Made by a program: the position numbers and the translations under genes. A DNA stretch of 64,000 bases from Candidatus Saccharibacteria bacterium (lineage in GTDB: Bacteria; Patescibacteriota; Saccharimonadia; Saccharimonadales; Saccharimonadaceae): assembly GCA_016789455.1 (NCBI GenBank), contig JAEUQU010000002.1:868001-932000 (forward strand). The letters run 5' to 3'. Positions 1 through 64,000 of this stretch are shown piece after piece. Positions within the stretch are counted from its first letter, which is position 1, and each line of letters begins with the position of its first letter. The notes below the pieces were generated by a model. It worked only from the letters and a program-made list of their open reading frames with translations. It had not been told where the DNA came from and ran no database searches.

Positions 1-1
1 G

Positions 2-856
2 GAACGTCTCCATGGCAGCTTCACCATCGAAGCCGTCGTCACCAAGCCTAACCCGCCGCATCACAAGCACGCCGCGCCGGTCATCGAGGTCGCCCGGCAA
101 CACGGCCTGCCCCTGCTGCTGGCCGCCAACAAAGCCGAGCTCGACACCCTGATTGCCGCCCAGCGCTTCACCAGCCGCGTCGCCGTCCTGATCGACTATG
201 GCATCATCGTCAGCCAGGCCGTCATCGACACCTTCCCGGCCGGCATCGTCAACAGCCACTTCTCGCTGCTGCCCCAGTGGCGCGGCGCCGACCCCATCAC
301 CTTCGCCATCCTCTCGGGGCAGGCCCAGACCGGCGTCAGCCTGATGTTGCTCGTCCAAAAGATGGATGAAGGACCGCTGTTGGCCCGCATGACCTACGAC
401 CTGCCTGCCACCATCACCACCCCCGAACTGACCGATACGCTCGTCGCCATCAGCGCCAGTCTCCTGCGCGACAGCCTGCCGCAATACCTGGCCGGCGACC
501 TCACACCGCAACCCCAGGGCACCGATGGCGTATCCTACTCCCGCAAGCTCAGCAAAACCGACGGCCTGCTCGATGCCGCCAAGCCCGCCATCACCCTCGA
601 GCGCGAAGTCCGCGCCTTCATCGGCTGGCCCGGCAGCCGTCTGCAGCTTTTCGGCCGCGACGCCACCGTCACCCGGGCGCATGCCGCCCACTATCCGCCC
701 GAGCCCGACCATCAGCCCGGCGATATCAGTGTCTCCGACGACCGCACCTGCATCATCCTGCACACCAGCGATGGCCAGCTCATCATCGAGCGCCTCAAGC
801 CCGCCGGCAAAAAAGAAATGGACGCCGCAGATTTTCTGCGCGGCGTCCGCATCTGA
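2..856 (+). CDS. fmt: Methionyl-tRNA formyltransferase, 3' part
   Basis: Transfers a formyl group from 10-formyl-THF to initiator Met-tRNA in the cytoplasm. The gene enters from the left edge, so its N-terminus is missing; the frame is open from base 2 and ends at TGA 854-856. The visible part contains the formyltransferase core NSHFSLLPQWRGADPI (family N-H-x-S-L-L-P-x-[WY]-R-G-x-x-P-I), the segment TGVSLMLLVQKMDEGPLLA, and a C-terminal tRNA-binding-like domain (SYSRKLSKTDGLLD onward). The catalytic N-H-S-D pattern is only partly visible because of the edge. Related formyltransferases (PurN) lack this C-terminal domain, which favours Fmt. The ending at residues after RVRI is natural. Confidence 0.93.
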   Translation, partial: ERLHGSFTIEAVVTKPNPPHHKHAAPVIEVARQHGLPLLLAANKAELDTLIAAQRFTSRVAVLIDYGIIVSQAVIDTFPAGIVNSHFSLLPQWRGADPITFAILSGQAQTGVSLMLLVQKMDEGPLLARMTYDLPATITTPELTDTLVAISASLLRDSLPQYLAGDLTPQPQGTDGVSYSRKLSKTDGLLDAAKPAITLEREVRAFIGWPGSRLQLFGRDATVTRAHAAHYPPEPDHQPGDISVSDDRTCIILHTSDGQLIIERLKPAGKKEMDAADFLRGVRI

Positions 857-874
857 AGAATTTAATGAAATGTT

Positions 875-904
875 CGCCCGGCCTCGCCGGCCCGGGCGTA
901 TTTA
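875..904 (+). terminator. Hairpin terminator between fmt and the convergent gene
   Basis: CGCCCGG (875-881) pairs with CCGGGCG (892-898), followed by TATTT on the plus strand and AACATTT on the minus strand, so it could serve both convergent genes. It is bracketed by two copies of TTTAATGAAA (861-870 and 901-910). Confidence 0.55.
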
Positions 905-914
905 ATGAAACGTT

Positions 915-1259
915 CTAGTTCGTCATGCCAAGAATAGCATTGCTATTGCGCTGGATCTCGCCCTTCAGCGCCTCCATCTCGTTTGCCACCACGTCCTTAT
1001 AGTCAGGACGGTTGGCCTCCAGCCAGGCCAGTGCCTGCTGCTGCTTCTCTACCTGCACTTCCGGTGTGTCCTCCGGGGATGGTGTCAGCTTCTCAAACTC
1101 CGTCAGCTGCTCTTCGCTCAGTCCCTCCGACAGTTTGGTGCCCACCCGCAGTTCCAGCGTCTCCAATACATGCCCCAAAAAAGCCTGTTTCTGATCATCC
1201 GGCAATCCACCTAGGCCCAGGTCGTTTAAGAAATTCTCGTCAAGTTGGAATGGTTGCAT
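915..1259 (-). CDS. Small acidic protein, DUF5663-like
   Basis: A 114-residue acidic, helical, probably cytoplasmic protein of unknown function. The N-terminal half (ENFLNDLGLGGLPDDQKQ, then LEELE-type helix with LSEGLSEEQLTEFEKL) resembles the short DUF5663-type proteins common in Patescibacteria: a GL-x-GL-P-x-E/D-x-x-K turn followed by a helix ending in EFEKL. This family assignment is from memory of the pattern and is tentative. The C-terminal half (residues 60-110) is another amphipathic helix rich in E, Q and A. No membrane segment or signal peptide is present. It is convergent with fmt and lies downstream of the large gene at 1348-3372 on the same strand, separated by a terminator hairpin. 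Confidence 0.75.
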   Translation of the reverse strand: MQPFQLDENFLNDLGLGGLPDDQKQAFLGHVLETLELRVGTKLSEGLSEEQLTEFEKLTPSPEDTPEVQVEKQQQALAWLEANRPDYKDVVANEMEALKGEIQRNSNAILGMTN

Positions 1260-1298
1260 GGTGTGCCTCGTTTAGCTACTGGTATTGTAACACAAACA

Positions 1299-1322
1299 AA
1301 AGCGGCTTCATTGAGCCGCTTC
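1299..1322 (-). terminator. Terminator of the 674-aa membrane protein gene
   Basis: AGCGGCT/AGCCGCT stem (1301-1320) followed on the minus strand by TTTTGTTTGTG, about 25 nt after the stop codon at 1348. Confidence 0.7.
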
Positions 1323-1347
1323 TGCCATCCGTCGCCAGATGATTACA

Positions 1348-3372
1348 TTAACTTTTGGTTGCGTGCTTGTAGAGAATCTGCAAAGCTTCCTTCGGCAGCT
1401 TGCCGCCTTCAGGATAGCGCAGACCCCAGTTGCCACGGCTTTCGTCCCAGTAGGCATACCCCTGGTCCCGGAGTTCAGGACCAGCGTCCTGCAGTACCTG
1501 GGCGTACTGGCTGTGGTCGATACCGATATCGCCCATCAGCTCGTAGAAGCCCATGCCACGGTCAACGGTGTAGCTCGACAGTTCAGGCATCCTGAGCCTG
1601 TCGCCGCCATCGGTGCCAGTGCCTTCGCCGCCAGTACCGCCGTCGGCACCAGTATCAACATCCGTGTCAACGCCGGTGTCGGCATCAATCTCTGTCGAGT
1701 CGACAGCCGAGCTGATCTCAGGCGCCGCGTCGTGGCCAGAATCAATGTAGTCTTCCAGCTGATCAGGGGTGGTGCCGCCAGGCTGGTTTTCAGGGTTTGG
1801 CAGGCTGTCCATGTTGCTGTAGTTGTTGCCGCTGACCTCGCCCGGGGTAGAGTCATGGCCAAGGCCGCCAGGCAGGTTGAACTCAGTGTCAGGACCGCGT
1901 GAAGGTACGGCCTCATCGCCCAGCGGGGCGCTGTCGCCAGGAGCAGGAATGACGCGCGGAGCTTCTTCGGGTGGGCGCACCGGAATGTCGTTCCAGGCAT
2001 CGGCGGCCGTCGTAAGAGAGTAGCCGATACCAAAGCCCAGGGCGGCCACGCCGACAGACTTGATGGCGGACTTGCGGCGCTTTGAACGCTCGTCATAGAG
2101 ACTGGTGTCGTAGTGCTCGCGACCGACAAAGGCAGCTTCGGACAGGACGGTATCGAAGTCGGCGTTAGCGGTCGTGGCTTCGTGGTTCTCCTGCAGCCGC
2201 TTGTCAAAGGCGCCGCCATCTTCCACGACAGCCAAGGTGTTACCCTCGCGGGCGTCACGGATGGCAAAGCCACGGCCGGCACGAAGCGCAAAGCCCGTGG
2301 CGGCAGCTGCGGCCGTCACCAGACCCAGGCCGGCGAACACGGCGGTGGTCGCACCGATGGCGCCACCAAAGATCACGCCCTTGGCACCCTTGACGACGGC
2401 ACCGTGCCAGCCATCGTGCTCCTTGCTGCTGAACAGCTGGCCGTTGATCATGTACTGCACGACGGCAGAACCCAGGATGCGGTTCAGCCGGGTATCCTTG
2501 ATCTGTTCGTTGGTATCAATCTGCAGGTCGCGCTCGCTGCGCAGGGCGTAAGCAAGGGCGAACTGGCGGTCGCTTTCAGCGGTCAGCTCGGCCTGACGGG
2601 CCGGGTCGTCATCGGTGATCGGGTTTTCGGTGCGGAAAATTTCCAGTTCACGGTGGCCAAGCGCTATCATAGCGGCTTCGTATTCGTAGCGGGCGGTTGC
2701 CATTTCCTGGCGCTTCGAGCGGCTCATACGCGTGCGCAGGCTGGAGGCGTGCTTGGCGCCCAGGGCGGCCAGCTTGTCGCGGGCAATCTCGTAATCGATG
2801 TGGGCATTCTTGAATTCATCGGATTCGCGAAGGGCGTTGGCGGCTTCGGTGCGGGCGTTGCGGTCGTGTGTTTCGTTGTCGGCAATGGCGCGGTCAAGCA
2901 TCGTGTCGTCGACGACGTCGGCTTCAAAGCGGTTCACTTCTCGGTTGAGAAGTTCGCGGCCAGTGATGGTTTCCATATCAAGGATGGCTGCGTTCGGGTC
3001 CTGGCCGGGCCGGACATGCTCTTGTGGCAGGTTCCAGGTGGCATCGCTCATCCTGTCGACGGAAAACTCGCGCAGGACAGCCTTGTAGCCGTCACGGCTT
3101 GGATCGTCATCGGCGATGCCGTTATTGGTAAGGTATTCGTCAAGATGGCCGTCGAACTCTGCATAGGCATTATTGCGAGCATCGCGGACTGCTTTGAAAT
3201 CCATCGCATCGATATCTTTGACGGCTTCATGAACGCGGCTGTGCTGCTCAACGCGAAGGGTATCAACACTATCGGGGCGCAAAAAGTCAAAGTACTTAGG
3301 GTCGTACTTTGCCTCGGCAGTATTAGCGGCTGCCTGTGAGGGATCTGTATTCAAGGTATTGGGATTCGTCAT
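1348..3372 (-). CDS. Large hypothetical membrane protein with acidic linker and C-terminal module
   Basis: A 674-residue protein of no recognised family. Residues about 1-320 are charged and helical (probably cytoplasmic). Residues about 330-370 form a long glycine/alanine-rich hydrophobic hairpin (GVIFGGAIGATTAVFAGLGL followed by an AAAAA-rich stretch). A second hydrophobic segment (SVGVAALGFGIGYSLTTAAD) lies near 430-450. After it comes a Pro/Gly/Asp/Thr-rich low-complexity linker (about 455-590, including DADTGVDTDVDTGADGGTGG), then a compact C-terminal module of about 75 residues (SYTVDRGMGFYELMGDIGI onward). The layout suggests a cytoplasmic helical domain, a membrane hairpin and an exported C-terminal domain. 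The C-terminal YTV-x-x-G start recalls LysM-like or peptidase-associated modules, but this is weak. The gene has its own promoter at 3441-3469. Confidence 0.85.
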   Translation of the reverse strand: MTNPNTLNTDPSQAAANTAEAKYDPKYFDFLRPDSVDTLRVEQHSRVHEAVKDIDAMDFKAVRDARNNAYAEFDGHLDEYLTNNGIADDDPSRDGYKAVLREFSVDRMSDATWNLPQEHVRPGQDPNAAILDMETITGRELLNREVNRFEADVVDDTMLDRAIADNETHDRNARTEAANALRESDEFKNAHIDYEIARDKLAALGAKHASSLRTRMSRSKRQEMATARYEYEAAMIALGHRELEIFRTENPITDDDPARQAELTAESDRQFALAYALRSERDLQIDTNEQIKDTRLNRILGSAVVQYMINGQLFSSKEHDGWHGAVVKGAKGVIFGGAIGATTAVFAGLGLVTAAAAATGFALRAGRGFAIRDAREGNTLAVVEDGGAFDKRLQENHEATTANADFDTVLSEAAFVGREHYDTSLYDERSKRRKSAIKSVGVAALGFGIGYSLTTAADAWNDIPVRPPEEAPRVIPAPGDSAPLGDEAVPSRGPDTEFNLPGGLGHDSTPGEVSGNNYSNMDSLPNPENQPGGTTPDQLEDYIDSGHDAAPEISSAVDSTEIDADTGVDTDVDTGADGGTGGEGTGTDGGDRLRMPELSSYTVDRGMGFYELMGDIGIDHSQYAQVLQDAGPELRDQGYAYWDESRGNWGLRYPEGGKLPKEALQILYKHATKS

Positions 3373-3440
3373 AGTAGTAGACTTCTTGTATAGTGCTTTG
3401 CTTTTTGCTTTTTTGTAATTGATTACGTTTTACGCTCTTA

Positions 3441-3469
3441 TTTATAGCACACATGCTTAATATTGTCAA
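3441..3469 (-). promoter_or_regulatory. Promoter of the 674-aa gene
   Basis: Minus strand TTGACA (3469-3464), 17-nt spacer, TATAAA (3446-3441). Transcription would start about 60 nt before the ATG at 3372. Confidence 0.75.
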
Positions 3470-3486
3470 TATATAAAAGAATATGC

Positions 3487-3515
3487 TTGACTTTTTTCAA
3501 ATAATGTAGTATATT
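3487..3515 (+). promoter_or_regulatory. Promoter of the 3937 orphan gene unit
   Basis: TTGACT (3487-3492), 17-nt spacer, TATATT (3510-3515). The predicted start near 3522 leaves a leader of about 415 nt before the ATG at 3937. Divergent from the promoter at 3441-3469. Confidence 0.7.
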
Positions 3516-3521
3516 TATAAC

Positions 3522-3936
3522 ATTACCTTAATAGATTCACTATCGTGTCTCTTTAAGGCGGTCATTCACAACGGTATTATGAGACTGTGCAAGCGCAGTT
3601 CCAGCACAGCGACAAGGGTGGGCCTTACCGTTATTCGACTCCCCTTCTCGCTGTGTTTGAGCCTTATCGCTCTCACAGCACTCTCCCTACATTCAAGCAT
3701 TACACACTTCACATTCAGTTTTCTCACTTCTGCTCCAGCACGTAGTGCCGAGATTATGCCAGGCTTTTTGCTTTATTGACCATATATATGTACACCCGCC
3801 CGTACATGTTGATAAAGGCCGGCATAATCTCGGCGCTTACTGCAGTAGCGCTGAGGGGTTGCGGCGACCGCCGCTTCTCCAGAGTCCGAGCAATCGGACA
3901 GACCGCGTCTACGGACGCAGGATGTGAGACACTACC
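3522..3936 (+). ncRNA. Long structured leader or independent RNA
   Basis: No credible ORF. Strong pairings are visible: CACAGCGA (3605-3612) with TCGCTGTG (3648-3655), extended by AAGGG (3614-3618) with CCCTT (3642-3646); and a perfect inverted repeat, GCCGAGATTATGCC with GGCATAATCTCGGC, around 3749-3762 and 3821-3834, closing a loop of about 58 nt. The segment near 3920 runs directly into the orphan gene start. It could be a cis-regulatory leader of that gene or a separate RNA. No known riboswitch consensus was recognised. Confidence 0.45.
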
Positions 3937-5034
3937 ATGTCGCTTCTCGACCAGCTCGGTGTGACCGCTGACGACGCCCTGGACGCCACCGAGGTCGAGC
4001 GCATCAAGCTCCTCCTCAAGAAGGTCCAGGCTCAGGCGGTTCAGATCGCCAAGTCGGACGACACCGGCATGACCATCAGCTACCTCTCGCTGTACGAGGT
4101 CCTCCTGAAGATCGTGCGCGAGAAGCTCCCGCTCCACCAGGTGCGGGCGCTGCTCTCGGAGTACGAGCGGACGGGCGAGCTCAACCTGCTGTCGGCTTCG
4201 GTCGGCGGCAGCAGAGGTGAATCCATCGCGATCAGCGTCCCCGACGGGGACACGGTCGACCCGACGGAGCGTGCGGCCATCATCCGCACCATCCGTTCGA
4301 TCGTCGCCCTGCTGAGCGGGGTGGCGGAGAAGAACACCTCGGGTGACACCGAGGCGCTCGTCAAGGCCGTGGAGGCTGGGGTGACCCAGATCCTCGGCAG
4401 CATGACGCCGGTGCAGGCCCGCCAGTACGTCGCGCGGCTGCGTGACGGACAGGCCGGTTCCCTGCTCGGTGACAGTGATGCCGACCAGAAGCCTGCGAAG
4501 GCTCTGGGCGGTGGTGGTGGCGCCAACGAGCAGACGCTGGAGAAGTTCGAGTCGCTCGCGACTTCGGACGCCAAGGCGGCTGCGCAGGTTCTCGAGGTTC
4601 TCGAGGAGCTGCTGGGCGTGAGTGACGCCAAGCGGCGGAACGCGATCGCCGAGGTTCTCGGCAACATCGTGTTCCAGCCGGCGAGCGCCGACTGGGCGGT
4701 CGTTCCCAACGACCCCAAGCTGGGCGGCAACGCCAACCTGAAGGCGGTCGTGGATCTCCGTACCGAGCTCGAGAGGGAGCGGGCGGAGGTCAAGCGGCTG
4801 ACGATGGAGCTCGACGCCGAGAAGAAGAAGCCCGCTGCCGGTACCCCGGTTGGCGGAACCCTCTTCGACCCGGCCAAGCACGTCGAGAAGGCCCAGGCCT
4901 GCCCGAAGTCCGACGTGAAGACCCAGATCGCGGCCATCCGCAAGGCGGTCGCGAACATCAAGGGCTCCTTCCTCAAGGGCAAGGACGAGGCCGTCGACGC
5001 CGTCGACGCCGCCGCGACCGCGCTCAACGTGTGA
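3937..5034 (+). CDS. Orphan cassette-type gene, 365 aa
   Basis: Unrecognised soluble protein. It is rich in A, E, K, L and V with several long helices (residues 1-60, and a charged helix with RTELERERAEVKRLTMELDA near 270-290), no signal peptide and no membrane segment. The middle has a glycine run (KALGGGGGANEQ, near residue 190) separating two helical halves; both contain the phrase pattern VLE-x-LLGV / IVALLSGV. Codon choice is strikingly GC-rich at third positions, with many CTC and GTC codons, unlike the CTG-dominated neighbours. It has its own promoter, a 415-nt leader and a GC-rich 3' stem-loop directly after the stop, the same layout as the orphan genes at 18-20, 28-30, 39.8, 47.5 and 62.4 kb. 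No function can be assigned. Confidence 0.8.
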   Translation: MSLLDQLGVTADDALDATEVERIKLLLKKVQAQAVQIAKSDDTGMTISYLSLYEVLLKIVREKLPLHQVRALLSEYERTGELNLLSASVGGSRGESIAISVPDGDTVDPTERAAIIRTIRSIVALLSGVAEKNTSGDTEALVKAVEAGVTQILGSMTPVQARQYVARLRDGQAGSLLGDSDADQKPAKALGGGGGANEQTLEKFESLATSDAKAAAQVLEVLEELLGVSDAKRRNAIAEVLGNIVFQPASADWAVVPNDPKLGGNANLKAVVDLRTELERERAEVKRLTMELDAEKKKPAAGTPVGGTLFDPAKHVEKAQACPKSDVKTQIAAIRKAVANIKGSFLKGKDEAVDAVDAAATALNV

Positions 5035-5041
5035 TGCAGTA

Positions 5042-5088
5042 GGGGGGCCCGGGTGGGCCGTGATCGCGAAAGCGAGAGCGGCCCCCCC
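5042..5088 (+). other. GC-rich branched 3' element after the 3937 gene
   Basis: GGGGGGCC (5042-5049) pairs with GGCCCCCC (5080-5087). The interior carries a perfect GNRA-capped hairpin, TCGC-GAAA-GCGA (5064-5075). It starts 7 nt after the stop codon and has no T-run of its own; a conventional terminator follows at 5138. Confidence 0.65.
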
Positions 5089-5137
5089 GGCAAACCTGGT
5101 TCTCTTCCCTGTCTCATACCGAATACTTATATCGAAG

Positions 5138-5168
5138 CGCCCCGGCTAAACCGGGGCGTTCTGCTTTT
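5138..5168 (+). terminator. Intrinsic terminator
   Basis: CGCCCCGG (5138-5145) and CCGGGGCG (5151-5158) followed by TTCTGCTTTT on the plus strand. The same stem lies 23 nt past the infB stop on the minus strand, so it may act in both directions. Confidence 0.75.
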
Positions 5169-5180
5169 ATGTGCCGGGGT

Positions 5181-6965
<1,785 letters not shown>

Positions 6966-7038
6966 GGGGCGCTCCTTTGTCCTTTAGGGGTTCTTGTTGG
7001 GGCGGCCGGCGCCGGTAGGTGGGCGGCCGCGAGTCCAG

Positions 7039-7077
7039 AGGTGATGCGAGCGGGGTCTCCCCCGCTCTGTATCACCT
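7039..7077 (-). other. Two-tier hairpin between rpsA and infB
   Basis: AGGTGAT (7039-7045) pairs with ATCACCT (7071-7077), and inside it GAGCGGGG (7048-7055) pairs with CCCCGCTC (7060-7067). It begins 6 nt after the rpsA stop and has no T-run, so it may be an mRNA processing or attenuation hairpin rather than a plain terminator. Confidence 0.6.
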
Positions 7078-7082
7078 TTCGA

Positions 7083-8144
7083 CTATTTCTTGAGGCTCAG
7101 GGAAATCTTGCGATTGTCCTTGTCGATATCAAGAATGGTGAAGGTCTTCTTCTCGCCGAGCTTGAAGAGTTTCTCCGGGTCGACGCTCTCGCCACTGGTA
7201 CCGAGTTCGGTGACGTGGACCAGGGCCTCGACGGCCGGGCTCAGCTGGACAAAGGCGCCGAACGGCGTGATGCGGGTCACGGTGCCTTCGGCGGCGTCAC
7301 CACGCTTGAACTGTTCGACTTCCTTAGCCCAAGGATCCTCGGTCAGCTGCTTGATGCTGAGGCTGAGGCGTTCCTTGTCGATCGAGATGATCTTGGCTTC
7401 GACGCTGTCGCCGACGCGGACGTAGTCGGCCGGGTTGTTGACGCGCTCCCAGCTAATCTCACTGATGTGGATCAGGCCTTCGATACCGTCGACGTTGACG
7501 AAGGCACCAAAGTCGACCACGCCGGTGACGACACCGCGGACTACGTCGCCAGGACCGAGCTTCTCGAAGCGCTCTGCCAGGCCTTCCTTGATGGCTTCCT
7601 TCTCGCTGAAGATCAGCTTGTTGGCCTTGCGGTCAGCGTCAAGAATCCTGACGCGCAGCGGCTTGTTGACGATGGCGTTGAGGCGCTGCAGGATCTCGTC
7701 CTTGTCAGCACCGCCGACGCGCGGGTAGTGCTCGGCACTCAGCTGGCTGACCGGCATGAAGCCGCGGATGCCTTCGAGTTCGATGAGCAGACCGCCACGG
7801 TTGGCGTCGTAGGCTGTGACCTCGATGGTCTCGCTGGCGTCAAACATGCGCTTGACTTCGTCCCAGCCGCGGTCCTTGGCGGCCTTGCGCAGGCTCAGCA
7901 GCGCGTAACCGTCTTCCATGTCGGCGTCGACGACGCTGGCCACGACAGGCTGGCCCGGCTCGAGTGCCTTGCCAAAACCGATCTCGCGGCGCGGCACCAG
8001 GCCGATACCGTAACCGCCCAAGTCGAGCCAAACTTCGTTCTTCTTGACGGAGAGAACTTTGGCTTCGACGACCTCACCAGGGGTGAGAGTGGATGTTTCT
8101 GCCTGGGCGAGCAGTTCATCCATAGTGATGTGTTGCTTTGTCAT
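7083..8144 (-). CDS. rpsA: Ribosomal protein S1 (four S1 domains)
   Basis: RNA-binding protein that docks mRNA on the 30S subunit. Four OB-fold S1 motifs are visible: residues about 17-85 (GEVVEAKVLSVKKNEVWLDL), about 100-170 (a diverged repeat with GLLIELEGIRGFMPVSQL), about 190-260 (GDVVRGVVTGVVDFGAFV, GLIHISEI) and about 275-350 (GDAAEGTVTRITPFGAFV, ALVHVTEL). This is shorter than the six-domain enterobacterial S1 and like the short forms of Gram-positives. The ATG at 8144 (MTKQHITMDELL) is preferred over an upstream ATG because AAGGAG lies 13 nt upstream and the residues beyond it look non-coding. Probably co-transcribed with infB. Confidence 0.93.
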   Translation of the reverse strand: MTKQHITMDELLAQAETSTLTPGEVVEAKVLSVKKNEVWLDLGGYGIGLVPRREIGFGKALEPGQPVVASVVDADMEDGYALLSLRKAAKDRGWDEVKRMFDASETIEVTAYDANRGGLLIELEGIRGFMPVSQLSAEHYPRVGGADKDEILQRLNAIVNKPLRVRILDADRKANKLIFSEKEAIKEGLAERFEKLGPGDVVRGVVTGVVDFGAFVNVDGIEGLIHISEISWERVNNPADYVRVGDSVEAKIISIDKERLSLSIKQLTEDPWAKEVEQFKRGDAAEGTVTRITPFGAFVQLSPAVEALVHVTELGTSGESVDPEKLFKLGEKKTFTILDIDKDNRKISLSLKK

Positions 8145-8307
8145 TATAAGGTAATGACTCCTTCCAAAAAGTATTTTCTCCCAGTCATCGTTCACAGCTG
8201 CAACAGCCGGGCTATACGTTTATGGCGCATAGGAAAAATGGGCCTCGGAGATTACTTCTTATTATGCCTCACTAACAGATATAAGTAAAGTCTGGCGATG
8301 GATGCGG

Positions 8308-8895
8308 CTAGACAAGTGCGGCACGGCGCAGAGCGCCGCGGCTCTGGCGCCAACGGACAATGCCGAAGCCTACCAGGGTCAGGCCGCTGGCAGCCAGGGC
8401 GATGTCGGTGACAGGTCCGGTACTGGGGACGGCTGACGGAGCAGCTGGCGCAGCCGGGCCGGTGCTGGGAACGGCGGATTGCGGGCGGGCTGGCTGGTTC
8501 TGGGCCTGTTGCTGGGCTTGCTGCTGGCGGGCTTCCTCGGCGCGACGGGCCTCCTCTGCCCTGCGGGCTTCTTCTGCCTTTCTGGCTTCTTCCGCTTTGC
8601 GCGCCTCTTCGGCCTTGCGGGCTTCTTCGGCTTTTCTTGCTTCTTCGGCTTTCCTGGCCTCTTCGGCCTGGCGGCGGGCGTCTGCGGCGGCATCGCCCTG
8701 CTGGTTGTTATTCTGCTCGTTGGTGCGTGTGTCGTTCTGGGCGGCAGCCGGGCGGTCGGCCTGGCCGTTCAGCTGGGCAAGCTGTTCATTGCGCTGCTTA
8801 AAGAAAAACAGGCCACCGATCAACAGGCCGATCAGCAGAAGGCCGACGACCGAATAGACGATGAACCTGCGGGGGCTATTACCTCTGTCTTCCAT
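8308..8895 (-). CDS. Membrane-anchored EAR-repeat protein with PSTG sorting-like tail
   Basis: A 195-residue surface or envelope protein. The N-terminal transmembrane helix (YSVVGLLLIGLLIGGLFFF, residues about 14-33) is followed by a Q/N/D-rich spacer. Then comes a perfect pentad-type coiled coil built from about nine repeats of A-E-E-A-R-K/R (residues about 75-125), then a Q/P-rich linker with two copies of AVPSTGP. The C-terminus is a second hydrophobic helix and a basic tail (VRWRQSRGALRR), giving a PSTG-helix-Arg arrangement like an LPXTG signal. The same tail occurs in the 30428-32044 protein. No sortase gene is seen in the window. The start codon has no clear ribosome binding site and may be leaderless. 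It diverges from the ROK kinase gene. Confidence 0.85.
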   Translation of the reverse strand: MEDRGNSPRRFIVYSVVGLLLIGLLIGGLFFFKQRNEQLAQLNGQADRPAAAQNDTRTNEQNNNQQGDAAADARRQAEEARKAEEARKAEEARKAEEARKAEEARKAEEARRAEEARRAEEARQQQAQQQAQNQPARPQSAVPSTGPAAPAAPSAVPSTGPVTDIALAASGLTLVGFGIVRWRQSRGALRRAALV

Positions 8896-8918
8896 AGTGC
8901 CAATACAATACCACTCTT

Positions 8919-8946
8919 TTTACAATAAATCAAAGGGCTGTATACT
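8919..8946 (+). promoter_or_regulatory. Promoter of the ROK kinase gene
   Basis: TTTACA (8919-8924), 16-nt spacer, TATACT (8941-8946). The ATG at 8953 begins 6 nt after the -10 box, so the transcript is probably leaderless. Confidence 0.65.
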
Positions 8947-8952
8947 GGTAGC

Positions 8953-9771
8953 ATGATAATCGCAGTCGATATCGGCGGCACGAAGACGCTGGTTGCTAAC
9001 TTTGAGGGCCAACAGATTGTCCGACAGACCCGTTTTGCCACCGTCGCCGACAGCGAGACCTTTCTGGCCGACCTGTTACCGGTGCTACGCAAGCACGCCG
9101 GACGGACGAAGCCGGAAGCCATCAGTTTGGCGGCGCCCGGCATCATCGACCACTACACCGGCAGCGTCGTCCGGTGCGGCAACCTGCCGTGGGAGGATTT
9201 CCGGCTGCGCAAGGCGCTGTCGGCGCATTTTAACTGCCCGATCTATCTTGAAAACGATGCCAACCTGGCAGGACTGGCCGAAGCCCGCGCCCTGGTGCCG
9301 ATTCCCCGCCTGGTGCTTTACGTGACGGTCAGTACCGGCATCGGTACCGGCCTGGTGGTCAATGGCAAGCTGATTGCCGCCCTGAGCGGCTCCGAGGCCG
9401 GCCATATGGTACTGCGGCGGCCGGAAGGCTACCTGAAATGGCAGTCGTTCGCCTCTGGCAAAGCCCTGCACGCACGCACCCATAAGCTGGCAGCCGAAAT
9501 CCGCGACCCGCGCGTCTGGCATGATATCGCCGACCGCGTAGCCGACGGGTTACTGGCGCTCATCCCTGCCCTGCAGCCCGATGCCATCGTCATCGGCGGC
9601 GGCGTGGGCAGCCACTTTGATAACCACTGGCGCCATGAGCTGGAATCGATACTTTCCGAGCGGCTCAGCAGTTTCATCAGCCTGCCGCCGATCATTCAGG
9701 CGCAGCACACTGAAGAAGCCGTACTGTACGGGTGCAATTATTTTGCCGAAGACAAGCTTGATGACCGCTAA
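8953..9771 (+). CDS. ROK-family sugar kinase
   Basis: ATP-dependent sugar kinase of the ROK family (glucokinase, N-acetylglucosamine or N-acetylmannosamine kinase type); the exact sugar cannot be read. The N-terminal phosphate-binding motif is IAVDIGGTKTLVANF (residues 3-17). The sugar-binding region includes LENDANLAGLAEA (about 96-108; the Asp in N-D-A-N is the catalytic base) and VSTGIGTGLVVNGKL (phosphate 2). The C-terminal adenosine motif is IVIGGGVGSHF (about 213-223). The usual ROK zinc motif (C-x-C-G-x-x-G-C) is absent; in its place the sequence reads GHMVLRRPEGYLKWQSFASGKAL. At 272 residues it is slightly short. It overlaps the next gene by 11 nt, implying translational coupling. Confidence 0.9.
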   Translation: MIIAVDIGGTKTLVANFEGQQIVRQTRFATVADSETFLADLLPVLRKHAGRTKPEAISLAAPGIIDHYTGSVVRCGNLPWEDFRLRKALSAHFNCPIYLENDANLAGLAEARALVPIPRLVLYVTVSTGIGTGLVVNGKLIAALSGSEAGHMVLRRPEGYLKWQSFASGKALHARTHKLAAEIRDPRVWHDIADRVADGLLALIPALQPDAIVIGGGVGSHFDNHWRHELESILSERLSSFISLPPIIQAQHTEEAVLYGCNYFAEDKLDDR

Positions 9772-10258
9772 AGAGGCGCTGCTTGCCAGCACCCCCGCCA
9801 CACTGACACCCGCAGAGCTGGCCGGCCGGATACGCTCGGCCTACGGCGACATCACGTTTGTGGTTGATGATGATTTTTTCTGGTCGGCCGGCGACGAACA
9901 GCTGCATTACCGGCCAGCAGAGACGGCGGAGGACATCTGGTGCCTGCTGCACGAGATCGGCCACGCCCGGTTGAAGCATGCTGATTATACGACTGACGTG
10001 GAACTGCTTGGCCACGAAGTTGATGCCTGGGAGTGGGCGCGCAAAGCTGCCGGCCGGTTTGGCGTGGCGCTTGATGATGATTTTATCCAAGACCAGCTGG
10101 ATACGTACCGTTTTTGGCTGCATGCCCGTAGTCGCTGCCCCGATTGCCAGCAGACCGGACTACAGCATCCCGGCGGCCATTACGCCTGTTTGAACTGTCC
10201 TGCCACCTGGCATGCAAACGACGCCCGGAGGCGTCGTCTGCAACGAACCAGATTGTAG
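9761..10258 (+). CDS. HEXXH metallopeptidase-like protein with C-terminal zinc ribbon
   Basis: A 165-residue protein resembling the ImmA/IrrE-type minimal zinc peptidases. LLHEIGHARLKHADY (residues about 68-82) carries HEXXH, with a following H and the acidic HEVDAWEWA helix about 15 residues on, which is the usual third-ligand position. The C-terminus adds a compact zinc ribbon, C-P-D-C (about 128-131) and C-L-N-C (about 147-150), and a basic tail. Start ATG 9761 lies inside the end of the ROK kinase gene. ImmA-type peptidases often cleave repressors, but here there is no XRE repressor next to it, so the substrate is unknown. A hairpin (10218-10237) inside the 3' end could terminate the convergent KGG gene. 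Confidence 0.75.
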   Translation: MTAKEALLASTPATLTPAELAGRIRSAYGDITFVVDDDFFWSAGDEQLHYRPAETAEDIWCLLHEIGHARLKHADYTTDVELLGHEVDAWEWARKAAGRFGVALDDDFIQDQLDTYRFWLHARSRCPDCQQTGLQHPGGHYACLNCPATWHANDARRRRLQRTRL

Positions 10259-10298
10259 CTTGGGCTAAAATACTGGAAATAGTAAAGGCTGGTGTGCC

Positions 10299-10559
10299 CT
10301 ATTCGGCCTGCTGGACAGCAGTCTGAGCAGTGTCAACCGGCTTGATGTCCGACTGGACAGCGGTTTCGCTGACCTTGCGGCGGCGGCTGATCTTACCACC
10401 CTTGGAACCGGCGATACGGGCCAGTTCGCGGTTGTGGGCAAAACCACCGGTCTTACCGAGCTTGCCGCCCTTGGCACCGATACGTGCGTAAAAATCTTTG
10501 CCGTGGCGAGCACGGTTAGTAGCAGCGGCCTTGGCGCCGCCTTCTTTAGTTCCTGCCAT
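10299..10559 (-). CDS. KGG-repeat general stress protein
   Basis: An 86-residue hydrophilic, basic protein with the KGG repeats of GsiB/Em-like stress proteins: IGAKGGKLGKTGGFAHN and IAGSKGGKISRRRK. Such proteins are intrinsically disordered and accumulate in stress or desiccation; any role here is inferred. ATG 10559 is preceded by AAGGAG (spacing 4). The promoter is at 10662-10690, leaving a leader of about 95 nt. The tail after residue 60 (SETAVQSDIKPVDTAQTAVQ) is not part of the repeat family. Confidence 0.88.
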   Translation of the reverse strand: MAGTKEGGAKAAATNRARHGKDFYARIGAKGGKLGKTGGFAHNRELARIAGSKGGKISRRRKVSETAVQSDIKPVDTAQTAVQQAE

Positions 10560-10661
10560 ACTTCTCCTTTATGTATCCATCACAGGTCACAACGCCGTCC
10601 AACAGGGGTAGGCCGTGCAGCATGGATTGTATTACCTCACATGTGATATGTGTACGTAAGC

Positions 10662-10690
10662 ATAATAACAATATTTTATCATTTTGTCAA
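10662..10690 (-). promoter_or_regulatory. Promoter of the KGG protein gene
   Basis: Minus strand TTGACA (10690-10685), 17-nt spacer, TATTAT (10667-10662). Confidence 0.75.
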
Positions 10691-10761
10691 TATTTACATA
10701 ACCGATTTAACATTTTTTTAATATATTTGCGTTTTCCCGGCTGGTGATATATCATTGTGAG

Positions 10762-10826
10762 TAGTCAGATAACAGATGTGACCGACTGACAAAACGACCC
10801 ATGTGCGAGGCGGGTCGTTTTTTTAT
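10762..10826 (+). ncRNA. Possible small RNA with terminator
   Basis: A clean intrinsic terminator, AACGACCC (10793-10800) with GGGTCGTT (10812-10819) and seven T residues, has no gene upstream on this strand. TTTGCG-18-TATCAT near 10727-10756 could start a transcript of about 65 nt, containing GTCAG...CTGAC. Confidence 0.35.
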
Positions 10827-11062
10827 TGGCCTGCACTTTTATCCTCTTTTGTCGTCAGATGCTTATATTCTTATCGGCGGACCACGGCGATCAACTGGCG
10901 ATACGCGGCCCCACTCGGCTACATACGGCGCGATTCTGCCGCTTATGGTGGTCGTAGCGGCTCTCAGGCCGCTGTGTGCCCGAAGTGGTAATTCGTGACT
11001 ATATTCAGCCATAAACGGGTTATACGGGGCTCCTACGGCCTCACAGGGCTAATATTGTGGTG

Positions 11063-11091
11063 CTGACAGGGGTCGCCCCGACATATATAAT
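11063..11091 (+). promoter_or_regulatory. Promoter for the 23-codon reading frame
   Basis: CTGACA (11063-11068), 17-nt spacer, TATAAT (11086-11091). The 10830-11060 stretch upstream has no credible gene; it holds a small hairpin GCGGC-TCTCAG-GCCGC and is otherwise unassigned. Confidence 0.5.
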
Positions 11092-11136
11092 GTATGCGGA
11101 GCATCTACTTGGCGCCTTGCATACGGGAGGTACCCT

Positions 11137-11208
11137 ATGTATCGTTCGTTGCTCTCCGCACTTCACCGATCGCATCTGGCTGCAATCAAAAAATCCCCTC
11201 ATACTTGA
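11137..11208 (+). CDS. Candidate 23-codon small protein
   Basis: ATG 11137 follows GGGAGG at ideal spacing (6 nt) and a good promoter 40 nt upstream. The frame reads MYRSLLSALHRSHLAAIKK then SPHT and stops at TGA 11206, inside the loop of the terminator hairpin 11188-11217. The peptide is amphipathic and basic. It may be a real small protein, a leader peptide or a fortuitous frame; there is no downstream gene on this strand for it to regulate. Confidence 0.4.
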   Translation: MYRSLLSALHRSHLAAIKKSPHT

Positions 11209-11217
11209 GGGGATTTC
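11188..11217 (-). terminator. Terminator of the 11237 pilin gene
   Basis: AAATCCCCTC/GAGGGGATTT stem with TTTTTTG on the minus strand, 20 nt after the pilin stop codon; also usable on the plus strand. Confidence 0.8.
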
Positions 11218-11236
11218 GTGCGAAGGACGGAACGGT

Positions 11237-11803
11237 CTAGTTCAGACTGGCCTTGGTCTTTTGGACTGCAGCACTGCCGTTCACCCCTTCTTCAGTCCAG
11301 TACAGAATGTACTTGGGACAAGGAGTGGCCGCACAGTTGGTGGTGCCGTCCGACTGGAAGGCGCGGTACCCGTAGAGGTTAGTGACCGTTGATGCCGGCT
11401 GAGCGTTATCGATATTGTTCGTGCCGGTGCCACCAGGAGCCAATAAGGCATTCTTATCGATACCTGTCAGAATAGTTGCGACGTCATCACCCGTCTTTGG
11501 TACGGTGTCGTTGTAATCCAGCGCAGAAGCGAGAGGATATGTGCTGTTATTGTTGGTGTAGTACACCTCAAGCTGGCCGGAAATAGCTTTTATGTCCGTA
11601 GCGCGCTCGGTATTACGGGCGCGAGCCTGCACGCCGCTGAAGGTGTTCAGCACGATGGCGGCCAGGATGCCGATGACGACGATGACAATCAGCAGCTCGA
11701 CGATCGTAAATCCGACGGCCGACTGCTTACCCTGCGGCGTCTTGCCGAACTTAGTGCTAATCCCTAGTTTCAGTTGCCTGGCGGTGACTGGTCTGGTTTT
11801 CAT
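11237..11803 (-). CDS. Type IV prepilin-like protein
   Basis: A 188-residue pilin or pseudopilin. A long basic leader (about 31 residues) ends at the prepilin peptidase site G-FTIVELLIVIVVIGILAA; the mature protein starts with Phe and has Glu at +5, then the hydrophobic alpha-1 helix. QARARNTERATDIKAISGQL continues the helix into a globular domain with a Cys pair (C-AATP-C). AAGGA is 7 nt before ATG 11803. The window holds seven intact genes of this type plus one remnant. These are probably minor pilins or pilus variants of a type IV pilus machine whose ATPases are outside the window. Confidence 0.92.
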   Translation of the reverse strand: MKTRPVTARQLKLGISTKFGKTPQGKQSAVGFTIVELLIVIVVIGILAAIVLNTFSGVQARARNTERATDIKAISGQLEVYYTNNNSTYPLASALDYNDTVPKTGDDVATILTGIDKNALLAPGGTGTNNIDNAQPASTVTNLYGYRAFQSDGTTNCAATPCPKYILYWTEEGVNGSAAVQKTKASLN

Positions 11804-11962
11804 GACTGATTCCTTATATTTATTTTTACGCTATCGTTAGCACCATTATAACGCATTACGCATACGTTTCAAATATTATTTATGCACATATCTAACAGAT
11901 AGCAGTCTGTTTTTCACCACTGTCACAGCACGATGTGAGCAGCCCGTCGCATGCGTCTGAAC

Positions 11963-11990
11963 AACAAAAAAGAGCCCTCTAGGGGCTCGT
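11963..11990 (-). terminator. Terminator after 5S rRNA
   Basis: GAGCCC (11972-11977) and GGGCTC (11983-11988), followed on the minus strand by TTTTTTGTTG, 12 nt past the 5S 3' end. Confidence 0.85.
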
Positions 11991-12001
11991 TTCTTGTCAA
12001 T

Positions 12002-12112
12002 TCGGCACCGTGCTAGTTTCCCACTCGACTGAGCAGTATAATCGCCGCTGCTAGGCTTAACTTCTGTGTTCGGCATGAGAACAGGTGTTTCCCTAGCGCC
12101 ATGGGCACCGAG
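12002..12112 (-). rRNA. rrf: 5S ribosomal RNA
   Basis: The minus strand shows the 5S hallmarks: an acceptor-type stem (TCGGTGCC with the GGCACCGTG end), GGGAAACACCTGTTC, CATGCCGAACACAGAAGTTAAG and the loop near the 3' end. The length of about 110 nt is typical. The ends are estimated to within a few nt. It lies 220 nt downstream of 23S and is probably co-transcribed with it. Confidence 0.93.
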
Positions 12113-12204
12113 TCGGGTCTATCTGGGATAGGACCAACTCGATGTCCATACGGTGTACGAAAAGATGTGAAAGAACGATCGGTATAGTGTAGATATTGTA
12201 CACT

Positions 12205-12219
12205 AACTACTAGTCGACC
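12205..12219. repeat. 23S processing stem, 3' arm
   Basis: AACTACTAGTCGACC is the perfect 15-nt reverse complement of 15575-15589. The two arms bracket 23S rRNA and would form a precursor stem typical of RNase III processing, separate from 16S. Confidence 0.8.
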
Positions 12220-12330
12220 TACCAGGTGTGTTGCTAATTGCTTAGCTCGCCTCTGGTTCCCATGACTTGCCCGTGTCATCACTGACCACAGCGTATCAAC
12301 GATACGCCTAGCGAACAAATCATGGAACAT

Positions 12331-15567
<3,237 letters not shown>

Positions 15568-15574
15568 ATGCATT

Positions 15575-15589
15575 GGTCGACTAGTAGTT
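15575..15589. repeat. 23S processing stem, 5' arm
   Basis: GGTCGACTAGTAGTT, a perfect 15-nt complement of 12205-12219. Confidence 0.8.
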
Positions 15590-15806
15590 GGTATACACTT
15601 TCATGCACAACAACTGCCGTCGTCCTTTCATCATCTAATCAAATTGTTAATCTGCAGAACTCCACCAATATCACTCGCGGCCTGTGGGCCGTGCAGCGAT
15701 TGAGTTCTCGAAACAGTAGCTCATCGGATGGTATTCGCTCGGACATACCTCGTCAGCTCCTGTTTTGAGAATTCAATTCAGAACGCAACTCTGTACAACT
15801 CAGGAT

Positions 15807-15836
15807 AGTGTAACAGTAGTTACCTCTGTTTGTAAA
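15807..15836 (-). promoter_or_regulatory. Promoter of the 23S-5S unit
   Basis: Minus strand TTTACA (15836-15831), 18-nt spacer, TACACT (15812-15807). The leader of about 230 nt contains GATTAACAATTTGA near 15635-15648, resembling the boxA motif also seen before 16S. Confidence 0.55.
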
Positions 15837-15887
15837 GGACTTTTTTCGTCGTGTCATCCTTATGCGGTTTGCTTTAGCGCAGCCGTA

Positions 15888-15930
15888 TAAAAATAACCTC
15901 CGATGCCACACCTCGTGGCGGCCAGAGGTT
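15888..15930 (-). terminator. Terminator of the 16040 pilin gene
   Basis: AACCTC/GAGGTT (15895-15900 and 15925-15930) enclosing GCCAC/GTGGC, followed on the minus strand by ATTTTTATA. It insulates the pilin transcript from the 23S promoter. The rest of 15931-16039 shows only a small hairpin, AATAGTAA/TTACTATT. Confidence 0.7.
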
Positions 15931-16039
15931 TCTCCCAAGTCGTTGATGACTTATTGGCGAAACATTCGCGTACTGAAAGTAATAGTAAGTGAAAGTTATT
16001 ACTATTGCAATAGTTTTTGAGTGCTAAGGTGTAGTAATT

Positions 16040-16612
16040 TTAGCACCCTAAGGTTATGTACGGCACATACTGGTCATGCTGGGCCACGGTAGCCCAGGTA
16101 TCCAGCTGGTGCGGTGTCGCAAAGATGCCAATCTTATCCAGGAAACCGCAGCCGCCGCCCTCGGTCTCGTTCTCGTCGATGTAATACGGGCGGCCCCAAG
16201 GGTCTTCCAGGCCGGTGAGGTTGGTGCCGGCAGCATTGCCGATCGCCTGCAGGGCTGCCTTGTAATCCGTCCAGCAGGGGTCGGTATTCTTATTAAGCGT
16301 GGCAAAGTTAGTGCCACCGACCTTATGGACGCATTCCCAGGCGGTGCCGGCATCATTGGTAATGGCCATCAGGGCGACATCACCCCGTGCGATACGGGCC
16401 GTCTTAATGGCCTTCATCAAAGCCGAAAGATCGGAGTTGATGCGGGCGGCCCTGGCCTGGTCCTGCGAACGGGCATACGAATTCATGGCCACGACCGCCA
16501 GGATGCCGATGACGACCACCACGATGAGCAGTTCGACAATGGTAAAACCCCGGGAACTCCGCCCCTTCCGGCCTGCGCCGAGCAGATTGTTAACTATTTT
16601 TGATGTTTTCAT
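16040..16612 (-). CDS. Type IV pilin / GspG-like pseudopilin
   Basis: A 190-residue pilin. The leader ends at RSSRG-FTIVELLIVVVVIGILAV, and the mature N-terminus is followed by QDQARAARINSDLSALMKAI. The globular part has CWTDYKAALQAIGNAAGTNL and the GspG-type loop DPWGRPYYIDENE, close to the 22423 and 23069 pilins (DPWG-x-PY-x-x-D-x-NE). The start is placed at MKTSKIVNNLL (16612), with TATAAT 13 nt upstream; the longer frame to 16684 would prepend a non-leader sequence. It sits between the tRNA pair and 23S, i.e. inside the ancestral rRNA operon. Confidence 0.9.
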   Translation of the reverse strand: MKTSKIVNNLLGAGRKGRSSRGFTIVELLIVVVVIGILAVVAMNSYARSQDQARAARINSDLSALMKAIKTARIARGDVALMAITNDAGTAWECVHKVGGTNFATLNKNTDPCWTDYKAALQAIGNAAGTNLTGLEDPWGRPYYIDENETEGGGCGFLDKIGIFATPHQLDTWATVAQHDQYVPYITLGC

Positions 16613-16711
16613 AGCTAATACGGCGATTATACCATAAGCATCACGATTGCCCCACGCCAGTCCGACACTATACAATGAGGGCAATACTTAGCGGGTAATT
16701 GAGGAATGTTC

Positions 16712-17059
16712 ATGACCAACGCACAAAAAACTTTGACCGCCCTGCTGCTGGCCGCAGCCTTCGGCCTGCTGCACCTACTGACCTACAGCGGCATCTGGTT
16801 CCTGGAGATGCCGTTCGCCCGGACGCGCCAGGCCTGCGCTGCCAGCGTCAGCGTCAGCCACGTCTGCAAATGCACCATCGTCGAACACAATGCCGTCGGC
16901 TTCCCTTTCCGAGCCAACTACAATGATGAATGCCAGCAGGACCATGCACCGGTCATCTGGATCATGGGCGTGAATTACGCGCTGCAGCTGTTGTTCCTGG
17001 CGGCGGTGTTCGTCATCCTGCAGGAAGTATTCTCAGGAGGGAAAAGGTCACGGCGATGA
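16712..17059 (+). CDS. Small two-helix membrane protein with Cys-rich loop
   Basis: A 115-residue unrecognised protein. TM1 is near residues 8-30 (LTALLLAAAFGLLHLLTYSG) and TM2 near 85-105 (WIMGVNYALQLLFLAAVFVI). The loop between them has four Cys (CAASVSVSHVCKC and NDEC) and is probably extracytoplasmic and disulfide-bonded. GAGG precedes ATG 16712 by 7 nt. It overlaps the pilin remnant by ATGA, so the two are coupled. It is on the opposite strand to the flanking pilins. Confidence 0.75.
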   Translation: MTNAQKTLTALLLAAAFGLLHLLTYSGIWFLEMPFARTRQACAASVSVSHVCKCTIVEHNAVGFPFRANYNDECQQDHAPVIWIMGVNYALQLLFLAAVFVILQEVFSGGKRSRR

Positions 17060-17262
17060 GCAGGGCGCCGTCCCGCGGCTTCACCATCCCGGAGGTCACG
17101 ACTGCCGGCGGCGAGTTCGCACTGCGCATGTCGCCCGAAAATTTCCGGCACGCCCACTACTGCACCTCCGGCAGCTCGTTCGTACTGGCCGGAGAGACGA
17201 CGTACTGCGGTACCGCCGGCTTTGGGAACGGGGCGGCGAAGGCGTGTTACGTGGCGAACTGA
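17056..17262 (+). pseudogene. Pilin remnant lacking the hydrophobic helix
   Basis: A 68-residue frame starting at the ATGA overlap with the preceding gene. It begins with a prepilin cleavage-like site, SRG-FTIPEV, then jumps directly to TTAGGEFALRMS and a Cys-containing pilin-like tail (CTSGSSFVLAGETTYCGTAG). The 25-residue alpha-1 core that should follow FTIPEV is missing, so assembly into a pilus seems impossible. The best reading is an internal deletion of about 40 codons; a small secreted peptide is the alternative. Confidence 0.6.
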
Positions 17263-17267
17263 TTTCT

Positions 17268-17906
17268 CTATACCTTTGCAGGATCGGGCAATGGAATCGC
17301 ACACCAGCGCGCGGCGCTTCCACCATAGGTATAGCCACTTGGGGCGTTCGTACCGAATACTCCCCAGCCGCCAGTCTCGTATATCGGCTTACCATACGCA
17401 CAAGTAGCCGGCGACTCAATCACGTACGCCAGATACCAGGCGTGCGCGGTACCGTTCAGCGTCGCATACGGAATAATCCATAGCCATACGCCCGAAGAGT
17501 TGCTGTTATCTCCCTCCAGGTACTTGGCTCCGCTGGCCGTCGCGGTCGTATCAATATAAGCCCTCATCTTGGTATTGAAGCTGGGGATGGTGCTGGCCAA
17601 CGACGTGGTGCCGTTTGCTGCTACCTGGCAATCCCCCGTGCCGTTGGAGTCGACATCGGGATAGCTGCCGAGACAGAAGTATACTTCGGTGCCGCCAGCC
17701 ATCTCTGAGGGGTATGCGTTGCCGTTGGCCACCGCATAGGCCAGCAAGGCCTTGTGCCACGCCTGGGCCAACGAGACATTCTGTTGGTTGCGGGCGTTAC
17801 GCTGAATGCCAGCGTACGAATTGAGAGCGATGGCGGCCAGAATGCCAATCACTACTATGACGATAAGAAGTTCTACGATTGTAAAACCATTGCGGCGCTT
17901 ATACAT
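17268..17906 (-). CDS. Type IV pilin-like protein
   Basis: A 212-residue pilin with a very short leader: MYKRRNG-FTIVELLIVIVVIGILAAIALNSY. The globular domain resembles that of the 58915 pilin: QNVSLAQAWHKALLAYAVANGNAYP, a Cys pair (C-LGSYPDVDSNGTGD-C) and an ending with CAIPLPDP (the other ends CRLKLPDP). ATG 17906 is 6 nt after TATAGT of an extended -10 (TGCTATAGT), suggesting a leaderless mRNA. It lies between the tRNA-Ile/Ala unit and the pilin remnant. Confidence 0.9.
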   Translation of the reverse strand: MYKRRNGFTIVELLIVIVVIGILAAIALNSYAGIQRNARNQQNVSLAQAWHKALLAYAVANGNAYPSEMAGGTEVYFCLGSYPDVDSNGTGDCQVAANGTTSLASTIPSFNTKMRAYIDTTATASGAKYLEGDNSNSSGVWLWIIPYATLNGTAHAWYLAYVIESPATCAYGKPIYETGGWGVFGTNAPSGYTYGGSAARWCAIPLPDPAKV

Positions 17907-17951
17907 AAAATTACTATAGCATAAGCATGTTGTATAAAAATCGTTGACAAA

Positions 17952-17973
17952 CAAAAAACGACCGGACGGTCGC
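17952..17973 (-). terminator. Terminator of the tRNA-Ala/tRNA-Ile unit
   Basis: CGACCG/CGGTCG (17959-17972) followed on the minus strand by TTTTTTGTTTG, 28 nt after tRNA-Ile. Confidence 0.85.
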
Positions 17974-18000
17974 CTAAGTTCCCTGTGAAGTGCTGCATGG

Positions 18001-18074
18001 TGGGGCTATCTGGACTTGAACCAGAGACCTCGTCATTATCAGTGACGCGCTCTAACCAACTGAGCTATAGCCCC
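18001..18074 (-). tRNA. tRNA-Ile (GAT)
   Basis: Cloverleaf on the minus strand: acceptor GGGGCTA/TAGCCCC with discriminator A, D arm GCTCAGTTGGTTAGAGC, anticodon loop CTGATAA, T arm GGTTCAAGTCC. CCA is not encoded. Confidence 0.97.
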
Positions 18075-18096
18075 ATACGTACAGGCTCACATATGG

Positions 18097-18170
18097 TGGA
18101 GCGTCAGGGACTCGAACCCTGGACCCCCTGCTTGCAAAGCAGGTGCTCTAGCCAACTGAGCTAACGCCCC
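18097..18170 (-). tRNA. tRNA-Ala (TGC)
   Basis: Cloverleaf on the minus strand: acceptor GGGGCGT with ACGCTCC (one wobble), D arm GCTCAGTTGGCTAGAGC, anticodon loop TTTGCAA, T arm GGGTTCGAGTCCC. CCA is not encoded. Ala precedes Ile in transcription order. Confidence 0.97.
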
Positions 18171-18219
18171 ATGATCGTATGGAATGGCTATCAAAATGTC
18201 TCACGACAAGTTCCACGTT

Positions 18220-18248
18220 ATTGTATAGAACTTCATCTGTTTTTGCAA
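18220..18248 (-). promoter_or_regulatory. Promoter of the tRNA-Ala/tRNA-Ile unit
   Basis: Minus strand TTGCAA (18248-18243), 17-nt spacer, TACAAT (18225-18220), about 40 nt before tRNA-Ala. Confidence 0.65.
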
Positions 18249-18296
18249 TGCTGTCCGCCGCTCTGCGCGTCGCAACGATAGTCTGAAAATGGAACA

Positions 18297-18368
18297 CCGC
18301 TGGGCGGAGGACGAGGGCCCGAAGGGCCGACGGTCAGTGACCGTACACTCAATCCCCCGCCGCAGCGG
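18297..18368 (-). other. Type-1 branched 3' element, copy 1
   Basis: Begins 5 nt after the stop of the 18373 gene. Outer helix CCGCTG (18297-18302)/CAGCGG (18363-18368) and GCGG (18304-18307)/CCGC (18357-18360); two inner hairpins GGCCC-GAA-GGGCC (18316-18328) and ACGGTC-AGT-GACCGT (18330-18344). Same architecture as 18875-18948 and 19545-19618, with compensatory base changes between copies. Confidence 0.75.
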
Positions 18369-18372
18369 TTTG

Positions 18373-18684
18373 TCACACGTGTCCGGCGACCCGTTCACTC
18401 CTGTCGGCGGTCTTCTGGTTGGGGACGAGGACCGCCAGCATCGCCTCCGTCGTGACCGCCACCGCCAGCATGGCGGCGATGATCCACGGAGCGCCGACCG
18501 ACAGCGGCAGCACCAGCAGTGGCGAGCAGCTGAGGATCGGCAGGACGAAGATGTGCAGGACCACCTCCTGGCTGGTGAAGATGGTCGGCTTCCAGCCCCC
18601 ATCCGTCCAGCTGATCTTGACCAGCGCGAGGAGCGCGGGCAGGAGCAGGACGATGAGGGCGTAGGGGAACAGCTCGGCATCCAT
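18373..18684 (-). CDS. Orphan cassette-type membrane protein, 103 aa
   Basis: Unrecognised protein with three hydrophobic segments: residues about 5-25 (FPYALIVLLLPALLALVKIS), about 38-60 (EVVLHIFVLPILSCSPLLVL) and about 66-88 (PWIIAAMLAVAVTTEAMLAV). The C-terminus is short and polar. ATG 18684 has AAAGGA about 10 nt upstream. Its promoter is at 18765-18793, giving a leader of about 75 nt. A branched 3' element follows the stop. It sits between 16S and tRNA-Ala, on the rRNA strand. Function unknown. Confidence 0.75.
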   Translation of the reverse strand: MDAELFPYALIVLLLPALLALVKISWTDGGWKPTIFTSQEVVLHIFVLPILSCSPLLVLPLSVGAPWIIAAMLAVAVTTEAMLAVLVPNQKTADRSERVAGHV

Positions 18685-18764
18685 CAGGACAGTCCTTTCG
18701 CTTGGGAAACACGGTGAGGTGCAGGCCGCACAACGGGCATACTGCCATAGCGGGCCTATATATA

Positions 18765-18793
18765 ATTATAGCATAGTGCTTGCGTTTAGTCAA
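18765..18793 (-). promoter_or_regulatory. Cassette promoter (18373 gene)
   Basis: Minus strand TTGACT (18793-18788), 17-nt spacer, TATAAT (18770-18765). From the -35 through CAAGCA and the TATGCTATAATTA stretch it is nearly identical to the promoter at 20086-20114. Confidence 0.85.
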
Positions 18794-18874
18794 TGAATTA
18801 CTGCTACCCAACAGGGGTACGAACGTTTCGTCCTACTGGACTCATCAGCATAACCTGCGAGTTATGGACGTTCG

Positions 18875-18948
18875 CCGCTGGGCGGAGGTGAGGAGCCGAC
18901 GGCTCTCACGCGGTCGATGACCGCGCACTCGATCCTCCGCTCCAGCGG
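18875..18948 (-). other. Type-1 branched 3' element, copy 2
   Basis: Lies 34 nt after the stop of the 18982 gene. Outer helix CCGCTG (18875-18880)/CAGCGG (18943-18948) plus GCGGAGG/CCTCCGC; inner hairpins GAGCC-GAC-GGCTC (18893-18905) and GCGGTC-GAT-GACCGC (18910-18924). Relative to copy 1 the first inner helix has changed on both sides. Confidence 0.75.
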
Positions 18949-18981
18949 TGCGCATACCAGAGGGGTGTGCGGCTGCAGGGG

Positions 18982-19410
18982 TTACTGGTTTTCACCACTT
19001 GAGCGTGTGAGCCCCAGGATGACCTGCGCCTTGTGCTGGATGGCACATGAGGCGCAGAGGCCCGGCATGCCCGGCTTGGTGAACCCCTCCTGCACGCAGG
19101 CGAGGAAGGTGTCCCAGTGGATTACCAGGTGCAGCAGGATGCCGAGCGGCACCAGCGGCACGGCCAACAGCAGGGACGCGGCGCCGGGCAGGAACAGCCC
19201 GAAACCCACTCCCAGCACCATGCCCAAGCCGATCATCGACCAGCTGAGCAGCCGGATGATGGACTGCCCCATGGTGAGGTGCCGCAGCCCCAGCCAGCGG
19301 GTGCGGCGGGCCTGTCGGACGGACGACAGGGCGTCGAGCGTCTCGCGGTCGCTGGGGTGCATGTTGGTGTTGATGGGCAGACCGTCGGTGACGATGGACG
19401 GAACGGACAT
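18982..19410 (-). CDS. Orphan cassette-type membrane protein with CXXC tail, 142 aa
   Basis: Unrecognised. A hydrophilic N-terminus (about 50 residues, Arg-rich near RQARRTRWLGLRH) is followed by two membrane helices (about 53-77 and about 80-97, including VPLVPLGILLHLVIHW). The C-terminal tail has CASCAIQHKAQVILGLTRS. That C-x-x-C-x-x-Q-x-x-AQ-x-x-LGL motif recurs in the next gene (19625-19990: CEHCIQQDDAQIALGLAPS), so the two are paralogs with a possible metal- or thiol-active cytoplasmic tail. ATG 19410 follows AGGAG by 5 nt. It has its own promoter at 19477-19505 and a branched 3' element. Confidence 0.75.
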   Translation of the reverse strand: MSVPSIVTDGLPINTNMHPSDRETLDALSSVRQARRTRWLGLRHLTMGQSIIRLLSWSMIGLGMVLGVGFGLFLPGAASLLLAVPLVPLGILLHLVIHWDTFLACVQEGFTKPGMPGLCASCAIQHKAQVILGLTRSSGENQ

Positions 19411-19476
19411 GATCACTCCTGAAACTCGGAACCTATCGGGTGCGGACAGCGGAAACTGAAGGCTGTCACTACACTT

Positions 19477-19505
19477 ATTATATAACTTTGATTATGTTTA
19501 GTCAA
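19477..19505 (-). promoter_or_regulatory. Cassette promoter (18982 gene)
   Basis: Minus strand TTGACT (19505-19500), 17-nt spacer, TATAAT (19482-19477); shares the TTGACTAAAC start with the two neighbouring cassette promoters. Confidence 0.85.
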
Positions 19506-19544
19506 TAGTTACGTGCGGCCGTTGGTGCTTAGAAAAAACGAAAA

Positions 19545-19618
19545 CCGCCGGGCGGAGGATGAGGGCCTTTGGAAGGCCGACGGTCAGTGACCGTACACTC
19601 AATCCCCCGCCGCAGCGG
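19545..19618 (-). other. Type-1 branched 3' element, copy 3
   Basis: Begins 7 nt after the stop of the 19625 gene. Inner hairpins GGCCTT-TGG-AAGGCC (19564-19578) and ACGGTC-AGT-GACCGT (19580-19594). The outer helix uses CCGCCG and GGCGGAGG with CCCCGC and CAGCGG (one mismatch). Only this copy is followed by a T-rich tract (TTTTCGTTTTTTC on the minus strand), so it can double as a terminator. Confidence 0.75.
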
Positions 19619-19624
19619 TGTGGG

Positions 19625-19990
19625 TCAGACGACCCGACGCACCCGAGCACGCGGCAGCACGGAGGGCGCGAGGCCCAGCGCGATCTGCGCGTCGTCCTGC
19701 TGGATGCAGTGTTCGCACTGTTCACTCCGGTACTCTCGCTCACACGTGAGGCGCGAGTCACACCGGCGGACCAGCCACAGCCCGAAGGCCGGGACCAGCA
19801 GCCAGGCGTAGCTGAGTGAGTCCAGCAGCGGGAGCAGGATGCCGATGGCACCCAGCACCAGCGCGATGCCCAGGCTGATGGCCTGGCCGCCGCTGTTGTG
19901 CCGCACGCCGCCCACCAGACGGCGCAGCGCGGTGGCCGTCGAGAGCTGCTCGGGGGCCTGGGCGTAGAAACCGTTGGTGGTGACGGACAT
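19625..19990 (-). CDS. Orphan cassette-type membrane protein with CXXC tail, 121 aa
   Basis: Paralog of the 18982 gene. Two hydrophobic helices at residues about 37-57 (AISLGIALVLGAIGILLPLL) and about 59-75 (YAWLLVPAFGLWLV) are followed by an Arg/Cys-rich tail (RRCDSRLTCEREYRSEQCEHC). The tail ends with the shared QQDDAQIALGL motif and a basic C-terminus. Four Cys in the tail (as C-x6-C and C-x-x-C) could bind a metal. It has the same unit layout: promoter 20086-20114, leader of about 90 nt, branched 3' element. Confidence 0.75.
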   Translation of the reverse strand: MSVTTNGFYAQAPEQLSTATALRRLVGGVRHNSGGQAISLGIALVLGAIGILLPLLDSLSYAWLLVPAFGLWLVRRCDSRLTCEREYRSEQCEHCIQQDDAQIALGLAPSVLPRARVRRVV

Positions 19991-20085
19991 GGGATGCTCC
20001 TTGGGTGAAGCAGGGCGAGCCGGGTGCTCTGCCCTGTTGGTGTGCGGGTGTGCGCGGCAACAATCGTTATGTTGTCGTACTTTTA

Positions 20086-20114
20086 ATTATAGCATAATGC
20101 TTGTGTTTAGTCAA
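20086..20114 (-). promoter_or_regulatory. Cassette promoter (19625 gene)
   Basis: Minus strand TTGACT (20114-20109), 17-nt spacer, TATAAT (20091-20086). Confidence 0.85.
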
Positions 20115-20189
20115 TGGATGTGTTCGATCTGACCCCTGTTGCTTCTCGGTATTGCCCCGCTAGAATTGCAGCGTAAGCGGTTTGGCTTT

Positions 20190-20402
20190 ATGCTAGTGCT
20201 TATGTACTTCATAGAAACGCTTGTGGGGCTCGTGGCATGTGTGCTGCTGTTCATTTATGCAGAGGAAGTGGCCAGGCTTGTGGACGATGTGATTGGAACT
20301 TCGTTCGTGCGGGATGCGAATAATCCGTGGACGTATCGGATTGTGGCGGTGCTTGGTGGGCTGTATGCGGTGTATATGCTAGTCAGCATCATCATATCGT
20401 AG
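20190..20402 (+). CDS. Small membrane protein
   Basis: A 70-residue frame with two hydrophobic helices (LVLMYFIETLVGLVACVLLF, and RIVAVLGGLYAVYMLVSIII at the C-terminus) separated by a short acidic loop (EEVARLVDDVIG). A candidate promoter, TTGCTT-16-TAGAAT (20139-20166), would start transcription near 20173, so ATG 20190 is preferred over a TTG at 20139. No ribosome binding site is seen. It is convergent with the 16S terminator. No family recognised. Confidence 0.55.
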   Translation: MLVLMYFIETLVGLVACVLLFIYAEEVARLVDDVIGTSFVRDANNPWTYRIVAVLGGLYAVYMLVSIIIS

Positions 20403-20446
20403 CGATAAGCAGGCCAGCTTTTGTGAAAAATAAGTGTGTCGTAAAA

Positions 20447-20480
20447 CAAAAAACACCTCTCATAACGAAAGGTGTTTTTT
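20447..20480 (-). terminator. Terminator of the 16S unit
   Basis: AAAAAACACCT/AGGTGTTTTTT, perfect arms with T-runs on both strands; it can end both 16S and the 20190 gene. Confidence 0.85.
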
Positions 20481-20499
20481 GGTCTGTGTATTCACAACT

Positions 20500-20515
20500 G
20501 TGCAGTGCAGGTCAA
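20500..20515. repeat. 16S processing stem, 3' arm
   Basis: GTGCAGTGCAGGTCAA pairs with 22222-22237 (one mismatch), enclosing 16S rRNA as an RNase III-type precursor stem. Confidence 0.75.
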
Positions 20516-20640
20516 TCAATATCGGGTTTTGAATCTCGTCCTACCTCTTACGAGGCTAATGTTATTTTGTAGATCCGGCAAAACAACAGGACCGACCTCG
20601 CTTCATAGATTGATTGCTCGAATCTATGGCGTAACTCCCT

Positions 20641-22128
<1,488 letters not shown>

Positions 22129-22221
22129 AAGAATTGTCTTACCTCACTGGCGTGAGATAAGAGAACTACCCTGATTGCGAATATATTCTATGAATATAAT
22201 TCAGGGATTTAATTGACATTG

Positions 22222-22237
22222 TTGACTTGCACTGCAC
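22222..22237. repeat. 16S processing stem, 5' arm
   Basis: TTGACTTGCACTGCAC; complementary to 20500-20515 except one A-C mismatch. Confidence 0.75.
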
Positions 22238-22337
22238 AATTGTTAAAAAACTTCATACGTATGAATACTTATGCCATCTTGTCGGTTACTCTTTAGCGAG
22301 TGACCAGTGGAGTGGCGTTTCACACAGACTGATACTC

Positions 22338-22366
22338 ATCTTAGGTTAGAATTCTCACTCTGTCAA
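22338..22366 (-). promoter_or_regulatory. 16S rRNA promoter and boxA-bearing leader
   Basis: Minus strand TTGACA (22366-22361), 17-nt spacer, TAAGAT (22343-22338). The leader of about 200 nt contains TTTTTTAACAATTGTG (near 22235-22250), resembling the boxA antitermination motif, and a hairpin next to the 16S 5' end. Confidence 0.7.
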
Positions 22367-22422
22367 CGTTTTCCACAAAGAAAATTGATATTAAAAATAC
22401 AACTGGGGCGTCACCCCTGTTA

Positions 22423-22995
22423 TTAGACGCAGGCTGACGCGAAAGGACGGAGGTTGCGGACGCCGACGACCGGGCCGACGTTGATGTTGGAGCCCTTGCC
22501 GGCGCTGGAAATCTGGTCGCGGCGGCAATCGCTTGCTGACAGCTCCAGTTCATTCTCGTCAAGGATGTACGGCGTGCCCCACGGGTCGCCATCACGCAGT
22601 TCTGACAGATTGGTTTCGGCTGCGTTGCCGATATCTGTCAGGGCGTCATAGTAATTAGTCCAGCAGGCATGGGTCTTGGCTAGCGTGTTGTATGGCGTCG
22701 TATTGCCGCCGGAGTATGGACAGGCACAGCGGGTACAACCGTTACCAGTGATCTGAAAGAGCGTCTCGCCGCTATTCTCGCGGGCAGCCATGATGGCTTT
22801 TTCGAGCAGGCGCAGGTCGCTATTGACCTTGGCGACGCGGGCGTCGTCCTGGGCCCGGCTCACGGCAGTGACGGCGATGAGAGCCAGAATGCCGATGACG
22901 ACGATGACGATCAGCAGCTCAACGATGGTAAAGCCCGCCCGTCTTCCCTGCCGCGACCGCTCCAGTATTTTTGATATGTGCGTGAACGACTTCAT
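22423..22995 (-). CDS. GspG-like type IV pilin with metal-type Cys cluster
   Basis: A 190-residue pilin. The leader (MKSFTHISKILERSRQGRRAG) is cut before FTIVELLIVIVVIGILALIA. The globular part has CTRCACP (C-x-x-C-x-C), CWTNYYDALTDIGNAAETNL and DPWGTPYILDENE. It is a close paralog of the 23069 protein (CPRCSCP; DPWGSPYLLDPNE), and the two are adjacent, so a tandem duplication is likely. GGAGGGG precedes ATG 22995. It lies just upstream of the 16S promoter on the same strand. Confidence 0.92.
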   Translation of the reverse strand: MKSFTHISKILERSRQGRRAGFTIVELLIVIVVIGILALIAVTAVSRAQDDARVAKVNSDLRLLEKAIMAARENSGETLFQITGNGCTRCACPYSGGNTTPYNTLAKTHACWTNYYDALTDIGNAAETNLSELRDGDPWGTPYILDENELELSASDCRRDQISSAGKGSNINVGPVVGVRNLRPFASACV

Positions 22996-23068
22996 AGCCC
23001 CTCCATTATGCCAAAAAGCTTATGTCTTAACAAATAAAAACAACAGCCGGGCTGGCTGTTGCATATAC

Positions 23069-23602
23069 CTAGCACTGCGTCAGGTAGTACCGCAGGTCGG
23101 TGTGGCCGGTGATGGTGCCGCCGCCCTGGTTGCCGCTGCTGCCGGCACTTTCGATGTGGTCACGGGAACATGGATTGGCCGGCACCTCGCCCTCATTGGG
23201 ATCGAGCAGGTATGGACTGCCCCATGGGTCGCCGGCGCGCAGGTCGGCCAGGTTGGCGCCGGAGGCTGACTCGATGGCGCCAAGGGCATTATAGTAATTG
23301 GTCCAGCAGGCGTGTGTCTTGGGCAAGGTATGATACGCGGTGGCGTCGCCAGGAGCCGTCGGACAGCTGCAGCGCGGGCAGCTCTGGCCGGTGATCTGGT
23401 AGAGTGTCCGGCCGCTGCTTTCGCGCGCCGTCAGGATGGCCTTTTCCATGACCCGCAGGTCGCTAGCCACCTTGGCCTCCTTTGCCTCGGCCTGGACGCC
23501 GCGGTTGGCCGAAATGACGATGAGTGCCAGGATGCCAAGCACGACGACGACAATTAATAATTCGACGATGGTAAATCCGTAAGTAAGTCTATTTTTTGTC
23601 AT
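23069..23602 (-). CDS. GspG-like type IV pilin, tandem paralog
   Basis: A 177-residue pilin. Short leader MTKNRLTYG, then FTIVELLIVVVVLGILALIV. The globular part has the same landmarks as the 22423 protein in the same order: an RESSGRTLYQITGQ strand, the CPRCSCP cluster, KTHACWTNYYNAL and the DPWGSPYLLDPNE loop. The start at 23602 gives a normal short leader; the longer frame to 23668 adds an implausible extension. Probably a minor pilin of the same fibre as its neighbour. Confidence 0.9.
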   Translation of the reverse strand: MTKNRLTYGFTIVELLIVVVVLGILALIVISANRGVQAEAKEAKVASDLRVMEKAILTARESSGRTLYQITGQSCPRCSCPTAPGDATAYHTLPKTHACWTNYYNALGAIESASGANLADLRAGDPWGSPYLLDPNEGEVPANPCSRDHIESAGSSGNQGGGTITGHTDLRYYLTQC

Positions 23603-23742
23603 GTTTATAGATAGCACAACGTGCCGTTTTCCCCTGTTTTTCGTTAAACACAAATGCCAGTATACCATAAGCGTCTAGTGTGTCCAGCTTTATTTAATTA
23701 ACTTTTAATTAAGGCAACAACATGTCGCAAACGGCACAACGC

Positions 23743-23777
23743 AAAAACTGCAGCCCCATCTTTGGACTGCAGTTTTT
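23743..23777 (-). terminator. gyrBA terminator
   Basis: AAAAACTGCAG (23743-23753)/CTGCAGTTTTT (23767-23777), 18 nt after the gyrA stop. Confidence 0.85.
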
Positions 23778-23794
23778 GGTGCTTCTCGGCGTGC

Positions 23795-28443
<4,649 letters not shown>

Positions 28444-28606
28444 TCAGCATCTCTTGAGGCGCAGTGAATATACGCGCCAGCAATTAACTAATTCCAATTA
28501 TACGGTATAGATGGCGTCTTTTCAAGAAAAAGGGCTTAGGGAGGCTCTGAAGGGCCTTGGAAATAAACATTAGCCGGCAGCTGGTATGCTGCTCATGCTT
28601 AACAAA

Positions 28607-28635
28607 TTGACTAAAGTATGTTTTTGTGCTATAAT
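28607..28635 (+). promoter_or_regulatory. Cassette promoter (28765 gene)
   Basis: TTGACT (28607-28612), 17-nt spacer ending TGTGC, TATAAT (28630-28635). It gives a leader of about 120 nt. Same TTGACTAAA...GCTATAATTATA form as the promoters at 18.8 and 20.1 kb. Confidence 0.85.
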
Positions 28636-28764
28636 TATAAGATGCTCTTTGAGTGTACTTTGGCAGGACAGCGTGGCCGGTTTCCTTTCATATTGCCCTC
28701 GTTACTATGGCGGGAATCCGGCCGCGACAATCAGGATCGCAGCCACGTCAGTAAGGACAGTTTC

Positions 28765-29406
28765 ATGACCACCACGACCGTTTCCATCGAGAACCTCGAT
28801 GTGACCGGACCTGCCGCGTTCGACGTCTTCGTCTTCCGCTGCATGGCGGCGGCGGACCTCAGCCGGGACGAGGCGGGAATGACCGCATCGCTCAACGTCG
28901 AGGCGATCGGCCTGACTCTCGCCGGGCTCGACCCGCTGCAGATGCACCAGATCGTCCAGATCGCGCCCGAGCTGAGCCTCGAGCCCGGCCTGAACGGCTG
29001 GCGCAGTGAACGGCTCGCCGCTACCGGCCCGGATGTCCAGGTCGGCTCCAAGCAGCGGGCCGTCCTGGCCTCGCTCGTGGCCCAGCGACTGCACCAGCTG
29101 GCCTGGGCTCCGCCACTGTTCACCGGCGAGCTGGACGACGAGTGGGTCTTCCTGGGACAGCTGACGCGTGACACCTCCGTGCTTGGGCTCACCTGGGCCC
29201 AGCAGCAGCTGGTGGAGCGCGGACAGCGGCCGGTCAGTCCGCAGTTGTTGATGGTGGACCTCTGGGCCCGCCGCACCGGCCGGACCGTCTACGTCCAGTA
29301 CCTGCCCAACGCACACGGCGATCGGCAGTCCTGTGACGCCGGCCAGCGTGACGCCGTCACCGACCCGCACCTGCGGGAGGCGTGGCGGCGGTTCGACGCC
29401 TCCTGA
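28765..29406 (+). CDS. Orphan cassette-type protein, 213 aa (tandem paralog 1)
   Basis: Unrecognised soluble protein; the start is ATG 28765 (AAGGA 7 nt upstream; MTTTTVSIENLDV). It is collinear with the next gene at 29565 over nearly its full length. Shared marks are ADLS near the N-terminus, AP(E/D)-x-SL, a G-x-(K/R)QR-x-VLA helix followed by AQ-x-L-x-QL, D-(E/Q)-W-x-x-LG with RD-x-SVL-x-L, an LL-(M/V)-VDLW-x-x-R-x-G strand and the C-terminal DPH-x-x-EAWRR-(F/Y)-DA. No membrane segment or signal is present. Third positions are strongly GC. The pattern does not match a family I know. Confidence 0.8.
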   Translation: MTTTTVSIENLDVTGPAAFDVFVFRCMAAADLSRDEAGMTASLNVEAIGLTLAGLDPLQMHQIVQIAPELSLEPGLNGWRSERLAATGPDVQVGSKQRAVLASLVAQRLHQLAWAPPLFTGELDDEWVFLGQLTRDTSVLGLTWAQQQLVERGQRPVSPQLLMVDLWARRTGRTVYVQYLPNAHGDRQSCDAGQRDAVTDPHLREAWRRFDAS

Positions 29407-29408
29407 TC

Positions 29409-29467
29409 GGTCCGCCATACCGGTGGCCGCCCTTCCCCCTTGGGACTGGGCGGCCACCGGCCCGACC
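29409..29467 (+). other. Type-2 hairpin 3' element, copy A
   Basis: A perfect 13-bp stem, CCGGTGGCCGCCC (29420-29432) with GGGCGGCCACCGG (29448-29460), and a short outer GGTC/GACC pair. It begins just after the stop codon and has no T-run. Same core as copy B after the paralogous gene. Confidence 0.75.
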
Positions 29468-29564
29468 TTAGGATTCAAGTCTATATGCCATAGAGGCTTG
29501 AGTACTGGGGCCGGGCCGTAGACAGCAGAGTATACGGCCCCGTCTCCAACCTGGAGGATTTGTT

Positions 29565-30233
29565 ATGACCGACCCCGTGCCCACCCCGACCCCGCTCACC
29601 CGGCTCGCCACGTTCGACGAGGTGGCCTTCCGCCTGATGGCGGAGGCCGACCTCAGCCCGTACGCGGCCCGGACGCCAGCGATGGCGGCGGAGGCGATCG
29701 TGCGGTGGCTGGCCACACAGCCGGACCTCACGCCGCAGCAGTTGTCAGCCATGTTCCGCATGGCGCCCGACAGCCTGACGTGGGGTGAAGAGAAGCTCGC
29801 CTGGATCCACCGGCTCGACACCTTCGGCGATGCTATGCCGATCGGTGAACGGCAACGTTCGGTGCTGGCGGCCACGGCGGCGCAGTACCTGTCGCAGCTG
29901 ATGGTTACGGAGCCGTACTTCGACGGCCCACCGAACGACCAGTGGCTCTACCTCGGCCCGATGCCGCGCGACCTGTCCGTACTGCCCCTCGCCCGGGAGC
30001 AGCAGCGGCAGTTGGCGCGGCAGGAGGACGGTGCCGGGCGCCTGCTGGTGGTGGACCTTTGGGTCGACCGCCGCGGACACGCCGCCTACACCGTCCACAT
30101 GGCGGAAGGGCGCACTCAGCGGCGGGCGTCCGTTGCCAGCTGGCGGGGGACCACCCGCGACCCGCACGCCCTGGAGGCCTGGCGCCGCTACGACGCCTGG
30201 CACCGCGCACTGCGCGCAGGCAGGGTCGGCTGA
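29565..30233 (+). CDS. Orphan cassette-type protein, 222 aa (tandem paralog 2)
   Basis: Paralog of the 28765 gene, unrecognised. It is soluble and rich in A, R, P and W, with EVAFRLMAEADLSPYAARTP near the N-terminus and VVDLWVDRRG and DPHALEAWRRYDAWH near the C-terminus. TGGAGGA precedes ATG 29565 by 7 nt. No separate strong promoter is visible in the 158-nt gap, which contains GGGGCCG...CGGCCCC, so the two are probably co-transcribed from 28607. The C-terminus is about 12 residues longer and basic. Confidence 0.8.
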   Translation: MTDPVPTPTPLTRLATFDEVAFRLMAEADLSPYAARTPAMAAEAIVRWLATQPDLTPQQLSAMFRMAPDSLTWGEEKLAWIHRLDTFGDAMPIGERQRSVLAATAAQYLSQLMVTEPYFDGPPNDQWLYLGPMPRDLSVLPLAREQQRQLARQEDGAGRLLVVDLWVDRRGHAAYTVHMAEGRTQRRASVASWRGTTRDPHALEAWRRYDAWHRALRAGRVG

Positions 30234-30293
30234 TCTGCCACTCCGGTGGCCACCCATCCCAATCGCGGGGTGTGGCGGCCACCGGCCCCGACC
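30224..30293 (+). other. Type-2 hairpin 3' element, copy B
   Basis: CCGGTGGCC (30243-30251) with GGCCACCGG (30277-30285), an inner CCCATCCC...GGGGTGTGG arm and an outer GGTCGG (30224-30229)/CCGACC (30288-30293) pair that reaches into the last codons of the gene. Homologous to copy A at 29409-29467. Between here and 30376 nothing else is seen. Confidence 0.7.
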
Positions 30294-30375
30294 CTGTTCT
30301 TCAATGCTTGTTTGAAGGCCAAGTTCGGGCCATGACCGCCACTCTTCCCCGTTATTCCCGTGTTCAAAAATACCG

Positions 30376-30405
30376 TTGCCCTGAACAAATTCTGTGTGCT
30401 ATTCT
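30376..30405 (+). promoter_or_regulatory. Promoter of the DUF11-like surface protein
   Basis: TTGCCC (30376-30381), 18-nt spacer ending TGTGC, TATTCT (30400-30405); ATG at 30428. Confidence 0.6.
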
Positions 30406-30427
30406 GGGCCTAGGAGTACAAACAAAA

Positions 30428-32044
30428 ATGTTTAAAAACTTGGTGTCGAATCTTCCGTTCAGCCCGGCGCTGATCGGTCAGGTGGGATTTTACGCTCGGC
30501 GGTTGCGTCAGGAAGAGATGACGCGTCGGGCTGGTTTGGTGTTCACGGCGCTGGCGATCATCGTCCAGTCGCTGTCGGTGTTCTCGCCGCCTGAGGCGCA
30601 GGCCCAGGCCAATTACAACAACATTATCTACGAAGGCGTTACCAGCAAGGAACAGATGGTGGACGCGCTGCGGCGCGGGAAGGACGGCGCCGGCCGGACT
30701 GATATCCGGCAGATTTACGAATACTTCGGTGTTACCATCCGGGACATAGAGAACGCCGAGGAAGGCAGCTTCCACTCGCGTGACTTTAACCTGGGCATCT
30801 GGGATATCGGCCGCTTGGAATGGGATGCCGGCAGCCGTGACGAGCAGGCCCACAAGATCCCTGGCACCGACAGCACGGTCTATGCCCGCAAGCTCCACCG
30901 TTACGACCGCAACGACAGGGGCACCCACTACCGGGCGATCATCGGCAAGCGCGCCGTCGACGGTAAATGGTTCGCCATCACCATCGACTGCGGCAACCTG
31001 AATTTTGTAGAGTTTCCCACAGCACCAGAGCCGGAACCGACCCCTCCGGCCCCTACCCCGGCCGCCGTCTGCACCGCTCTGCAGATAACACCTGTCCAGG
31101 GTAGCCGTGACAAGTTCGTGCTGAAAGCCAGCGCCAAGACCGAGGGTGGCGCTACGGTCAGCCGTTATGATTTTGTCATCAAAAATTATGATGGCGAGAC
31201 GGTCGTCGAGCGCAACGTCCCCAGTACCGACGCCACTGCCAGCACCGAGCTGACCGTGCCGGACGACGGCGACTTCCTGGCCAAGGTGACCGTGCAGACC
31301 AGCGCCGGCGCCAAGACCAGCGACGACTGCGCCAAACCGCTGAAGGTGACGCCGGAACCCCGCTGTGAATATAACGTCAACTTTCCGGAGAGCAGTCCGG
31401 AGTGCAAGCCCTGCCCTGACTCCAATGGCCTCTGGTACAAAGATGAGGACTGCAAGGCAGAGCTGGTGCCCAGCAAATCTGTCATCAACCTGAGCGCCGG
31501 CGGCGGCAACGCCGACAACACCACCGTCAAGCCGGGCGACAAGCTGCAGTACACCCTGACCGTCGAGAACCAGGGTAAGACCACTGGCACCATGACGCTG
31601 CGTGAGAATTTGGCGGACGTGCTGGAATACGCCACCATCGTCGACAAGAACGACGGCGTGCTGGACGACGACGCCACCCAGGCTTCCCTGCGCTATATCA
31701 CCTGGCCCGAGGCTAAGATTCAGCCCGGACAGAAGCTGGTACGCACGGTGACCGTCCAGGTGAAGAGCGAGATTCCTGCTTCACCATTGAACGTCGGCAA
31801 CCCGGAATCATACAACTGCGTCATGACCAACAGCTTTGGCACGACCACTAACACCAAGGTTGAATGCCCCGCCCCCAAGGTGGTGGAGGCCGTGGTACGG
31901 ACCCTGCCCAGCACCGGTGCCGGCCCCAATATGCTGTTTGCCGGCATTCTGCTGATGACTACCGTCTACTTCTACGCCCGCAGCCGGCAGCTTGGCAAAG
32001 AGATACGCCTGGTCCGCAAGGAATTTGCAGCCGGCACACTGTAG
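30428..32044 (+). CDS. Surface protein with DUF11-like repeat and LPSTG anchor
   Basis: A 538-residue exported protein. An N-terminal signal/transmembrane segment (GLVFTALAIIVQSLSVFSPP, residues about 36-55) ends near AQAQA. A domain at about 60-195 (IRQIYEYFGVTIRDIENAEE to FAITIDCGNLNFVEF) resembles the repeat region of other Saccharibacteria surface proteins. A proline linker, an Ig-like segment (about 215-310), a Cys-rich stretch (PECKPCPDSNG) and a DUF11-type domain (PGDKLQYTLTVENQG, about 380-480) follow. The C-terminus is LPSTGAGPNMLFAGILLMTT plus a basic tail, i.e. an LPXTG-type sorting signal. AGGAG lies 11 nt before ATG 30428. It is likely a cell-surface adhesin or pilus-like component. 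Confidence 0.88.
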   Translation: MFKNLVSNLPFSPALIGQVGFYARRLRQEEMTRRAGLVFTALAIIVQSLSVFSPPEAQAQANYNNIIYEGVTSKEQMVDALRRGKDGAGRTDIRQIYEYFGVTIRDIENAEEGSFHSRDFNLGIWDIGRLEWDAGSRDEQAHKIPGTDSTVYARKLHRYDRNDRGTHYRAIIGKRAVDGKWFAITIDCGNLNFVEFPTAPEPEPTPPAPTPAAVCTALQITPVQGSRDKFVLKASAKTEGGATVSRYDFVIKNYDGETVVERNVPSTDATASTELTVPDDGDFLAKVTVQTSAGAKTSDDCAKPLKVTPEPRCEYNVNFPESSPECKPCPDSNGLWYKDEDCKAELVPSKSVINLSAGGGNADNTTVKPGDKLQYTLTVENQGKTTGTMTLRENLADVLEYATIVDKNDGVLDDDATQASLRYITWPEAKIQPGQKLVRTVTVQVKSEIPASPLNVGNPESYNCVMTNSFGTTTNTKVECPAPKVVEAVVRTLPSTGAGPNMLFAGILLMTTVYFYARSRQLGKEIRLVRKEFAAGTL

Positions 32045-32084
32045 CCCGAAAAACAACCACCAACCATAAACAGGAGAACCCGTC

Positions 32085-32669
32085 ATGGCAGATGGCGAAC
32101 GATTACCAGAACCCCGCTCAGCCGAACGGCATAACGACCTGGCGGAGGCAGCCGGCGAGCAGCTCGAACGGCTTAAGAAGTCCCCCGAGAACAGCGCCGA
32201 GCGGGACGCCAAAAGCCAGGAACGCGCCGCCGAGCATGCCCGCAAGCAGGCCGAGCTGGAAGCTGTCTTTGGCAAAGAAGCAGGCGGCGAAAAGAAAGGC
32301 GGCGGCGAGCCCGGCCCTTCCGTGAAACCCGTGGCCACCAAGAAGACCAAGCAGCAGGAATACCAACAGACGATGACCAGCGTACAGTCCAAGCTGACGC
32401 CGGCGTCGCGCAGTTTCAGCAAAATCATACATACGCCGGCAGTCGAGAAGGCTTCCGAGGTCATCGGCTCGTCGATCGCCCGGCCGAACCAGATTTTGTT
32501 CGGCAGTCTGACGGCGCTGGTACTGATGGGCGCGACCTACGGCATCGCCCATTACATCGGCTTTCCGCTTTCGGGCACAGAACCACTCCTGGCCTTCCTG
32601 ATCGGCTGGGTGCTTGGTTCAAGCTTCGACACTATCAGGCTGCTGTTCCGGGGCAAACGGCCCTCCTAG
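32085..32669 (+). CDS. Membrane protein with charged coiled N-terminus
   Basis: A 194-residue protein of unknown function. The N-terminal 90 residues are highly charged and helical (ERLKKSPENSAERDAKSQER). A basic/Gly patch follows, then a conserved-looking segment ahead of two C-terminal membrane helices (IARPNQILFGSLTALVLMGA; LLAFLIGWVLGSSFDTIRLL). AGGAG lies upstream of ATG 32085. It follows the surface-protein gene by 40 nt and is probably co-transcribed with it. No family recognised. Confidence 0.8.
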   Translation: MADGERLPEPRSAERHNDLAEAAGEQLERLKKSPENSAERDAKSQERAAEHARKQAELEAVFGKEAGGEKKGGGEPGPSVKPVATKKTKQQEYQQTMTSVQSKLTPASRSFSKIIHTPAVEKASEVIGSSIARPNQILFGSLTALVLMGATYGIAHYIGFPLSGTEPLLAFLIGWVLGSSFDTIRLLFRGKRPS

Positions 32670-32750
32670 GGCTTCCTGCGCGGTCACACGGGATACATTA
32701 GTATGGCGCCTATGTTTGCGGCTTTTCAGCATCGGCCGTACACTGGAGAC

Positions 32751-33308
32751 ATGACATCACCACACCCCACGCAGACCAAGCCACTCCGATCCGGCACGTT
32801 CGCCGGGTTCATGCAATTCTTATTCGGAGGGGTGGTCATGCCGATTGCAATCGGCATGCTTTTGACGCTGCTTGGCGGCTCGGTGATGATGATTATCGCC
32901 CTCAGTGACCCGGGCGCCTTCGGCCCCGGGAGTGAAAACTCCTTTGACTTCCCCGGTATGCTGCCGGCCATATATGCCGCCAGCCTAGTGGTAACTGCCC
33001 TGAGTGCCTATGTCGGTACGCTGATCGTCCGTGAACTATTCGTCTTTGCCGATGCCGCACGCGCCCGGCTGACCGCGACGCTGTGCTTCGTCGGGCTTTC
33101 GGTGCTGTCGCTGGCCCTGACCGCCCTGCTGGCTGTCGTCGGCAGCACCGGTGGCGACAAGGAAGCTATCGGGCACCTGCCTTGGGACCTGCTGTCGCAT
33201 ATTGTTGATGCGGCTGCTTTCAGTCTTGTGACATACCGCTTCCTGCGACCGAATGCCATAAGTGGCGGCCAGGGCGGGATTGGCACGCAGACGCATCAGC
33301 AACCATAA
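32751..33308 (+). CDS. Four-helix membrane protein
   Basis: A 185-residue protein with four predicted helices: FLFGGVVMPIAIGMLLTLLG (about 22-47), MLPAIYAASLVVTALSAYVG (about 72-95), an LCFVGLSVLSLALTALLAVV segment (about 115-135) and a final LLSHIVDAAAFSLVTYRFL segment. ATG 32751 is preferred over an ATG at 32703 because TTGCGG-17-TACACT (about 32715-32743) would start transcription between them. No motif links it to a known family. Confidence 0.7.
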   Translation: MTSPHPTQTKPLRSGTFAGFMQFLFGGVVMPIAIGMLLTLLGGSVMMIIALSDPGAFGPGSENSFDFPGMLPAIYAASLVVTALSAYVGTLIVRELFVFADAARARLTATLCFVGLSVLSLALTALLAVVGSTGGDKEAIGHLPWDLLSHIVDAAAFSLVTYRFLRPNAISGGQGGIGTQTHQQP

Positions 33309-33336
33309 GCGTTCTGGCTATTATCGTAGAGTAAAA

Positions 33337-33361
33337 TACAGCGGGCATATTGCCCGCTGTA
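33337..33361. terminator. Bidirectional terminator between convergent genes
   Basis: A perfect 11-bp stem, TACAGCGGGCA (33337-33347)/TGCCCGCTGTA (33351-33361), with TTTTAC following on the minus strand. Confidence 0.7.
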
Positions 33362-33414
33362 ACAGTAGTGGAATATGGCGCGCGCTACGGCACGGATACA
33401 CCCGCCCTCACCCG

Positions 33415-36400
33415 CTAGTGTTTGACACTTCCCTGGATCGGGTTCTCTTCATCATCAACGATGTGGACATTACCACGCAGGTCGATATCGATTTCCTGCA
33501 GATGATCGCCCTCGTCCTGCTTGGTATCGGGACCATTGACGGTCAGCGTGTCGGCCGGCTGAGCCGGGGCGGCATTGGCGCGCTCGCGCTCTTCCTCGTG
33601 CTTCTTGCGGAGGATTTCGTGCTCGGTCGCGGTTAGGGTGGTATCAAGCTTCTGGGCGTCCTGTGGCGTCGGGTCGCCGGCTTCGGTATCGAGCGGCTGC
33701 TTATAGTTGACGCCGGTGAACCGGTTGTTATTGGCTTGCTGGCTGGCAATCTCGTGCGTCAGCTGCAGGTCGGCCGCTGTGGGCTGCGCAGCGGCATCAG
33801 GAGCGTTGCCGATCGTATTCGGCTTGAAGGTGACGTTGGTGTTCGGCGCCAGGCTCCGAGGGTCTGTCAGGCCTTCAGGCTGCTTGGGTTGCGGCGGCGT
33901 CATGCCCATGCCGGGCTGGACGGGCGGCATAACCGGGGGCTGCAATGTGCCAGTAGCGCCCGGCGCCGGCATGGCGGGCGGCTGCGGTGCGGCGGGTTGC
34001 GGCGCAGCTGGCGTTGAAGGCTGGGCCGGCATGGCAGGCGCCTGGTGCAGCCCCTGCTGGGCGCGGCGCTTGGCCAGCCATTCGTCCAAGAAAGTAGAAC
34101 TGCCCGGCTTGGCGCCGGCACCGGGCTTGGCGATGGCGCCAGGCGCGGCAGCTCCGCCCGCAGCAGGCGCTGCCCCGCCCTGGGCACCACCTGCACCGAC
34201 CCGCTTCTTGAAGGAATCCAGGGCCGATTGCTGGCGCTGCTTCTTGGCATCATCACCGGCACGCAGCCTGGTGAAGATTTCCTGCTCGACCATGCCGCGG
34301 CTGCGGCCGAACTTGGCGGCCGAGAGGCGGCGCAAGGCATCGGCCAGCTGCGGGTTCGGTTTGCCCAGCGGCGGAATCAGGGCCATGCTGAACGGGCTGG
34401 AGGGAACGTTGTTAATCATGACGCTGGCTATCGCCTCGAAGTTTGGTAACTTCGTTATATCTTCTACATCAAATACCGGGGCGAACTTCTTCACCATCAG
34501 CTCGGCATCGGTCACACCGATGCGGCCTGAGATGATGGTGCCGACGTTACCGATGATGGCCTCGCGGATCTTATCGGTCAGCTGGGTCATGAACTGGTTG
34601 GCCAGTACGAGGTTCAAGCGGTATTTACGGGCCTCACTCAGGATGTTCTCAAAGGAGTCGGTGGCAAAGTTCTGGAACTCGTCCACATACAGCGTGAAGT
34701 CCTGGCGCTCGTCCTCGGGAATGTTAGCCCGGCCCATGGCGGCGGCCTGAAACTTCATGACGAAGATCATACCGAGCAACTGGCTGTTCAGCTCGCCGGT
34801 ACGGCCCTTGCTAAGGTTGACCAGCAGAATCTTCTTGTTGTCCATAATGTCACGCAAGTTGAATCCGGACTTGGTCTGGCCGATGATGTTGCGCATCATC
34901 TCGTTGCTCAGGAAGGCGCCGAACTTAGAGACGAACCATCCCAGCACCTCACTCTTGTGGTAGTCGCTGGTCTGCGCCATTTCCTTGTTCCAGAAGTCGA
35001 GGACGGTCTGGTCGGTGACATACTTAAGCTTGCTCTTGGCGAATTCGTTGTCATTAAAGACCTGCGGGATGTCGATGAAGCTGGAGCCGGCCGGGTCGCT
35101 CATGATGGTCAGGGCGGCGTTGCGGAACCAGTGCTCGTAGCGCGGCCCGATGATACCGGTATGGCCCGGGTCATACAGGCGGTACAGCATGGCGATGGCT
35201 TCCTGCACCAAAAAGTCACGCTGCTCCTTGTCCTCGAACTCGAAGAGGTTCAGCCCGACGGGGAATTCCATGTCTGCCGGATTAAAGTAAATGATATCCT
35301 CGACACGTTCCTTGGGCACCATACCCAGCAGCGCTTCGGCCGAGTCGCCATGCGGATCGATGAAGGCGAAGCCCTTGCCGTCCAGCATGTCCTGCAGGGC
35401 CAGGTTCTCCAGCAGCTTTGACTTACCGGTACCGGTCTGCCCAATGATGTAGGTATGACGACGACGGTCAACATCACCCAGACGGATTTGCTTCTTAACG
35501 CCACGGTAGATGTTGTAGCCCAGGAGGATACCCTTCTCTACCGACTGGTACGGGCCGTCCACCTGCTTCGACATTTGGCGTTGTAATTGTGACGTTGTGG
35601 TGTGTTTCTGATCCGGCAGGTGGAAGATAGTGGCCAGCTCGACGGTATTAAGGATGGTCTTATTAAAAGTCTGGGGGAACATCCTCAGGATGTATGATGT
35701 GGTAAATGCATCAATGTTCTTGGCAACCGTAAAGCTGAGACCATTGCGGCCGCTTGCCTCGAACAGCGAGAATGACGAAACCAGGTTTTTCAGGATGGAT
35801 TGCGAACGGGCGGCCGTGTTGCTGCTGGCCACGACACGGATCAGCGTCTCGTATCCCGGATGTTTGACCTTCTCCTCAATGGCCTCGGCCTTGGCCTGGC
35901 TGACAGCCGATACCGGCTTGTCCTCGGGCTTCTTGTCGTTCTGGTTGGCCTCCGGCGGCTTCCAAAGCGCCCCGGCGAAGTCCTTGGCGGAACCGAGGGC
36001 TGCCAGGCCGGTCTTCTTTTCCTTGCCGCCGCGAAGGTCGATGGCCTCTTTCATGGCGACTTTGGTCCAGCCCTCGTGGGCCGGACGGATGAGGACCTGC
36101 ACACCGGCACCGTCACCGTCGCCAAGCGTCGTGAAGGCGTTCATCAGGGTCTGCATGGCATCACGCTTGGTCTCGGTGTAGGTGGCAATCGGGTTGGCAT
36201 ATGATTTCTTCATGCTCATCTCGCCGCCGATAGTGCCGCTGAGCTTGCCTTGCTTGTTGAAGAGGTTCTGCTCTTCCACCTGCTCCAGACGCGCCGAAGG
36301 ATAGGCGGCGATGACCGCCTGGCGCACGACGTCTTCCATCACCAGAGGTACGGCTACGTAGAACTGGATCAGCCCCTTGCTGGCAACGATCTCGAAGGCG

Positions 36401-36699
36401 ACGTGGCGCTGGCCGTAGACCGAGCTCTTGAACCCCTTAGTGGCCGTGCTGGCAATGATGTTGTACATCACCTGGGCCTGGCTGAGGGCTTCTTCGGTCA
36501 CGTCACGGGCATCGCGGCCGTTGCCTTCGATATCGTCGCTGCTGGGCGGCAAGTGGATGCGCAGCGGCACCATCTTGAGGCCGCGCTCGTAATTCTTGGC
36601 CTCGCGCAGAATCTTGCGATAGTAGACGAAACCAGCATAGCTGGCGCCGCCGAGCGCGCCGGTTACCAACAATATGACCAGGAAGATTTCTAACCCCAC
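33415..36699 (-). CDS. Type IV secretion-like ATPase (VirB4/TraG/HerA-type)
   Basis: A 1094-residue membrane-anchored ATPase. An N-terminal helix (LEIFLVILLVTGALGGASYA) is followed by a large N-domain (to about 420). The RecA-like motor has Walker A IIGQTGTGKSKLLENL (about 424-439), FIDPHGDSAEALLG, Walker B LYVDEFQNFATDSFENILSE (about 665-684) and the arginine-rich RKYRLNLVLANQF. After about residue 850 a long Ala/Pro/Gly/Gln-rich tail looks disordered. DNA-translocating conjugation-type ATPases of this kind are common in Patescibacteria, whose role may be DNA or protein transfer with the host; this is inference. GTG 36699 is the start (GAGGTAAAG before it). Confidence 0.88.
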   Translation of the reverse strand: MGLEIFLVILLVTGALGGASYAGFVYYRKILREAKNYERGLKMVPLRIHLPPSSDDIEGNGRDARDVTEEALSQAQVMYNIIASTATKGFKSSVYGQRHVAFEIVASKGLIQFYVAVPLVMEDVVRQAVIAAYPSARLEQVEEQNLFNKQGKLSGTIGGEMSMKKSYANPIATYTETKRDAMQTLMNAFTTLGDGDGAGVQVLIRPAHEGWTKVAMKEAIDLRGGKEKKTGLAALGSAKDFAGALWKPPEANQNDKKPEDKPVSAVSQAKAEAIEEKVKHPGYETLIRVVASSNTAARSQSILKNLVSSFSLFEASGRNGLSFTVAKNIDAFTTSYILRMFPQTFNKTILNTVELATIFHLPDQKHTTTSQLQRQMSKQVDGPYQSVEKGILLGYNIYRGVKKQIRLGDVDRRRHTYIIGQTGTGKSKLLENLALQDMLDGKGFAFIDPHGDSAEALLGMVPKERVEDIIYFNPADMEFPVGLNLFEFEDKEQRDFLVQEAIAMLYRLYDPGHTGIIGPRYEHWFRNAALTIMSDPAGSSFIDIPQVFNDNEFAKSKLKYVTDQTVLDFWNKEMAQTSDYHKSEVLGWFVSKFGAFLSNEMMRNIIGQTKSGFNLRDIMDNKKILLVNLSKGRTGELNSQLLGMIFVMKFQAAAMGRANIPEDERQDFTLYVDEFQNFATDSFENILSEARKYRLNLVLANQFMTQLTDKIREAIIGNVGTIISGRIGVTDAELMVKKFAPVFDVEDITKLPNFEAIASVMINNVPSSPFSMALIPPLGKPNPQLADALRRLSAAKFGRSRGMVEQEIFTRLRAGDDAKKQRQQSALDSFKKRVGAGGAQGGAAPAAGGAAAPGAIAKPGAGAKPGSSTFLDEWLAKRRAQQGLHQAPAMPAQPSTPAAPQPAAPQPPAMPAPGATGTLQPPVMPPVQPGMGMTPPQPKQPEGLTDPRSLAPNTNVTFKPNTIGNAPDAAAQPTAADLQLTHEIASQQANNNRFTGVNYKQPLDTEAGDPTPQDAQKLDTTLTATEHEILRKKHEEERERANAAPAQPADTLTVNGPDTKQDEGDHLQEIDIDLRGNVHIVDDEENPIQGSVKH

Positions 36700-36745
36700 C
36701 TTTACCTCACGCTTTTCGTCTGCCGATTATTGCTATTGCCTTTAC

Positions 36746-37198
36746 TTATTCCTGCGGTAACTTGACCTTGACGCCGAACCGCTTCTCCAGGTAATCGGCC
36801 TGCATCTTGCTGACCTCCTGCTCCTTCATGAATGGATCCCCCTCGGTTGCTTTGAGCGTGGCTTTGAGCCGGTCGACCCATTCCTTCTCGATGACATCCG
36901 CATCATCGGCGGCGAGCGGGTTGGCACTGGCAGCCGGAGCGGGCGGCGGTGCCGCGGACGCCGGTGGCGGCAAGGCGGCTGGCGGTGGCACAGGCGCCAT
37001 CGGCTGTCCGGCCTGCTGGGCGGCCTGCGCAGCCAGCTGTTCGCGGCTTTCAGCGGACCGCTGCTGTTCGGGCGAATGGGCAGGCGCTGCCGCCACCTCT
37101 GGCTGTTGACCCGGTTGCTGGACCCTCTCATTGCCCGCCGGCGGAAGCTGTGGAGCCTCTTGGGGCGCAGGCGCTGGTGCAAATCGTTCAGGCTGCAT
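36746..37198 (-). CDS. Pro/Ala-rich protein with conserved helical C-terminus
   Basis: A 150-residue protein. Residues 1-95 are low-complexity P, A and Q. The last 50 (DADVIEKEWVDRLKATLKAT then EGDPFMKEQEVSKMQADYLEKRFG) form a charged helical domain of a type frequently found next to secretion ATPase genes in Patescibacteria; that memory is not backed by a search. It lies 46 nt upstream of the ATPase gene on the same strand and is probably its partner. TACAAT is 10 nt before ATG 37198, so the leader is minimal. Confidence 0.75.
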   Translation of the reverse strand: MQPERFAPAPAPQEAPQLPPAGNERVQQPGQQPEVAAAPAHSPEQQRSAESREQLAAQAAQQAGQPMAPVPPPAALPPPASAAPPPAPAASANPLAADDADVIEKEWVDRLKATLKATEGDPFMKEQEVSKMQADYLEKRFGVKVKLPQE

Positions 37199-37221
37199 GT
37201 TAGCTTCTATTGTACCATCTA

Positions 37222-37626
37222 CTACCGACGAAAAACATAGACGCTGGCCAGTATTTCAAAGACTATGAGCAATATGACACTGACCGTATCGAGCTGCTGC
37301 AGCGAACTCAGAGCCAGGATGATAATGGGCGCGATAGCCCAGGTGGCGGTGGCCGCCACCACCCGCGAAGAAGGCGCCGGACGCTGCGGCGCATGCTGTT
37401 CATCAGGGGCATCCTGCCGATATCGTAGTAAAAAATAAATATGTGCGCCCACTAGGAACAGCGCGAAGAAACACAGGTACATCAGTAAAAAGACCGCCAT
37501 GGCACCGGCCGGACCGGCCGATAGCGGACTGACAGTGACGATGACGCCGATAAGCGCCGCCAACGTCAACACCAACAGCAATGCTGCTGCCGGTAATGAA
37601 TTGAGGAAATCTGCCGCCTGTCTCAT
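37222..37626 (-). CDS. Four-helix membrane protein upstream of the secretion ATPase
   Basis: A 134-residue protein: helices near 10-30 (LPAAALLLVLTLAALIGVIV), 38-62 (GAMAVFLLMYLCFFALFLVG), 90-108 (WAIAPIIILALSSLQ) and 112-130 (SVILLIVFEILASVYVF). The start is placed at ATG 37626 (MRQAADFL), with AAGGA 9 nt upstream; two upstream ATGs are too close to that site. It lies 24 nt before the next gene and is likely part of the same operon and membrane complex. Confidence 0.75.
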   Translation of the reverse strand: MRQAADFLNSLPAAALLLVLTLAALIGVIVTVSPLSAGPAGAMAVFLLMYLCFFALFLVGAHIYFLLRYRQDAPDEQHAPQRPAPSSRVVAATATWAIAPIIILALSSLQQLDTVSVILLIVFEILASVYVFRR

Positions 37627-37659
37627 GATCGACATTCCTTCCCTACACATCCAGATCGC

Positions 37660-38605
37660 ATGGCCATACGGCCGACGCGGACGCGCGGATTAGTTGGATA
37701 CCGCCGTGCCTGAAAGCACGGCAAAAACCGGAGAACACCAAAAGTTAAAAGCATAAGCTTGAAAATTTCGATGTCACCAATACATCGCCCAATAACAGAT
37801 GGGCGAACATAAGCCGCAAGTACGCCGCCTGCACTATGCGCCCGCCGTCAAGTATACATCCTGCGCCACTGCGCGGATGTCACATACCTGGGGCTGCTCG
37901 CTTGCATAGCCACTGGCTGCATGCTTATTGCCTACTGCTTATCTACTGAACTGCTGCTACGCCGTCTTGCATTACGGCACCGTAGCCTCTCGGCCGTCGG
38001 GTTATAAAGATTCGGTTGATCGGAAGAAGTGCACTTGCGGCCGACGAACAGGCCGTGAGAACGGACTCGGGCCGCACCTCTCACAATGCGCCGACGATAG
38101 ATAGGTCCATACTGCCCTGATGCCATGAGAACATAGACCAGAACACTGTGATATGACCATATCTTGACTCCTTAGTGTATGGTGAGTGTACTTGCGTCCG
38201 CGGTACACAGGTATACGAATCATACTGCCAGTCTTGCTGGCGAACCAACCTGACTGTCGGGAGTTAAAGAACCTGGGCAGCGAATCCGCCGCTGTATATA
38301 GATTTATGGGCGCTCGCTGCACCAGGCAAACCGATCGCTCTCTGCCCCAATGAAGGGACGAGGGAGCACAACTTATACCACTCAAATAACAAAGATTGTT
38401 ACTCGTGCGGGTCACTCTTGCTGCGCTTCGGTGGACGCAAGCTACGCCATTACTGGCGGAGTAATGGCAACCGACCGGGTGGCAAAAAGCCGGTAGTCTG
38501 TTGCCAATGGCTCCGTCTAAGGGACGGTCGAGTGACAAGTTGTAGATGTTAAGGTGCGGGTACGAATGTTTGTTTTGGCTGGATGCTTTTGTCGCATCGG
38601 AGCTT
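37660..38605 (-). ncRNA. Candidate large structured non-coding RNA
   Basis: Almost 1 kb without a credible protein; the 224-aa minus-strand frame at 38002-38676 has composition unlike the neighbours and no ribosome binding site. A promoter at 38612-38640 points into it. Well-formed helices are packed in 38411-38536: GTCACTC (38411-38417) with GAGTGAC (38530-38536) closes a multibranch domain containing GCCATTAC/GTAATGGC (38446-38453, 38461-38468), ACCGG/CCGGT (38474-38478, 38490-38494), GGCAAC/GTTGCC (38466-38471, 38500-38505) and CCGTC/GACGG (38513-38517, 38523-38527). Others: GATGC/GCATC (38582-38598), GCCAG/CTGGC near 38227, CGCCCA/TGGGCG near 37785-37805 and GCCGTGC/GCACGGC near 37703-37722. 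It matches neither RNase P, tmRNA nor SRP RNA. Confidence 0.5.
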
Positions 38606-38611
38606 GTTATC

Positions 38612-38640
38612 ACCTTAGCACGGATAGGGGCGTAAGTCAA
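38612..38640 (-). promoter_or_regulatory. Promoter of the candidate large RNA
   Basis: Minus strand TTGACT (38640-38635), 17-nt spacer ending CGTGC, TAAGGT (38617-38612). Confidence 0.65.
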
Positions 38641-38723
38641 TAATTTACGGTGTTTTATTTGTAGTAATTCATACATTTCATTAAATTTTAATCTGTAAAT
38701 ACTAATTGTTGTAATAATAATTT

Positions 38724-38739
38724 ATACAACGCGTTGTAT
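38724..38739. promoter_or_regulatory. Perfect 16-bp palindrome, possible operator
   Basis: ATACAACGCGTTGTAT, a perfect palindrome in an AT-rich stretch between the large-RNA promoter and the GC-rich island. Such a site suits a dimeric DNA-binding protein. Confidence 0.45.
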
Positions 38740-38759
38740 GTTTGATAACGTAAAACTAC

Positions 38760-39095
38760 TTCGCCCCTCGCCTTCCACGTCCCTTCCCTCGCGTCCGCTG
38801 ACGGCCCTCCACGCCAGCCGAAAGCATGGCCGCCGAGGCGCGTGAGCTGCCGTAGCGGGCACCGCCTAAAGCCTGCAAAAGGCTCGTGGCGGCGGGCCGG
38901 GCGTGGACGTGCTGGTACATGCATGGCGCAGACAATTAGGCTGCGTGCGCGGCCTGCATGGCGGCCGCACCTGCCGCCGCCGCGGCCGCAACGTTGCCAG
39001 CCGGCGCGAACGCGGGCAGCCCTGCGCACACCCGCGCGGCCCGCCGGCGCGTCGTGGCGCCAGCACGGCCGCGCGGCCCGCGTGGCTGGTGTATA
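38760..39095. other. GC-rich island with extensive self-complementarity
   Basis: About 335 bases of very high G+C abruptly bounded by AT-rich sequence. Pairings include TCCACGCC/GGCGTGGA, CACGTCC/GGACGTG, AGCCT-GCAAA-AGGCT and GTGCGCGGCC/GGCGGCCGCAC. Frames on both strands are open (146 aa on minus) but read as Ala/Arg/Gly/Pro-rich filler without a ribosome binding site, so a structured RNA or structural DNA seems likelier. The next stretch, 39096-39560, also lacks a credible protein and holds only scattered GC-rich hairpins. Confidence 0.45.
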
Positions 39096-39577
39096 TCGCT
39101 TACTATATGCATGTACGTTTATGGCCATAATTGCAAAACAGTGCTATAGGCAGTTTTTTAAACACGCGCCACCGCTACTTGCGCATCATACGATTTTGTT
39201 TTTTGATTGCGATCTACCATGCCGCCCAGCCGCCCGCGTTTTGCCCGCGGCGCCACTACCCGAAGCCATCAGAACCCGGCCTGATGCGGGTGTTGGCGGC
39301 ACACATGCAGCCGGCCGTCATGTCGCAAAAGCACCTGAAGATCTTCGTCGCAACCACACTCCGCTTTCCGGGTACGTCGGACCCGCCGCTCCATGTCCCT
39401 GCCCGCTTCAGCCGCAGTACATTTGCGGTACGGCCCCACCCGCAGCGCCCGCCCGGAGACTGGCAGTCAGCTTTTTGTCCGATGGCGTAGGCGCAGGGTC
39501 GCCAGACCCCAAATACAGTGCCAGGCACAAGCAAAATGATGGTTTTCCACACTATATGCACAATGGTAAAAAACCTG

Positions 39578-39606
39578 TTGACACTAGCTCTTTTCGTCGT
39601 TAATAT
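39578..39606 (+). promoter_or_regulatory. Promoter of a small RNA
   Basis: TTGACA (39578-39583), 17-nt spacer, TAATAT (39601-39606). Confidence 0.8.
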
Positions 39607-39611
39607 AGGGG

Positions 39612-39705
39612 TAGTTCATGAATAAATAAAGTGTTCATGAGCCAAACACAAAAAGACGAACTAAAAGGAAAATGACCGCTACTCGCAGGCGGTCATTTTC
39701 TTATA
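39612..39705 (+). ncRNA. Candidate small RNA of about 94 nt
   Basis: Bounded by a consensus-like promoter and a perfect terminator: AAAATGACCGC (about 39670-39680) with GCGGTCATTTT, then CTT. The body contains two copies of GTTCATGA and an AGTTC...GAACT long-range pair. A 12-codon frame (MSQTQKDELKGK) from 39636 has no ribosome binding site. No known RNA family recognised. Confidence 0.6.
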
Positions 39706-39739
39706 TACAGGCAATTTTACAGGGTAAAAAGAGCAAAAC

Positions 39740-39783
39740 CGCCTACCGGCACCACCCATTCGAAGGGGCGGTGCCGGCAGGCG
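39740..39783 (-). terminator. 3' hairpin/terminator of the 39794 gene
   Basis: CGCCT plus CCGGCACC (39740-39753) pair with GGTGCCGG plus AGGCG (39770-39783), followed on the minus strand by GGTTTTGCTCTTTTT. It lies 10 nt past the stop codon. Confidence 0.8.
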
Positions 39784-39793
39784 TGACTGCGGT

Positions 39794-40222
39794 TCAGTAC
39801 CTCCAACCAGGCGGCAAGGCAAAGCGGAAGTTACGTGGCAGGTACAGCACATAGTCGCCGCGATCGGTCCAGGTGGCACCGCTGCAGACCAGGTAGCCCC
39901 GGAACTTCGGGCCAAGCCGGGCGCCCGGCACCGGCACCAGGAGCGTGTAAATCCGCTCCGGATACGTCGTGCCCCAGCGCCATTCATCGGGCCAGAACGT
40001 CAGCCGGGAGTAGCAATCGTGCGCCGGGATGCCGGGCGTCGGTGCCACCAGCCGGCTGAAGCCACCGAGCGGCGAGAGACGATTGGCATTCAGGCGTTGC
40101 AGTAGCTCCAGGCGCCAGTGGCTGGGTGGCCACCAGGCCATGTGGCAACGTCGCAGCTGCGGCCATGGGATGTTCTCGATTCCCCGCTGACGGTCGCCAA
40201 GGTCCGTAAGGGGCTGTGTCAT
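39794..40222 (-). CDS. Orphan cassette-type protein, 142 aa
   Basis: Unrecognised soluble protein, unusually rich in Trp, Arg, Pro and Leu (WPQLRRCHMAWWPPSHWRLE near residue 20-40; FWPDEWRWGTTYPERIYTLL near 75-95). No membrane segment. The start is ATG 40222 (MTQPLTDLGD), with AAGGAG 9 nt upstream. It has its own promoter at 40285-40313, a leader of about 60 nt and a strong 3' hairpin terminator, the same unit layout as the other orphan genes. No function can be inferred. Confidence 0.75.
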   Translation of the reverse strand: MTQPLTDLGDRQRGIENIPWPQLRRCHMAWWPPSHWRLELLQRLNANRLSPLGGFSRLVAPTPGIPAHDCYSRLTFWPDEWRWGTTYPERIYTLLVPVPGARLGPKFRGYLVCSGATWTDRGDYVLYLPRNFRFALPPGWRY

Positions 40223-40284
40223 GGATGCATGCTCCTTGTGACGTAGGGTCGAAGACGGACGGCACAACGACAGTACAGCTACTT

Positions 40285-40313
40285 TTTATATACTTTTATT
40301 TTTTCTATTGCAA
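40285..40313 (-). promoter_or_regulatory. Cassette promoter (39794 gene)
   Basis: Minus strand TTGCAA (40313-40308), 17-nt spacer, TATAAA (40290-40285). Confidence 0.75.
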
Positions 40314-40329
40314 TAGCCGTACCAACGCG

Positions 40330-41504
40330 CTACCAGCCCCAGACCACAGTGCTGCGCAGCGGTGCCGGCAGATTCGGATCGGCATCTTCACACATCTGCC
40401 GCGCCAACTGCCCTACTTCCAGCGGGTCGCCATTCCACGTGGCCAAGCTGTGGCCGCCAGTCGACATGAAGACGGTCTGGACACCGATGGAATCATAAAG
40501 CGGGATTGCGTCAAAGTAGCGCTTATCGTCGATACGGAAGCGCCAGGCGGTGCGCTGGTCACGCGGAACGGTATGCAGCGCATCGGCCCAGGGCTGGTCG
40601 TGCAGCCGGGCGGCCAATGAGCTTCCTTCGTGTAAGGCGAGGTCCTCCTGCAGTTCGGCCAGAGTCATCGTCAAGTCCCCTACCCGCTGGACACAGAGAC
40701 CGACTACCAATTTTCCCAGCTTTTCCTGGTACAGCCGCAAGCCGTAGTGCCCTTCCTGACAGTTGCCGGCCGCATCAATAGTGCAACCGTTGCAGACGCC
40801 TGGCAGGCGCGAATGGCGGAAACTCTTCAGGCTGACCTGTCGGCCATCCGCCAGACGGTATGCGACATGCTGGTTAGAGCTGCCAGTGATGTGGCCATAG
40901 CCTCCTGGACGGCTGCAATGCGGTGCTCGGCCATCGCTGCGGGGAAGCCAGGTGTCTGTGTCTGCAAAAAATGTTCAATCGAGAGGCCGTAGATGCTGAA
41001 GTTGACACTGCTCAGCCCGGCCCGGCCAAGCTCTGCCCAGCCAATACTACCACGTTCGCCATTACTAGTCATTTTAACAACGTTATACGTCTGGGCGGTC
41101 ATTTCGACCAGTGCGGGTAGCTCAGGGTGCAGCGTCGGCTCGTCACCCGTCAAATGGGCTTCGGTGGTGCGGCAATGGTCACGTAACCAGGTAATCGTCC
41201 TGGCGTACTCGGCATCGGGCCGCACGATGGCCGGCACGAGGGTGCGCGCCTTGTCACTGGCGCCGCTCGGGCCGTCCGCGCGTATATATACGGAGCGCCG
41301 CAGCGCGTTGATGCCACGCCCACTGCCCGCGACGGCCGTGCCTTCGTTATGGCAGAAATGGCAGGCATTGCCGCAGACATCATTGACCTTGATGCGGAGC
41401 GGTCGGTCGGCCACCACGTCGATCGGCAGACCCTGCTCCAGCCGCGCAAGCTGCCCTGCCCGGCTGGACATGGAGGGTGGAAGCAGCTGCACGGTCACGC
41501 TCAT
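40330..41504 (-). pseudogene. Radical SAM protein, frame-disrupted (actinobacterial type)
   Basis: Two frames together make one radical SAM protein. The first (41504-40827) has the [4Fe-4S] motif CGNACHFCHNEGT (C-x3-C-x-x-C), a LTGDEPTLHP segment (GGEP-type) and an NFSIYGLSIEHF strand, then runs out of frame to a stop. The second (40330 to about 40930, no proper start) continues with NQHVAYRLADGRQVSLKSF, a C-terminal Cys cluster, CNGCTIDAAGNCQEGHYGLR, and VVGLCVQR. Such a C-E-E/Q-G-x-Y-G-x-R-L-x-x and V-G-V-C-I-Q-R ending is known to me from actinobacterial radical SAM peptide-modifying or nucleoside-type proteins. The junction lies near 40870-40920, and some central residues also seem to be missing. 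It is either a pseudogene or an assembly error. TATAAT is 10 nt before the ATG. Confidence 0.7.
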
Positions 41505-41806
41505 AGTGGAAGGTATTATACAAGGATTTTATGATTGACGCCAGACAAAGAAATGCCGGCCGGGCACTACTAGTTGTAGCATTTTTTTCTACGTATTATC
41601 AGCTTATGTTTTGTATTTGCTGCGCGGCGGCGCATGAAAAAGCACAGCAGTAACCATAAGCATTATGTAGACTTTTATGCATCGTTATATCTGTTATTTT
41701 AGGTATTTTCATTGCTATACACTGAATACTTATGTTGTTCTTTAATCTTCATACGTTGTAATAATTATGTAAGTACGAGATCCTATTGATTTCGCTTGGC
41801 CAGCGT

Positions 41807-42415
41807 CTATATGGCTAGTTGTTCTTTTAACGCTGCCCGCCATTCCCCCGCCTCCGCATCGTGCTCCATATAGCTTGCGTAAGCGTAGGGCGTGGCAAAA
41901 TACCCGGCCACATGGCGCGGCGCCAGCCATCCAGGCGGGCTTGTATCAATGAAAAATGCCAGGCTGGAATGCCGGTATGTCTGCCAGTTCCGCGGGCTGC
42001 GATGTACGAAGCGGCTGACGGCAGGCACGTATTCCGCGGGAATTATCCGGGCTTTATAGCGGCTGGAAAAGACCGCGCCGCTGCGTTTGTGGCGACGATT
42101 GAAGTATCGCGCGTAGCTTGTGAGCAAACTGCGCATCAACGCCTGCAAGGCATCGGGCTGACGGATGTAGGCGACGATGTGCAACTGACGCGTCATCAAG
42201 GCATAAGCTGCCAGCTCGATATCACGCCAGTAGTGCGGATACGCACGTCCGAGGTCGCGGCGATTGATCGTCCTATCCAGGTACCGGCTAAACAGGCTGA
42301 TGAAGTACTGGTAATCGGCCTGATCCCGGAATATAGCCTGCCCGCCGGCACCTTCAATGAAGATATGACAGTATGACTCCGGCTCCAGCTGCTTGATGGC
42401 GTACTTCTGCGGCAT
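41807..42415 (-). CDS. REP-associated tyrosine transposase-like protein, HUH altered
   Basis: A 202-residue Y1_Tnp (TnpA-REP) family member, related to IS200-type single-strand transposases. It has the family order: YCHIFIEGAGGQAIFRDQ strand, AAYALMTRQLHIVAYIRQ, then LMRSLLTSYARYFNRRHKRS with the catalytic Tyr and GAVFSSRYKARII. The usual M-P-N-H-x-H-L-L is TRQLHIVAY, so the first HUH histidine is Gln; catalytic nicking is doubtful. No flanking REP palindromes are obvious. TATACT lies 7 nt before ATG 42415, so it is probably leaderless. Probably a domesticated or decaying copy. Bases 41505-41806 downstream of the upstream gene are AT-rich with no feature recognised. Confidence 0.8.
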   Translation of the reverse strand: MPQKYAIKQLEPESYCHIFIEGAGGQAIFRDQADYQYFISLFSRYLDRTINRRDLGRAYPHYWRDIELAAYALMTRQLHIVAYIRQPDALQALMRSLLTSYARYFNRRHKRSGAVFSSRYKARIIPAEYVPAVSRFVHRSPRNWQTYRHSSLAFFIDTSPPGWLAPRHVAGYFATPYAYASYMEHDAEAGEWRAALKEQLAI

Positions 42416-42487
42416 ACTTTGTAGTATACCATCATAAAAAGTTGTAAGAATTATATAGAGGTAATGCTTATTATTGCGCCGCCAGGC

Positions 42488-42516
42488 TTTACAGGTGGCG
42501 CCAGTCTTTATATACT
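42488..42516 (+). promoter_or_regulatory. tmRNA promoter
   Basis: TTTACA (42488-42493), 17-nt spacer, TATACT (42511-42516), 10 nt before the mature tmRNA 5' end. Confidence 0.8.
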
Positions 42517-42526
42517 ATGGGTACAT

Positions 42527-42935
42527 GGGGCTGACTTAAGCTTCGACGTCAGGACTTTAACAGACTATGCTTGCAAGCCGGATAACTCCCGCAACAGTTT
42601 TAATAGATGCAAACGCATTCACCAAAGCAAAAGAATTTGTCGCTTCGGCTGTTAACGCAGTCCGCACGCCGCAACTCGCTTTTGCGCCAGCTGCAGTTTA
42701 ACTAGCAGCCGTCGATCGCAAGATGCACGGTATTGTCGATCGGTGTCATATCTATCGTGCTCAGTTTCAAGTGCCCCGCTAGCGCTATGGAATGAAACTT
42801 TCAGCGCGAGCAGTGCAGTTACTTCGTCCAGATCTTTTGCTGCCCTGTTCGTTAATCACCCTGAACTGGACTATGCTTGTAGACGGCTAGTCGGTTACCA
42901 GACGGACCGGGGTGTGATTCCCCGCAGCTCCACCA
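42527..42935 (+). ncRNA. ssrA: tmRNA (SsrA) with 30-codon tag
   Basis: Rescues stalled ribosomes. The 5' end GGGGCTGACTTAAGCTTCGACG pairs with the 3' CAGCTCC, ending in encoded CCA at 42935. The T-arm analogue is CCGGGGTGTGATTCCCCG. The resume codon is GCA at 42609, preceded by AATAGAT (E. coli has AATAGTC before its GCA AAC). The tag frame reads ANAFTKAKEFVASAVNA then VRTPQLAFAPAAV and stops at TAA 42699-42701. At 30 residues the tag is longer than the usual 8-20, but its end is hydrophobic as expected for protease recognition. A terminator follows at 42950. Confidence 0.93.
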
Positions 42936-42949
42936 TGTTGCGTAGTATT

Positions 42950-42976
42950 GAGGCCCGCCAGGGGCCTCTTTTTTTT
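42950..42976 (+). terminator. tmRNA terminator
   Basis: GAGGCCC/GGGGCCTC stem followed by eight T residues. Confidence 0.9.
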
Positions 42977-43071
42977 AATTCGTCGCGATTGTTCACCGCC
43001 CTACCGCACTGCGTTTCATTAAAACTTCATTAACAGTGCCAATCGTCATCTCTGTTTGCTATTATGTAATA

Positions 43072-43653
43072 ATGACATCTAAACCTGCCAAACAGCCGCG
43101 TCCTCGTACCGTTCCCGCCCCCAAGCGGTGTTCCATTGAATACTGTCACATTTATACCAACAAGACCATTAGCAGCGAGCAACGGCGCTCGGTGGCACTG
43201 CTTCACGAGCAACTGGCAACCGTACCGCGCACCGCGACGGCCCTGGTGGTGATGGTTGATGACTATTCCTGCCCCGAGCCGATGTTTGATTACGCCGGCC
43301 TTCGCCGCTGGCTAGCGGACGAACAGGCCACGCCGGACATTATGATCCGTGAGTCACAGCTCATAGAAGCCTGCGACACGGTTATCGGCCTCATGACTGA
43401 CATAAAGCTGCAGCGTCAACTCTGCGACTATATCCGCACGAAAAAATATCCCTGCTCATTATTCATCGCCGCATGGTATATGCTGAGACTTGGCTATATC
43501 ACGCATGATATACATGATTCCCGCTTTATAGCACAAGAGCTTCTGAATATACTCCCCCGTGAGTTTATGCCGTTTGAAGATCGCGGACTTGCGATTATTA
43601 GGGCAACACCGCATGCAGATGCGCTGACGAAAATTCGACATTTGTACTTTTAG
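43072..43653 (+). CDS. Hypothetical protein, 193 aa, leaderless
   Basis: Unrecognised soluble protein. A basic, Pro-rich N-terminus (SKPAKQPRPRTVPAPKRC) precedes an alpha/beta-like body with ATALVVMVDDYSCPEP (a beta-strand ending in DD), an IEACDTVIGLM helix, IKLQRQLCDYIRTKKYPCSLFIAAWYMLRLG and a C-terminal LPREFMPFEDRGLAIIRATP. The VVDD plus charged-helix pattern could suit a nucleotide-related Rossmann fold, but no signature supports this. TATTAT (43060-43065) lies 6 nt before ATG 43072, so the message is probably leaderless. The upstream ATG at 43036 precedes the predicted start of transcription. Confidence 0.7.
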   Translation: MTSKPAKQPRPRTVPAPKRCSIEYCHIYTNKTISSEQRRSVALLHEQLATVPRTATALVVMVDDYSCPEPMFDYAGLRRWLADEQATPDIMIRESQLIEACDTVIGLMTDIKLQRQLCDYIRTKKYPCSLFIAAWYMLRLGYITHDIHDSRFIAQELLNILPREFMPFEDRGLAIIRATPHADALTKIRHLYF

Positions 43654-43868
43654 CGGTCTTTGATACCTGCTGAAGGGGTTGGGTCAATGTCGTAAAATAT
43701 ATTTCTTACCCCTGTTACGGCTCGGATGCGCCGCCCCACCTATCAATATACAGATAATTGCCTCTCTGTTGCTGCAGTTCACGTCTATTTAATTTTTACC
43801 CTGTACCATAGGGTCATGAGAAAAAGAATATCAGCCTGCTCACCCCTGTTCTACAGCAGGTATTGGCT

Positions 43869-45389
43869 ATGACTGCTGTAATAAAAACCGCCGCGCCTTA
43901 TGGCCATGACGCGCGTATCATTGATGTAGAGTGCGATAGCACCCAGGGCCTGCCCAGCATGCAGATTGTCGGACTGGGCAACAAGGCTATCGATGAGGCA
44001 CGCGAACGCGTACGCGCCAGCTTGCGCAACTGCGGCTTCAGTCCGCCCGCGCGGCGGCTGATTATAAACCTGGCGCCAGCCGATCTGCCAAAGGATGGCA
44101 GCCATTACGATTTGGCTATTGCCGTTGCCGTAATGACAATAGGCAAGATACTTCGTCCCAGTGACAGCCACGATTATTTCTTCGCCGGTGAACTGACGCT
44201 GGATGGGCAGCTGCGAGGCGTGCGCGGTATCGTCCATATTGCCGAGGCGGCCTTACGATTTGGCGCTCGTGGCTTGATAGTGCCAAAATGCAATGCTGCA
44301 CAAGCGGCATTGATTCAGGGGCTGCCCGTCTACGGAATGTCAAGCCTGCAGGAGGTTTTTGTGTTGTTGAAAAAGCAGCGAGATGTGCAGGCGTATACCG
44401 CTAACGATAGCGACGTTCTACCGCCCCACCGGCAGCCGTTCGCCGGCATTATCGGCCAGGCATTCGCCAAGCGGGCACTAGTGGTGGCCGCTGCCGGCCG
44501 ACACAATATTTTATTCAATGGGCCGCCTGGCACGGGCAAAAGCCTTCTGGCAAAATCGTTGATTGATTTACTACCAAAACCGAGCCAAAACGAAGTAATT
44601 TCTCTTACAAAATTACATAGTCTTTTCTTGGACAATAACGATGTGGTAAATACTCGTCCTTTTCGCTCTCCGCATCATTCTGCCAGTCATGCAGCTATCA
44701 TCGGTGGCGGCTCGCCACCCCGCCCGGGTGAAGTGAGTCTGGCGCATCGCGGCGTCTTATTCCTGGATGAATTGCCTGAGTATACCCGTCCATCACTTGA
44801 GGCCTTGCGCCAGCCCCTTGAAGATCGCCGCATCCATTTGGCCCGGGTCAATGGCCGGGTGACATACCCAGCAGATTTCATGCTGGTAGCCACACAGAAC
44901 CCGTGTCCCTGCGGATATTTGGGTGACAAGGAGAAGCCGTGCATCTGCCCGCCAGCAGACATTGAACGATACCACCGCAAGTTGTCGGGTCCGCTATTGG
45001 ACCGGATTGACATGACCGTTTACGTTCCAAGACTACCGCCCCAGCTATTAGCAGATCATTTATACAACTCAAGCGACGAAACGGTGGGCTTGCCCGGCAG
45101 TCACCTGCCGTTGCACATGATTGAGCGGGCTCGCCAAGCTCAGTTCGAACGCTATGGCGATGATACGACGAACGCAGCGGCAGAGACGCACGACATTGCC
45201 CGGCTGATGCGTCCGGATCGGCAAGCATTGTCATTTTTGAGACAAGCCTCGGAACGCATGCATTTGTCGGTCCGCGCCCACTTCCGTACGCTCAAAGTGG
45301 CACGTACCATTGCCGACATCGAAGGTTCCCCGGATATTCTGAGCGGCCACGTCAGCGAGGCGCTGCAGTACCGGCAGCGGGCACCGTAG
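43869..45389 (+). CDS. comM: ComM/YifB-family AAA+ ATPase
   Basis: Mg-chelatase-like AAA+ protein, 506 residues, related to ComM, the branch-migration helicase that helps integrate DNA in natural transformation. The N-terminal Lon-protease-like fold has DVECDSTQGLPSMQIVGLGN and SLRNCGFSPPARRLIINLAP. The AAA+ core has Walker A FNGPPGTGKSLLAKSL (about 213-228), FRSPHHSASHAAIIGGG, Walker B VLFLDELPEY (about 297-306), sensor VATQNPCPCGYLGD and the Cys cluster CPCGYLGDKEKPCICPP. The C-terminal Mg-chelatase domain has LSVRAHFRTLKVARTIADIE. Start ATG 43869. It fits DNA uptake with the pilins in the window. Confidence 0.93.
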   Translation: MTAVIKTAAPYGHDARIIDVECDSTQGLPSMQIVGLGNKAIDEARERVRASLRNCGFSPPARRLIINLAPADLPKDGSHYDLAIAVAVMTIGKILRPSDSHDYFFAGELTLDGQLRGVRGIVHIAEAALRFGARGLIVPKCNAAQAALIQGLPVYGMSSLQEVFVLLKKQRDVQAYTANDSDVLPPHRQPFAGIIGQAFAKRALVVAAAGRHNILFNGPPGTGKSLLAKSLIDLLPKPSQNEVISLTKLHSLFLDNNDVVNTRPFRSPHHSASHAAIIGGGSPPRPGEVSLAHRGVLFLDELPEYTRPSLEALRQPLEDRRIHLARVNGRVTYPADFMLVATQNPCPCGYLGDKEKPCICPPADIERYHRKLSGPLLDRIDMTVYVPRLPPQLLADHLYNSSDETVGLPGSHLPLHMIERARQAQFERYGDDTTNAAAETHDIARLMRPDRQALSFLRQASERMHLSVRAHFRTLKVARTIADIEGSPDILSGHVSEALQYRQRAP

Positions 45390-45451
45390 CATAACAAGAC
45401 GTACTTTTTCATCTGTAAATGTGCGTAAGTTAAGGCGTTTATTGCCACTTT

Positions 45452-45472
45452 GAACAATTTTATTGTTCTTTA
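45452..45472 (+). terminator. comM terminator
   Basis: GAACAAT/ATTGTTC hairpin followed by TTTATT, 62 nt after the stop. Bases 45480-45612 hold nothing further that can be supported. Confidence 0.6.
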
Positions 45473-45612
45473 TTACCTCTGTTACTTTCACACAGGGACA
45501 CTCCATGTCCTCTCGCCTGCCACCCCGAGGTCGGCACATCCGGCCGCCATGCTCCATTACCACAGGCCAGCCTCGCCCTGGACAGCACACCACCATTCTG
45601 CCGCCTTCCCTG

Positions 45613-45641
45613 TTGAATTACTCGTTCGTATCTGTTATACT
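45613..45641 (+). promoter_or_regulatory. Promoter of infC-rpmI-rplT
   Basis: TTGAAT (45613-45618), 17-nt spacer, TATACT (45636-45641). The leader of about 40 nt is too short for an L20-type leader structure. Confidence 0.75.
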
Positions 45642-45687
45642 GTCCTGCGAACAGCAATAACGTTGTAGTAAGAAGAGGAGTATTTCT

Positions 45688-46194
45688 ATCAATACATCTG
45701 TGCGTATTAACGGAGCTATCCGTGCTCCGCAGGTCCGCGTCATTGGTCCTGATGGTGCCCAGCTCGGCATCCTATCAATAGGCGACGCCCTCAAAGCGGC
45801 CGAACAGCATGAGCTTGATTTGGTAGAAATTTCACCTGGCGCATCTCCGCCTGTCGTCAAGATAATCGACTGGGGTAAATACCAGTACCAAAAGACGAAG
45901 GAACAGCAGCGGAACCGCAAGAATGCCCGGGTGAGCGAACTGAAGCAGATTCGTCTTGGCCTGAAAATCGGCCGCGGCGACCTTGATATCAAGCTGCGTA
46001 AAGTCCGTGAATTCCTTGAGGACGGCCATAAAGTGAAGATATCTGCCTTCTTCCGTGGACGCGAAATGGCTCATCAGGAGCTTGGTTACAAGCTGCTGGA
46101 GACCGTCGTGGAAACACTTGGTGAAAACGTTATAGTTGACGGCAAACCTCAGATGGCAGGACGAAATCTGAGTATAGTAATTAGGAGTAAGTAA
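45688..46194 (+). CDS. infC: Translation initiation factor IF-3 (ATC start)
   Basis: Keeps subunits apart and proofreads start codons. The family N-terminus VRINGAIRAPQVRVIGPDG and QLGILSIGDALKAAEQHELD, the linker VKIIDWGKYQYQKTKEQQ, and the C-domain IKLRKVREFLEDGHKVKI with RGREMAHQELG are all present (about 168 residues). GTG 45700 would truncate the conserved N-terminus. GAGGAG (45675-45680) is ideally placed for an ATC codon at 45688 (spacing 7); IF-3 genes are known to use rare start codons (AUU, AUC) for autoregulation. It is followed by rpmI in a TAATG overlap. Confidence 0.93.
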   Translation: MNTSVRINGAIRAPQVRVIGPDGAQLGILSIGDALKAAEQHELDLVEISPGASPPVVKIIDWGKYQYQKTKEQQRNRKNARVSELKQIRLGLKIGRGDLDIKLRKVREFLEDGHKVKISAFFRGREMAHQELGYKLLETVVETLGENVIVDGKPQMAGRNLSIVIRSK

Positions 46195-46445
46195 TGCCAA
46201 AAATGAAGACCCACAAGGGCACCGCCAAGCGGATCAAGATTTCTGCTGGCGGTAAACTGATGCGCCGCCGCGCTTCTGGCAACCACCTGTTGCAGAAGAA
46301 GAGCGCCGCCCGTAAGCGCACCATCGGCCGCAGCGCCGTTATTACCGGCTCAATCGCCGCCAACCTTAAGCGCGCCCTCGGCGTCAAGGGCGGCAAGGCC
46401 CGCGCCACAAAGAGTGCCGGCACCGCCGCGAAAGGAGCTAACTAA
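46194..46445 (+). CDS. rpmI: 50S ribosomal protein L35
   Basis: An 83-residue basic protein beginning [20 protein letters not shown], the L35 signature, with [12 protein letters not shown]. The family is about 65 residues; here an Ala/Gly/Lys-rich C-terminal extension of about 18 residues ([19 protein letters not shown]) follows. ATG 46194 overlaps the infC stop. Middle gene of the conserved infC-rpmI-rplT operon. Confidence 0.97.
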
Positions 46446-46789
46446 TGCGCGTCAAACGTAGCGTTACCGCCCGCAACCGTCACAAAAAAATCCTGAAGCT
46501 CGCAAAGGGCATGCAGCACAACCGCACCCGCTCGTTCCGTCTGGCCAAGCAGGGCGTCATCAAGGCGCTGCAGTACGCCTACCGCGACCGCCGCAACCGT
46601 AAGCGCGACCTGCGTGCATTGTGGATCACCCGCATCAACGCCGCCGTCCGCGAAGAAGGCATGAGCTACTCTGTCTTCATGAACAAGCTCAAGACCGCCG
46701 GCGTCGAAGTCGACCGCAAGATGCTGGCCGAACTGGCCGCCACCGAACCGGCTGCCTTCAAGGCTATCGTCGAGCTCGCCAAGAAGTAG
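46445..46789 (+). CDS. rplT: 50S ribosomal protein L20
   Basis: 114 residues, full family length: [20 protein letters not shown] with [40 protein letters not shown] and [13 protein letters not shown] at the C-terminus. It binds 23S rRNA early in 50S assembly. ATG 46445 overlaps the rpmI stop by TAATG, so the three genes are translationally coupled. Confidence 0.98.
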
Positions 46790-46809
46790 GACCCCTCCCC
46801 TCCTCTGTG

Positions 46810-46843
46810 AAATAAGCACTTCCGGGTGCTTATTTCATTTTTA
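46810..46843 (+). terminator. Terminator of infC-rpmI-rplT
   Basis: AAATAAGCAC (46810-46819)/GTGCTTATTT (46826-46835) followed by CATTTTT. Confidence 0.9.
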
Positions 46844-46918
46844 GGGCTTGTGTCATTGACAACCGCCGCTGCGACACCGTAGCATGACAGTAAGACATTA
46901 ACAAAGGATCATAGCTCT

Positions 46919-47419
46919 ATGGCCACCCAAAAGCCCGCCGCAAAGAAACCAGCCGTCCGGACCAAACGGACCACGACGGCCGCAAAGGGCAAAAAACCGG
47001 CAGCAGCTGCCGCCTCAAAAAACGTCGCCGCCAAGGCAGGGGCAAAAACAAATTGGAAGGTTCTGGCCGGCGTGGTCGTAGCGGCCGTCATCGTCGCCAC
47101 GGCCGCCATCATGGTCGGCCAGAGTGAGGCCAGCGCCAGCTGCCGCAGCAAGACACTGAAGCAGGGCTCGACCGGCTCCTGTGTGAAGGTCGTCCAAAAG
47201 TACTTCGGCCTGAAGCAGGATGGCATCTTTGGCAAGAACACCAAGGCCAAGGTCGTCGCCTTCCAACAGGGCTTCAAGCTGTCGGCTGACGGCATCGTCG
47301 GCCCCAAGACCTGGAGCAAGATGTGTTCCGTCCTGAAGCCGGGCGTCTCGGCGCACAAGAGCATGGCCAAATCAATCGGCTGTACCCTGACCGGCAACGG
47401 CAGCGTCTACTACAAATAG
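46919..47419 (+). CDS. Membrane-anchored peptidoglycan-binding protein
   Basis: 166 residues. A very basic Lys/Ala N-terminus (about 45 residues, resembling a nucleic-acid or polyanion-binding tail) precedes one membrane helix (VLAGVVVAAVIVATAAIMVG, about 48-67). Outside it lies a PG_binding_1 domain: LKQGSTGSCVKVVQKYFGLK, DGIFGKNTKAKVVAFQQGFK, then LSADGIVGPKTWSKM. The extracytoplasmic Cys residues can form disulfides. No catalytic domain is attached, so it may tether the membrane to the cell wall. A TTGACA-18-TAGCAT promoter lies near 46857-46886. Confidence 0.9.
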   Translation: MATQKPAAKKPAVRTKRTTTAAKGKKPAAAAASKNVAAKAGAKTNWKVLAGVVVAAVIVATAAIMVGQSEASASCRSKTLKQGSTGSCVKVVQKYFGLKQDGIFGKNTKAKVVAFQQGFKLSADGIVGPKTWSKMCSVLKPGVSAHKSMAKSIGCTLTGNGSVYYK

Positions 47420-47435
47420 CCAGTATCGTTGCAGT

Positions 47436-47465
47436 AAAAACACCGCCTTCAACAGCGGTGTTTTT
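47436..47465 (+). terminator. Terminator of the peptidoglycan-binding protein gene
   Basis: AAAAACACCGC/GCGGTGTTTTT, perfect arms. Confidence 0.88.
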
Positions 47466-47481
47466 CATTGTGACAACTTTT

Positions 47482-47525
47482 TTGACAAAGGGAAAGCCCC
47501 CTCGCGCCAGAGCGCAGAGGGGGCT
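47482..47525 (-). terminator. 3' hairpin/terminator of the 47544 gene
   Basis: AGCCCCCTC (47495-47503)/GAGGGGGCT (47517-47525), with an inner GCGC-CAGA-GCGC, followed on the minus strand by TTTCCCTTTGTC. Confidence 0.75.
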
Positions 47526-47543
47526 ACCCTACGAAGTGCGGCC

Positions 47544-47990
47544 TCAGCCGCGGGTGCCATCACCGAAGTGCCAGGCCGCCTCATCCTTGGTCGCGTTGCG
47601 CGCGATCAGCTGGTTGAGGGCCGGGTCCGGGTCCACCGCGAGGTGGAAGCGGCGCTGGCGGTCGGTGACGTAGAAGATGGCATCACTGCCGTCTTCCGGG
47701 AGGTGGAAGGCGACGAGCCGGTCTTCACTGACGTAGGACCAGTAGAGCGTGCAGGCACCGTGGCCGGCGGGGTGATTCGTCTTGCAGGGGTAGACCTCTC
47801 CCTCGCGGAACCGGACGGTGAAGTAGCCGCCGGGAATCGCGATGTGGACGGGCAGGTCCCCTGCGGTCGAGTGCCGGTGGGCGACCAGCAGGTGCTCCGC
47901 CTTGACGGCGAAGTCACGCTGGACGGACGCTCCTTCCGCCAGAAGCGCAGCGGTGGCGGCGGCACGGCGGGCGGCAGCAGACTCAGTCAC
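47544..47990 (-). CDS. Orphan cassette-type protein, 148 aa
   Basis: Unrecognised soluble protein with a mixed alpha/beta look. A helical Ala-rich N-terminus (ESAAARRAAATAALLAEGAS) is followed by strands such as LPVHIAIPGGYFTVRFREGE and a middle with C-KTNHPAGHGA-C, and a WSYVSEDRLVAFHLPEDGSD stretch. His and Cys are enriched, so metal binding is conceivable. The start is GTG 47990 with AAAGG 8 nt upstream. Own promoter at 48048-48076, leader of about 50 nt, strong 3' hairpin. GC-rich third positions. Confidence 0.75.
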   Translation of the reverse strand: MTESAAARRAAATAALLAEGASVQRDFAVKAEHLLVAHRHSTAGDLPVHIAIPGGYFTVRFREGEVYPCKTNHPAGHGACTLYWSYVSEDRLVAFHLPEDGSDAIFYVTDRQRRFHLAVDPDPALNQLIARNATKDEAAWHFGDGTRG

Positions 47991-48047
47991 GGGAGTACCT
48001 TTCGTAGGGCGAGCAACATAGCGCTAATGCTTGCTGCTTCATATATA

Positions 48048-48076
48048 ATTATACTACTTTTTACTTAACTTGTCAA
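48048..48076 (-). promoter_or_regulatory. Cassette promoter (47544 gene)
   Basis: Minus strand TTGACA (48076-48071), 17-nt spacer, TATAAT (48053-48048). Confidence 0.85.
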
Positions 48077-48101
48077 TATAAACGTAAGCGGAATGGGCAT
48101 G

Positions 48102-48127
48102 AAAAACACCGCCCTTTACAGCGGTGC
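48102..48127 (-). terminator. RNase P RNA terminator
   Basis: CACCGC/GCGGTG stem (48107-48126) with GTTTTTC on the minus strand. Confidence 0.8.
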
Positions 48128-48136
48128 CCCTCATAT

Positions 48137-48502
48137 CAGATAGCCTGTAAGCCGGGTTCTGTCCATGGCGCGAAGCCACTGGATGATCATCTATCTACGC
48201 CGCCGGTCACCCGTCGGCTCTAGCGGATTATAAACGGCCCGCCAAGCGAGCAACTCCCATTCCAAAAGAACGGTGAGCAGACCTCCTTGCAGCAGACAGG
48301 GTTTACCTCCGTCGCATGTCACCATGCGCCGCTGTGGGCTCTTACCCCACTCGTTTCACCCTTACCGGCCGCATGGGCCGGCGGTTTCGTTTCTGTGACA
48401 CTTTCCCTAGGGTCGCCCCCGGTTGCCGTTAGCAACTGTCTTGCTCTCTGCTGCCCGGACTTTCCTCTCCCGCGGGTGCGGGAGCGATCATCCAGCTATC
48501 TG
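48137..48502 (-). ncRNA. rnpB: RNase P RNA, bacterial type A
   Basis: Catalytic RNA of RNase P (tRNA 5' maturation). On the minus strand: GAGGAAAGTCCGGGC (P4 5' region), CACAGAAACGAAACC, GGGTGAAACGAGTGGGGTAAG, and the 3' GGACAGAACCCGGCTTACAG. Helix P1 is CAGATAGC (48502-48495) with GCTATCTG at the other end (48144-48137). The length of 366 nt is normal. The 5' strand of P1 contains the stop codon of the upstream Nudix-RNase HI gene, so the RNA is probably cut out of that transcript. Confidence 0.96.
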
Positions 48503-49458
48503 ACATCGGCCATTATATCATCTTCGGCGATGGCTGCGGCATGCTCATCAAGAATACGGTTGACGATGGCGTCAGCCTCGTGGTTGAATTCACGACGGAT
48601 ATGGCCAAATGTGACGTGTTCAAACTGTTTGATCAGCGACGTGACGTGGTCGTGGATAGGCTTGAGCTCACTGTTCTTGACCTTGAAGGTGCCGTTCATC
48701 TGGTTGACGACCAGCTGGCTGTCGAGACGGAACTGGATGCGATGAACGCCCCGCTTGATGGCCGTTTCGAGAGCGAGGCGGACGGCTTCGTACTCGGCGC
48801 GGTTATTGGTAGTGATACCCAGGTATTCCCCGCCGTCCTGCAACAGATGGCCGTGCTCGTCATAAAGGACGAAGCCGGAGGCTGAGGGGCCAGGGTTGCC
48901 GCGCGAGCCACCGTCGGCATAGGCGATGACCAGGATGTCGGCGGCGTTTTTGTTGAGCTGGGGTGCGGCGGTGAGGCCAAGGGACAACAGGAATTCGGGG
49001 GTCTTGTCGAGGCCAAGCAGATTGTAGGTGGCTTCGGTGACATCACTCTGATGGATCTCGTGCATGGCACGCCAGGCGTATTTGCTGTGGCGGCCGGAGA
49101 GCTCGATGCCGGGCGGCGAATGGATGGAGACCAGGAAGACGATGTCGACGCGCTGGGTACGGTCATCGTAGACCGAGGGGTAGGCCCGGACATCGTAGAG
49201 CTGCAGGGTCTGCGGGTCGGCGCCGGTCTGCTCGGTGATAAACTTGGTCATGGCCTGCTGGGGCGACAGGCCGTATGGCAACTCGCCGCCAGGCAGCTCA
49301 TACTTACCAATGATGTCGCTGCGGCCCAGGGCACGCCGGAGCAGCAGGACTTTGCCGTTGTGTTTGATGATGGCGTAGACTGAGACTTTTTGTTTCATGA
49401 AGGTTTGCGCGGATGGGTGGTTGGTTTCATTAAACGTTCGGGTATTTAATGAAACCAT
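48496..49458 (-). CDS. Nudix hydrolase - RNase HI fusion
   Basis: A 320-residue two-domain protein. The N-terminal Nudix domain (about 20-165) has GKYELPGGELPYGLSPQQAM, where the Nudix box G-x5-E-x7-R-E-x-x-E-E is degenerate (the REXXEE part reads TKFITEQTG), so hydrolase activity is uncertain. The C-terminal RNase HI-like domain (about 175-310) has VIAYADGGSRGNPGPSASGF (first catalytic Asp), NNRAEYEAVRLALETAI (Glu), RLDSQLVVNQMNGTFKVKN (Asp) and REFNHEADAIVN (fourth Asp). The start may be ATG 49458, 17 nt after an extended -10, or ATG 49398 (MKQKVSVYAI). Its stop lies inside RNase P RNA. Confidence 0.88.
   Translation of the reverse strand: MVSLNTRTFNETNHPSAQTFMKQKVSVYAIIKHNGKVLLLRRALGRSDIIGKYELPGGELPYGLSPQQAMTKFITEQTGADPQTLQLYDVRAYPSVYDDRTQRVDIVFLVSIHSPPGIELSGRHSKYAWRAMHEIHQSDVTEATYNLLGLDKTPEFLLSLGLTAAPQLNKNAADILVIAYADGGSRGNPGPSASGFVLYDEHGHLLQDGGEYLGITTNNRAEYEAVRLALETAIKRGVHRIQFRLDSQLVVNQMNGTFKVKNSELKPIHDHVTSLIKQFEHVTFGHIRREFNHEADAIVNRILDEHAAAIAEDDIMADVR
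49425..49454. repeat. TTTCATTAAA/TTTAATGAAA inverted repeat
   Basis: GGTTTCATTAAA and TTTAATGAAACC, perfect 12-bp arms with a 10-nt loop, at the start of the Nudix-RNase HI gene. The 10-mer occurs six times in the window, all intergenic or at gene edges: 861, 901, 38676, 43014, 49425, 49445. Confidence 0.6.
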
Positions 49459-49599
49459 ACTGCTTATGACATAATTATAGCACGAATTTAATTAAATTGC
49501 AATGATGGTTATGCTTAGGGTGAGCCCAGGGCAGTCTGAGCGGCGCAAGGCCGGCGCGCCAAGCCACCACCCTTCCCATCTGCTATACTAGAGAGACAT

Positions 49600-50235
49600 A
49601 TGAACTTCGACCCCTTACTCATCATATTCGCCCTGACGTCGGTGCTTATTTCTATGACCATCCACGAGGCGATGCACGCTTTTGCCAGCAATGCGCTGGG
49701 TGACGACACTGCCCGGCACGAGGGACGGCTGACACTCAACCCTCTGGCTCATATCGATCCAGTTACTACTGTGGCGCTGCCGGTCTTCCTAGCCATTGCC
49801 CAGCTGCCAATCTTTGGTGCAGCCAAGCCAGTGCCGTTCAACCCGGAGCGGTTACGCTGGGGAGATTTTGGCGCGGCGACGGTGGCACTGGCCGGTCCGT
49901 TTACTAACCTGGTACTGGCGGTGCTGGCTGGAGCTGTTTTCCAGCTCGGCCTGGTGCAGAATGAGGTGCTCGGGCAGTTCTTGTTCACCTTCATGGCGGT
50001 CAACGTCGGCTTCTTCCTGTTCAACATCATCCCCTTCCCGCCGCTTGATGGGTCGCGCTTCCTTTACGCCGTAGCGCCGGAACCGGTGCGGGCACTGATG
50101 CGGTCCATTGAGAGCCTCGGGTTCATGGCAATCATTATCTTTATTTTCCTGTTCTATACGGTGTTGGCGCGGCCGTTCGGCAACGTGATGGCGACGGTCA
50201 TCACGGCGCTGTCCGGCGTGCAGGTGACGTTCTAG
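49600..50235 (+). CDS. Site-2 protease family (M50) membrane metallopeptidase
   Basis: 211 residues, about five membrane helices. Zinc motif HEAMH in MTIHEAMHAFASNALGDD (residues about 19-36), LTLNPLAHIDP, and the third-ligand motif NIIPFPPLDGSRFLY (N-P-x-P-x-x-D-G type; about 144-158). This short Rv-type form without a PDZ domain is common in Gram-positives and CPR and is usually annotated as peptidase M50. The substrate is unknown. The gene is monocistronic. No typical ribosome binding site is evident; TATACTA lies 14 nt before ATG 49600. Confidence 0.92.
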   Translation: MNFDPLLIIFALTSVLISMTIHEAMHAFASNALGDDTARHEGRLTLNPLAHIDPVTTVALPVFLAIAQLPIFGAAKPVPFNPERLRWGDFGAATVALAGPFTNLVLAVLAGAVFQLGLVQNEVLGQFLFTFMAVNVGFFLFNIIPFPPLDGSRFLYAVAPEPVRALMRSIESLGFMAIIIFIFLFYTVLARPFGNVMATVITALSGVQVTF

Positions 50236-50323
50236 CTGCCGCTTCTTTAGTGGCGCCGCCGTAAGAGTGTCGTGAAAATTAAGTCAAGACTAGTCCTTGA
50301 CCCCTGTACTGCTATAATTAGTA

Positions 50324-50470
50324 GTGTTCACAGCTCCTGGAGCGAATGTATTTTTTCCTGAATGCTTTTATATTGGGAGTTCTAATGGTCCGCCTCCGTG
50401 GAGACGGTCTGCGAGCACCCACCTGTTTTGTTGCAGGGTAAAAGTGGTTCGTTTCAGGCTGTGAGCACCT
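50324..50470 (+). ncRNA. Candidate 6S-type regulatory RNA
   Basis: Extended -10 TGCTATAAT (50310-50318) starts a transcript whose ends pair: GTGTTCACAGC (50324-50334) with GCTGTGAGCAC (50458-50468), then CTGGAGCGAA with TTCGTTTCAG. The middle is a large unpaired region and an apical hairpin GTCCGCCTCC-GT-GGAGACGGTC. This long rod with a central bubble is the 6S (RNA polymerase-binding) layout; size about 147 nt. A terminator follows at 50495. The identification rests on shape only. Confidence 0.5.
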
Positions 50471-50494
50471 GATGTTATTTTCGCTTCATGCTTG

Positions 50495-50516
50495 TCAGCC
50501 TCGGCTGATTTTTTTG
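50495..50516 (+). terminator. Terminator of the 6S-like RNA
   Basis: TCAGCC/GGCTGA stem followed by seven T residues. Confidence 0.85.
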
Positions 50517-50693
50517 CTTTTTTTGGCGTTTTTCGTTGTTCATTACACATGCGTCGTTGTATATCTGATAATTTCTACCCCTCGAAAAACCTGTATTGTG
50601 TTGCTTATAAAAAGTTATTAAGCTGAAATTAGCAGCTTGGTCGGTCTCGGTGGAGACTCCAGGCTCAGGCAAACATAACCCGCTAGGAGGAAC

Positions 50694-50768
50694 ATGGAAC
50701 ACGCGGTTATCGCAGCGCCAGAAGCAATATCCTCCCACGTGCCCGCAAAGGACAGGTGGCGGGGGTAG
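50694..50768 (+). CDS. Candidate 24-codon small protein
   Basis: ATG 50694 directly follows TAGGAGGAAC. The peptide is MEHAVIAAPEAISSHVPAKD then RWRG. The next 130 nt are hairpin-rich (TGCCG-TCCCG-CGGCA; GGACAGG...CCTTGTCC), so this may be a leader peptide of a regulated unit rather than an independent protein. Ribosome-site spacing is short (3-4 nt). The stretch 50517-50690 upstream shows nothing else. Confidence 0.4.
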   Translation: MEHAVIAAPEAISSHVPAKDRWRG

Positions 50769-50916
50769 CCTGCTTCTCTTGCCGTCCCGCGGCAGCTATT
50801 ACTGCCTTGTCCGGGGCGCAACACATCACTACTAAACACCTTCACAAAGGCTGAGCGCATTTTTGGCGCAAGCGTCTACACACCCCGCTCATCTTTTGAA
50901 AGTGAGGAGATACGCT

Positions 50917-50988
50917 ATGGACCACAGGCATTACACCACGCGCTGGCTCACGGATTCACAAGGGGATGGAAATGGAATGGGTACGTAA
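50917..50988 (+). CDS. Candidate 23-codon leader peptide overlapping the next gene
   Basis: GAGGAG sits 7 nt before ATG 50917. The peptide (MDHRHYTTRWLTDSQGDGNG then MGT) stops at 50986-50988, 17 nt inside the next frame, so it would couple ribosomes onto the downstream membrane protein gene. Confidence 0.45.
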   Translation: MDHRHYTTRWLTDSQGDGNGMGT

Positions 50989-51220
50989 CGGCATTGCCGG
51001 GATCCAGTCACTACAGCGGGCACTGGCAAACGTTCCCGACCCCTACCCCCTGCTTGGAGCGGCGGCGCTGGCCTGTATCATCTTGTCCTTATTGGGAAGT
51101 TATCTGCTGTTTTCAGTGTGTGCAATGTTCCATCCGGACCCTTCAGTCCGAAAGGTCGCCGCAGTCCTTGTTGACCGGCATCCGATGCACAAATTACTCT
51201 CAAGAAGGCGAAAGAGCTAA
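50972..51220 (+). CDS. Small single-helix membrane protein
   Basis: An 82-residue protein with one strong hydrophobic segment (LLGAAALACIILSLLGSYLL, about 28-47, extending into FSVCAMF) and a basic C-terminus (SVRKVAAVLVDRHPMHKLLS then RRRKS). The N-terminal 25 residues are amphipathic (WVRNGIAGIQSLQRALANV). Start ATG 50972 lies 6 nt after AAGGGG; an ATG at 50966 is too close to that site. A short basic membrane protein behind two small frames and structured RNA could be a toxin-like or signalling peptide, but nothing identifies it. Confidence 0.6.
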   Translation: MEWVRNGIAGIQSLQRALANVPDPYPLLGAAALACIILSLLGSYLLFSVCAMFHPDPSVRKVAAVLVDRHPMHKLLSRRRKS

Positions 51221-51223
51221 ATA

Positions 51224-51252
51224 AAAGAACTCCCTGCGTGGGAGTTCTTTTT
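51224..51252 (+). terminator. Terminator of the small membrane protein gene
   Basis: AAGAACTCCC/GGGAGTTCTT followed by TTTTT. Confidence 0.88.
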
Positions 51253-51262
51253 GGATTCTGCT

Positions 51263-51339
51263 TGGTCGGGGTGACAGGACTTGAACCTGCGACCTCACGG
51301 CCCCCAGCCGTACGCGCTACCAACTGCGCTACACCCCGA
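51263..51339 (-). tRNA. tRNA-Pro (GGG), CCA encoded
   Basis: Minus strand: acceptor TCGGGGT/ACCCCGA, D arm GCGCAGTTGGTAGCGC, anticodon loop with GGG, T arm AGGTTCAAGTCCT and encoded CCA at 51265-51263. Confidence 0.96.
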
Positions 51340-51565
51340 AATGTCCGGTTGTCCGGTAACTGGGATTCATTATAGCATTGTTGGTGGGAAAAACAGATTG
51401 GTTGATGGGTCATATTGCCGCGTATTTTGCCCCTGTGGCAACGCAGGAAGGCCGTGGGGCTGTTAAAGGCGGGACCATGTCAATATGGTCGTCTTATAAA
51501 CATAAGCGTGCACGGGGGCTTAGGCGTGGCCATAATGCTTGGTAAGACGGGTCTGCCGAGCATTC

Positions 51566-51595
51566 AAAAAGCTCCGACGCGAGGTCGGAGCTTTT
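51566..51595 (-). terminator. Terminator of the GH16-like gene
   Basis: AAAAAGCTCCGAC/GTCGGAGCTTTT, perfect arms; T-runs on both strands. Bases 51340-51565 hold no recognisable gene. Confidence 0.85.
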
Positions 51596-51621
51596 ATAAG
51601 CATGATCTGTTGCCTACCCTA

Positions 51622-52611
51622 TCAAGGCGCAGCGTAAATCCGATACCACTCAATCTCAAACTTGGCTTCAAAGTGCGAATCGCCACCAAAGTTATCCATC
51701 TGGAAGGTCGGGTGCATCGGGCCGGGCACCTGGCCGTTGGTTTCTTCGACGGTAAACTGGAACCACTGCTTGCCGTCGAGGTAGCCGGTGATGTGGGTGT
51801 CGCTGCGCTCGATGGCGTAGTTGTGCCACTGGGTGATATCCACTTCGACCTCGGCGTGCGACTGGGCACTGCCGCTGCTCTGGTTGGGATGGTGGATGAA
51901 GGTTGAGACGCCGGGGTCGCCGATGTCAGTCTCCATGTAATCATCCTCGCCACCTTCGGGCCACTCGTCACTGTCCGGCCAGCGGATCAGTACCGGGTGG
52001 TACTGCGAGCCGCTGCCGCCGCCGGTGGCGTACATGCGGACGCGGGCTTCGTCGCGATATGTAATGGAGCTGGCGTCGTTGAAGGCTGCGCCGCCGGTGG
52101 TGCCGCCCTGATCGCCGAAGATGGTCATGATGCCGTTTGCTACTGAGAATGCACCCGGGCTGCGGATGCCATTACCGGCGTGGCCGGGGCCGTCGTATGG
52201 GCTCCATTTGGGACCGGGGGCACCTTCATAATCAAATTCGTCACCGTTGATGACTGGTCCCCAGTTGAGGAGTTTGGCGGCCTGGGTGCCGTCCTTATCA
52301 CTGCCTGGGTCGGGGTCAGTGCCCGGATCGTCGCCGGGGTCGCCACCCGGGTCGGTCGCTACCTGGCCAAAGAGGACGGCCTGGCTTTGCGAAGCGGCAG
52401 GGTCGCTGATGACACTGGCCCCGGTGGTTGGACTGCCGTCGGCGTCTTCGGCCTCGATAAAAGCCGCCGGGCCGGCCGCGAGGGCGGCAAAGATGGCGAA
52501 ACCGACCACGGCGATGCTAATGCCAGCCGCGGCCGAAATTATAACATTGCTGTTTGACCGTGCCTTGGCGGCGGCGGGCTGGTGCATAGGATGGATTTCT
52601 TTCTTTTTCAC
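51622..52611 (-). CDS. Exported GH16-like glycoside hydrolase
   Basis: 329 residues. A signal anchor near 25-47 (ISAAAGISIAVVGFAIFAAL) is followed by a short strand module AAFIEAEDADGSPTTGASVI with SDPAASQSQAVLFG that recalls carbohydrate-binding module edges. Then comes a Gly/Asp/Pro linker and a concanavalin-like domain (about 120-329): LLNWGPVINGDEFDYEGAP, ARVRMYATGGG, GGEDDYMETDIGD (fits E-x-D-x-x-E of GH16), HNYAIERSDTHITGYLDGKQ and a WYRIYAAP end. GH16 enzymes cleave beta-glucans or galactans. In an episymbiont it could act on host surface polysaccharide (inference). Confidence 0.8.
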   Translation of the reverse strand: MKKKEIHPMHQPAAAKARSNSNVIISAAAGISIAVVGFAIFAALAAGPAAFIEAEDADGSPTTGASVISDPAASQSQAVLFGQVATDPGGDPGDDPGTDPDPGSDKDGTQAAKLLNWGPVINGDEFDYEGAPGPKWSPYDGPGHAGNGIRSPGAFSVANGIMTIFGDQGGTTGGAAFNDASSITYRDEARVRMYATGGGSGSQYHPVLIRWPDSDEWPEGGEDDYMETDIGDPGVSTFIHHPNQSSGSAQSHAEVEVDITQWHNYAIERSDTHITGYLDGKQWFQFTVEETNGQVPGPMHPTFQMDNFGGDSHFEAKFEIEWYRIYAAP

Positions 52612-52672
52612 TTACCCACTATTTAACCATAAGAGCAATCGGGACGGCAAGACGGGGTGCAGGCCGGGCGCC

Positions 52673-52885
52673 TCAGAACTTCAGGGCTTTTTCGCCGGAG
52701 GCTTCCTCGTCGTTGACGACTTCGACGGTCGAGTTCTTGCCGGCAGCGTCTTCGGCTTCGCGCTTGGTAGTCGGGCCCCGGGGTGCGACCGTGAAGGCGG
52801 CGTAGGCCAGGACGGCGGCGCTCAACAGGATGACGGTGAGGATGACGGGGCTGATGCCGGGACGCGGCTTGGCGTGTGTTTTCAT
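52673..52885 (-). CDS. 70-aa anchored protein sharing the EAEDA module
   Basis: An N-terminal membrane helix (ISPVILTVILLSAAVLAYAA, about 10-29) is followed by a polar exported tail with REAEDAAGKNSTVEVVNDEE and ASGEKALKF. This tail repeats the EAEDA...V...D/E-x-ASG-x-x-AL-x-F pattern of the 51622 protein (FIEAEDADG...SDPAASQSQAVLF). It stops exactly where the other protein enters its linker, so it may be a truncated copy or a stand-alone stub. It lies just upstream of the GH16-like gene on the same strand. Confidence 0.65.
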   Translation of the reverse strand: MKTHAKPRPGISPVILTVILLSAAVLAYAAFTVAPRGPTTKREAEDAAGKNSTVEVVNDEEASGEKALKF

Positions 52886-52951
52886 ACGATGACTCTAGTG
52901 ACTCCCGCTTGGTTGGTGCCCTTACTATAGCAAACGTACGGCGCTGGAATC

Positions 52952-52982
52952 AAAAAACGCACCCGTGATGGAGTGCGTTTTC
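52952..52982 (-). terminator. rpmB terminator
   Basis: AAAACGCAC/GTGCGTTTT arms with TTTTTTG following on the minus strand, 20 nt after the stop. Confidence 0.85.
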
Positions 52983-53001
52983 TTGCTGCGTTCGCCGGCG
53001 G

Positions 53002-53226
53002 CTACTTGGCAGCGACGGCCTTGGCGCCGACTGGCTTCAGCAGGCCCTTCTTCTTGAGGGTGCGGATTGCCTGGGTGCTCAGGGTCAGGGTGATCTTCTG
53101 GCCGTTGCTTTCGAAGGTCTTCTTCTGCAGGTTCGGCTTGAAGGTGCGGTTGGTGCGGTGCAGCGAGAACGGGACGTTCTTGCCGTACATCTTGCCCTTG
53201 CCGGTCAGTTCACATTTTGTTGCCAT
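53002..53226 (-). CDS. rpmB: 50S ribosomal protein L28
   Basis: 74 residues. The N-terminus MATKCELTGKGKMYGKNVPF and SLHRTNRTFKPNLQKKTF match L28 (CELTGK; S-H-x-x-x-R-T-x-R-x-F-x-P-N-x-Q), then ITLTLSTQAIRTLKKKGL. The usual zinc Cys pair is reduced to one Cys. AAGGAA precedes ATG 53226. Confidence 0.95.
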   Translation of the reverse strand: MATKCELTGKGKMYGKNVPFSLHRTNRTFKPNLQKKTFESNGQKITLTLSTQAIRTLKKKGLLKPVGAKAVAAK

Positions 53227-53349
53227 GATGGGTTCCTTGCTTCTACTAATCGCTATTCTTTATCACTATGCTGTCTCGCATGACGGTTATCCAGGCATGA
53301 GTAGCCAGGCGGATACCGGTAACTAAGGGGTTATTTTAGCCGAATTAGG

Positions 53350-53979
53350 CTAAACCGTCAAGCGGATAAGGCTCAGGCTCTCGGGCAACTGGCCGGCCTG
53401 CTTGATTTTCAGGGATGCTTCTTCCTGGATCTGGACGCCCAGCTCGCGGGCGAAGTCTTCGATCGTGCCCTGTGGCACCTCGTAATTGACGCCGTCCTCT
53501 TTGAAATGGACGGGAATGACCACCTTCGGCGCGATACGGCGGGCCAGTTTGGCTGCACCATGGGCATCGATGGTGTAGCCGGCCCCGCCGATGGGCAGGA
53601 TGAGGACGTCGATGACACCGAGATCTTCGATCAGGGCGTCGTCCACCTTGTCGGGGTTGACATGGCCGAGGGTGGCCAGACGGACATCAGGCGTCTCGAT
53701 ACGAAAGACGGTCGCCTTGACTGCGGGGTCAAGCTGACTTTCGGACTGGCGGCTGGAGACTGAGAAGTCCCCTACCTCGTACTCGCCGGGGACGGTGAAG
53801 GCAATCTGCTCGGCTTCGTTGATGTCGACGGCGTAGCGCGGCTGACTGATCAGGACGGCGCGGGCTTTTGCAAGCTCCTTGGGAGGCTTGGCGCCGTCGA
53901 TGACGGGGTCGGTGATGATAGCCGTGGTCTTGGTCTGGATGGTGACGCAGTTGGCGCCTTTGTAGGTGATGTCGGTCAT
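53350..53979 (-). CDS. MBL-fold protein with degenerate metal site
   Basis: 209 residues, related to UlaG-like metallo-beta-lactamase-fold hydrolases: ITYKGANCVTIQTKTTAIIT at the N-terminus, AFTVPGEYEVGDFSV, an LATLGHVNPD strand, LILPIGGAGYTIDAHGAAKL and VVIPVHFKEDGVNYEVPQG. The family HxHxDH motif should follow LIS (here ISQPRYAVDINEAEQ) and has no His, so the classical dinuclear site cannot form. A DNA/RNA-processing or structural role is possible. GAGGAG precedes ATG 53979. The short gap behind the HTH-NTase gene suggests co-transcription. Confidence 0.85.
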   Translation of the reverse strand: MTDITYKGANCVTIQTKTTAIITDPVIDGAKPPKELAKARAVLISQPRYAVDINEAEQIAFTVPGEYEVGDFSVSSRQSESQLDPAVKATVFRIETPDVRLATLGHVNPDKVDDALIEDLGVIDVLILPIGGAGYTIDAHGAAKLARRIAPKVVIPVHFKEDGVNYEVPQGTIEDFARELGVQIQEEASLKIKQAGQLPESLSLIRLTV

Positions 53980-54007
53980 TGTGGTCTCCTCTTTCCTCGG
54001 GGTGGGG

Positions 54008-54607
54008 TTACTTCTGCTGGCTGGTCAGGACGCCGTCCTCGTCATGGATGATGTTGGAGCGGTCGAGCACCTCGACGACGAAACGGTCCTTGATGCTGTA
54101 GCGGTAGTAGAAATCATCGTAGGACATGACGGCATAGTTCAGGGTCAGCCGCTCGTCCTCTTCGAGTTCCTTCATGAAACGCTTGGCCTGGGTCTTGTTG
54201 ATGTCGCCGACCAGCAGGACGTCGGCGGCGGAGTTGGACCCCTTGACCAGCTTGCCGCTGAAGATGGCCAGCCGGACGTCGCCGAGTGGCTTGAGGCGCT
54301 TCTTCCAGTCGCTGGCGACCATGCCGGTGGGCACTTCGCGGGCCACCGACTGGTCCTGAAAAATGGCCTTGAGCGGTTTGAAGTGGACATATTCCTGGTT
54401 CACTTCGTAGTACAGCCGGTTGTTGTTTGAGCTGTCGCTTTTGATGATGCCGATGTTCTGCAGATTGGCCAGCTCACGGCGGACGGAATTTATTTGTTCA
54501 TCAATCTTGCGGGTAATTTCCCGTACGTAAAACGACCTGCTGGGGTTGTTCAGGAAGAGATGCAGCAGTTTGACCCGCGTCTTTGAACCGAATAGTGTGT
54601 CAATCAT
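54008..54607 (-). CDS. Winged-helix DNA-binding protein with nucleotidyltransferase-like domain
   Basis: 199 residues. The N-terminal ArsR-like winged helix (about 1-75) reads TLFGSKTRVKLLHLFLNN, EITRKIDEQINSVRRELANL (recognition helix) and SSNNNRLYYEVNQ (wing). The C-terminal part (about 100-199) includes IFSGKLVKGSNSAADVLLVG, a GS-x-S-x-A-D-V-L/V nucleotidyltransferase-fold pattern. Such HTH-NTase proteins are frequent in CPR genomes and their role is unknown. ATG 54607 is 6 nt after the miaA stop, so the genes are coupled. Confidence 0.82.
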   Translation of the reverse strand: MIDTLFGSKTRVKLLHLFLNNPSRSFYVREITRKIDEQINSVRRELANLQNIGIIKSDSSNNNRLYYEVNQEYVHFKPLKAIFQDQSVAREVPTGMVASDWKKRLKPLGDVRLAIFSGKLVKGSNSAADVLLVGDINKTQAKRFMKELEEDERLTLNYAVMSYDDFYYRYSIKDRFVVEVLDRSNIIHDEDGVLTSQQK

Positions 54608-54613
54608 AGGTGT

Positions 54614-55525
54614 TTACCGGTTTTCGTCGTCTTTTTCGTTTACTTGTTCATTGTAGCACATGGCCGGCAGCGCCTCGGCGGCCGAACCGAACCACTGCAC
54701 GTTTTTGTCCCGGCGCCACCAGGTCAGTTGGCGTTTTGCGAGCTGCCAGTCGGCCGTGATGAACAATTCTATGGCCCGCTGCCGGCTGATTTCACCGTCG
54801 TTTAATTTCCGTATGATTGGATAGATATTGCCGCTCAGGCCGGGGGCGTCCCAGCCGTAGGCACTGGCGGCTTTCAGGGCTTCTTTGATGACACCGCCGG
54901 CGAACATCTGGTCGGCACGGTCGGTGATGCGTTGGCGCAGGATTTCGCGGCCGGGGTCGAGGCCGATCAGGCGGGTGCCGGGTGGCAGCTGGCGTTGGCG
55001 CCTGGGACTTTGAGCGCGCTGAACGCCGTGGTCAAGGGCCAGTTCGATGGCGCGGATGACGTAGCGTTTGTTCAACTTGTTCTCTGGCAGTGGTATTCCC
55101 TGCTCGGCACAGAGGGCATGCAGCGCGGGCAGATCCATGGCTTCGAGCCGGGCGCGACGCTCCGGGTCGACGGGCGCACCGAATTTGTACTCATACAACA
55201 GGGCCTCCACGTAGAGGCCGGTGCCGCCGACGATGACCGGCAGACGGCCTGCGGCCCGGGCCTCGGCAATCCAGCCACGGGCGGCCTGCTGGAACTGGGC
55301 GGCGCTATAGGTGTCTGCCGGCGTCACCAGGTCGAGGCCGTAGTGCGGCGTGGCCTGGCGTTCGGCAGGCGTGGGCTTGGCGGTGCCGATGTCGAGCCCC
55401 CGGTAGATAGTACGGGAATCGGCGCAGATGACAGTTACCGGCCGGCGGGCGGCGAGCCCGAGCGCCAGGCCGGTCTTGCCGGAGGCGGTGGGGCCGACGA
55501 TGGCGATGAGATCCGTAGCGCTCAC
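54614..55525 (-). CDS. miaA: tRNA dimethylallyltransferase
   Basis: Adds the dimethylallyl group to A37 of tRNAs reading UNN codons. 303 residues. P-loop IAIVGPTASGKTGLALGLA (about 7-25), DSRTIYRGLDIGTAKPTPAE (D-S-x-Q-x-Y type, with Arg-Thr for Gln), VIVGGTGLYVEALLY, KNRYVIRAIE-type NKRYVIRAIELAL and the C-terminal LFITADWQLAKRQLTWWRRD, NVQWF. Start GTG 55525 overlaps the upstream stop as GTGA. The frame to 55558 would add an unlikely N-terminus. Part of a run thrS - ATL - miaA - HTH-NTase - MBL. Confidence 0.95.
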   Translation of the reverse strand: MSATDLIAIVGPTASGKTGLALGLAARRPVTVICADSRTIYRGLDIGTAKPTPAERQATPHYGLDLVTPADTYSAAQFQQAARGWIAEARAAGRLPVIVGGTGLYVEALLYEYKFGAPVDPERRARLEAMDLPALHALCAEQGIPLPENKLNKRYVIRAIELALDHGVQRAQSPRRQRQLPPGTRLIGLDPGREILRQRITDRADQMFAGGVIKEALKAASAYGWDAPGLSGNIYPIIRKLNDGEISRQRAIELFITADWQLAKRQLTWWRRDKNVQWFGSAAEALPAMCYNEQVNEKDDENR

Positions 55526-55881
55526 TGCGGCTTCCCTGTCGTGGGATCGGGGTGCCAACGCAGCTCTGCAAAGTTGACGACGCGGTACATCTCATCGATG
55601 GCGACGCCGTCCGCCTCAAGTGCCGCCTTGTGACCATCCAGGCCGCCCCAGGTATACGCCGACGCCAGGCCGCCGTGGCGGTTGACGACCCGTTGCCACG
55701 GCAACTCAGGCGGGCCGTAGTGGGCTATCTGGCCGACCTGGCGCGAGGCATAGGCACTGCCGGCCATGCCGGCGATATCGCCGTACGTCATGAGCCTGCC
55801 CTTTGGTATCTGGGCGACGAGTTCGTATACGCGCTCGCGGAAACCGCCAGGGGTGTGTTCCTGATGTGATGATGCTGACAT
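55522..55881 (-). CDS. Alkyltransferase-like protein (ATL)
   Basis: 119 residues, homologous to the DNA-binding domain of O6-alkylguanine-DNA alkyltransferases: FRERVYELVAQIPKGRLMTY, GDIAGMAG, SRQVGQIAHY and the active-site region LPWQRVVNRHGGLA. The catalytic Cys of P-C-H-R-V is Trp and His is Gln (PWQRV). Trp at this place marks ATL proteins, which bind alkylated DNA without repairing it and hand it to nucleotide excision repair. The C-terminus is full length. Overlaps miaA by 4 nt. Confidence 0.92.
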   Translation of the reverse strand: MSASSHQEHTPGGFRERVYELVAQIPKGRLMTYGDIAGMAGSAYASRQVGQIAHYGPPELPWQRVVNRHGGLASAYTWGGLDGHKAALEADGVAIDEMYRVVNFAELRWHPDPTTGKPQ

Positions 55882-55914
55882 TATGCGCTTTCCTGCTTGC
55901 GTATCAGTGAGCGT

Positions 55915-57732
55915 TTAGAGCGCCTCGATGTAGGCCTTGAGTTCACTCAGTTTCACCTTCTCTTCACGGTCACGCAGGCGCAGACTGACTTCGCCGGCTT
56001 CGGCGTCCTTGGGGCCGACGATGATCTGGACCGGAATCTTCAGGCCGGTGGCTTCGCGGATCTTCTTGCCGAGGGATTCGTTGCGGGCGTCGACGGTGTA
56101 GCGGAGTTCATTGAACTTGACCGGCTGCATCAGGACAGTGTTGTCGAGGACGGCTTTGATCCGATCGACGTAATCCAGAATGCTGTCGTTGATGGTGACG
56201 ATGCGAATCTGTTCCGGTGCTACCCATAGCGGGAACCAGCCTGCGGTGTGTTCGATATAGACGCTCAGGAAGCGCTCAATCGAGCCCAGCAAGGTGGAGT
56301 GGAGCATGACTGGCCGCTGGATGCTGTTTTCGGCATCGATGTACTCTAGGCCGAAGCGCTCAGGCTGCACGAAATCAAGCTGGACCGTGGCCACCTGATG
56401 CTCGCGGCCGATGGCATCGGTCGCCATGAAGTCGATCTTGGGACCGTAGAACGCAGCTTCGCCTTCTTGTTCGAAGTAGTCGAGCTTATTAGCGATAACT
56501 GCGGACTTAAGCTGTTCCTGGGCGGACTGCCAGAGGTCGGCGTCACCAAGATACCCATCGCTGTCGTCACGGTAGCTAAGGCGGACGCGCAACTTCATGT
56601 CAAACGAAACATAGAGCTCGTTGGCGGCCGCCAGCAGGCCGTTGATTTCCTGTCCGATCTGGTCCTGTCGGCAGAAGACATGGCTGTCGTCCTGTGTCAG
56701 CGAGCGGACGCGGTTCAGGCCGCCTAGCTCACCGGTTTTTTCGTCACGGTAATCAGTGGTGGTCTCCAGGAAACGCACTGGCATGTCGCGGTAGCTACGG
56801 GGACGGCTGGCGAAAATCTGGGTATGATGCGGGCAGTTCATCGGCTTCAGCGCCATTTCATCGCTGGTTTCCTGGCTCTTCACCAAGAAAAGTTCGCCAC
56901 CGAACTTTGCCCAGTGGCCGCTGGTCTCATACAGGTTCTTCTTAGTAATGTGGGGCGTCCAGACCTTGGTGAAGCCATTGCGCTCGCGCAGCTGATTGGA
57001 GTACTGCGCCACTTTCTCTCGCAGGACTGTGCCACGCGGCGTGAAGAGCGGCAGGCCGACGCCGACCAGTGGCGACGTCGTATAGAGGTCAAGTTCTTTG
57101 CCAAGGCGGCGGTGGTCACGCTTCTTGGCTTCTTCGAGCTGTTCCAAGTAAGCATCCAACTCTTCCTGGGTAGCGAAGGCCACACCGTACAGCCGCTGCA
57201 TCTGCGGGTTCTTCTCGCTGCCGCGCCAGTAGGCGCCGGCGACGCGCATCAGCTTGAAGGCGCCGACCTTGCCGGTGCTGGCGACGTGCGGGCCGCGACA
57301 GAGGTCAGTAAAGCTGCCATTGGTATAAAACGAGACGGTTTCGATGGCGGCGTCGCCTTCGGCGATAGTGCCCATCTCGCTGGCATCCAGATCTTTGGCA
57401 ACGGTAGTGCCGGAACGCTTGAGGTCGTTCAGCAGTTCTTCCTTGTACGGCTGCTTGCCTTTCTTGGCCCAGACGATTGCCTCGTCGACGCTCATTTCGG
57501 AGCGCTCGAACGGTTGGTCGTCCTTGATGATGTTGCGCATGACGTTCTCGATCTTTTTGAAATCGTCTTCGGAAATCTTTACATTCGGGATATCAATGTC
57601 GTAATAAAAACCATTCTCTACCACTGGGCCGATGCCAAGACGGGCCTCCGGCCAGAGCCGCATGGTGGCCGTTGCCATGATGTGGGCCAGGCTGTGGCGC
57701 ATGGGGTGTAGGTCATCGTGTTGGTGGGACAT
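55915..57732 (-). CDS. thrS: Threonyl-tRNA synthetase without TGS domain
   Basis: 605 residues. Starts directly with the second additional domain: MRHSLAHIMATATMRLWPEA and GPVVENGFYYDID (H-x3-H editing/zinc-like motif HSLAH). The class II core has motif 2 (FTKVWTPHITKKNLYETSGH; MALKPMNCPHHTQIFASRPR; SYRDMPVRFLETTTDYRDEK), zinc ligands C-P-H and H, and motif 3 RPVMLHSTLLGSIERFLSVY. The anticodon-binding domain ends with LKAYIEAL. The TGS domain of long ThrRS is absent. ATG 57732 is supported by AGAGGAG; the in-frame extension to 57942 belongs to the leader. First gene of the run that includes miaA. Confidence 0.96.
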   Translation of the reverse strand: MSHQHDDLHPMRHSLAHIMATATMRLWPEARLGIGPVVENGFYYDIDIPNVKISEDDFKKIENVMRNIIKDDQPFERSEMSVDEAIVWAKKGKQPYKEELLNDLKRSGTTVAKDLDASEMGTIAEGDAAIETVSFYTNGSFTDLCRGPHVASTGKVGAFKLMRVAGAYWRGSEKNPQMQRLYGVAFATQEELDAYLEQLEEAKKRDHRRLGKELDLYTTSPLVGVGLPLFTPRGTVLREKVAQYSNQLRERNGFTKVWTPHITKKNLYETSGHWAKFGGELFLVKSQETSDEMALKPMNCPHHTQIFASRPRSYRDMPVRFLETTTDYRDEKTGELGGLNRVRSLTQDDSHVFCRQDQIGQEINGLLAAANELYVSFDMKLRVRLSYRDDSDGYLGDADLWQSAQEQLKSAVIANKLDYFEQEGEAAFYGPKIDFMATDAIGREHQVATVQLDFVQPERFGLEYIDAENSIQRPVMLHSTLLGSIERFLSVYIEHTAGWFPLWVAPEQIRIVTINDSILDYVDRIKAVLDNTVLMQPVKFNELRYTVDARNESLGKKIREATGLKIPVQIIVGPKDAEAGEVSLRLRDREEKVKLSELKAYIEAL

Positions 57733-57993
57733 GGGCAGTCTCCTCTTTCGTGCGTTTAATGTTGTGAAAAATATGTAAACTCTACCGCTGTTAGCAATAA
57801 AAAAGCCGCCCGGTTGCTCCTGACTGCCAATGGCATATGGTGCTTCCGTGCGTCTCGGTCCTGGCGCTGCGTTATGTGCAGTTTCAGGAGGTTCCACCTC
57901 GACTATTACTCTTACGACCTTCGGTTCGCCCGTCGTCGTCACTCCCGCGAAGCTCAGCGGGTGGTGAGGCCGCTTCGTTGCTTGCCTCTAGTG
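57733..57993 (-). promoter_or_regulatory. Structured thrS leader, possible T-box
   Basis: An extended -10 (TGTGCTACACT near 57993) starts a leader of about 260 nt. It holds a CCCGC...GCGGG hairpin, a GAGGTGGAACCTC hairpin whose TGGA loop is the core of the T-box antiterminator (T-G-G-N pairs with the uncharged tRNA end), and CGGGCGGC followed by TTTTTTATT. A frame GTG ACG ACG ACG inside it would encode three Thr codons. The T-box consensus is only partly met and no clean terminator arm was found. Confidence 0.4.
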
Positions 57994-58046
57994 TAGCACA
58001 CCGGCCTGGAGAATACAGCCTTGAGTGATTAACACATACCCACTGC

Positions 58047-58535
58047 TTAGGTGCGGCAGCCGCGCGAGATGTTCATCCAGATGTCGTCGCTGGTGTATGC
58101 CAAGCGGTCGGGACCGGACGAATAGATGTCTGACGAGACATAATCCGAGGCACCGCTGAGACAGTCGTTGTCGTCGTAGCCATAGGGAGTGCCCCAGGGA
58201 TCACGCGTCGGCGCTTCATTATTTACCAGGCCTTCGGTCTTGAGGGCGTCGATCGTCCGCTCCCATTCAGGAGCCGAGGGCGGATTGGTGTCGCCGTTCC
58301 AGGCATCGCCGACGGGCGGTAGCTCACCCTTGCGATCCTTGTAGTTGAGCATGACACGCTTGAGCTGCGTCATGTCGGCATTGGCCTTTTGGATGCGCGA
58401 GCGCTGGGCCGAGGAGTTATATGTGCTGCTGGCGATGACACCGATGATGGCCAGCACGACGATGACCAGAATCAGCTCGGTAATGCTGAAACCTTTGCTG
58501 GCTGCACTGGCGAGAGGTGAAGAAGAGCGCTTCAT
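58047..58535 (-). CDS. GspG-like pseudopilin / type IV pilin
   Basis: 162 residues. The leader MKRSSSPLASAASKG is cut before FSITELILVIVVLAIIGVIA (Glu+5 kept). The globular part is the closest in the window to classic GspG: LKTEGLVNNEAPTRDPWGTP, then YGYDDNDC and the calcium-loop-like SSGPDRLAYTSDDIW ending. Cys pairs C-LSGASDYV and SRGC can form a disulfide. TACAAT is 9 nt before ATG 58535, so the leader is minimal. Confidence 0.92.
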   Translation of the reverse strand: MKRSSSPLASAASKGFSITELILVIVVLAIIGVIASSTYNSSAQRSRIQKANADMTQLKRVMLNYKDRKGELPPVGDAWNGDTNPPSAPEWERTIDALKTEGLVNNEAPTRDPWGTPYGYDDNDCLSGASDYVSSDIYSSGPDRLAYTSDDIWMNISRGCRT

Positions 58536-58633
58536 AATGTGCCTATTGTAGCACACTGCTTATGCTTGCCTCCCGCCCCTGTCTTTGCTACTATGCTGTA
58601 GACCAGTGCGAAAGCACGCGTATTTCACAATTT

Positions 58634-58710
58634 GGATCCGTAGCTCATTTGGCTAGAGCGCCGCATTGACGTTGCGGAGGTGGCAGGTTCGAATCCTGCC
58701 GGATCCACCA
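58634..58710 (+). tRNA. tRNA-Val (GAC), CCA encoded
   Basis: Acceptor GGATCCG/CGGATCC, D arm GCTCATTTGGCTAGAGC, anticodon stem CCGCA/TGCGG with loop TTGACGT, T arm GGCAGGTTCGAATCCTGCC, encoded CCA. Confidence 0.96.
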
Positions 58711-58720
58711 GATGAATATG

Positions 58721-58747
58721 AAAAAGCCACCCTCCCGGGTGGTTTTT
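58721..58747 (+). terminator. tRNA-Val terminator
   Basis: AAAAAGCCACCC/GGGTGGTTTTT. Confidence 0.85.
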
Positions 58748-58756
58748 ATATTCATT

Positions 58757-58866
58757 GGCGTCTCCGGCAGGATCCGAACCGTAAGAAGTTCGGGCGCTGC
58801 CTTGCCGACCAGTGTCGGCAGGGTTAGCATGAGCGCAGCGAGAGAATTATCCTGCCGGATCCACTC
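58757..58866. repeat. Duplicated tRNA-Val 3' sequences forming a large hairpin
   Basis: TCCTGCCGGATCCAC (about 58850-58864) repeats the tRNA 3' end directly. TCCGGCAGGATCCGAACC (about 58764-58781) is an inverted copy of the T-arm/acceptor segment with one mismatch. The two copies pair with each other over 11 bp and enclose TGCCGAC-CAGT-GTCGGCA. This looks like attachment-site or tRNA-targeting debris of an integrated element, or a transcribed tRNA-like hairpin. Bases 58867-58914 hold nothing else. Confidence 0.6.
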
Positions 58867-58914
58867 AGCTACTACTGTTATTTAATGATATTTTTTTACA
58901 ACAATCCCTATTCC

Positions 58915-59547
58915 CTACAACGTCGAAGGATCCGGCAACTTCAGCCGGCACATAATCTCACTCCCCCGTATCTCCGTGTAGTTGCTCTGGGCCGGCGTGC
59001 TCGAGAAATTCGGCCAGTACGGTGGTTCGGCCGGAGCCATAATCGGCCCGACCGGGCACTTGGTGGCCGCTTCCAGGTAGCAGGTCAGTCCCCAAGGGTA
59101 CGTACTGCCATCGAGTGTAAACATGTTGTCCGGGTAAAAAGTCGCGCCTTCACGCGTGCCGCCCCAGCCGGTAAAGTCGACGATGCTCGGCAGCGGCAAT
59201 GGGTTGGCGTTGCTCATATACGGCCGTATCCGGGTATTGAACGTGGCGTCGTTGCTACCGGCCCAGCACCCGTCGGCATTGCCCTCGCCAAGACAGGCGG
59301 CCCATGTGGTCGGGTAGGCCCGGTTATCTGTCGCGTAGGCTATCAGCGCCTTCTGGTACGCCTTGACCGTCGAGATGGTGTGCGAATCCCGTGCCTGCTT
59401 CTGTGCCCGTGAAAAGACGGTAAGCGCGATGGCAGCCAGGATGCCGATGATTACCACTATGATCAGCAGCTCAACGATAGTAAACCCACGCCGCAAGCCG
59501 GTGCCGTTCGCCGTCTTCTTGTGCCTGAAAAGTTCCACCCTGCTCAT
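58915..59547 (-). CDS. Type IV pilin-like protein
   Basis: 210 residues. The leader MSRVELFRHKKTANGTGLRRG is cut before FTIVELLIIVVIIGILAAIA. It is the closest relative of the 17268 pilin: AYQKALIAYATDNRAYPTTW, C-LGEGNADG-C, a FNTRIRPYMSNANPLPLPS segment and CRLKLPDPS at the C-terminus. Four or more Cys suggest two disulfides. The start is placed at ATG 59547, where TATAGT lies 9 nt upstream; the frame to 59787 includes 80 implausible residues. Confidence 0.9.
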   Translation of the reverse strand: MSRVELFRHKKTANGTGLRRGFTIVELLIIVVIIGILAAIALTVFSRAQKQARDSHTISTVKAYQKALIAYATDNRAYPTTWAACLGEGNADGCWAGSNDATFNTRIRPYMSNANPLPLPSIVDFTGWGGTREGATFYPDNMFTLDGSTYPWGLTCYLEAATKCPVGPIMAPAEPPYWPNFSSTPAQSNYTEIRGSEIMCRLKLPDPSTL

Positions 59548-59664
59548 ACTGCCACCACTATACCACGCAGCTGCCCGCTGCAAGCTTTTCCACCAGAGGT
59601 GCCGTTTATCCACTAGCAAAAACAATAGCGTTATGACACTATGTAGACATAAGGATAATCGAAT

Positions 59665-60075
59665 ATGCGCTGCCTCGCCTGTGACAATACGAAACTGGAG
59701 ACCACCAATTCCCGCAAACACCCCCGTGAGACCAGGGTGTGGCGGCGACGTCATTGTACGACATGCGGCCTGACGTTCACTACGCATGAATTACCAGAAT
59801 ATTCCGGCGGATTTGTCATCATCCGCGGCCGGCGCAAGCGTGACCGCCGGCCATTCAGCCATGCCGGCCTGCTCCGCGAGCTGTTCACGGCTGGCGGCCA
59901 CGTGAAGCGTCAGGACGACCTGGTGTGGCTGGCGCAGACCGCGGCGGCACGGGCCATGCGGGTCGCCGCGGCCCGGCAGTTCACGTTGCCGGCTGACGAG
60001 TATGTGGCCATCGTCATGGCGACGCTGGCGGCATACGACGAACTACTGGCCGCAAACTACAAAGCCCGGCTGTAG
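59665..60075 (+). CDS. nrdR: Transcriptional repressor NrdR
   Basis: 136 residues. The N-terminal zinc ribbon has CLACDNTKLETTNSRKHPRE and RRRHCTTCGLTFTTHELPE, the NrdR signature (C-x-x-C, D/N-S-R, R-R-R-x-C-x-x-C-x-x-R/T-F-T-T-x-E). The ATP-cone that follows (GGFVIIRGRRKRDRRPFSHA onward) is diverged, and the family end V-A-Y-V-R-F-A-S-V-Y-R is not recognisable, so nucleotide sensing may be altered. NrdR represses ribonucleotide reductase genes; none is in the window. AAGGA lies 8 nt before ATG 59665. Confidence 0.88.
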   Translation: MRCLACDNTKLETTNSRKHPRETRVWRRRHCTTCGLTFTTHELPEYSGGFVIIRGRRKRDRRPFSHAGLLRELFTAGGHVKRQDDLVWLAQTAAARAMRVAAARQFTLPADEYVAIVMATLAAYDELLAANYKARL

Positions 60076-60084
60076 CAGCCGGGC
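60064..60084. terminator. Hairpin terminator between nrdR and the convergent GT2 gene
   Basis: GCCCGGCTG (60064-60072)/CAGCCGGGC (60076-60084); the nrdR stop codon is its loop. On the minus strand it ends with GGGCTTTG, 28 nt after the GT2 stop. Confidence 0.65.
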
Positions 60085-60111
60085 AAAAGCCGTCACTGAA
60101 CACATTTTTAT

Positions 60112-61767
60112 TTATTCATGGCTGGCGGTGTGCTGTACGCGGCCGGAGCCGGACTGACTGACGACCGACTTGTCGGTAACGTCGAACTTATCGAGGTATT
60201 TACCCAGCAGCAGCCGCGTCTGCGAGTAGATGGCCGCACTCGAGCCGTACAGAATGGACGTCACGGGCATCAGGGCCCACTGCAGGATCATCCAGAGGTT
60301 GCGGCGGCGCTTATAGCGGGCCGGCCGCGGCGGCAGCATCTTCATCGAGAGGAAGATACTCAGCACCAGGCCGATATAGCCCAGCCACTGCAGATAACTG
60401 ACCAGGTCTGGCAGCTCATGCGCCACGATACTGCGGTTGGATTCATTGGCAAAGACCAGCGGCGCCCAGGCTCCGAAGGCCAGGATGATAGATGAGGTGG
60501 CCCAGCTGACATGGCCGTCCAGCAGGCGCAGGAATTTAAAGAAGCCATCCAGCAGCGGCACCTCGCGGTGGCGGCTAAAGACCCGCGTGGCCACGTACGG
60601 CACATCAGAGGCGCCGTATGCCCAGCGGCGCAGCTGGATGAACTGGGCCTTGAGCGTCTTGACATAGGTGCTGGATAACACGGCATCCTGATAGATAGGC
60701 ACATAAATCGGAATCACCTCATACTGTCCCTTGAAGGCAAAATAGCTGCGCCAGAACTGATGGCCGTCCTCGACGACGGTACGGGTGCTCCAAAAATCGG
60801 TCTTCTCCAGGCTGACCAGGCTTTGGGCGTGCGCAGCAAAGTTGCGCAGCATGTGCGGCCGCAGCGAGTTGACCATGTTCCAGAAGGAGTTGCCAGTAGC
60901 CAGGACACGCATCGGCGCCGGCACATCCCAGATATTATTCAAAAACAGCGCTATCGGCTGGTAGGCGCACTCGTGGCGGCGCTCGTTGACGATGAACTCA
61001 TAGGCCAGGTAACTGAGGTAGGACGGGTGCGGCCGGTTGTCGGAATCGAGCGTCGTGATAATGACATGTTCCTTATTGACACCCCGCTTCTCCATCCAGG
61101 CCTGCAGCTGCCGGCCGGCGTACACGATGTTACCACCCTTGCCCACCACCTCATTGGGCAGGTCGCTGGGATGCTCGAAGGCGAAGGCTGCATAAAAATG
61201 TTCGCGGTATTGGTCGGCCAGCTCACGGGCGGTAGCACGGGTCGCTTCGGGACCACGGGCCTCATAGCCGATGACCAGGATAGTCTGCTTGGCCGGGAAG
61301 CTGTTGCTGAGCACCGACTGGACCGTCGGCTCCAACACCTCCCGTGCCTCGTTATAGGTGGCGATGATGACCACCTGGATAATCTCCGACGGCAGCGGAT
61401 ACCGTTGCCCGCTTAGACGCTTCAGATTGGCGAGGTGAGCGGCACGGTACTGCGGCTTGCCACCGTCATCGGCGGCCTGCCCCAGCGCACGCGCGGGGTC
61501 GGACAGGTCGTTCAGCCTGGCCTGCCAGTCGATGTCCTCGGCCACGCGCATGATGCTATAGCCCTGGAGCGTCCGCACCGCCAGCACCAGCGCCCGGATG
61601 ATCCAGCTGATGGTATAGACGATGATGAAAATAGCCGCCAGCAGCGGATTGAAGACGGCCAGGATAATCGGCAACAGTAGTAGTGACAGGCTCAACAGCC
61701 CAGGCAGTATCTCAAAGAAGCGGTACAGCTTGGACCGCTTGCCTAAGGGAATTTCAATATCATGCAT
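60112..61767 (-). CDS. Membrane glycosyltransferase family 2 (processive-type)
   Basis: 551 residues. Two N-terminal membrane helices (about 18-62) and three to four C-terminal ones (about 400-500) flank a GT-A domain. Landmarks are VVIIATYNEAREVLEPTVQS (nucleotide binding), TTLDSDNRPHPSYLSYLAYE (D-x-D), VVEDGHQFWRSYF (T/V-E-D catalytic base) and AQFIQLRRWAYGASDVPYVA (QxxRW-type motif of cellulose synthase/hyaluronan synthase-like enzymes). It probably makes or extends a surface polysaccharide; the sugar cannot be read. ATG 61767. The 61798 membrane gene lies 31 nt upstream and is probably in the same operon. Confidence 0.9.
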   Translation of the reverse strand: MHDIEIPLGKRSKLYRFFEILPGLLSLSLLLLPIILAVFNPLLAAIFIIVYTISWIIRALVLAVRTLQGYSIMRVAEDIDWQARLNDLSDPARALGQAADDGGKPQYRAAHLANLKRLSGQRYPLPSEIIQVVIIATYNEAREVLEPTVQSVLSNSFPAKQTILVIGYEARGPEATRATARELADQYREHFYAAFAFEHPSDLPNEVVGKGGNIVYAGRQLQAWMEKRGVNKEHVIITTLDSDNRPHPSYLSYLAYEFIVNERRHECAYQPIALFLNNIWDVPAPMRVLATGNSFWNMVNSLRPHMLRNFAAHAQSLVSLEKTDFWSTRTVVEDGHQFWRSYFAFKGQYEVIPIYVPIYQDAVLSSTYVKTLKAQFIQLRRWAYGASDVPYVATRVFSRHREVPLLDGFFKFLRLLDGHVSWATSSIILAFGAWAPLVFANESNRSIVAHELPDLVSYLQWLGYIGLVLSIFLSMKMLPPRPARYKRRRNLWMILQWALMPVTSILYGSSAAIYSQTRLLLGKYLDKFDVTDKSVVSQSGSGRVQHTASHE

Positions 61768-61797
61768 ATGGATAGTCCAAATCTGTTAGGGTGCGGC

Positions 61798-62181
61798 TCA
61801 GAGCGTAATGGTCCGATTGACGAAGAAGCCGACCAGCGCCAGGATAATAAGCAGCAGCAGGCTGCTGCCCAGCAGGAATTTGGCCAACACCTTGTAGCTC
61901 TCGTGCATCTTGACCGACAACCAGAGGCAGGCGGCCGACATGAAGACGGCAAAGACGACGAACGAGATACGCTCGTACCACTGGTCGCTGGCCAGCGAAC
62001 CCTGGGTTCTGCCCAGCTCAAGGCCGAAGCCATTATAGCGTATCGGAATCTGGACATCGCTGGGTTGCAGCCAAAGCACCAGCAACGCCGAAACAATCAG
62101 GCAGGTCAAAGCCAGGCCGATAGCCATGCCGAGGGCCAGCCGATCGCGGGCAAACTTCTTGAATTCTTGTTTGGGTAACAT
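61798..62181 (-). CDS. Small three-helix membrane protein, probable GT2 partner
   Basis: 127 residues with hydrophobic segments at about 16-37 (LGMAIGLALTCLIVSALLVL), about 73-92 (FVVFAVFMSAACLWLSV) and about 100-122 (LAKFLLGSSLLLLIILALVG). Between the first two lies a polar loop with YNGFGLELGRTQGSLASDQW. The start is ATG 62181, with an extended -10 (TGCTATAAT) 15 nt upstream. It is directly upstream of the glycosyltransferase gene on the same strand. No family recognised. Confidence 0.75.
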   Translation of the reverse strand: MLPKQEFKKFARDRLALGMAIGLALTCLIVSALLVLWLQPSDVQIPIRYNGFGLELGRTQGSLASDQWYERISFVVFAVFMSAACLWLSVKMHESYKVLAKFLLGSSLLLLIILALVGFFVNRTITL

Positions 62182-62317
62182 AGTCGCTGTCTGCCTATTA
62201 TAGCAAACATCTGCCGTGGGCACTGCCCCATCCTGCCCGTTTTTCATCCTTTTGGAATCATCAGCGCACACACGCATGTACGAAAACGGTCTGATAAACA
62301 GGCTGATCCATGTCCTA

Positions 62318-62363
62318 CCCGTCCGCGCCACCAGCTAGCTGCACTAGTGGCGGCGCGGACGGA
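62318..62363 (-). other. GC-rich hairpin 3' element of the 62370 gene
   Basis: CCGTCCGCGCC (62319-62329)/GGCGCGGACGG (62352-62362), 11 bp, plus inner CCA/TGG. It begins 7 nt after the stop codon and has no T-run. Confidence 0.7.
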
Positions 62364-62369
62364 CGGGGT

Positions 62370-63410
62370 TCATGGCCCGTAGGCCTCCAGGGTGCCCAGG
62401 TCGATGCCACCCGAGGCGTAGTCACCGGCGGCGTAGTCCACCGCCAGCAGCCGGCCTGGTTCGGTGCCGAAGCGCAGCACGTAGGCGGTGCTTGTCAGGC
62501 GCCTCCGGGCCAGCGTGTCCGGCACAGGGCCAGGTGCCGGCTCGTCAACCTCGACGAAATCAAGATTGCTGACCAGTACCAGTAGGCCTTCATCACGCGA
62601 GGCCACCAGCAGACACTGCGCCGAGCGCTCGTCCGGCGCACAGCCGGCCTTGAAGCCCCTGGCCCACCAGACGCGCTTGTCGAGCCAGTCCTCCGGGTCG
62701 CCGCTTGGCGGATGGACGCTGCTGACGTTGTCCGCCAGGGCGTATAGGACGCCGGCGGCAACATAGGCGTCATTGCCGGTACCGATCGGCTTGCCCAGGG
62801 CACGGGCCGCATCAAACCGCGGCTGGTTGGTCTCGCCGCTGCCCGTCAGAACGATGGACAGCTGCCCATCGCGCCGCTCGAAGTAGGCGAACGGGTCGGC
62901 GAAGGAGCTCAGCTCCGCCTGCCGCTCACCCCATGCCGTCCCGCCAAGCGGGGCATCGGCGGGCGGCGGCAGAGCCCGGTAGAGACCGGTGAGCTGATTG
63001 ACCTTGCCGTGGTCGGCCGCCCGCTCCTGGAAGAAGCGGATGGCGCGCTGCTCGATGGTGAGCTGCTGGAGGTCGGCCGGAAAATCGGCGTACTCCAGGG
63101 TGACGGGCGCCTCTAGCTGGCGCCATTCACTGTGCAGTTGTGGCAACCCCCATTCACCATCTCTGGTGAATGTTTGGAAGGGGTCGTTCAGCACCTGCCG
63201 GCCATTGATGAGCCAGCGGGCACCGGAACCACCCTGAGCCGCGCTCAGGGTCTGCGGTGCGGGCGGCTGTGTCATGCGGATGGCGAGCGTGATGCTTGAC
63301 ACCACTGCCATGACGACCAAGGCGACCGCTCCCACGCGAATAACGCGGGAGTCGAGGCGCAGGGGCAGTCGCCGGCGGGTGGCGCGATGGCGCGCCGGTG
63401 TTTTCTTCAC
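62370..63410 (-). CDS. Orphan cassette-type membrane-anchored protein, 346 aa
   Basis: Unrecognised. A basic N-terminus (KKTPARHRATRRRLPLR) and one membrane helix (VIRVGAVALVVMAVVSSITL, about 23-43) precede an exported domain of about 290 residues rich in A, D, L, P, Q and W. Its segments include FQTFTRDGEWGLPQLHSEWR, FFQERAADHGKVNQLTGLYR and SVHPPSGDPEDWLDKRVWWA. Two Cys (C-APDERSAQ-C) are probably disulfide-bonded. The start is GTG 63410 with AGAAGG 8 nt upstream. Promoter at 63556-63584, leader of about 140 nt with GC hairpins, GC-rich 3' hairpin: the cassette layout again. Confidence 0.8.
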   Translation of the reverse strand: MKKTPARHRATRRRLPLRLDSRVIRVGAVALVVMAVVSSITLAIRMTQPPAPQTLSAAQGGSGARWLINGRQVLNDPFQTFTRDGEWGLPQLHSEWRQLEAPVTLEYADFPADLQQLTIEQRAIRFFQERAADHGKVNQLTGLYRALPPPADAPLGGTAWGERQAELSSFADPFAYFERRDGQLSIVLTGSGETNQPRFDAARALGKPIGTGNDAYVAAGVLYALADNVSSVHPPSGDPEDWLDKRVWWARGFKAGCAPDERSAQCLLVASRDEGLLVLVSNLDFVEVDEPAPGPVPDTLARRRLTSTAYVLRFGTEPGRLLAVDYAAGDYASGGIDLGTLEAYGP

Positions 63411-63555
63411 GGTGTCACCTTCTCTGTCGGAAGACGTATCGGGGCTGAATCATCGGCGGCCGTACGCCGCATATGGCCTCAGCCTGTTTATCAACGAACC
63501 TGTCCGCTCGGCCTGCTCTTACAGGAGCCGGCCGGACGGGCAATGGACGCCATTG

Positions 63556-63584
63556 ACCATAGCACAAAATTGTAATTTTGTCAA
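63556..63584 (-). promoter_or_regulatory. Cassette promoter (62370 gene)
   Basis: Minus strand TTGACA (63584-63579), 17-nt spacer ending TTGTGC, TATGGT (63561-63556). Confidence 0.8.
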
Positions 63585-63624
63585 TATGCCTTGCTTACAG
63601 CTTGCCACGGGCGCGGCCGGCACA

Positions 63625-64000
63625 TTATTCATCAAAGAAATGCGGCGCCCGGCGGACACAAGCCAGAGCCGGGCCGTCCTTTGGCCGCGTCTTCTGCACC
63701 AGTGTCAGGGCGACGGCATAGTGCTTGCTGACGCGGCCGCGGAACTGCTTATCCACCAGCTGGCGCAGCTCTTCCATGAACGCGTCACGCTTTTCCGGCA
63801 CCAATGACTGGACGGCGGGCAGACTTTCAAACAGCTGGGCATAACGCTCGGTAGTATAGCGTACCACCAGCGGCGCCTTCCAAAAGCCTATTGGTTTGAA
63901 GCGCCGGACATCGGCCTGGGCGGGCTGGATGGCGGCCAGTTCCGGCAGTGGCAGGCGTTTGTGCAGGCCCGGGTGGAAATAACGGTCATACAGGGGGAGG
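63625..64000 (-). CDS. Class I SAM-dependent methyltransferase, C-terminal part
   Basis: The frame is open from the stop at 63625 to the right edge; the start and SAM-binding motifs lie outside. The visible 125 residues (LPLYDRYFHPGLHKRLPLPE, a W-K-x-P segment near VVRYTTERYAQLFESLPAVQ, LVPEKRDAFMEELRQLVDKQ, KHYAVALTLVQKT) match the C-terminal cap of Methyltransf_11/25-type enzymes, in which a Y-T/S-x-x-x-Y-x-x-L helix is followed by L-x-P-E-x-R. The substrate cannot be inferred. Confidence 0.65.
   Translation of the reverse strand, partial: LPLYDRYFHPGLHKRLPLPELAAIQPAQADVRRFKPIGFWKAPLVVRYTTERYAQLFESLPAVQSLVPEKRDAFMEELRQLVDKQFRGRVSKHYAVALTLVQKTRPKDGPALACVRRAPHFFDE

What the first reader, a model, noticed from the sequence alone, without database searches (positions are those of the whole stretch)
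18297..19618. Three covarying multibranched RNA elements at the 3' ends of orphan genes
Elements at 18297-18368, 18875-18948 and 19545-19618 share one fold: an outer helix of CCGCTG-type plus GCGGAGG-type sequence, and two inner hairpins. The first inner hairpin is GGCCC/GGGCC, GAGCC/GGCTC and GGCCTT/AAGGCC in the three copies; the second is ACGGTC/GACCGT or GCGGTC/GACCGC. Both arms change together, which points to selection on structure. Each lies 5-34 nt after a stop codon. Only copy 3 has a T-run, so plain termination does not explain all three. They might stabilise mRNA, bind a protein, or be recombination sites that move the genes.
Basis: partly seen in the sequence, partly recalled or inferred. 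Interest (0 to 1): 0.78.

Follow-up and report, generated by a model that had tools for sequence, protein, structure and literature searches.

The report
Ribozyme-ended orphan mRNAs in Saccharibacteria
Three look-alike folded RNA elements cap the 3' ends of three orphan genes in a tiny parasitic bacterium; one of them sits flush against a self-cutting hammerhead ribozyme, and about 100 similar ribozymes lie at the 3' ends of mostly unrelated genes across this bacterial group, often next to sequences that can pair with the start of the same message.

Summary
The three elements are real and the coordinates are right. The RNA strand is the minus strand: 72-74 nt three-way junctions, MFE -47.5 to -49.9 kcal/mol, z about -5 to -6, each 4-33 nt after the stop of a small orphan gene that has its own near-consensus promoter.

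It is predicted to cut 8 nt after the element. Copy 3 is the same element plus a U-tract; copy 1 has only a degenerate U-tract.

The element itself is private to this genome. The architecture is not. Type III hammerheads occur in 63 of 393 genomes of the class, and 100 of 101 fetched loci have a sense ORF ending shortly upstream. The segment before the ribozyme pairs with the 5' leader (32 of 97 loci) or with the 3' UTR (59 of 93), with compensatory changes. Such RNA shells can be conserved around unrelated ORFs.

Best reading: 3'-end modules that form and protect mRNA ends. The recombination idea is not supported. Cleavage and stability are inferred, not shown.

The parts
20086..20114 (-). 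promoter of ORF3, TTGACT-N17-TATAAT, 11 of 12 consensus
19625..19990 (-). ORF3, 121 aa, orphan protein (hydrophobic by inspection), Cys-rich tail; 37% identical to ORF2 over the alignment
19545..19618 (-). element copy 3, three-way junction in the 3' UTR
19533..19544 (-). U-tract (UUUUCGUUUUUU) directly after copy 3: element plus U-tract looks like an intrinsic terminator
   Evidence: sequence; fold; not called by the simple terminator scan, whose loop limit is 8 nt
19477..19505 (-). promoter of ORF2, TTGACT-N17-TATAAT, 11 of 12
18982..19416 (-). ORF2, 144 aa, orphan protein (hydrophobic by inspection)
18875..18948 (-). element copy 2, three-way junction in the 3' UTR, closed within the 3' UTR
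18820..18874 (-). type III hammerhead ribozyme, 0 nt after element copy 2; core CUGAUGA 18848-18842, GAAA 18829-18826; predicted cut between 18867 and 18866 (GUC^C)
18765..18793 (-). promoter of ORF1, TTGACT-N17-TATAAT, 11 of 12; 26 nt after the end of the hammerhead
18373..18684 (-). ORF1, 103 aa, orphan protein (hydrophobic by inspection), no similarity to ORF2/ORF3 beyond chance
18297..18368 (-). element copy 1, three-way junction in the 3' UTR
18284..18296 (-). degenerate U-tract after copy 1 (UGUUCCAUUUUCA), in register with the U-tract after copy 3
   Evidence: sequence, (family D5)

Best explanation
The elements are 3'-end modules of three monocistronic orphan mRNAs transcribed from the minus strand. 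Each folds into a very stable three-way junction just after the stop codon, which should block 3'-to-5' exonucleases and so fix and protect the mRNA 3' end. The step that frees the 3' end differs by copy. In copy 2 a type III hammerhead, stacked directly on the closing helix, cuts the nascent RNA 8 nt downstream. In copy 3 the same element with a U-tract acts as an intrinsic terminator. In copy 1 only a degenerate U-tract is left. This is the local case of a widespread Saccharibacterial design: a single-gene mRNA whose 3' trailer ends in a hammerhead, with a closing helix just before the ribozyme that pairs either inside the 3' UTR (as here) or with the 5' leader of the same mRNA. Shown from sequence: the elements, the ribozyme's core and stems, gene order, promoters, and the recurrence and covariation in relatives. 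Inferred: cleavage in the cell, exonuclease protection, and any effect on expression.
For: Fold and z-scores on the gene strand. Hammerhead at E 2e-8 flush with copy 2, and element plus ribozyme form side by side in one MFE structure. Three promoters at 11 of 12 consensus, one per gene. Related loci: RF00008 matches in 29 of 101 relatives and 63 of 393 class genomes; a sense ORF stops within 450 nt upstream in 100 of 101, median about 100 nt; the upstream longest open frame is sense in 77 of 100, against 53 of 99 downstream, as expected for a 3' end. The segment before the ribozyme has a local 3'-UTR partner in 59 of 93 loci and a 5'-leader partner in 32 of 97, against 4-10 of 97 for control segments. 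The leader-trailer helix has 5 of 13 pairs with compensatory change, 97.6% of cells paired, 0 of 500 shuffles as good on the paired-cell and covariation scores. The local helix has 9 of 26 such pairs, 0 of 500. A -10-like box lies upstream of the leader strand in 20 of 26, background 14%, so that strand is probably transcribed. The own genome holds a second hammerhead after another orphan gene.
Against: No expression or cleavage data. The copy 2 hammerhead scores 46.2 bits, just under Rfam's cut-off of 48.5. Two of the three copies have no ribozyme. The element occurs in no other genome searched, so its covariation rests on three copies, two of them near-identical. The window's own copy 2 has no significant 5'-leader partner. 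In the best-studied related family the local helix would compete with ribozyme stem III, so there the ribozyme may be off for part of the time.
Confidence: 0.72

Rival explanations
1. The elements are simply bulky intrinsic terminators; the hammerhead next to copy 2 is an unrelated neighbour.
For: Copy 3 is a GC-rich structure followed by U4CGU6, and copy 1 has a degenerate U-tract in register.
Against: Copy 2 has no U-tract but a complete hammerhead at 0 nt, and hammerheads directly follow closing helices at many related loci. The branched, covarying inner hairpins are not needed for a terminator.
Confidence: 0.2
2. The elements are recombination sites (attC-like or transposon-end-like) that move the gene cassettes.
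For: Cassette-like layout of promoter, ORF and element. ORF1 is unrelated to ORF2/3 while elements and promoters are alike. In relatives, shells are shared by unrelated ORFs.
Against: No integron-type integrase above the cut-off. No copies elsewhere in the genome or in relatives. G.U pairs are preferred on the transcribed strand, and a functional RNA, the hammerhead, is fused to one copy.
Confidence: 0.07
3. The elements bind a protein or act as regulatory RNAs or riboswitch-like sensors controlling the ribozyme or translation.
For: Multibranched, loop-conserved structure; two hairpin loops of fixed size; in relatives the trailer can adopt two exclusive folds, one of which takes up the ribozyme's stem III strand.
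Against: No conserved unpaired aptamer-like core is seen in three copies, and in the window the closing helix stops exactly at the ribozyme boundary, so no gating is visible.
Confidence: 0.15
4. Tandem hammerheads release unit-length RNAs that circularise, as in viroid-like RNAs or retrozymes.
For: Arrays with one hammerhead per cassette at about 640-nt spacing in L018 and a similar array in L146.
Against: Most loci are single genes with their own promoter, so the 5' end would carry a triphosphate. The window has one hammerhead among three cassettes.
Confidence: 0.05

Closest known systems
Type III hammerhead ribozyme (Rfam RF00008)
   Same: Core CUGAUGA...GAAA, three stems, open at stem III, GUC cleavage triplet; one lies directly after element copy 2
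   Different: Used after a single chromosomal orphan gene, flush with a structured 3'-UTR element; slightly below Rfam's curated score
Bacterial hammerheads that flank genes in prophages (Perreault et al. 2011, PMC3088659)
   Same: Ribozymes close to individual genes of no fixed identity, proposed to cut long transcripts into gene-length mRNAs
   Different: The loci read here lie next to ordinary chromosomal genes (rRNA and tRNA genes in the window; rpiB-like and GAPDH-like genes in L020), each gene seems to have its own promoter, and a covarying closing helix precedes the ribozyme; that paper's main text does not mention TM7
5'-UTR/3'-UTR pairing of icaR mRNA in Staphylococcus aureus (PMC3868564)
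   Same: The two ends of one mRNA pair; in some relatives the paired 5' strand overlaps the Shine-Dalgarno sequence
   Different: No ribozyme in icaR; here the 3' strand sits immediately before a hammerhead. Window copy 2 does not show such pairing
Hammerhead in the 3' UTR of rodent Clec2 genes (from general knowledge, not read here)
   Same: Hammerhead between stop codon and mRNA 3' end
   Different: Eukaryotic, discontinuous ribozyme; no closing helix with the 5' leader is known to me
Intrinsic (Rho-independent) terminator
   Same: Copy 3: GC-rich structure plus U-tract
   Different: Branched, and two of three copies lack a proper U-tract

Membership tests
Type III hammerhead ribozyme (18820-18874) | Invariant core CUGANGA and GAAA plus A15.1-U16.1 | tested here: met
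   CUGAUGA 18848-18842, GAAA 18829-18826, U at 18868; and sequence
Type III hammerhead ribozyme (18820-18874) | Three stems with stem III open to the flanking RNA | tested here: met
   CGAACGU/ACGUUCG, CAUAAC/GUUAUG, GUCC/GGAC; MFE forms all three
Type III hammerhead ribozyme (18820-18874) | NUH cleavage triplet | tested here: met
   GUC at 18869-18867
Type III hammerhead ribozyme (18820-18874) | Score above Rfam's curated cut-off (48.5 bits) | tested here: inconclusive
   46.2 bits, E 2e-8, so just below the cut-off; most related hammerheads also fall below it
Type III hammerhead ribozyme (18820-18874) | Self-cleavage | not testable with these tools
   needs an in vitro cleavage assay
Intrinsic terminator (all three elements) | GC-rich hairpin followed at once by a U-tract | tested here: inconclusive
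   met in copy 3 (UUUUCGUUUUUU), degenerate in copy 1, absent in copy 2
Integron cassette attC site | Integron integrase in the genome | tested here: not met
   best match 89 bits against a cut-off of 265; all 14 control genomes also match
Integron cassette attC site | R'/R'' boxes RYYYAAC / GTTRRRY at the ends | tested here: not met
   element ends are CCGCTG (CCGCCG in copy 3) ... CAGCGG on the plus strand (by inspection)
REP/MITE-type dispersed repeat | Many copies around the genome | tested here: not met
   three copies, all within 1.3 kb
icaR-type 5'-3' UTR pairing (window copy 2) | 3'-UTR segment complementary to the 5' leader beyond chance | tested here: not met
   best helix no better than mispaired controls for G000:C2:886820; met in 32 of 97 loci of the set

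The most novel reading that the evidence does not exclude
Saccharibacteria use self-closing, hammerhead-ended RNA shells as a modular expression system. A conserved 5' leader and 3' trailer plus ribozyme wrap many unrelated orphan ORFs. In one family the trailer strand before the ribozyme can pair either with the leader or with a local strand that reaches into ribozyme stem III up to the cut site, so that cleavage may be gated by the state of the mRNA's own 5' end. The window's three elements are the simple, ungated branch of this system.
Probability: 0.35. Interest if true: 0.9.

Novelty: new variant of a known kind. Interest (0 to 1): 0.74.

Why it matters
Bacterial hammerheads are known, but what they do in chromosomes is an open question. 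Here they sit in one repeated position, right after single orphan genes, next to helices that covary across genera, in a group in which some members can be grown and modified (PMC10633639, title and abstract only). That makes the question directly testable: does a ribozyme, not a terminator, make mRNA 3' ends in these bacteria, and does pairing with the 5' leader control it? Conserved RNA shells around unrelated ORFs also raise the question of how ORFs are exchanged between shells.

Tried and rejected
Plus-strand reading of the elements: rejected; genes and better folds are on the minus strand. Element in other genomes: covariance model R1 found none in 100 relatives or in 30 with permissive filters; DNA patterns found none in viral contigs or 84,980 species genomes (the own genome may be left out there). 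Protein families for ORF1-3: nothing above cut-off in Pfam, NCBIfam or PHROGs; homologs only in the own genome (other hits at E about 1e-3 look like chance membrane-protein similarity). Whole-duplex energies between 5' and 3' regions did not separate real from mispaired loci; ungapped helices against shuffles and control segments did. Alignment A6 contained one row of which I had typed part without reading it from a locus; I discarded it and rebuilt the alignment from locus references as A7, which is the one used. Thermodynamics of two bistable examples: the local helix is far more stable than the free-ribozyme fold plus leader duplex, so a simple 'leader switches the ribozyme on at equilibrium' model is not supported; only a kinetic or co-transcriptional version remains. 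Empty-site test at the 16S-tRNA spacer: the loci fetched were too short to decide. Literature: no paper in the held library has both 'hammerhead ribozyme' and 'Saccharibacteria', and searches with Patescibacteria terms listed none; preprints and most subscription papers are not held.

Full report
OBSERVATION. The three elements at 18297-18368, 18875-18948 and 19545-19618 exist as described. On that strand each folds into a three-way junction: a 14-pair outer helix (one bulge), a 3-pair inner helix and two hairpins with 3-nt loops, at -48.6, -49.9 and -47.5 kcal/mol (z -5.1, -5.9, -5.6). The plus strand folds less well in each copy. Copies 1 and 3 are recent duplicates (98% over 48 nt); copy 2 is diverged (69%). 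Covariation exists but is limited by three copies: 3 pairs with both sides changed in the MAFFT columns, a few more when the second hairpin is matched helix to helix.

SURROUNDINGS. The three genes (ORF1 103 aa, ORF2 144 aa, ORF3 121 aa) are orphans. ORF2 and ORF3 are related, ORF1 is not; none has a family hit above cut-off and none has a convincing homolog in 245 genomes of the class (ORF2/3) or elsewhere in the own genome (ORF1). Each has its own promoter, TTGACT-N17-TATAAT, 11 of 12 consensus. The cassettes lie between the 16S gene, which has a hairpin with a T-rich stem at 20447-20481 after it, and tRNA-Ala/tRNA-Ile, in an rRNA region that is not one compact operon.

WHAT WAS MISSED. Directly after copy 2, with no gap, is a complete type III hammerhead ribozyme (18820-18874, minus; 46.2 bits, E 2e-8). 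Stem III is CGAACGU/ACGUUCG, stem I CAUAAC/GUUAUG, stem II GUCC/GGAC; the core is CUGAUGA and GAAA; the cut is predicted after C18867, 8 nt downstream of the element. Element and ribozyme form side by side in the MFE structure. Copy 3 is instead followed by UUUUCGUUUUUU. Copy 1 is followed by UGUUCCAUUUUCA, which is in register with it but degenerate. The same element thus carries three different downstream ends.

RELATED LOCI. The element model finds only the three window copies, so this exact element is private to the genome. The hammerhead is not. RF00008 matches at E<=1e-4 occur in 63 of 393 genomes of the class and 21 of 333 drawn from the phylum, and in 0 of 14 control genomes. I fetched 101 loci; 100 have a sense ORF of at least 45 aa ending within 450 nt upstream, median about 100 nt. 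The longest open frame is sense upstream in 77 of 100, but downstream orientation is random (53 of 99). That is the signature of a 3'-UTR element. Arrays exist: four cassettes at about 640 nt spacing in L018 and three in L146, a named Candidatus Saccharibacteria contig. The own genome has a second hammerhead after another orphan gene (L020).

CLOSING HELICES. The 18 nt before the ribozyme plus its first 4 nt were compared with the 5' region of the same gene and with the 3' UTR. A 5'-leader partner at p<=0.05 (composition shuffles) is found in 32 of 97 loci, against 4-10 of 97 for four control segments; a local 3'-UTR partner in 59 of 93; either in 71; both in 20. In one leader family (consensus TGACAAGCAGACA / TGTCTGCTTGTCA) 13 distinct leader/trailer pairs give 97.6% paired cells, 5 of 13 pairs with compensatory change, and 0 of 500 shuffles as good for the paired-cell and covariation scores. 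The leader strand is probably transcribed: a -10-like box lies upstream in 20 of 26 strong cases, background 14%. The same trailer strand also belongs to a local helix of up to 26 pairs, 9 of them with compensatory change, that runs into ribozyme stem III (10 loci reach at least 4 nt into it). The two pairings exclude each other. By energy the local helix wins, so gating by the leader would have to be kinetic. Window copy 2 belongs to the simpler type: the local helix stops exactly where the ribozyme starts and there is no significant leader partner.

SHELLS AND ORFS. Of 36 pairs of loci with similar 3' shells, only 5 have similar proteins, and 80 of 101 loci encode a protein with no relative in the set. 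The window shows the same in small: elements and promoters alike, ORF1 unrelated to ORF2/3. The exact trailer-ribozyme sequence of the largest shell family was found in 7 stretches of named genomes, all Candidatus Saccharibacteria/Saccharimonadia, and in one viral contig.

MECHANISM. Most likely the elements fix and protect mRNA 3' ends: a stable closed structure next to the 3' end, with the end made by ribozyme cleavage (copy 2), U-tract termination (copy 3) or weak termination and trimming (copy 1). Shown: sequences, folds, positions, recurrence, covariation. Inferred: cleavage in cells, exonuclease blocking, effect on expression.

KNOWN OR NEW. Hammerheads near individual genes in prophages are known (PMC3088659), and 5'-3' UTR pairing is known for icaR (PMC3868564). 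I found no report of hammerhead 3' ends in Saccharibacteria, of closing helices before hammerheads, or of such shells around unrelated ORFs, within a library that lacks most subscription papers and preprints. I class it as a new variant of a known kind.

Noticed in passing
L020 8988-9051 (own genome, contig C2:368987-369050, minus): Second type III hammerhead of the genome, after an orphan gene downstream of GAPDH- and rpiB-like genes; the leader segments CGTCAGC and CACGATG are complementary to trailer segments around a strong hairpin, and further orphan ORFs follow on the same strand.
   Followed up: partly
L018 5951-7889 (minus): Array of four promoter-ORF-hairpin-hammerhead cassettes at about 640 nt spacing; 5' leaders (GAGCAC, AGGAGTG with the Shine-Dalgarno) match the trailers (CACTCCT...GTGCTC); the ORFs are strongly diverged.
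   Followed up: partly
L021 13065-13211, L069, L084, L088, L066, L105, L089, L111, L082 and others: Shell family with leader TGACAAGCAGACA: the trailer has two mutually exclusive conserved pairings, one of which takes up the hammerhead's stem III strand up to the cut site; the ORFs are mostly unrelated across genera.
   Followed up: partly
101 hammerhead loci: ORFs before the hammerheads are GC-rich (median 0.58, GC3 often 0.7-0.95) compared with downstream flanks (0.50), which may mean high expression or foreign origin.
   Followed up: no
window 12000-22130: Split rRNA region: the 16S gene and tRNA-Ala/tRNA-Ile are separated by the three cassettes, and the tRNAs and the 23S gene by pilin-like prepilin genes (N-terminal GFTIVELLIV).
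   Followed up: no
L021 11683-11737 (+) and the G250:C4:4219 locus: Hammerhead after a large glycosyltransferase-like ORF in two genomes with similar trailers, so the design is not limited to tiny ORFs.
   Followed up: no
L148 (viral contig IMGVR_UViG_3300010283_000118), 177-195: The trailer-hammerhead junction sequence of the shell family also occurs in one contig catalogued as viral.
   Followed up: no

Follow-up and report, generated by a model that had tools for sequence, protein, structure and literature searches.

A structured noncoding RNA gene ahead of a four-helix membrane-protein gene, probably from an RNA family of Saccharimonadia not recognised before

We identified a structured noncoding RNA gene at about 38605-38264 on the minus strand of the window (the whole 64,000-nt stretch of DNA that was analysed, from a Saccharibacteria genome of 1.44 Mb in two contigs); its expression is predicted. 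The RNA probably belongs to a family of Saccharimonadia (CPR/Patescibacteria) RNAs that had gone unrecognised, and is probably a core RNA of this group. The initial annotation had proposed a new structured noncoding RNA that is neither RNase P RNA nor tmRNA, and conservation, covariation, a conserved promoter and the lack of an Rfam match now give this proposal strong support. The proposed size has to be reduced: instead of an extent of about 950 nt and a transcript of 0.6-0.95 kb, we find an RNA of about 340 nt (38264-38605), as indicated by the matches of two covariance models (R1 at 38264-38369, R2 at 38259-38371), the alignment with a sister species and the minus-strand fold. Conservation in the sister species is confined to about 38256-38740, and the spacer between the RNA and the membrane-protein gene that follows it (37660-38250) does not align to the sister species and lies outside the RNA. 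We note that this spacer has no second copy in the genome, yet its minus-strand fold beats shuffles (z = -3.05).

The promoter that had been read as pointing into the region is found exactly there, at 38612-38640 on the minus strand (TTGACT, 17 nt, TAAGGT), and it is conserved upstream of the RNA in relatives, where a TTGAC-N17-TANNNT promoter is usually located 400-700 nt ahead of the membrane-protein gene. A match to TTGA[CT]-N17-19-TANNNT lies 5' of the RNA core in 85 of 104 loci (a count that leaves out one further locus, too short to test), as compared to 13% of mononucleotide-shuffled sequences; the window's promoter was not among the calls of a generic sigma-70 scanner at its threshold. 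We infer that the RNA starts about 6-7 nt past the -10 box and ends at a U-run. Both the conserved promoter and the 3' U-run lie on the minus strand; we therefore assigned the RNA to it and rejected a plus-strand reading.

All parts of the RNA lie on the minus strand. The -10 box is followed by a 5' hairpin, P1 (GATGC(GACAAAA)GCATC, 38582-38598), which has an A/C-rich loop in relatives, e.g. GTAAG(TCACAAAAACAAAAACA)CTTAC. An extended central domain (38411-38536) is closed by GTCACTC/GAGTGAC (38536-38530 with 38417-38411) and includes helix P2a (38465-38506; TGGCAAC 38506-38500 with GTTGCCA 38471-38465) and hairpin P2b (CGCCA(GTAA)TGGCG, 38445-38458; CGTCA/TGACG or CGTCA/TGATG in several relatives). 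Hairpin P3 (38337-38369) ends in GAGAGC and leads into a conserved linker, GATCGGT here and GGTCAGT in most relatives, which is followed by the long hairpin P4 (GCCTGGTGCAGCGAGCGCCC...GGCGGATTCGCTGCCCAGG, 38272-38327) with a near-invariant GCGC/GCGG core. The 3' end is a short U-run (TTCTTTAA, 38264-38271), a possible terminator (a terminator-like site with tail was found at 38290-38276). At 38330-38336 the linker reads GATCGG in the window and the sister species and is near-constant GGTCAG elsewhere.

The dense, nested helices described earlier were borne out, as minus-strand 38264-38605 has a folding energy of -127 kcal/mol (z = -6.4 relative to 100 dinucleotide-shuffled sequences), and the minimum-energy fold contains P2a, P2b, P4 and the central domain. 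The domain closed by GTCACTC/GAGTGAC is present in the window as had been claimed; it is recognisable, with both closing strands, in the sister species (locus L010). We also agree that there is no believable protein: the largest ORF (38002-38676, minus strand, 224 aa) is without a Pfam family, and translated comparison with the sister locus gives only pieces of 18-27 aa over the RNA, in several frames. A conserved reading frame in relatives, or no conservation at all, had been named as what would speak against the RNA; we looked for both and found neither. The RNA thus has its own promoter, a conserved structure and no reading frame, as expected of an independent structured noncoding RNA, with expression predicted from the sequence.

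Related intergenic regions and their covariation had been suggested as the check, and the search returned homologues with compensatory changes far above shuffles. Strong DNA matches were limited to the one other genome of the genus among 61 genomes searched (the window's own included). The sister species is collinear over 38261-38730 with the same gene neighbourhood, in three pieces of 87%, 71% and 73% identity (87% over 38261-38385), and a weak match in genome G033 (76%, 51 nt) lies upstream of a homologue of the same membrane-protein gene. Using the membrane protein (37222-37650, minus strand) as query, we found homologues in 61 of 120 genomes, with the RNA in most of the upstream regions; 52 of these 61 have a promoter-like match and were aligned, and nine were left out. 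A phage origin was rejected, as the phage matches amounted to no more than 14 short ones (about 32 nt), all from a single set of Salmonella phages.

With the covariance models, we were able to detect the RNA in 119 of 294 genomes of the window's order (R1, E <= 0.01) and in 98 of 294 genomes of the class (R2), five of the latter from other orders of the class. In a sample of the phylum, R2 hit 15 of 380 genomes, 13 of them in the class; of the two outside, G387 is a doubtful case, and a P4-like hairpin is clear in G614. Weak matches are lost in these large searches because their filters were stricter. The genomes hit in the order and class searches all contain a single match, except G204 (two, by R1) and G054 (two overlapping R2 matches on opposite strands). 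Searched against its own sources, R1 matches 27 of 34 at E <= 0.01, while L060, L018, L030 and L058 are weaker and L049, L068 and L070 remain unmatched at E <= 1. In the window's family, one or the other model missed many genomes, and two of these inspected by eye (L299 and L300) carry a diverged form; as part of the no-hit genomes were inspected, presence throughout the class is an extrapolation. A DNA pattern picked up 61 stretches in public genomes, 49 of which are titled Saccharibacteria, Saccharimonas, Saccharimonadales, Saccharimonadia or Patescibacteria and 12 just 'bacterium'.

Three alignments were examined for covariation. In A1 (3' domain, window's family), 17 of 24 predicted pairs show two-sided compensatory change, a result biased to the fold because its 29 sequences were picked for typical architecture from the 52 aligned. 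A2 contains 20 hits from other families and was aligned without a structure: 90.0% of its cells are paired (at most 46.4% in slid controls), 16 of 28 pairs show two-sided change, and there are 70 two-sided cells as compared to 23.1 in shuffled alignments. In A3 (77 distinct sequences), 93.3% of base-pair cells pair (slid controls at most 44.4%), 20 of 28 pairs show two-sided change, two-sided compensatory cells number 332 versus 90.9 in shuffles, and the covariation score is 0.394 versus 0.147, with none of 500 shuffles as high; the loci were picked by the pattern or by R1/R2 and A3 was fitted to the R2 structure, so these numbers lean towards the model. P4 is supported by compensatory changes in A1 and by its pairs in A3.

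The family features are a 5' A-rich hairpin, a covarying P3, an unpaired GGUCAG linker, and a long P4 with the GCGC/GCGG core. Other families of the order have a compact form, made of a hairpin with ACAAAAACAAAAAC loop, a variable P2, P3 (GCUCU...AGAGC), the linker GGUCAGUCA and P4 (e.g. GACGAUAAGCGCU...AGCGGAUUUAUCGUC). The RNA measures 170-200 nt in most families of the order as compared to about 340 nt in the window, and the extra central domain P2 of the window's version is probably an addition by its family to this compact form.

Within this domain, the initial annotation had pointed out two mutually exclusive stems, GCCATTAC/GTAATGGC and GGCAAC/GTTGCC, as in a switch. The two do overlap in the window, but a conserved switch is not supported, because relatives keep two compatible helices, P2a and P2b, and the competing hairpin is rare. 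Among 37 of the 52 family members (those with an anchor motif), 30 have P2a (GGCAAC/GTTGCC) as a helix of at least 8 bp (14% in shuffles), and only three, the window included, have an enclosing hairpin of at least 7 bp like GCCATTAC/GTAATGGC. P2b of at least 5 bp, whose pairing is compatible with P2a, is found in 25 of the 37 but also in 48% of shuffles, so it is weak evidence by itself. Two further pairings were tried. A pseudoknot between the A-rich 5' loop and the U-rich P4 loop was rejected (6.0 for own pairs, 5.95 for swapped ones, 56 loci). For pairing of the linker with a 5' CUGACC, the exact reverse complement was found in 17 of 51 members of the window's family (1.9 expected) and in 0 of 75 loci outside it; this helix is at most lineage-specific, and absent in the window.

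No credible Rfam 15 match was found at the RNA (4227 families; window searched at gathering thresholds and at E <= 5) or in relatives (12 loci at E <= 1 and seven distant loci at E <= 3). Elsewhere in the window, Rfam models identified RNase P RNA (48132-48503), tmRNA (42527-42935), rRNAs and tRNAs. RNase P RNA and tmRNA, structured core RNAs as the new RNA may be, are encoded in the same window, and differ from it in being found, at other positions, by their Rfam models. The window's tmRNA is about 4 kb from the new RNA, on the plus strand; in several relatives (L056, L021, L031, L043 and L025) tmRNA matches are near the new RNA, in tandem. The 23S rRNA match (12328-15568) spans 3241 nt for a model of 2925 positions, suggesting an insertion.

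The models of 6S RNA and of OLE RNA, which has an Rfam family, gave no match at the RNA in the window or in 12 relative loci. SRP RNA (4.5S), a core RNA as the new RNA may be, was rejected as its identity: there is no Rfam match at the RNA, and Ffh/FtsY are not detectable either. SRP RNA (RF00169) and the Ffh M domain (PF02978) were found in 0 of 41 genomes (the window's and 40 relatives), as compared to 11 and 14 of 14 controls, so this is a lineage without detectable SRP RNA. The SRP54 GTPase domain gave weak, mostly sub-threshold matches, over the cut-off in two of the 41 genomes. Loss of SRP in other CPR groups is reported in two papers (PMC4508563, PMC8080830). Another parallel is the raiA motif RNA (ModT), likewise a conserved structured RNA that is widespread in a bacterial group, and one that acts in trans, as the new RNA may do; it is described for Bacillota and Actinomycetota in the abstract of PMC11706538, whereas the new RNA has no Rfam match. 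Titles and abstracts of the literature searched, with most subscription journals and preprints outside its coverage, report no such RNA for Saccharibacteria, Patescibacteria or CPR, and the main text of two ncRNA discovery papers is without these organisms. The RNA family is real and apparently new, having no described match in the library searched; structured bacterial RNAs as such are well known.

Across the order, the gene that comes after the RNA encodes a four-helix membrane protein (142 aa, 37222-37650 on the minus strand in the window). Among distinct loci, this gene is found 3' of the RNA, on the same strand and mostly at a distance of 0-140 nt, in 75 of the 77 from outside the window's family and in 27 of the 28 that belong to the family (94 and 30 loci before collapsing by identical RNA sequence); in the two misses among the 77, the sequence ends 422 and 62 nt past the RNA. 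As the neighbour profile was seeded from the same loci, we made a separate check with a profile from the window's family only, which finds the gene in 59 of the 77, always downstream on the same strand and never in another place or orientation. Four helices are predicted for the protein (mean pLDDT 88), which has no credible Pfam or NCBIfam family, and none of the PDB folds matches its structure model at E <= 0.001 (best 0.94). Genes resembling those for the window's 150-aa protein and TraG-like ATPase come next in many loci of the order. A radical SAM domain protein is encoded at 40827-41504 on the minus strand of the window.

Beyond the order, L160 and L162 (another order of the class) keep the pair of RNA and membrane-protein gene before a different next gene, presumably pheS. 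No membrane-protein gene lies downstream in L163, and in L164 another ORF comes in between. Of four further loci of the class, L281, L283 and L284 have a P4-like hairpin before the protein gene and L282 has the protein gene without visible RNA; weak protein homologues in other classes (14 loci) sit behind ordinary coding genes, with no such RNA seen by eye. The protein therefore does not always need the RNA.

The explanation we tentatively place first, with somewhat less than even confidence, is that the RNA acts in trans as part of a ribonucleoprotein, is linked in function to the membrane protein encoded next to it, and has an organisation like that of OLE RNA/OapA. On this view, transcription would yield a separate, stable RNA that stops short of the membrane-protein gene. 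Protein would bind to its constant P4 core and linker, and the resulting ribonucleoprotein would work in trans, in a role that may be connected with the membrane protein or with the secretion-type operon, of which this gene is the first in most of the order. A P4 core and a linker that stay constant, with variable helices around them, are what a protein-binding or catalytic RNA would show. Gene order suggests a partnership of RNA and membrane protein, and their constant linkage may point to a shared task, as adjacency did for OLE RNA and OapA (PMC11332333), where a large structured bacterial RNA likewise has its gene next to that of a four-helix membrane protein. This layout is what the new RNA shares with OLE RNA (75/77 and 27/28 loci); OLE RNA is about 600 nt versus about 170-450 nt, belongs to a different lineage, is unrelated in sequence and forms a membrane-associated ribonucleoprotein with OapA, whereas for the new RNA such a partnership is suggested by gene order. 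A Tn-seq study describes the T4SS of S. epibionticum, a putative counterpart of the secretion-type genes here, as essential; none of the noncoding-RNA terms searched occurs in the main text of that study (PMC10633639). The more specific idea that RNA and membrane protein form a membrane ribonucleoprotein with a core envelope job in an SRP-less lineage, e.g. helping to target or assemble membrane proteins or the secretion-type machinery encoded by the genes after it, is very improbable.

The main rival, possible and less probable, is a cis-acting leader (riboswitch, attenuator or protein-binding leader) of the downstream membrane-protein/secretion-type operon. The common strand, the usual distance of at most 140 nt and an arrangement fixed over the whole order would all fit a leader. 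A terminator-like hairpin with U-run within 130 nt past the RNA, found in 46 of 75 loci outside the window's family (8.8% in shuffles) and near chance in the window's family (4 of 28; 9% in shuffles), would suit a transcription attenuator as well as a separate RNA. In many loci, however, a -10 box belonging to the gene itself stands just ahead of the start codon (TANNNT at 3-9 nt in 50 of 75 loci outside the family and 25 of 27 within it, counted without a chance control), about 0.6 kb separates the gene from the RNA 3' end in the window, and the gap in the sister species is also longer than usual. The riboswitch-type alternative stems of the window are not conserved in relatives, an unsystematic look noticed no alternative pairing between RNA and terminator, and L163 and L164 carry the RNA without the gene directly downstream. 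With terminators between RNA and gene, the gene's own -10 boxes and the 0.6-kb gap, a separate transcript seems the better reading, about twice as likely as a leader.

A trans-acting regulatory RNA (a base-pairing sRNA or a 6S-like regulator of RNA polymerase) to which the neighbouring gene is irrelevant seems unlikely. Its free-standing promoter and 3' end would agree with such a role, and the near-invariant unpaired linker GGUCAG(UCA) and the A-rich 5' loop could be seeds or binding sites; yet gene order with the membrane protein, kept across the order and part of the class, would be needless for an RNA blind to its neighbour, and Rfam gives no 6S match at the RNA. That the region is decayed or spurious, with chance helices or a hidden small protein, has next to no chance of being right: the unaligned 37660-38250 would fit, but covariation far above shuffles and slid controls (A2, A3) already contradicts it, unpaired positions are constant in sequence and the sister species has no matching reading frame.

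Structured RNAs that are widespread, present in one copy and retained across a bacterial class are rare. To our knowledge, few such RNA families are known in bacteria, and most of them do core jobs. With the two covariance models, a gene that annotation by Rfam misses in Saccharibacteria genomes becomes a clean annotation target. Because the class includes members that are in culture and genetically tractable, the function of the RNA can be tested.
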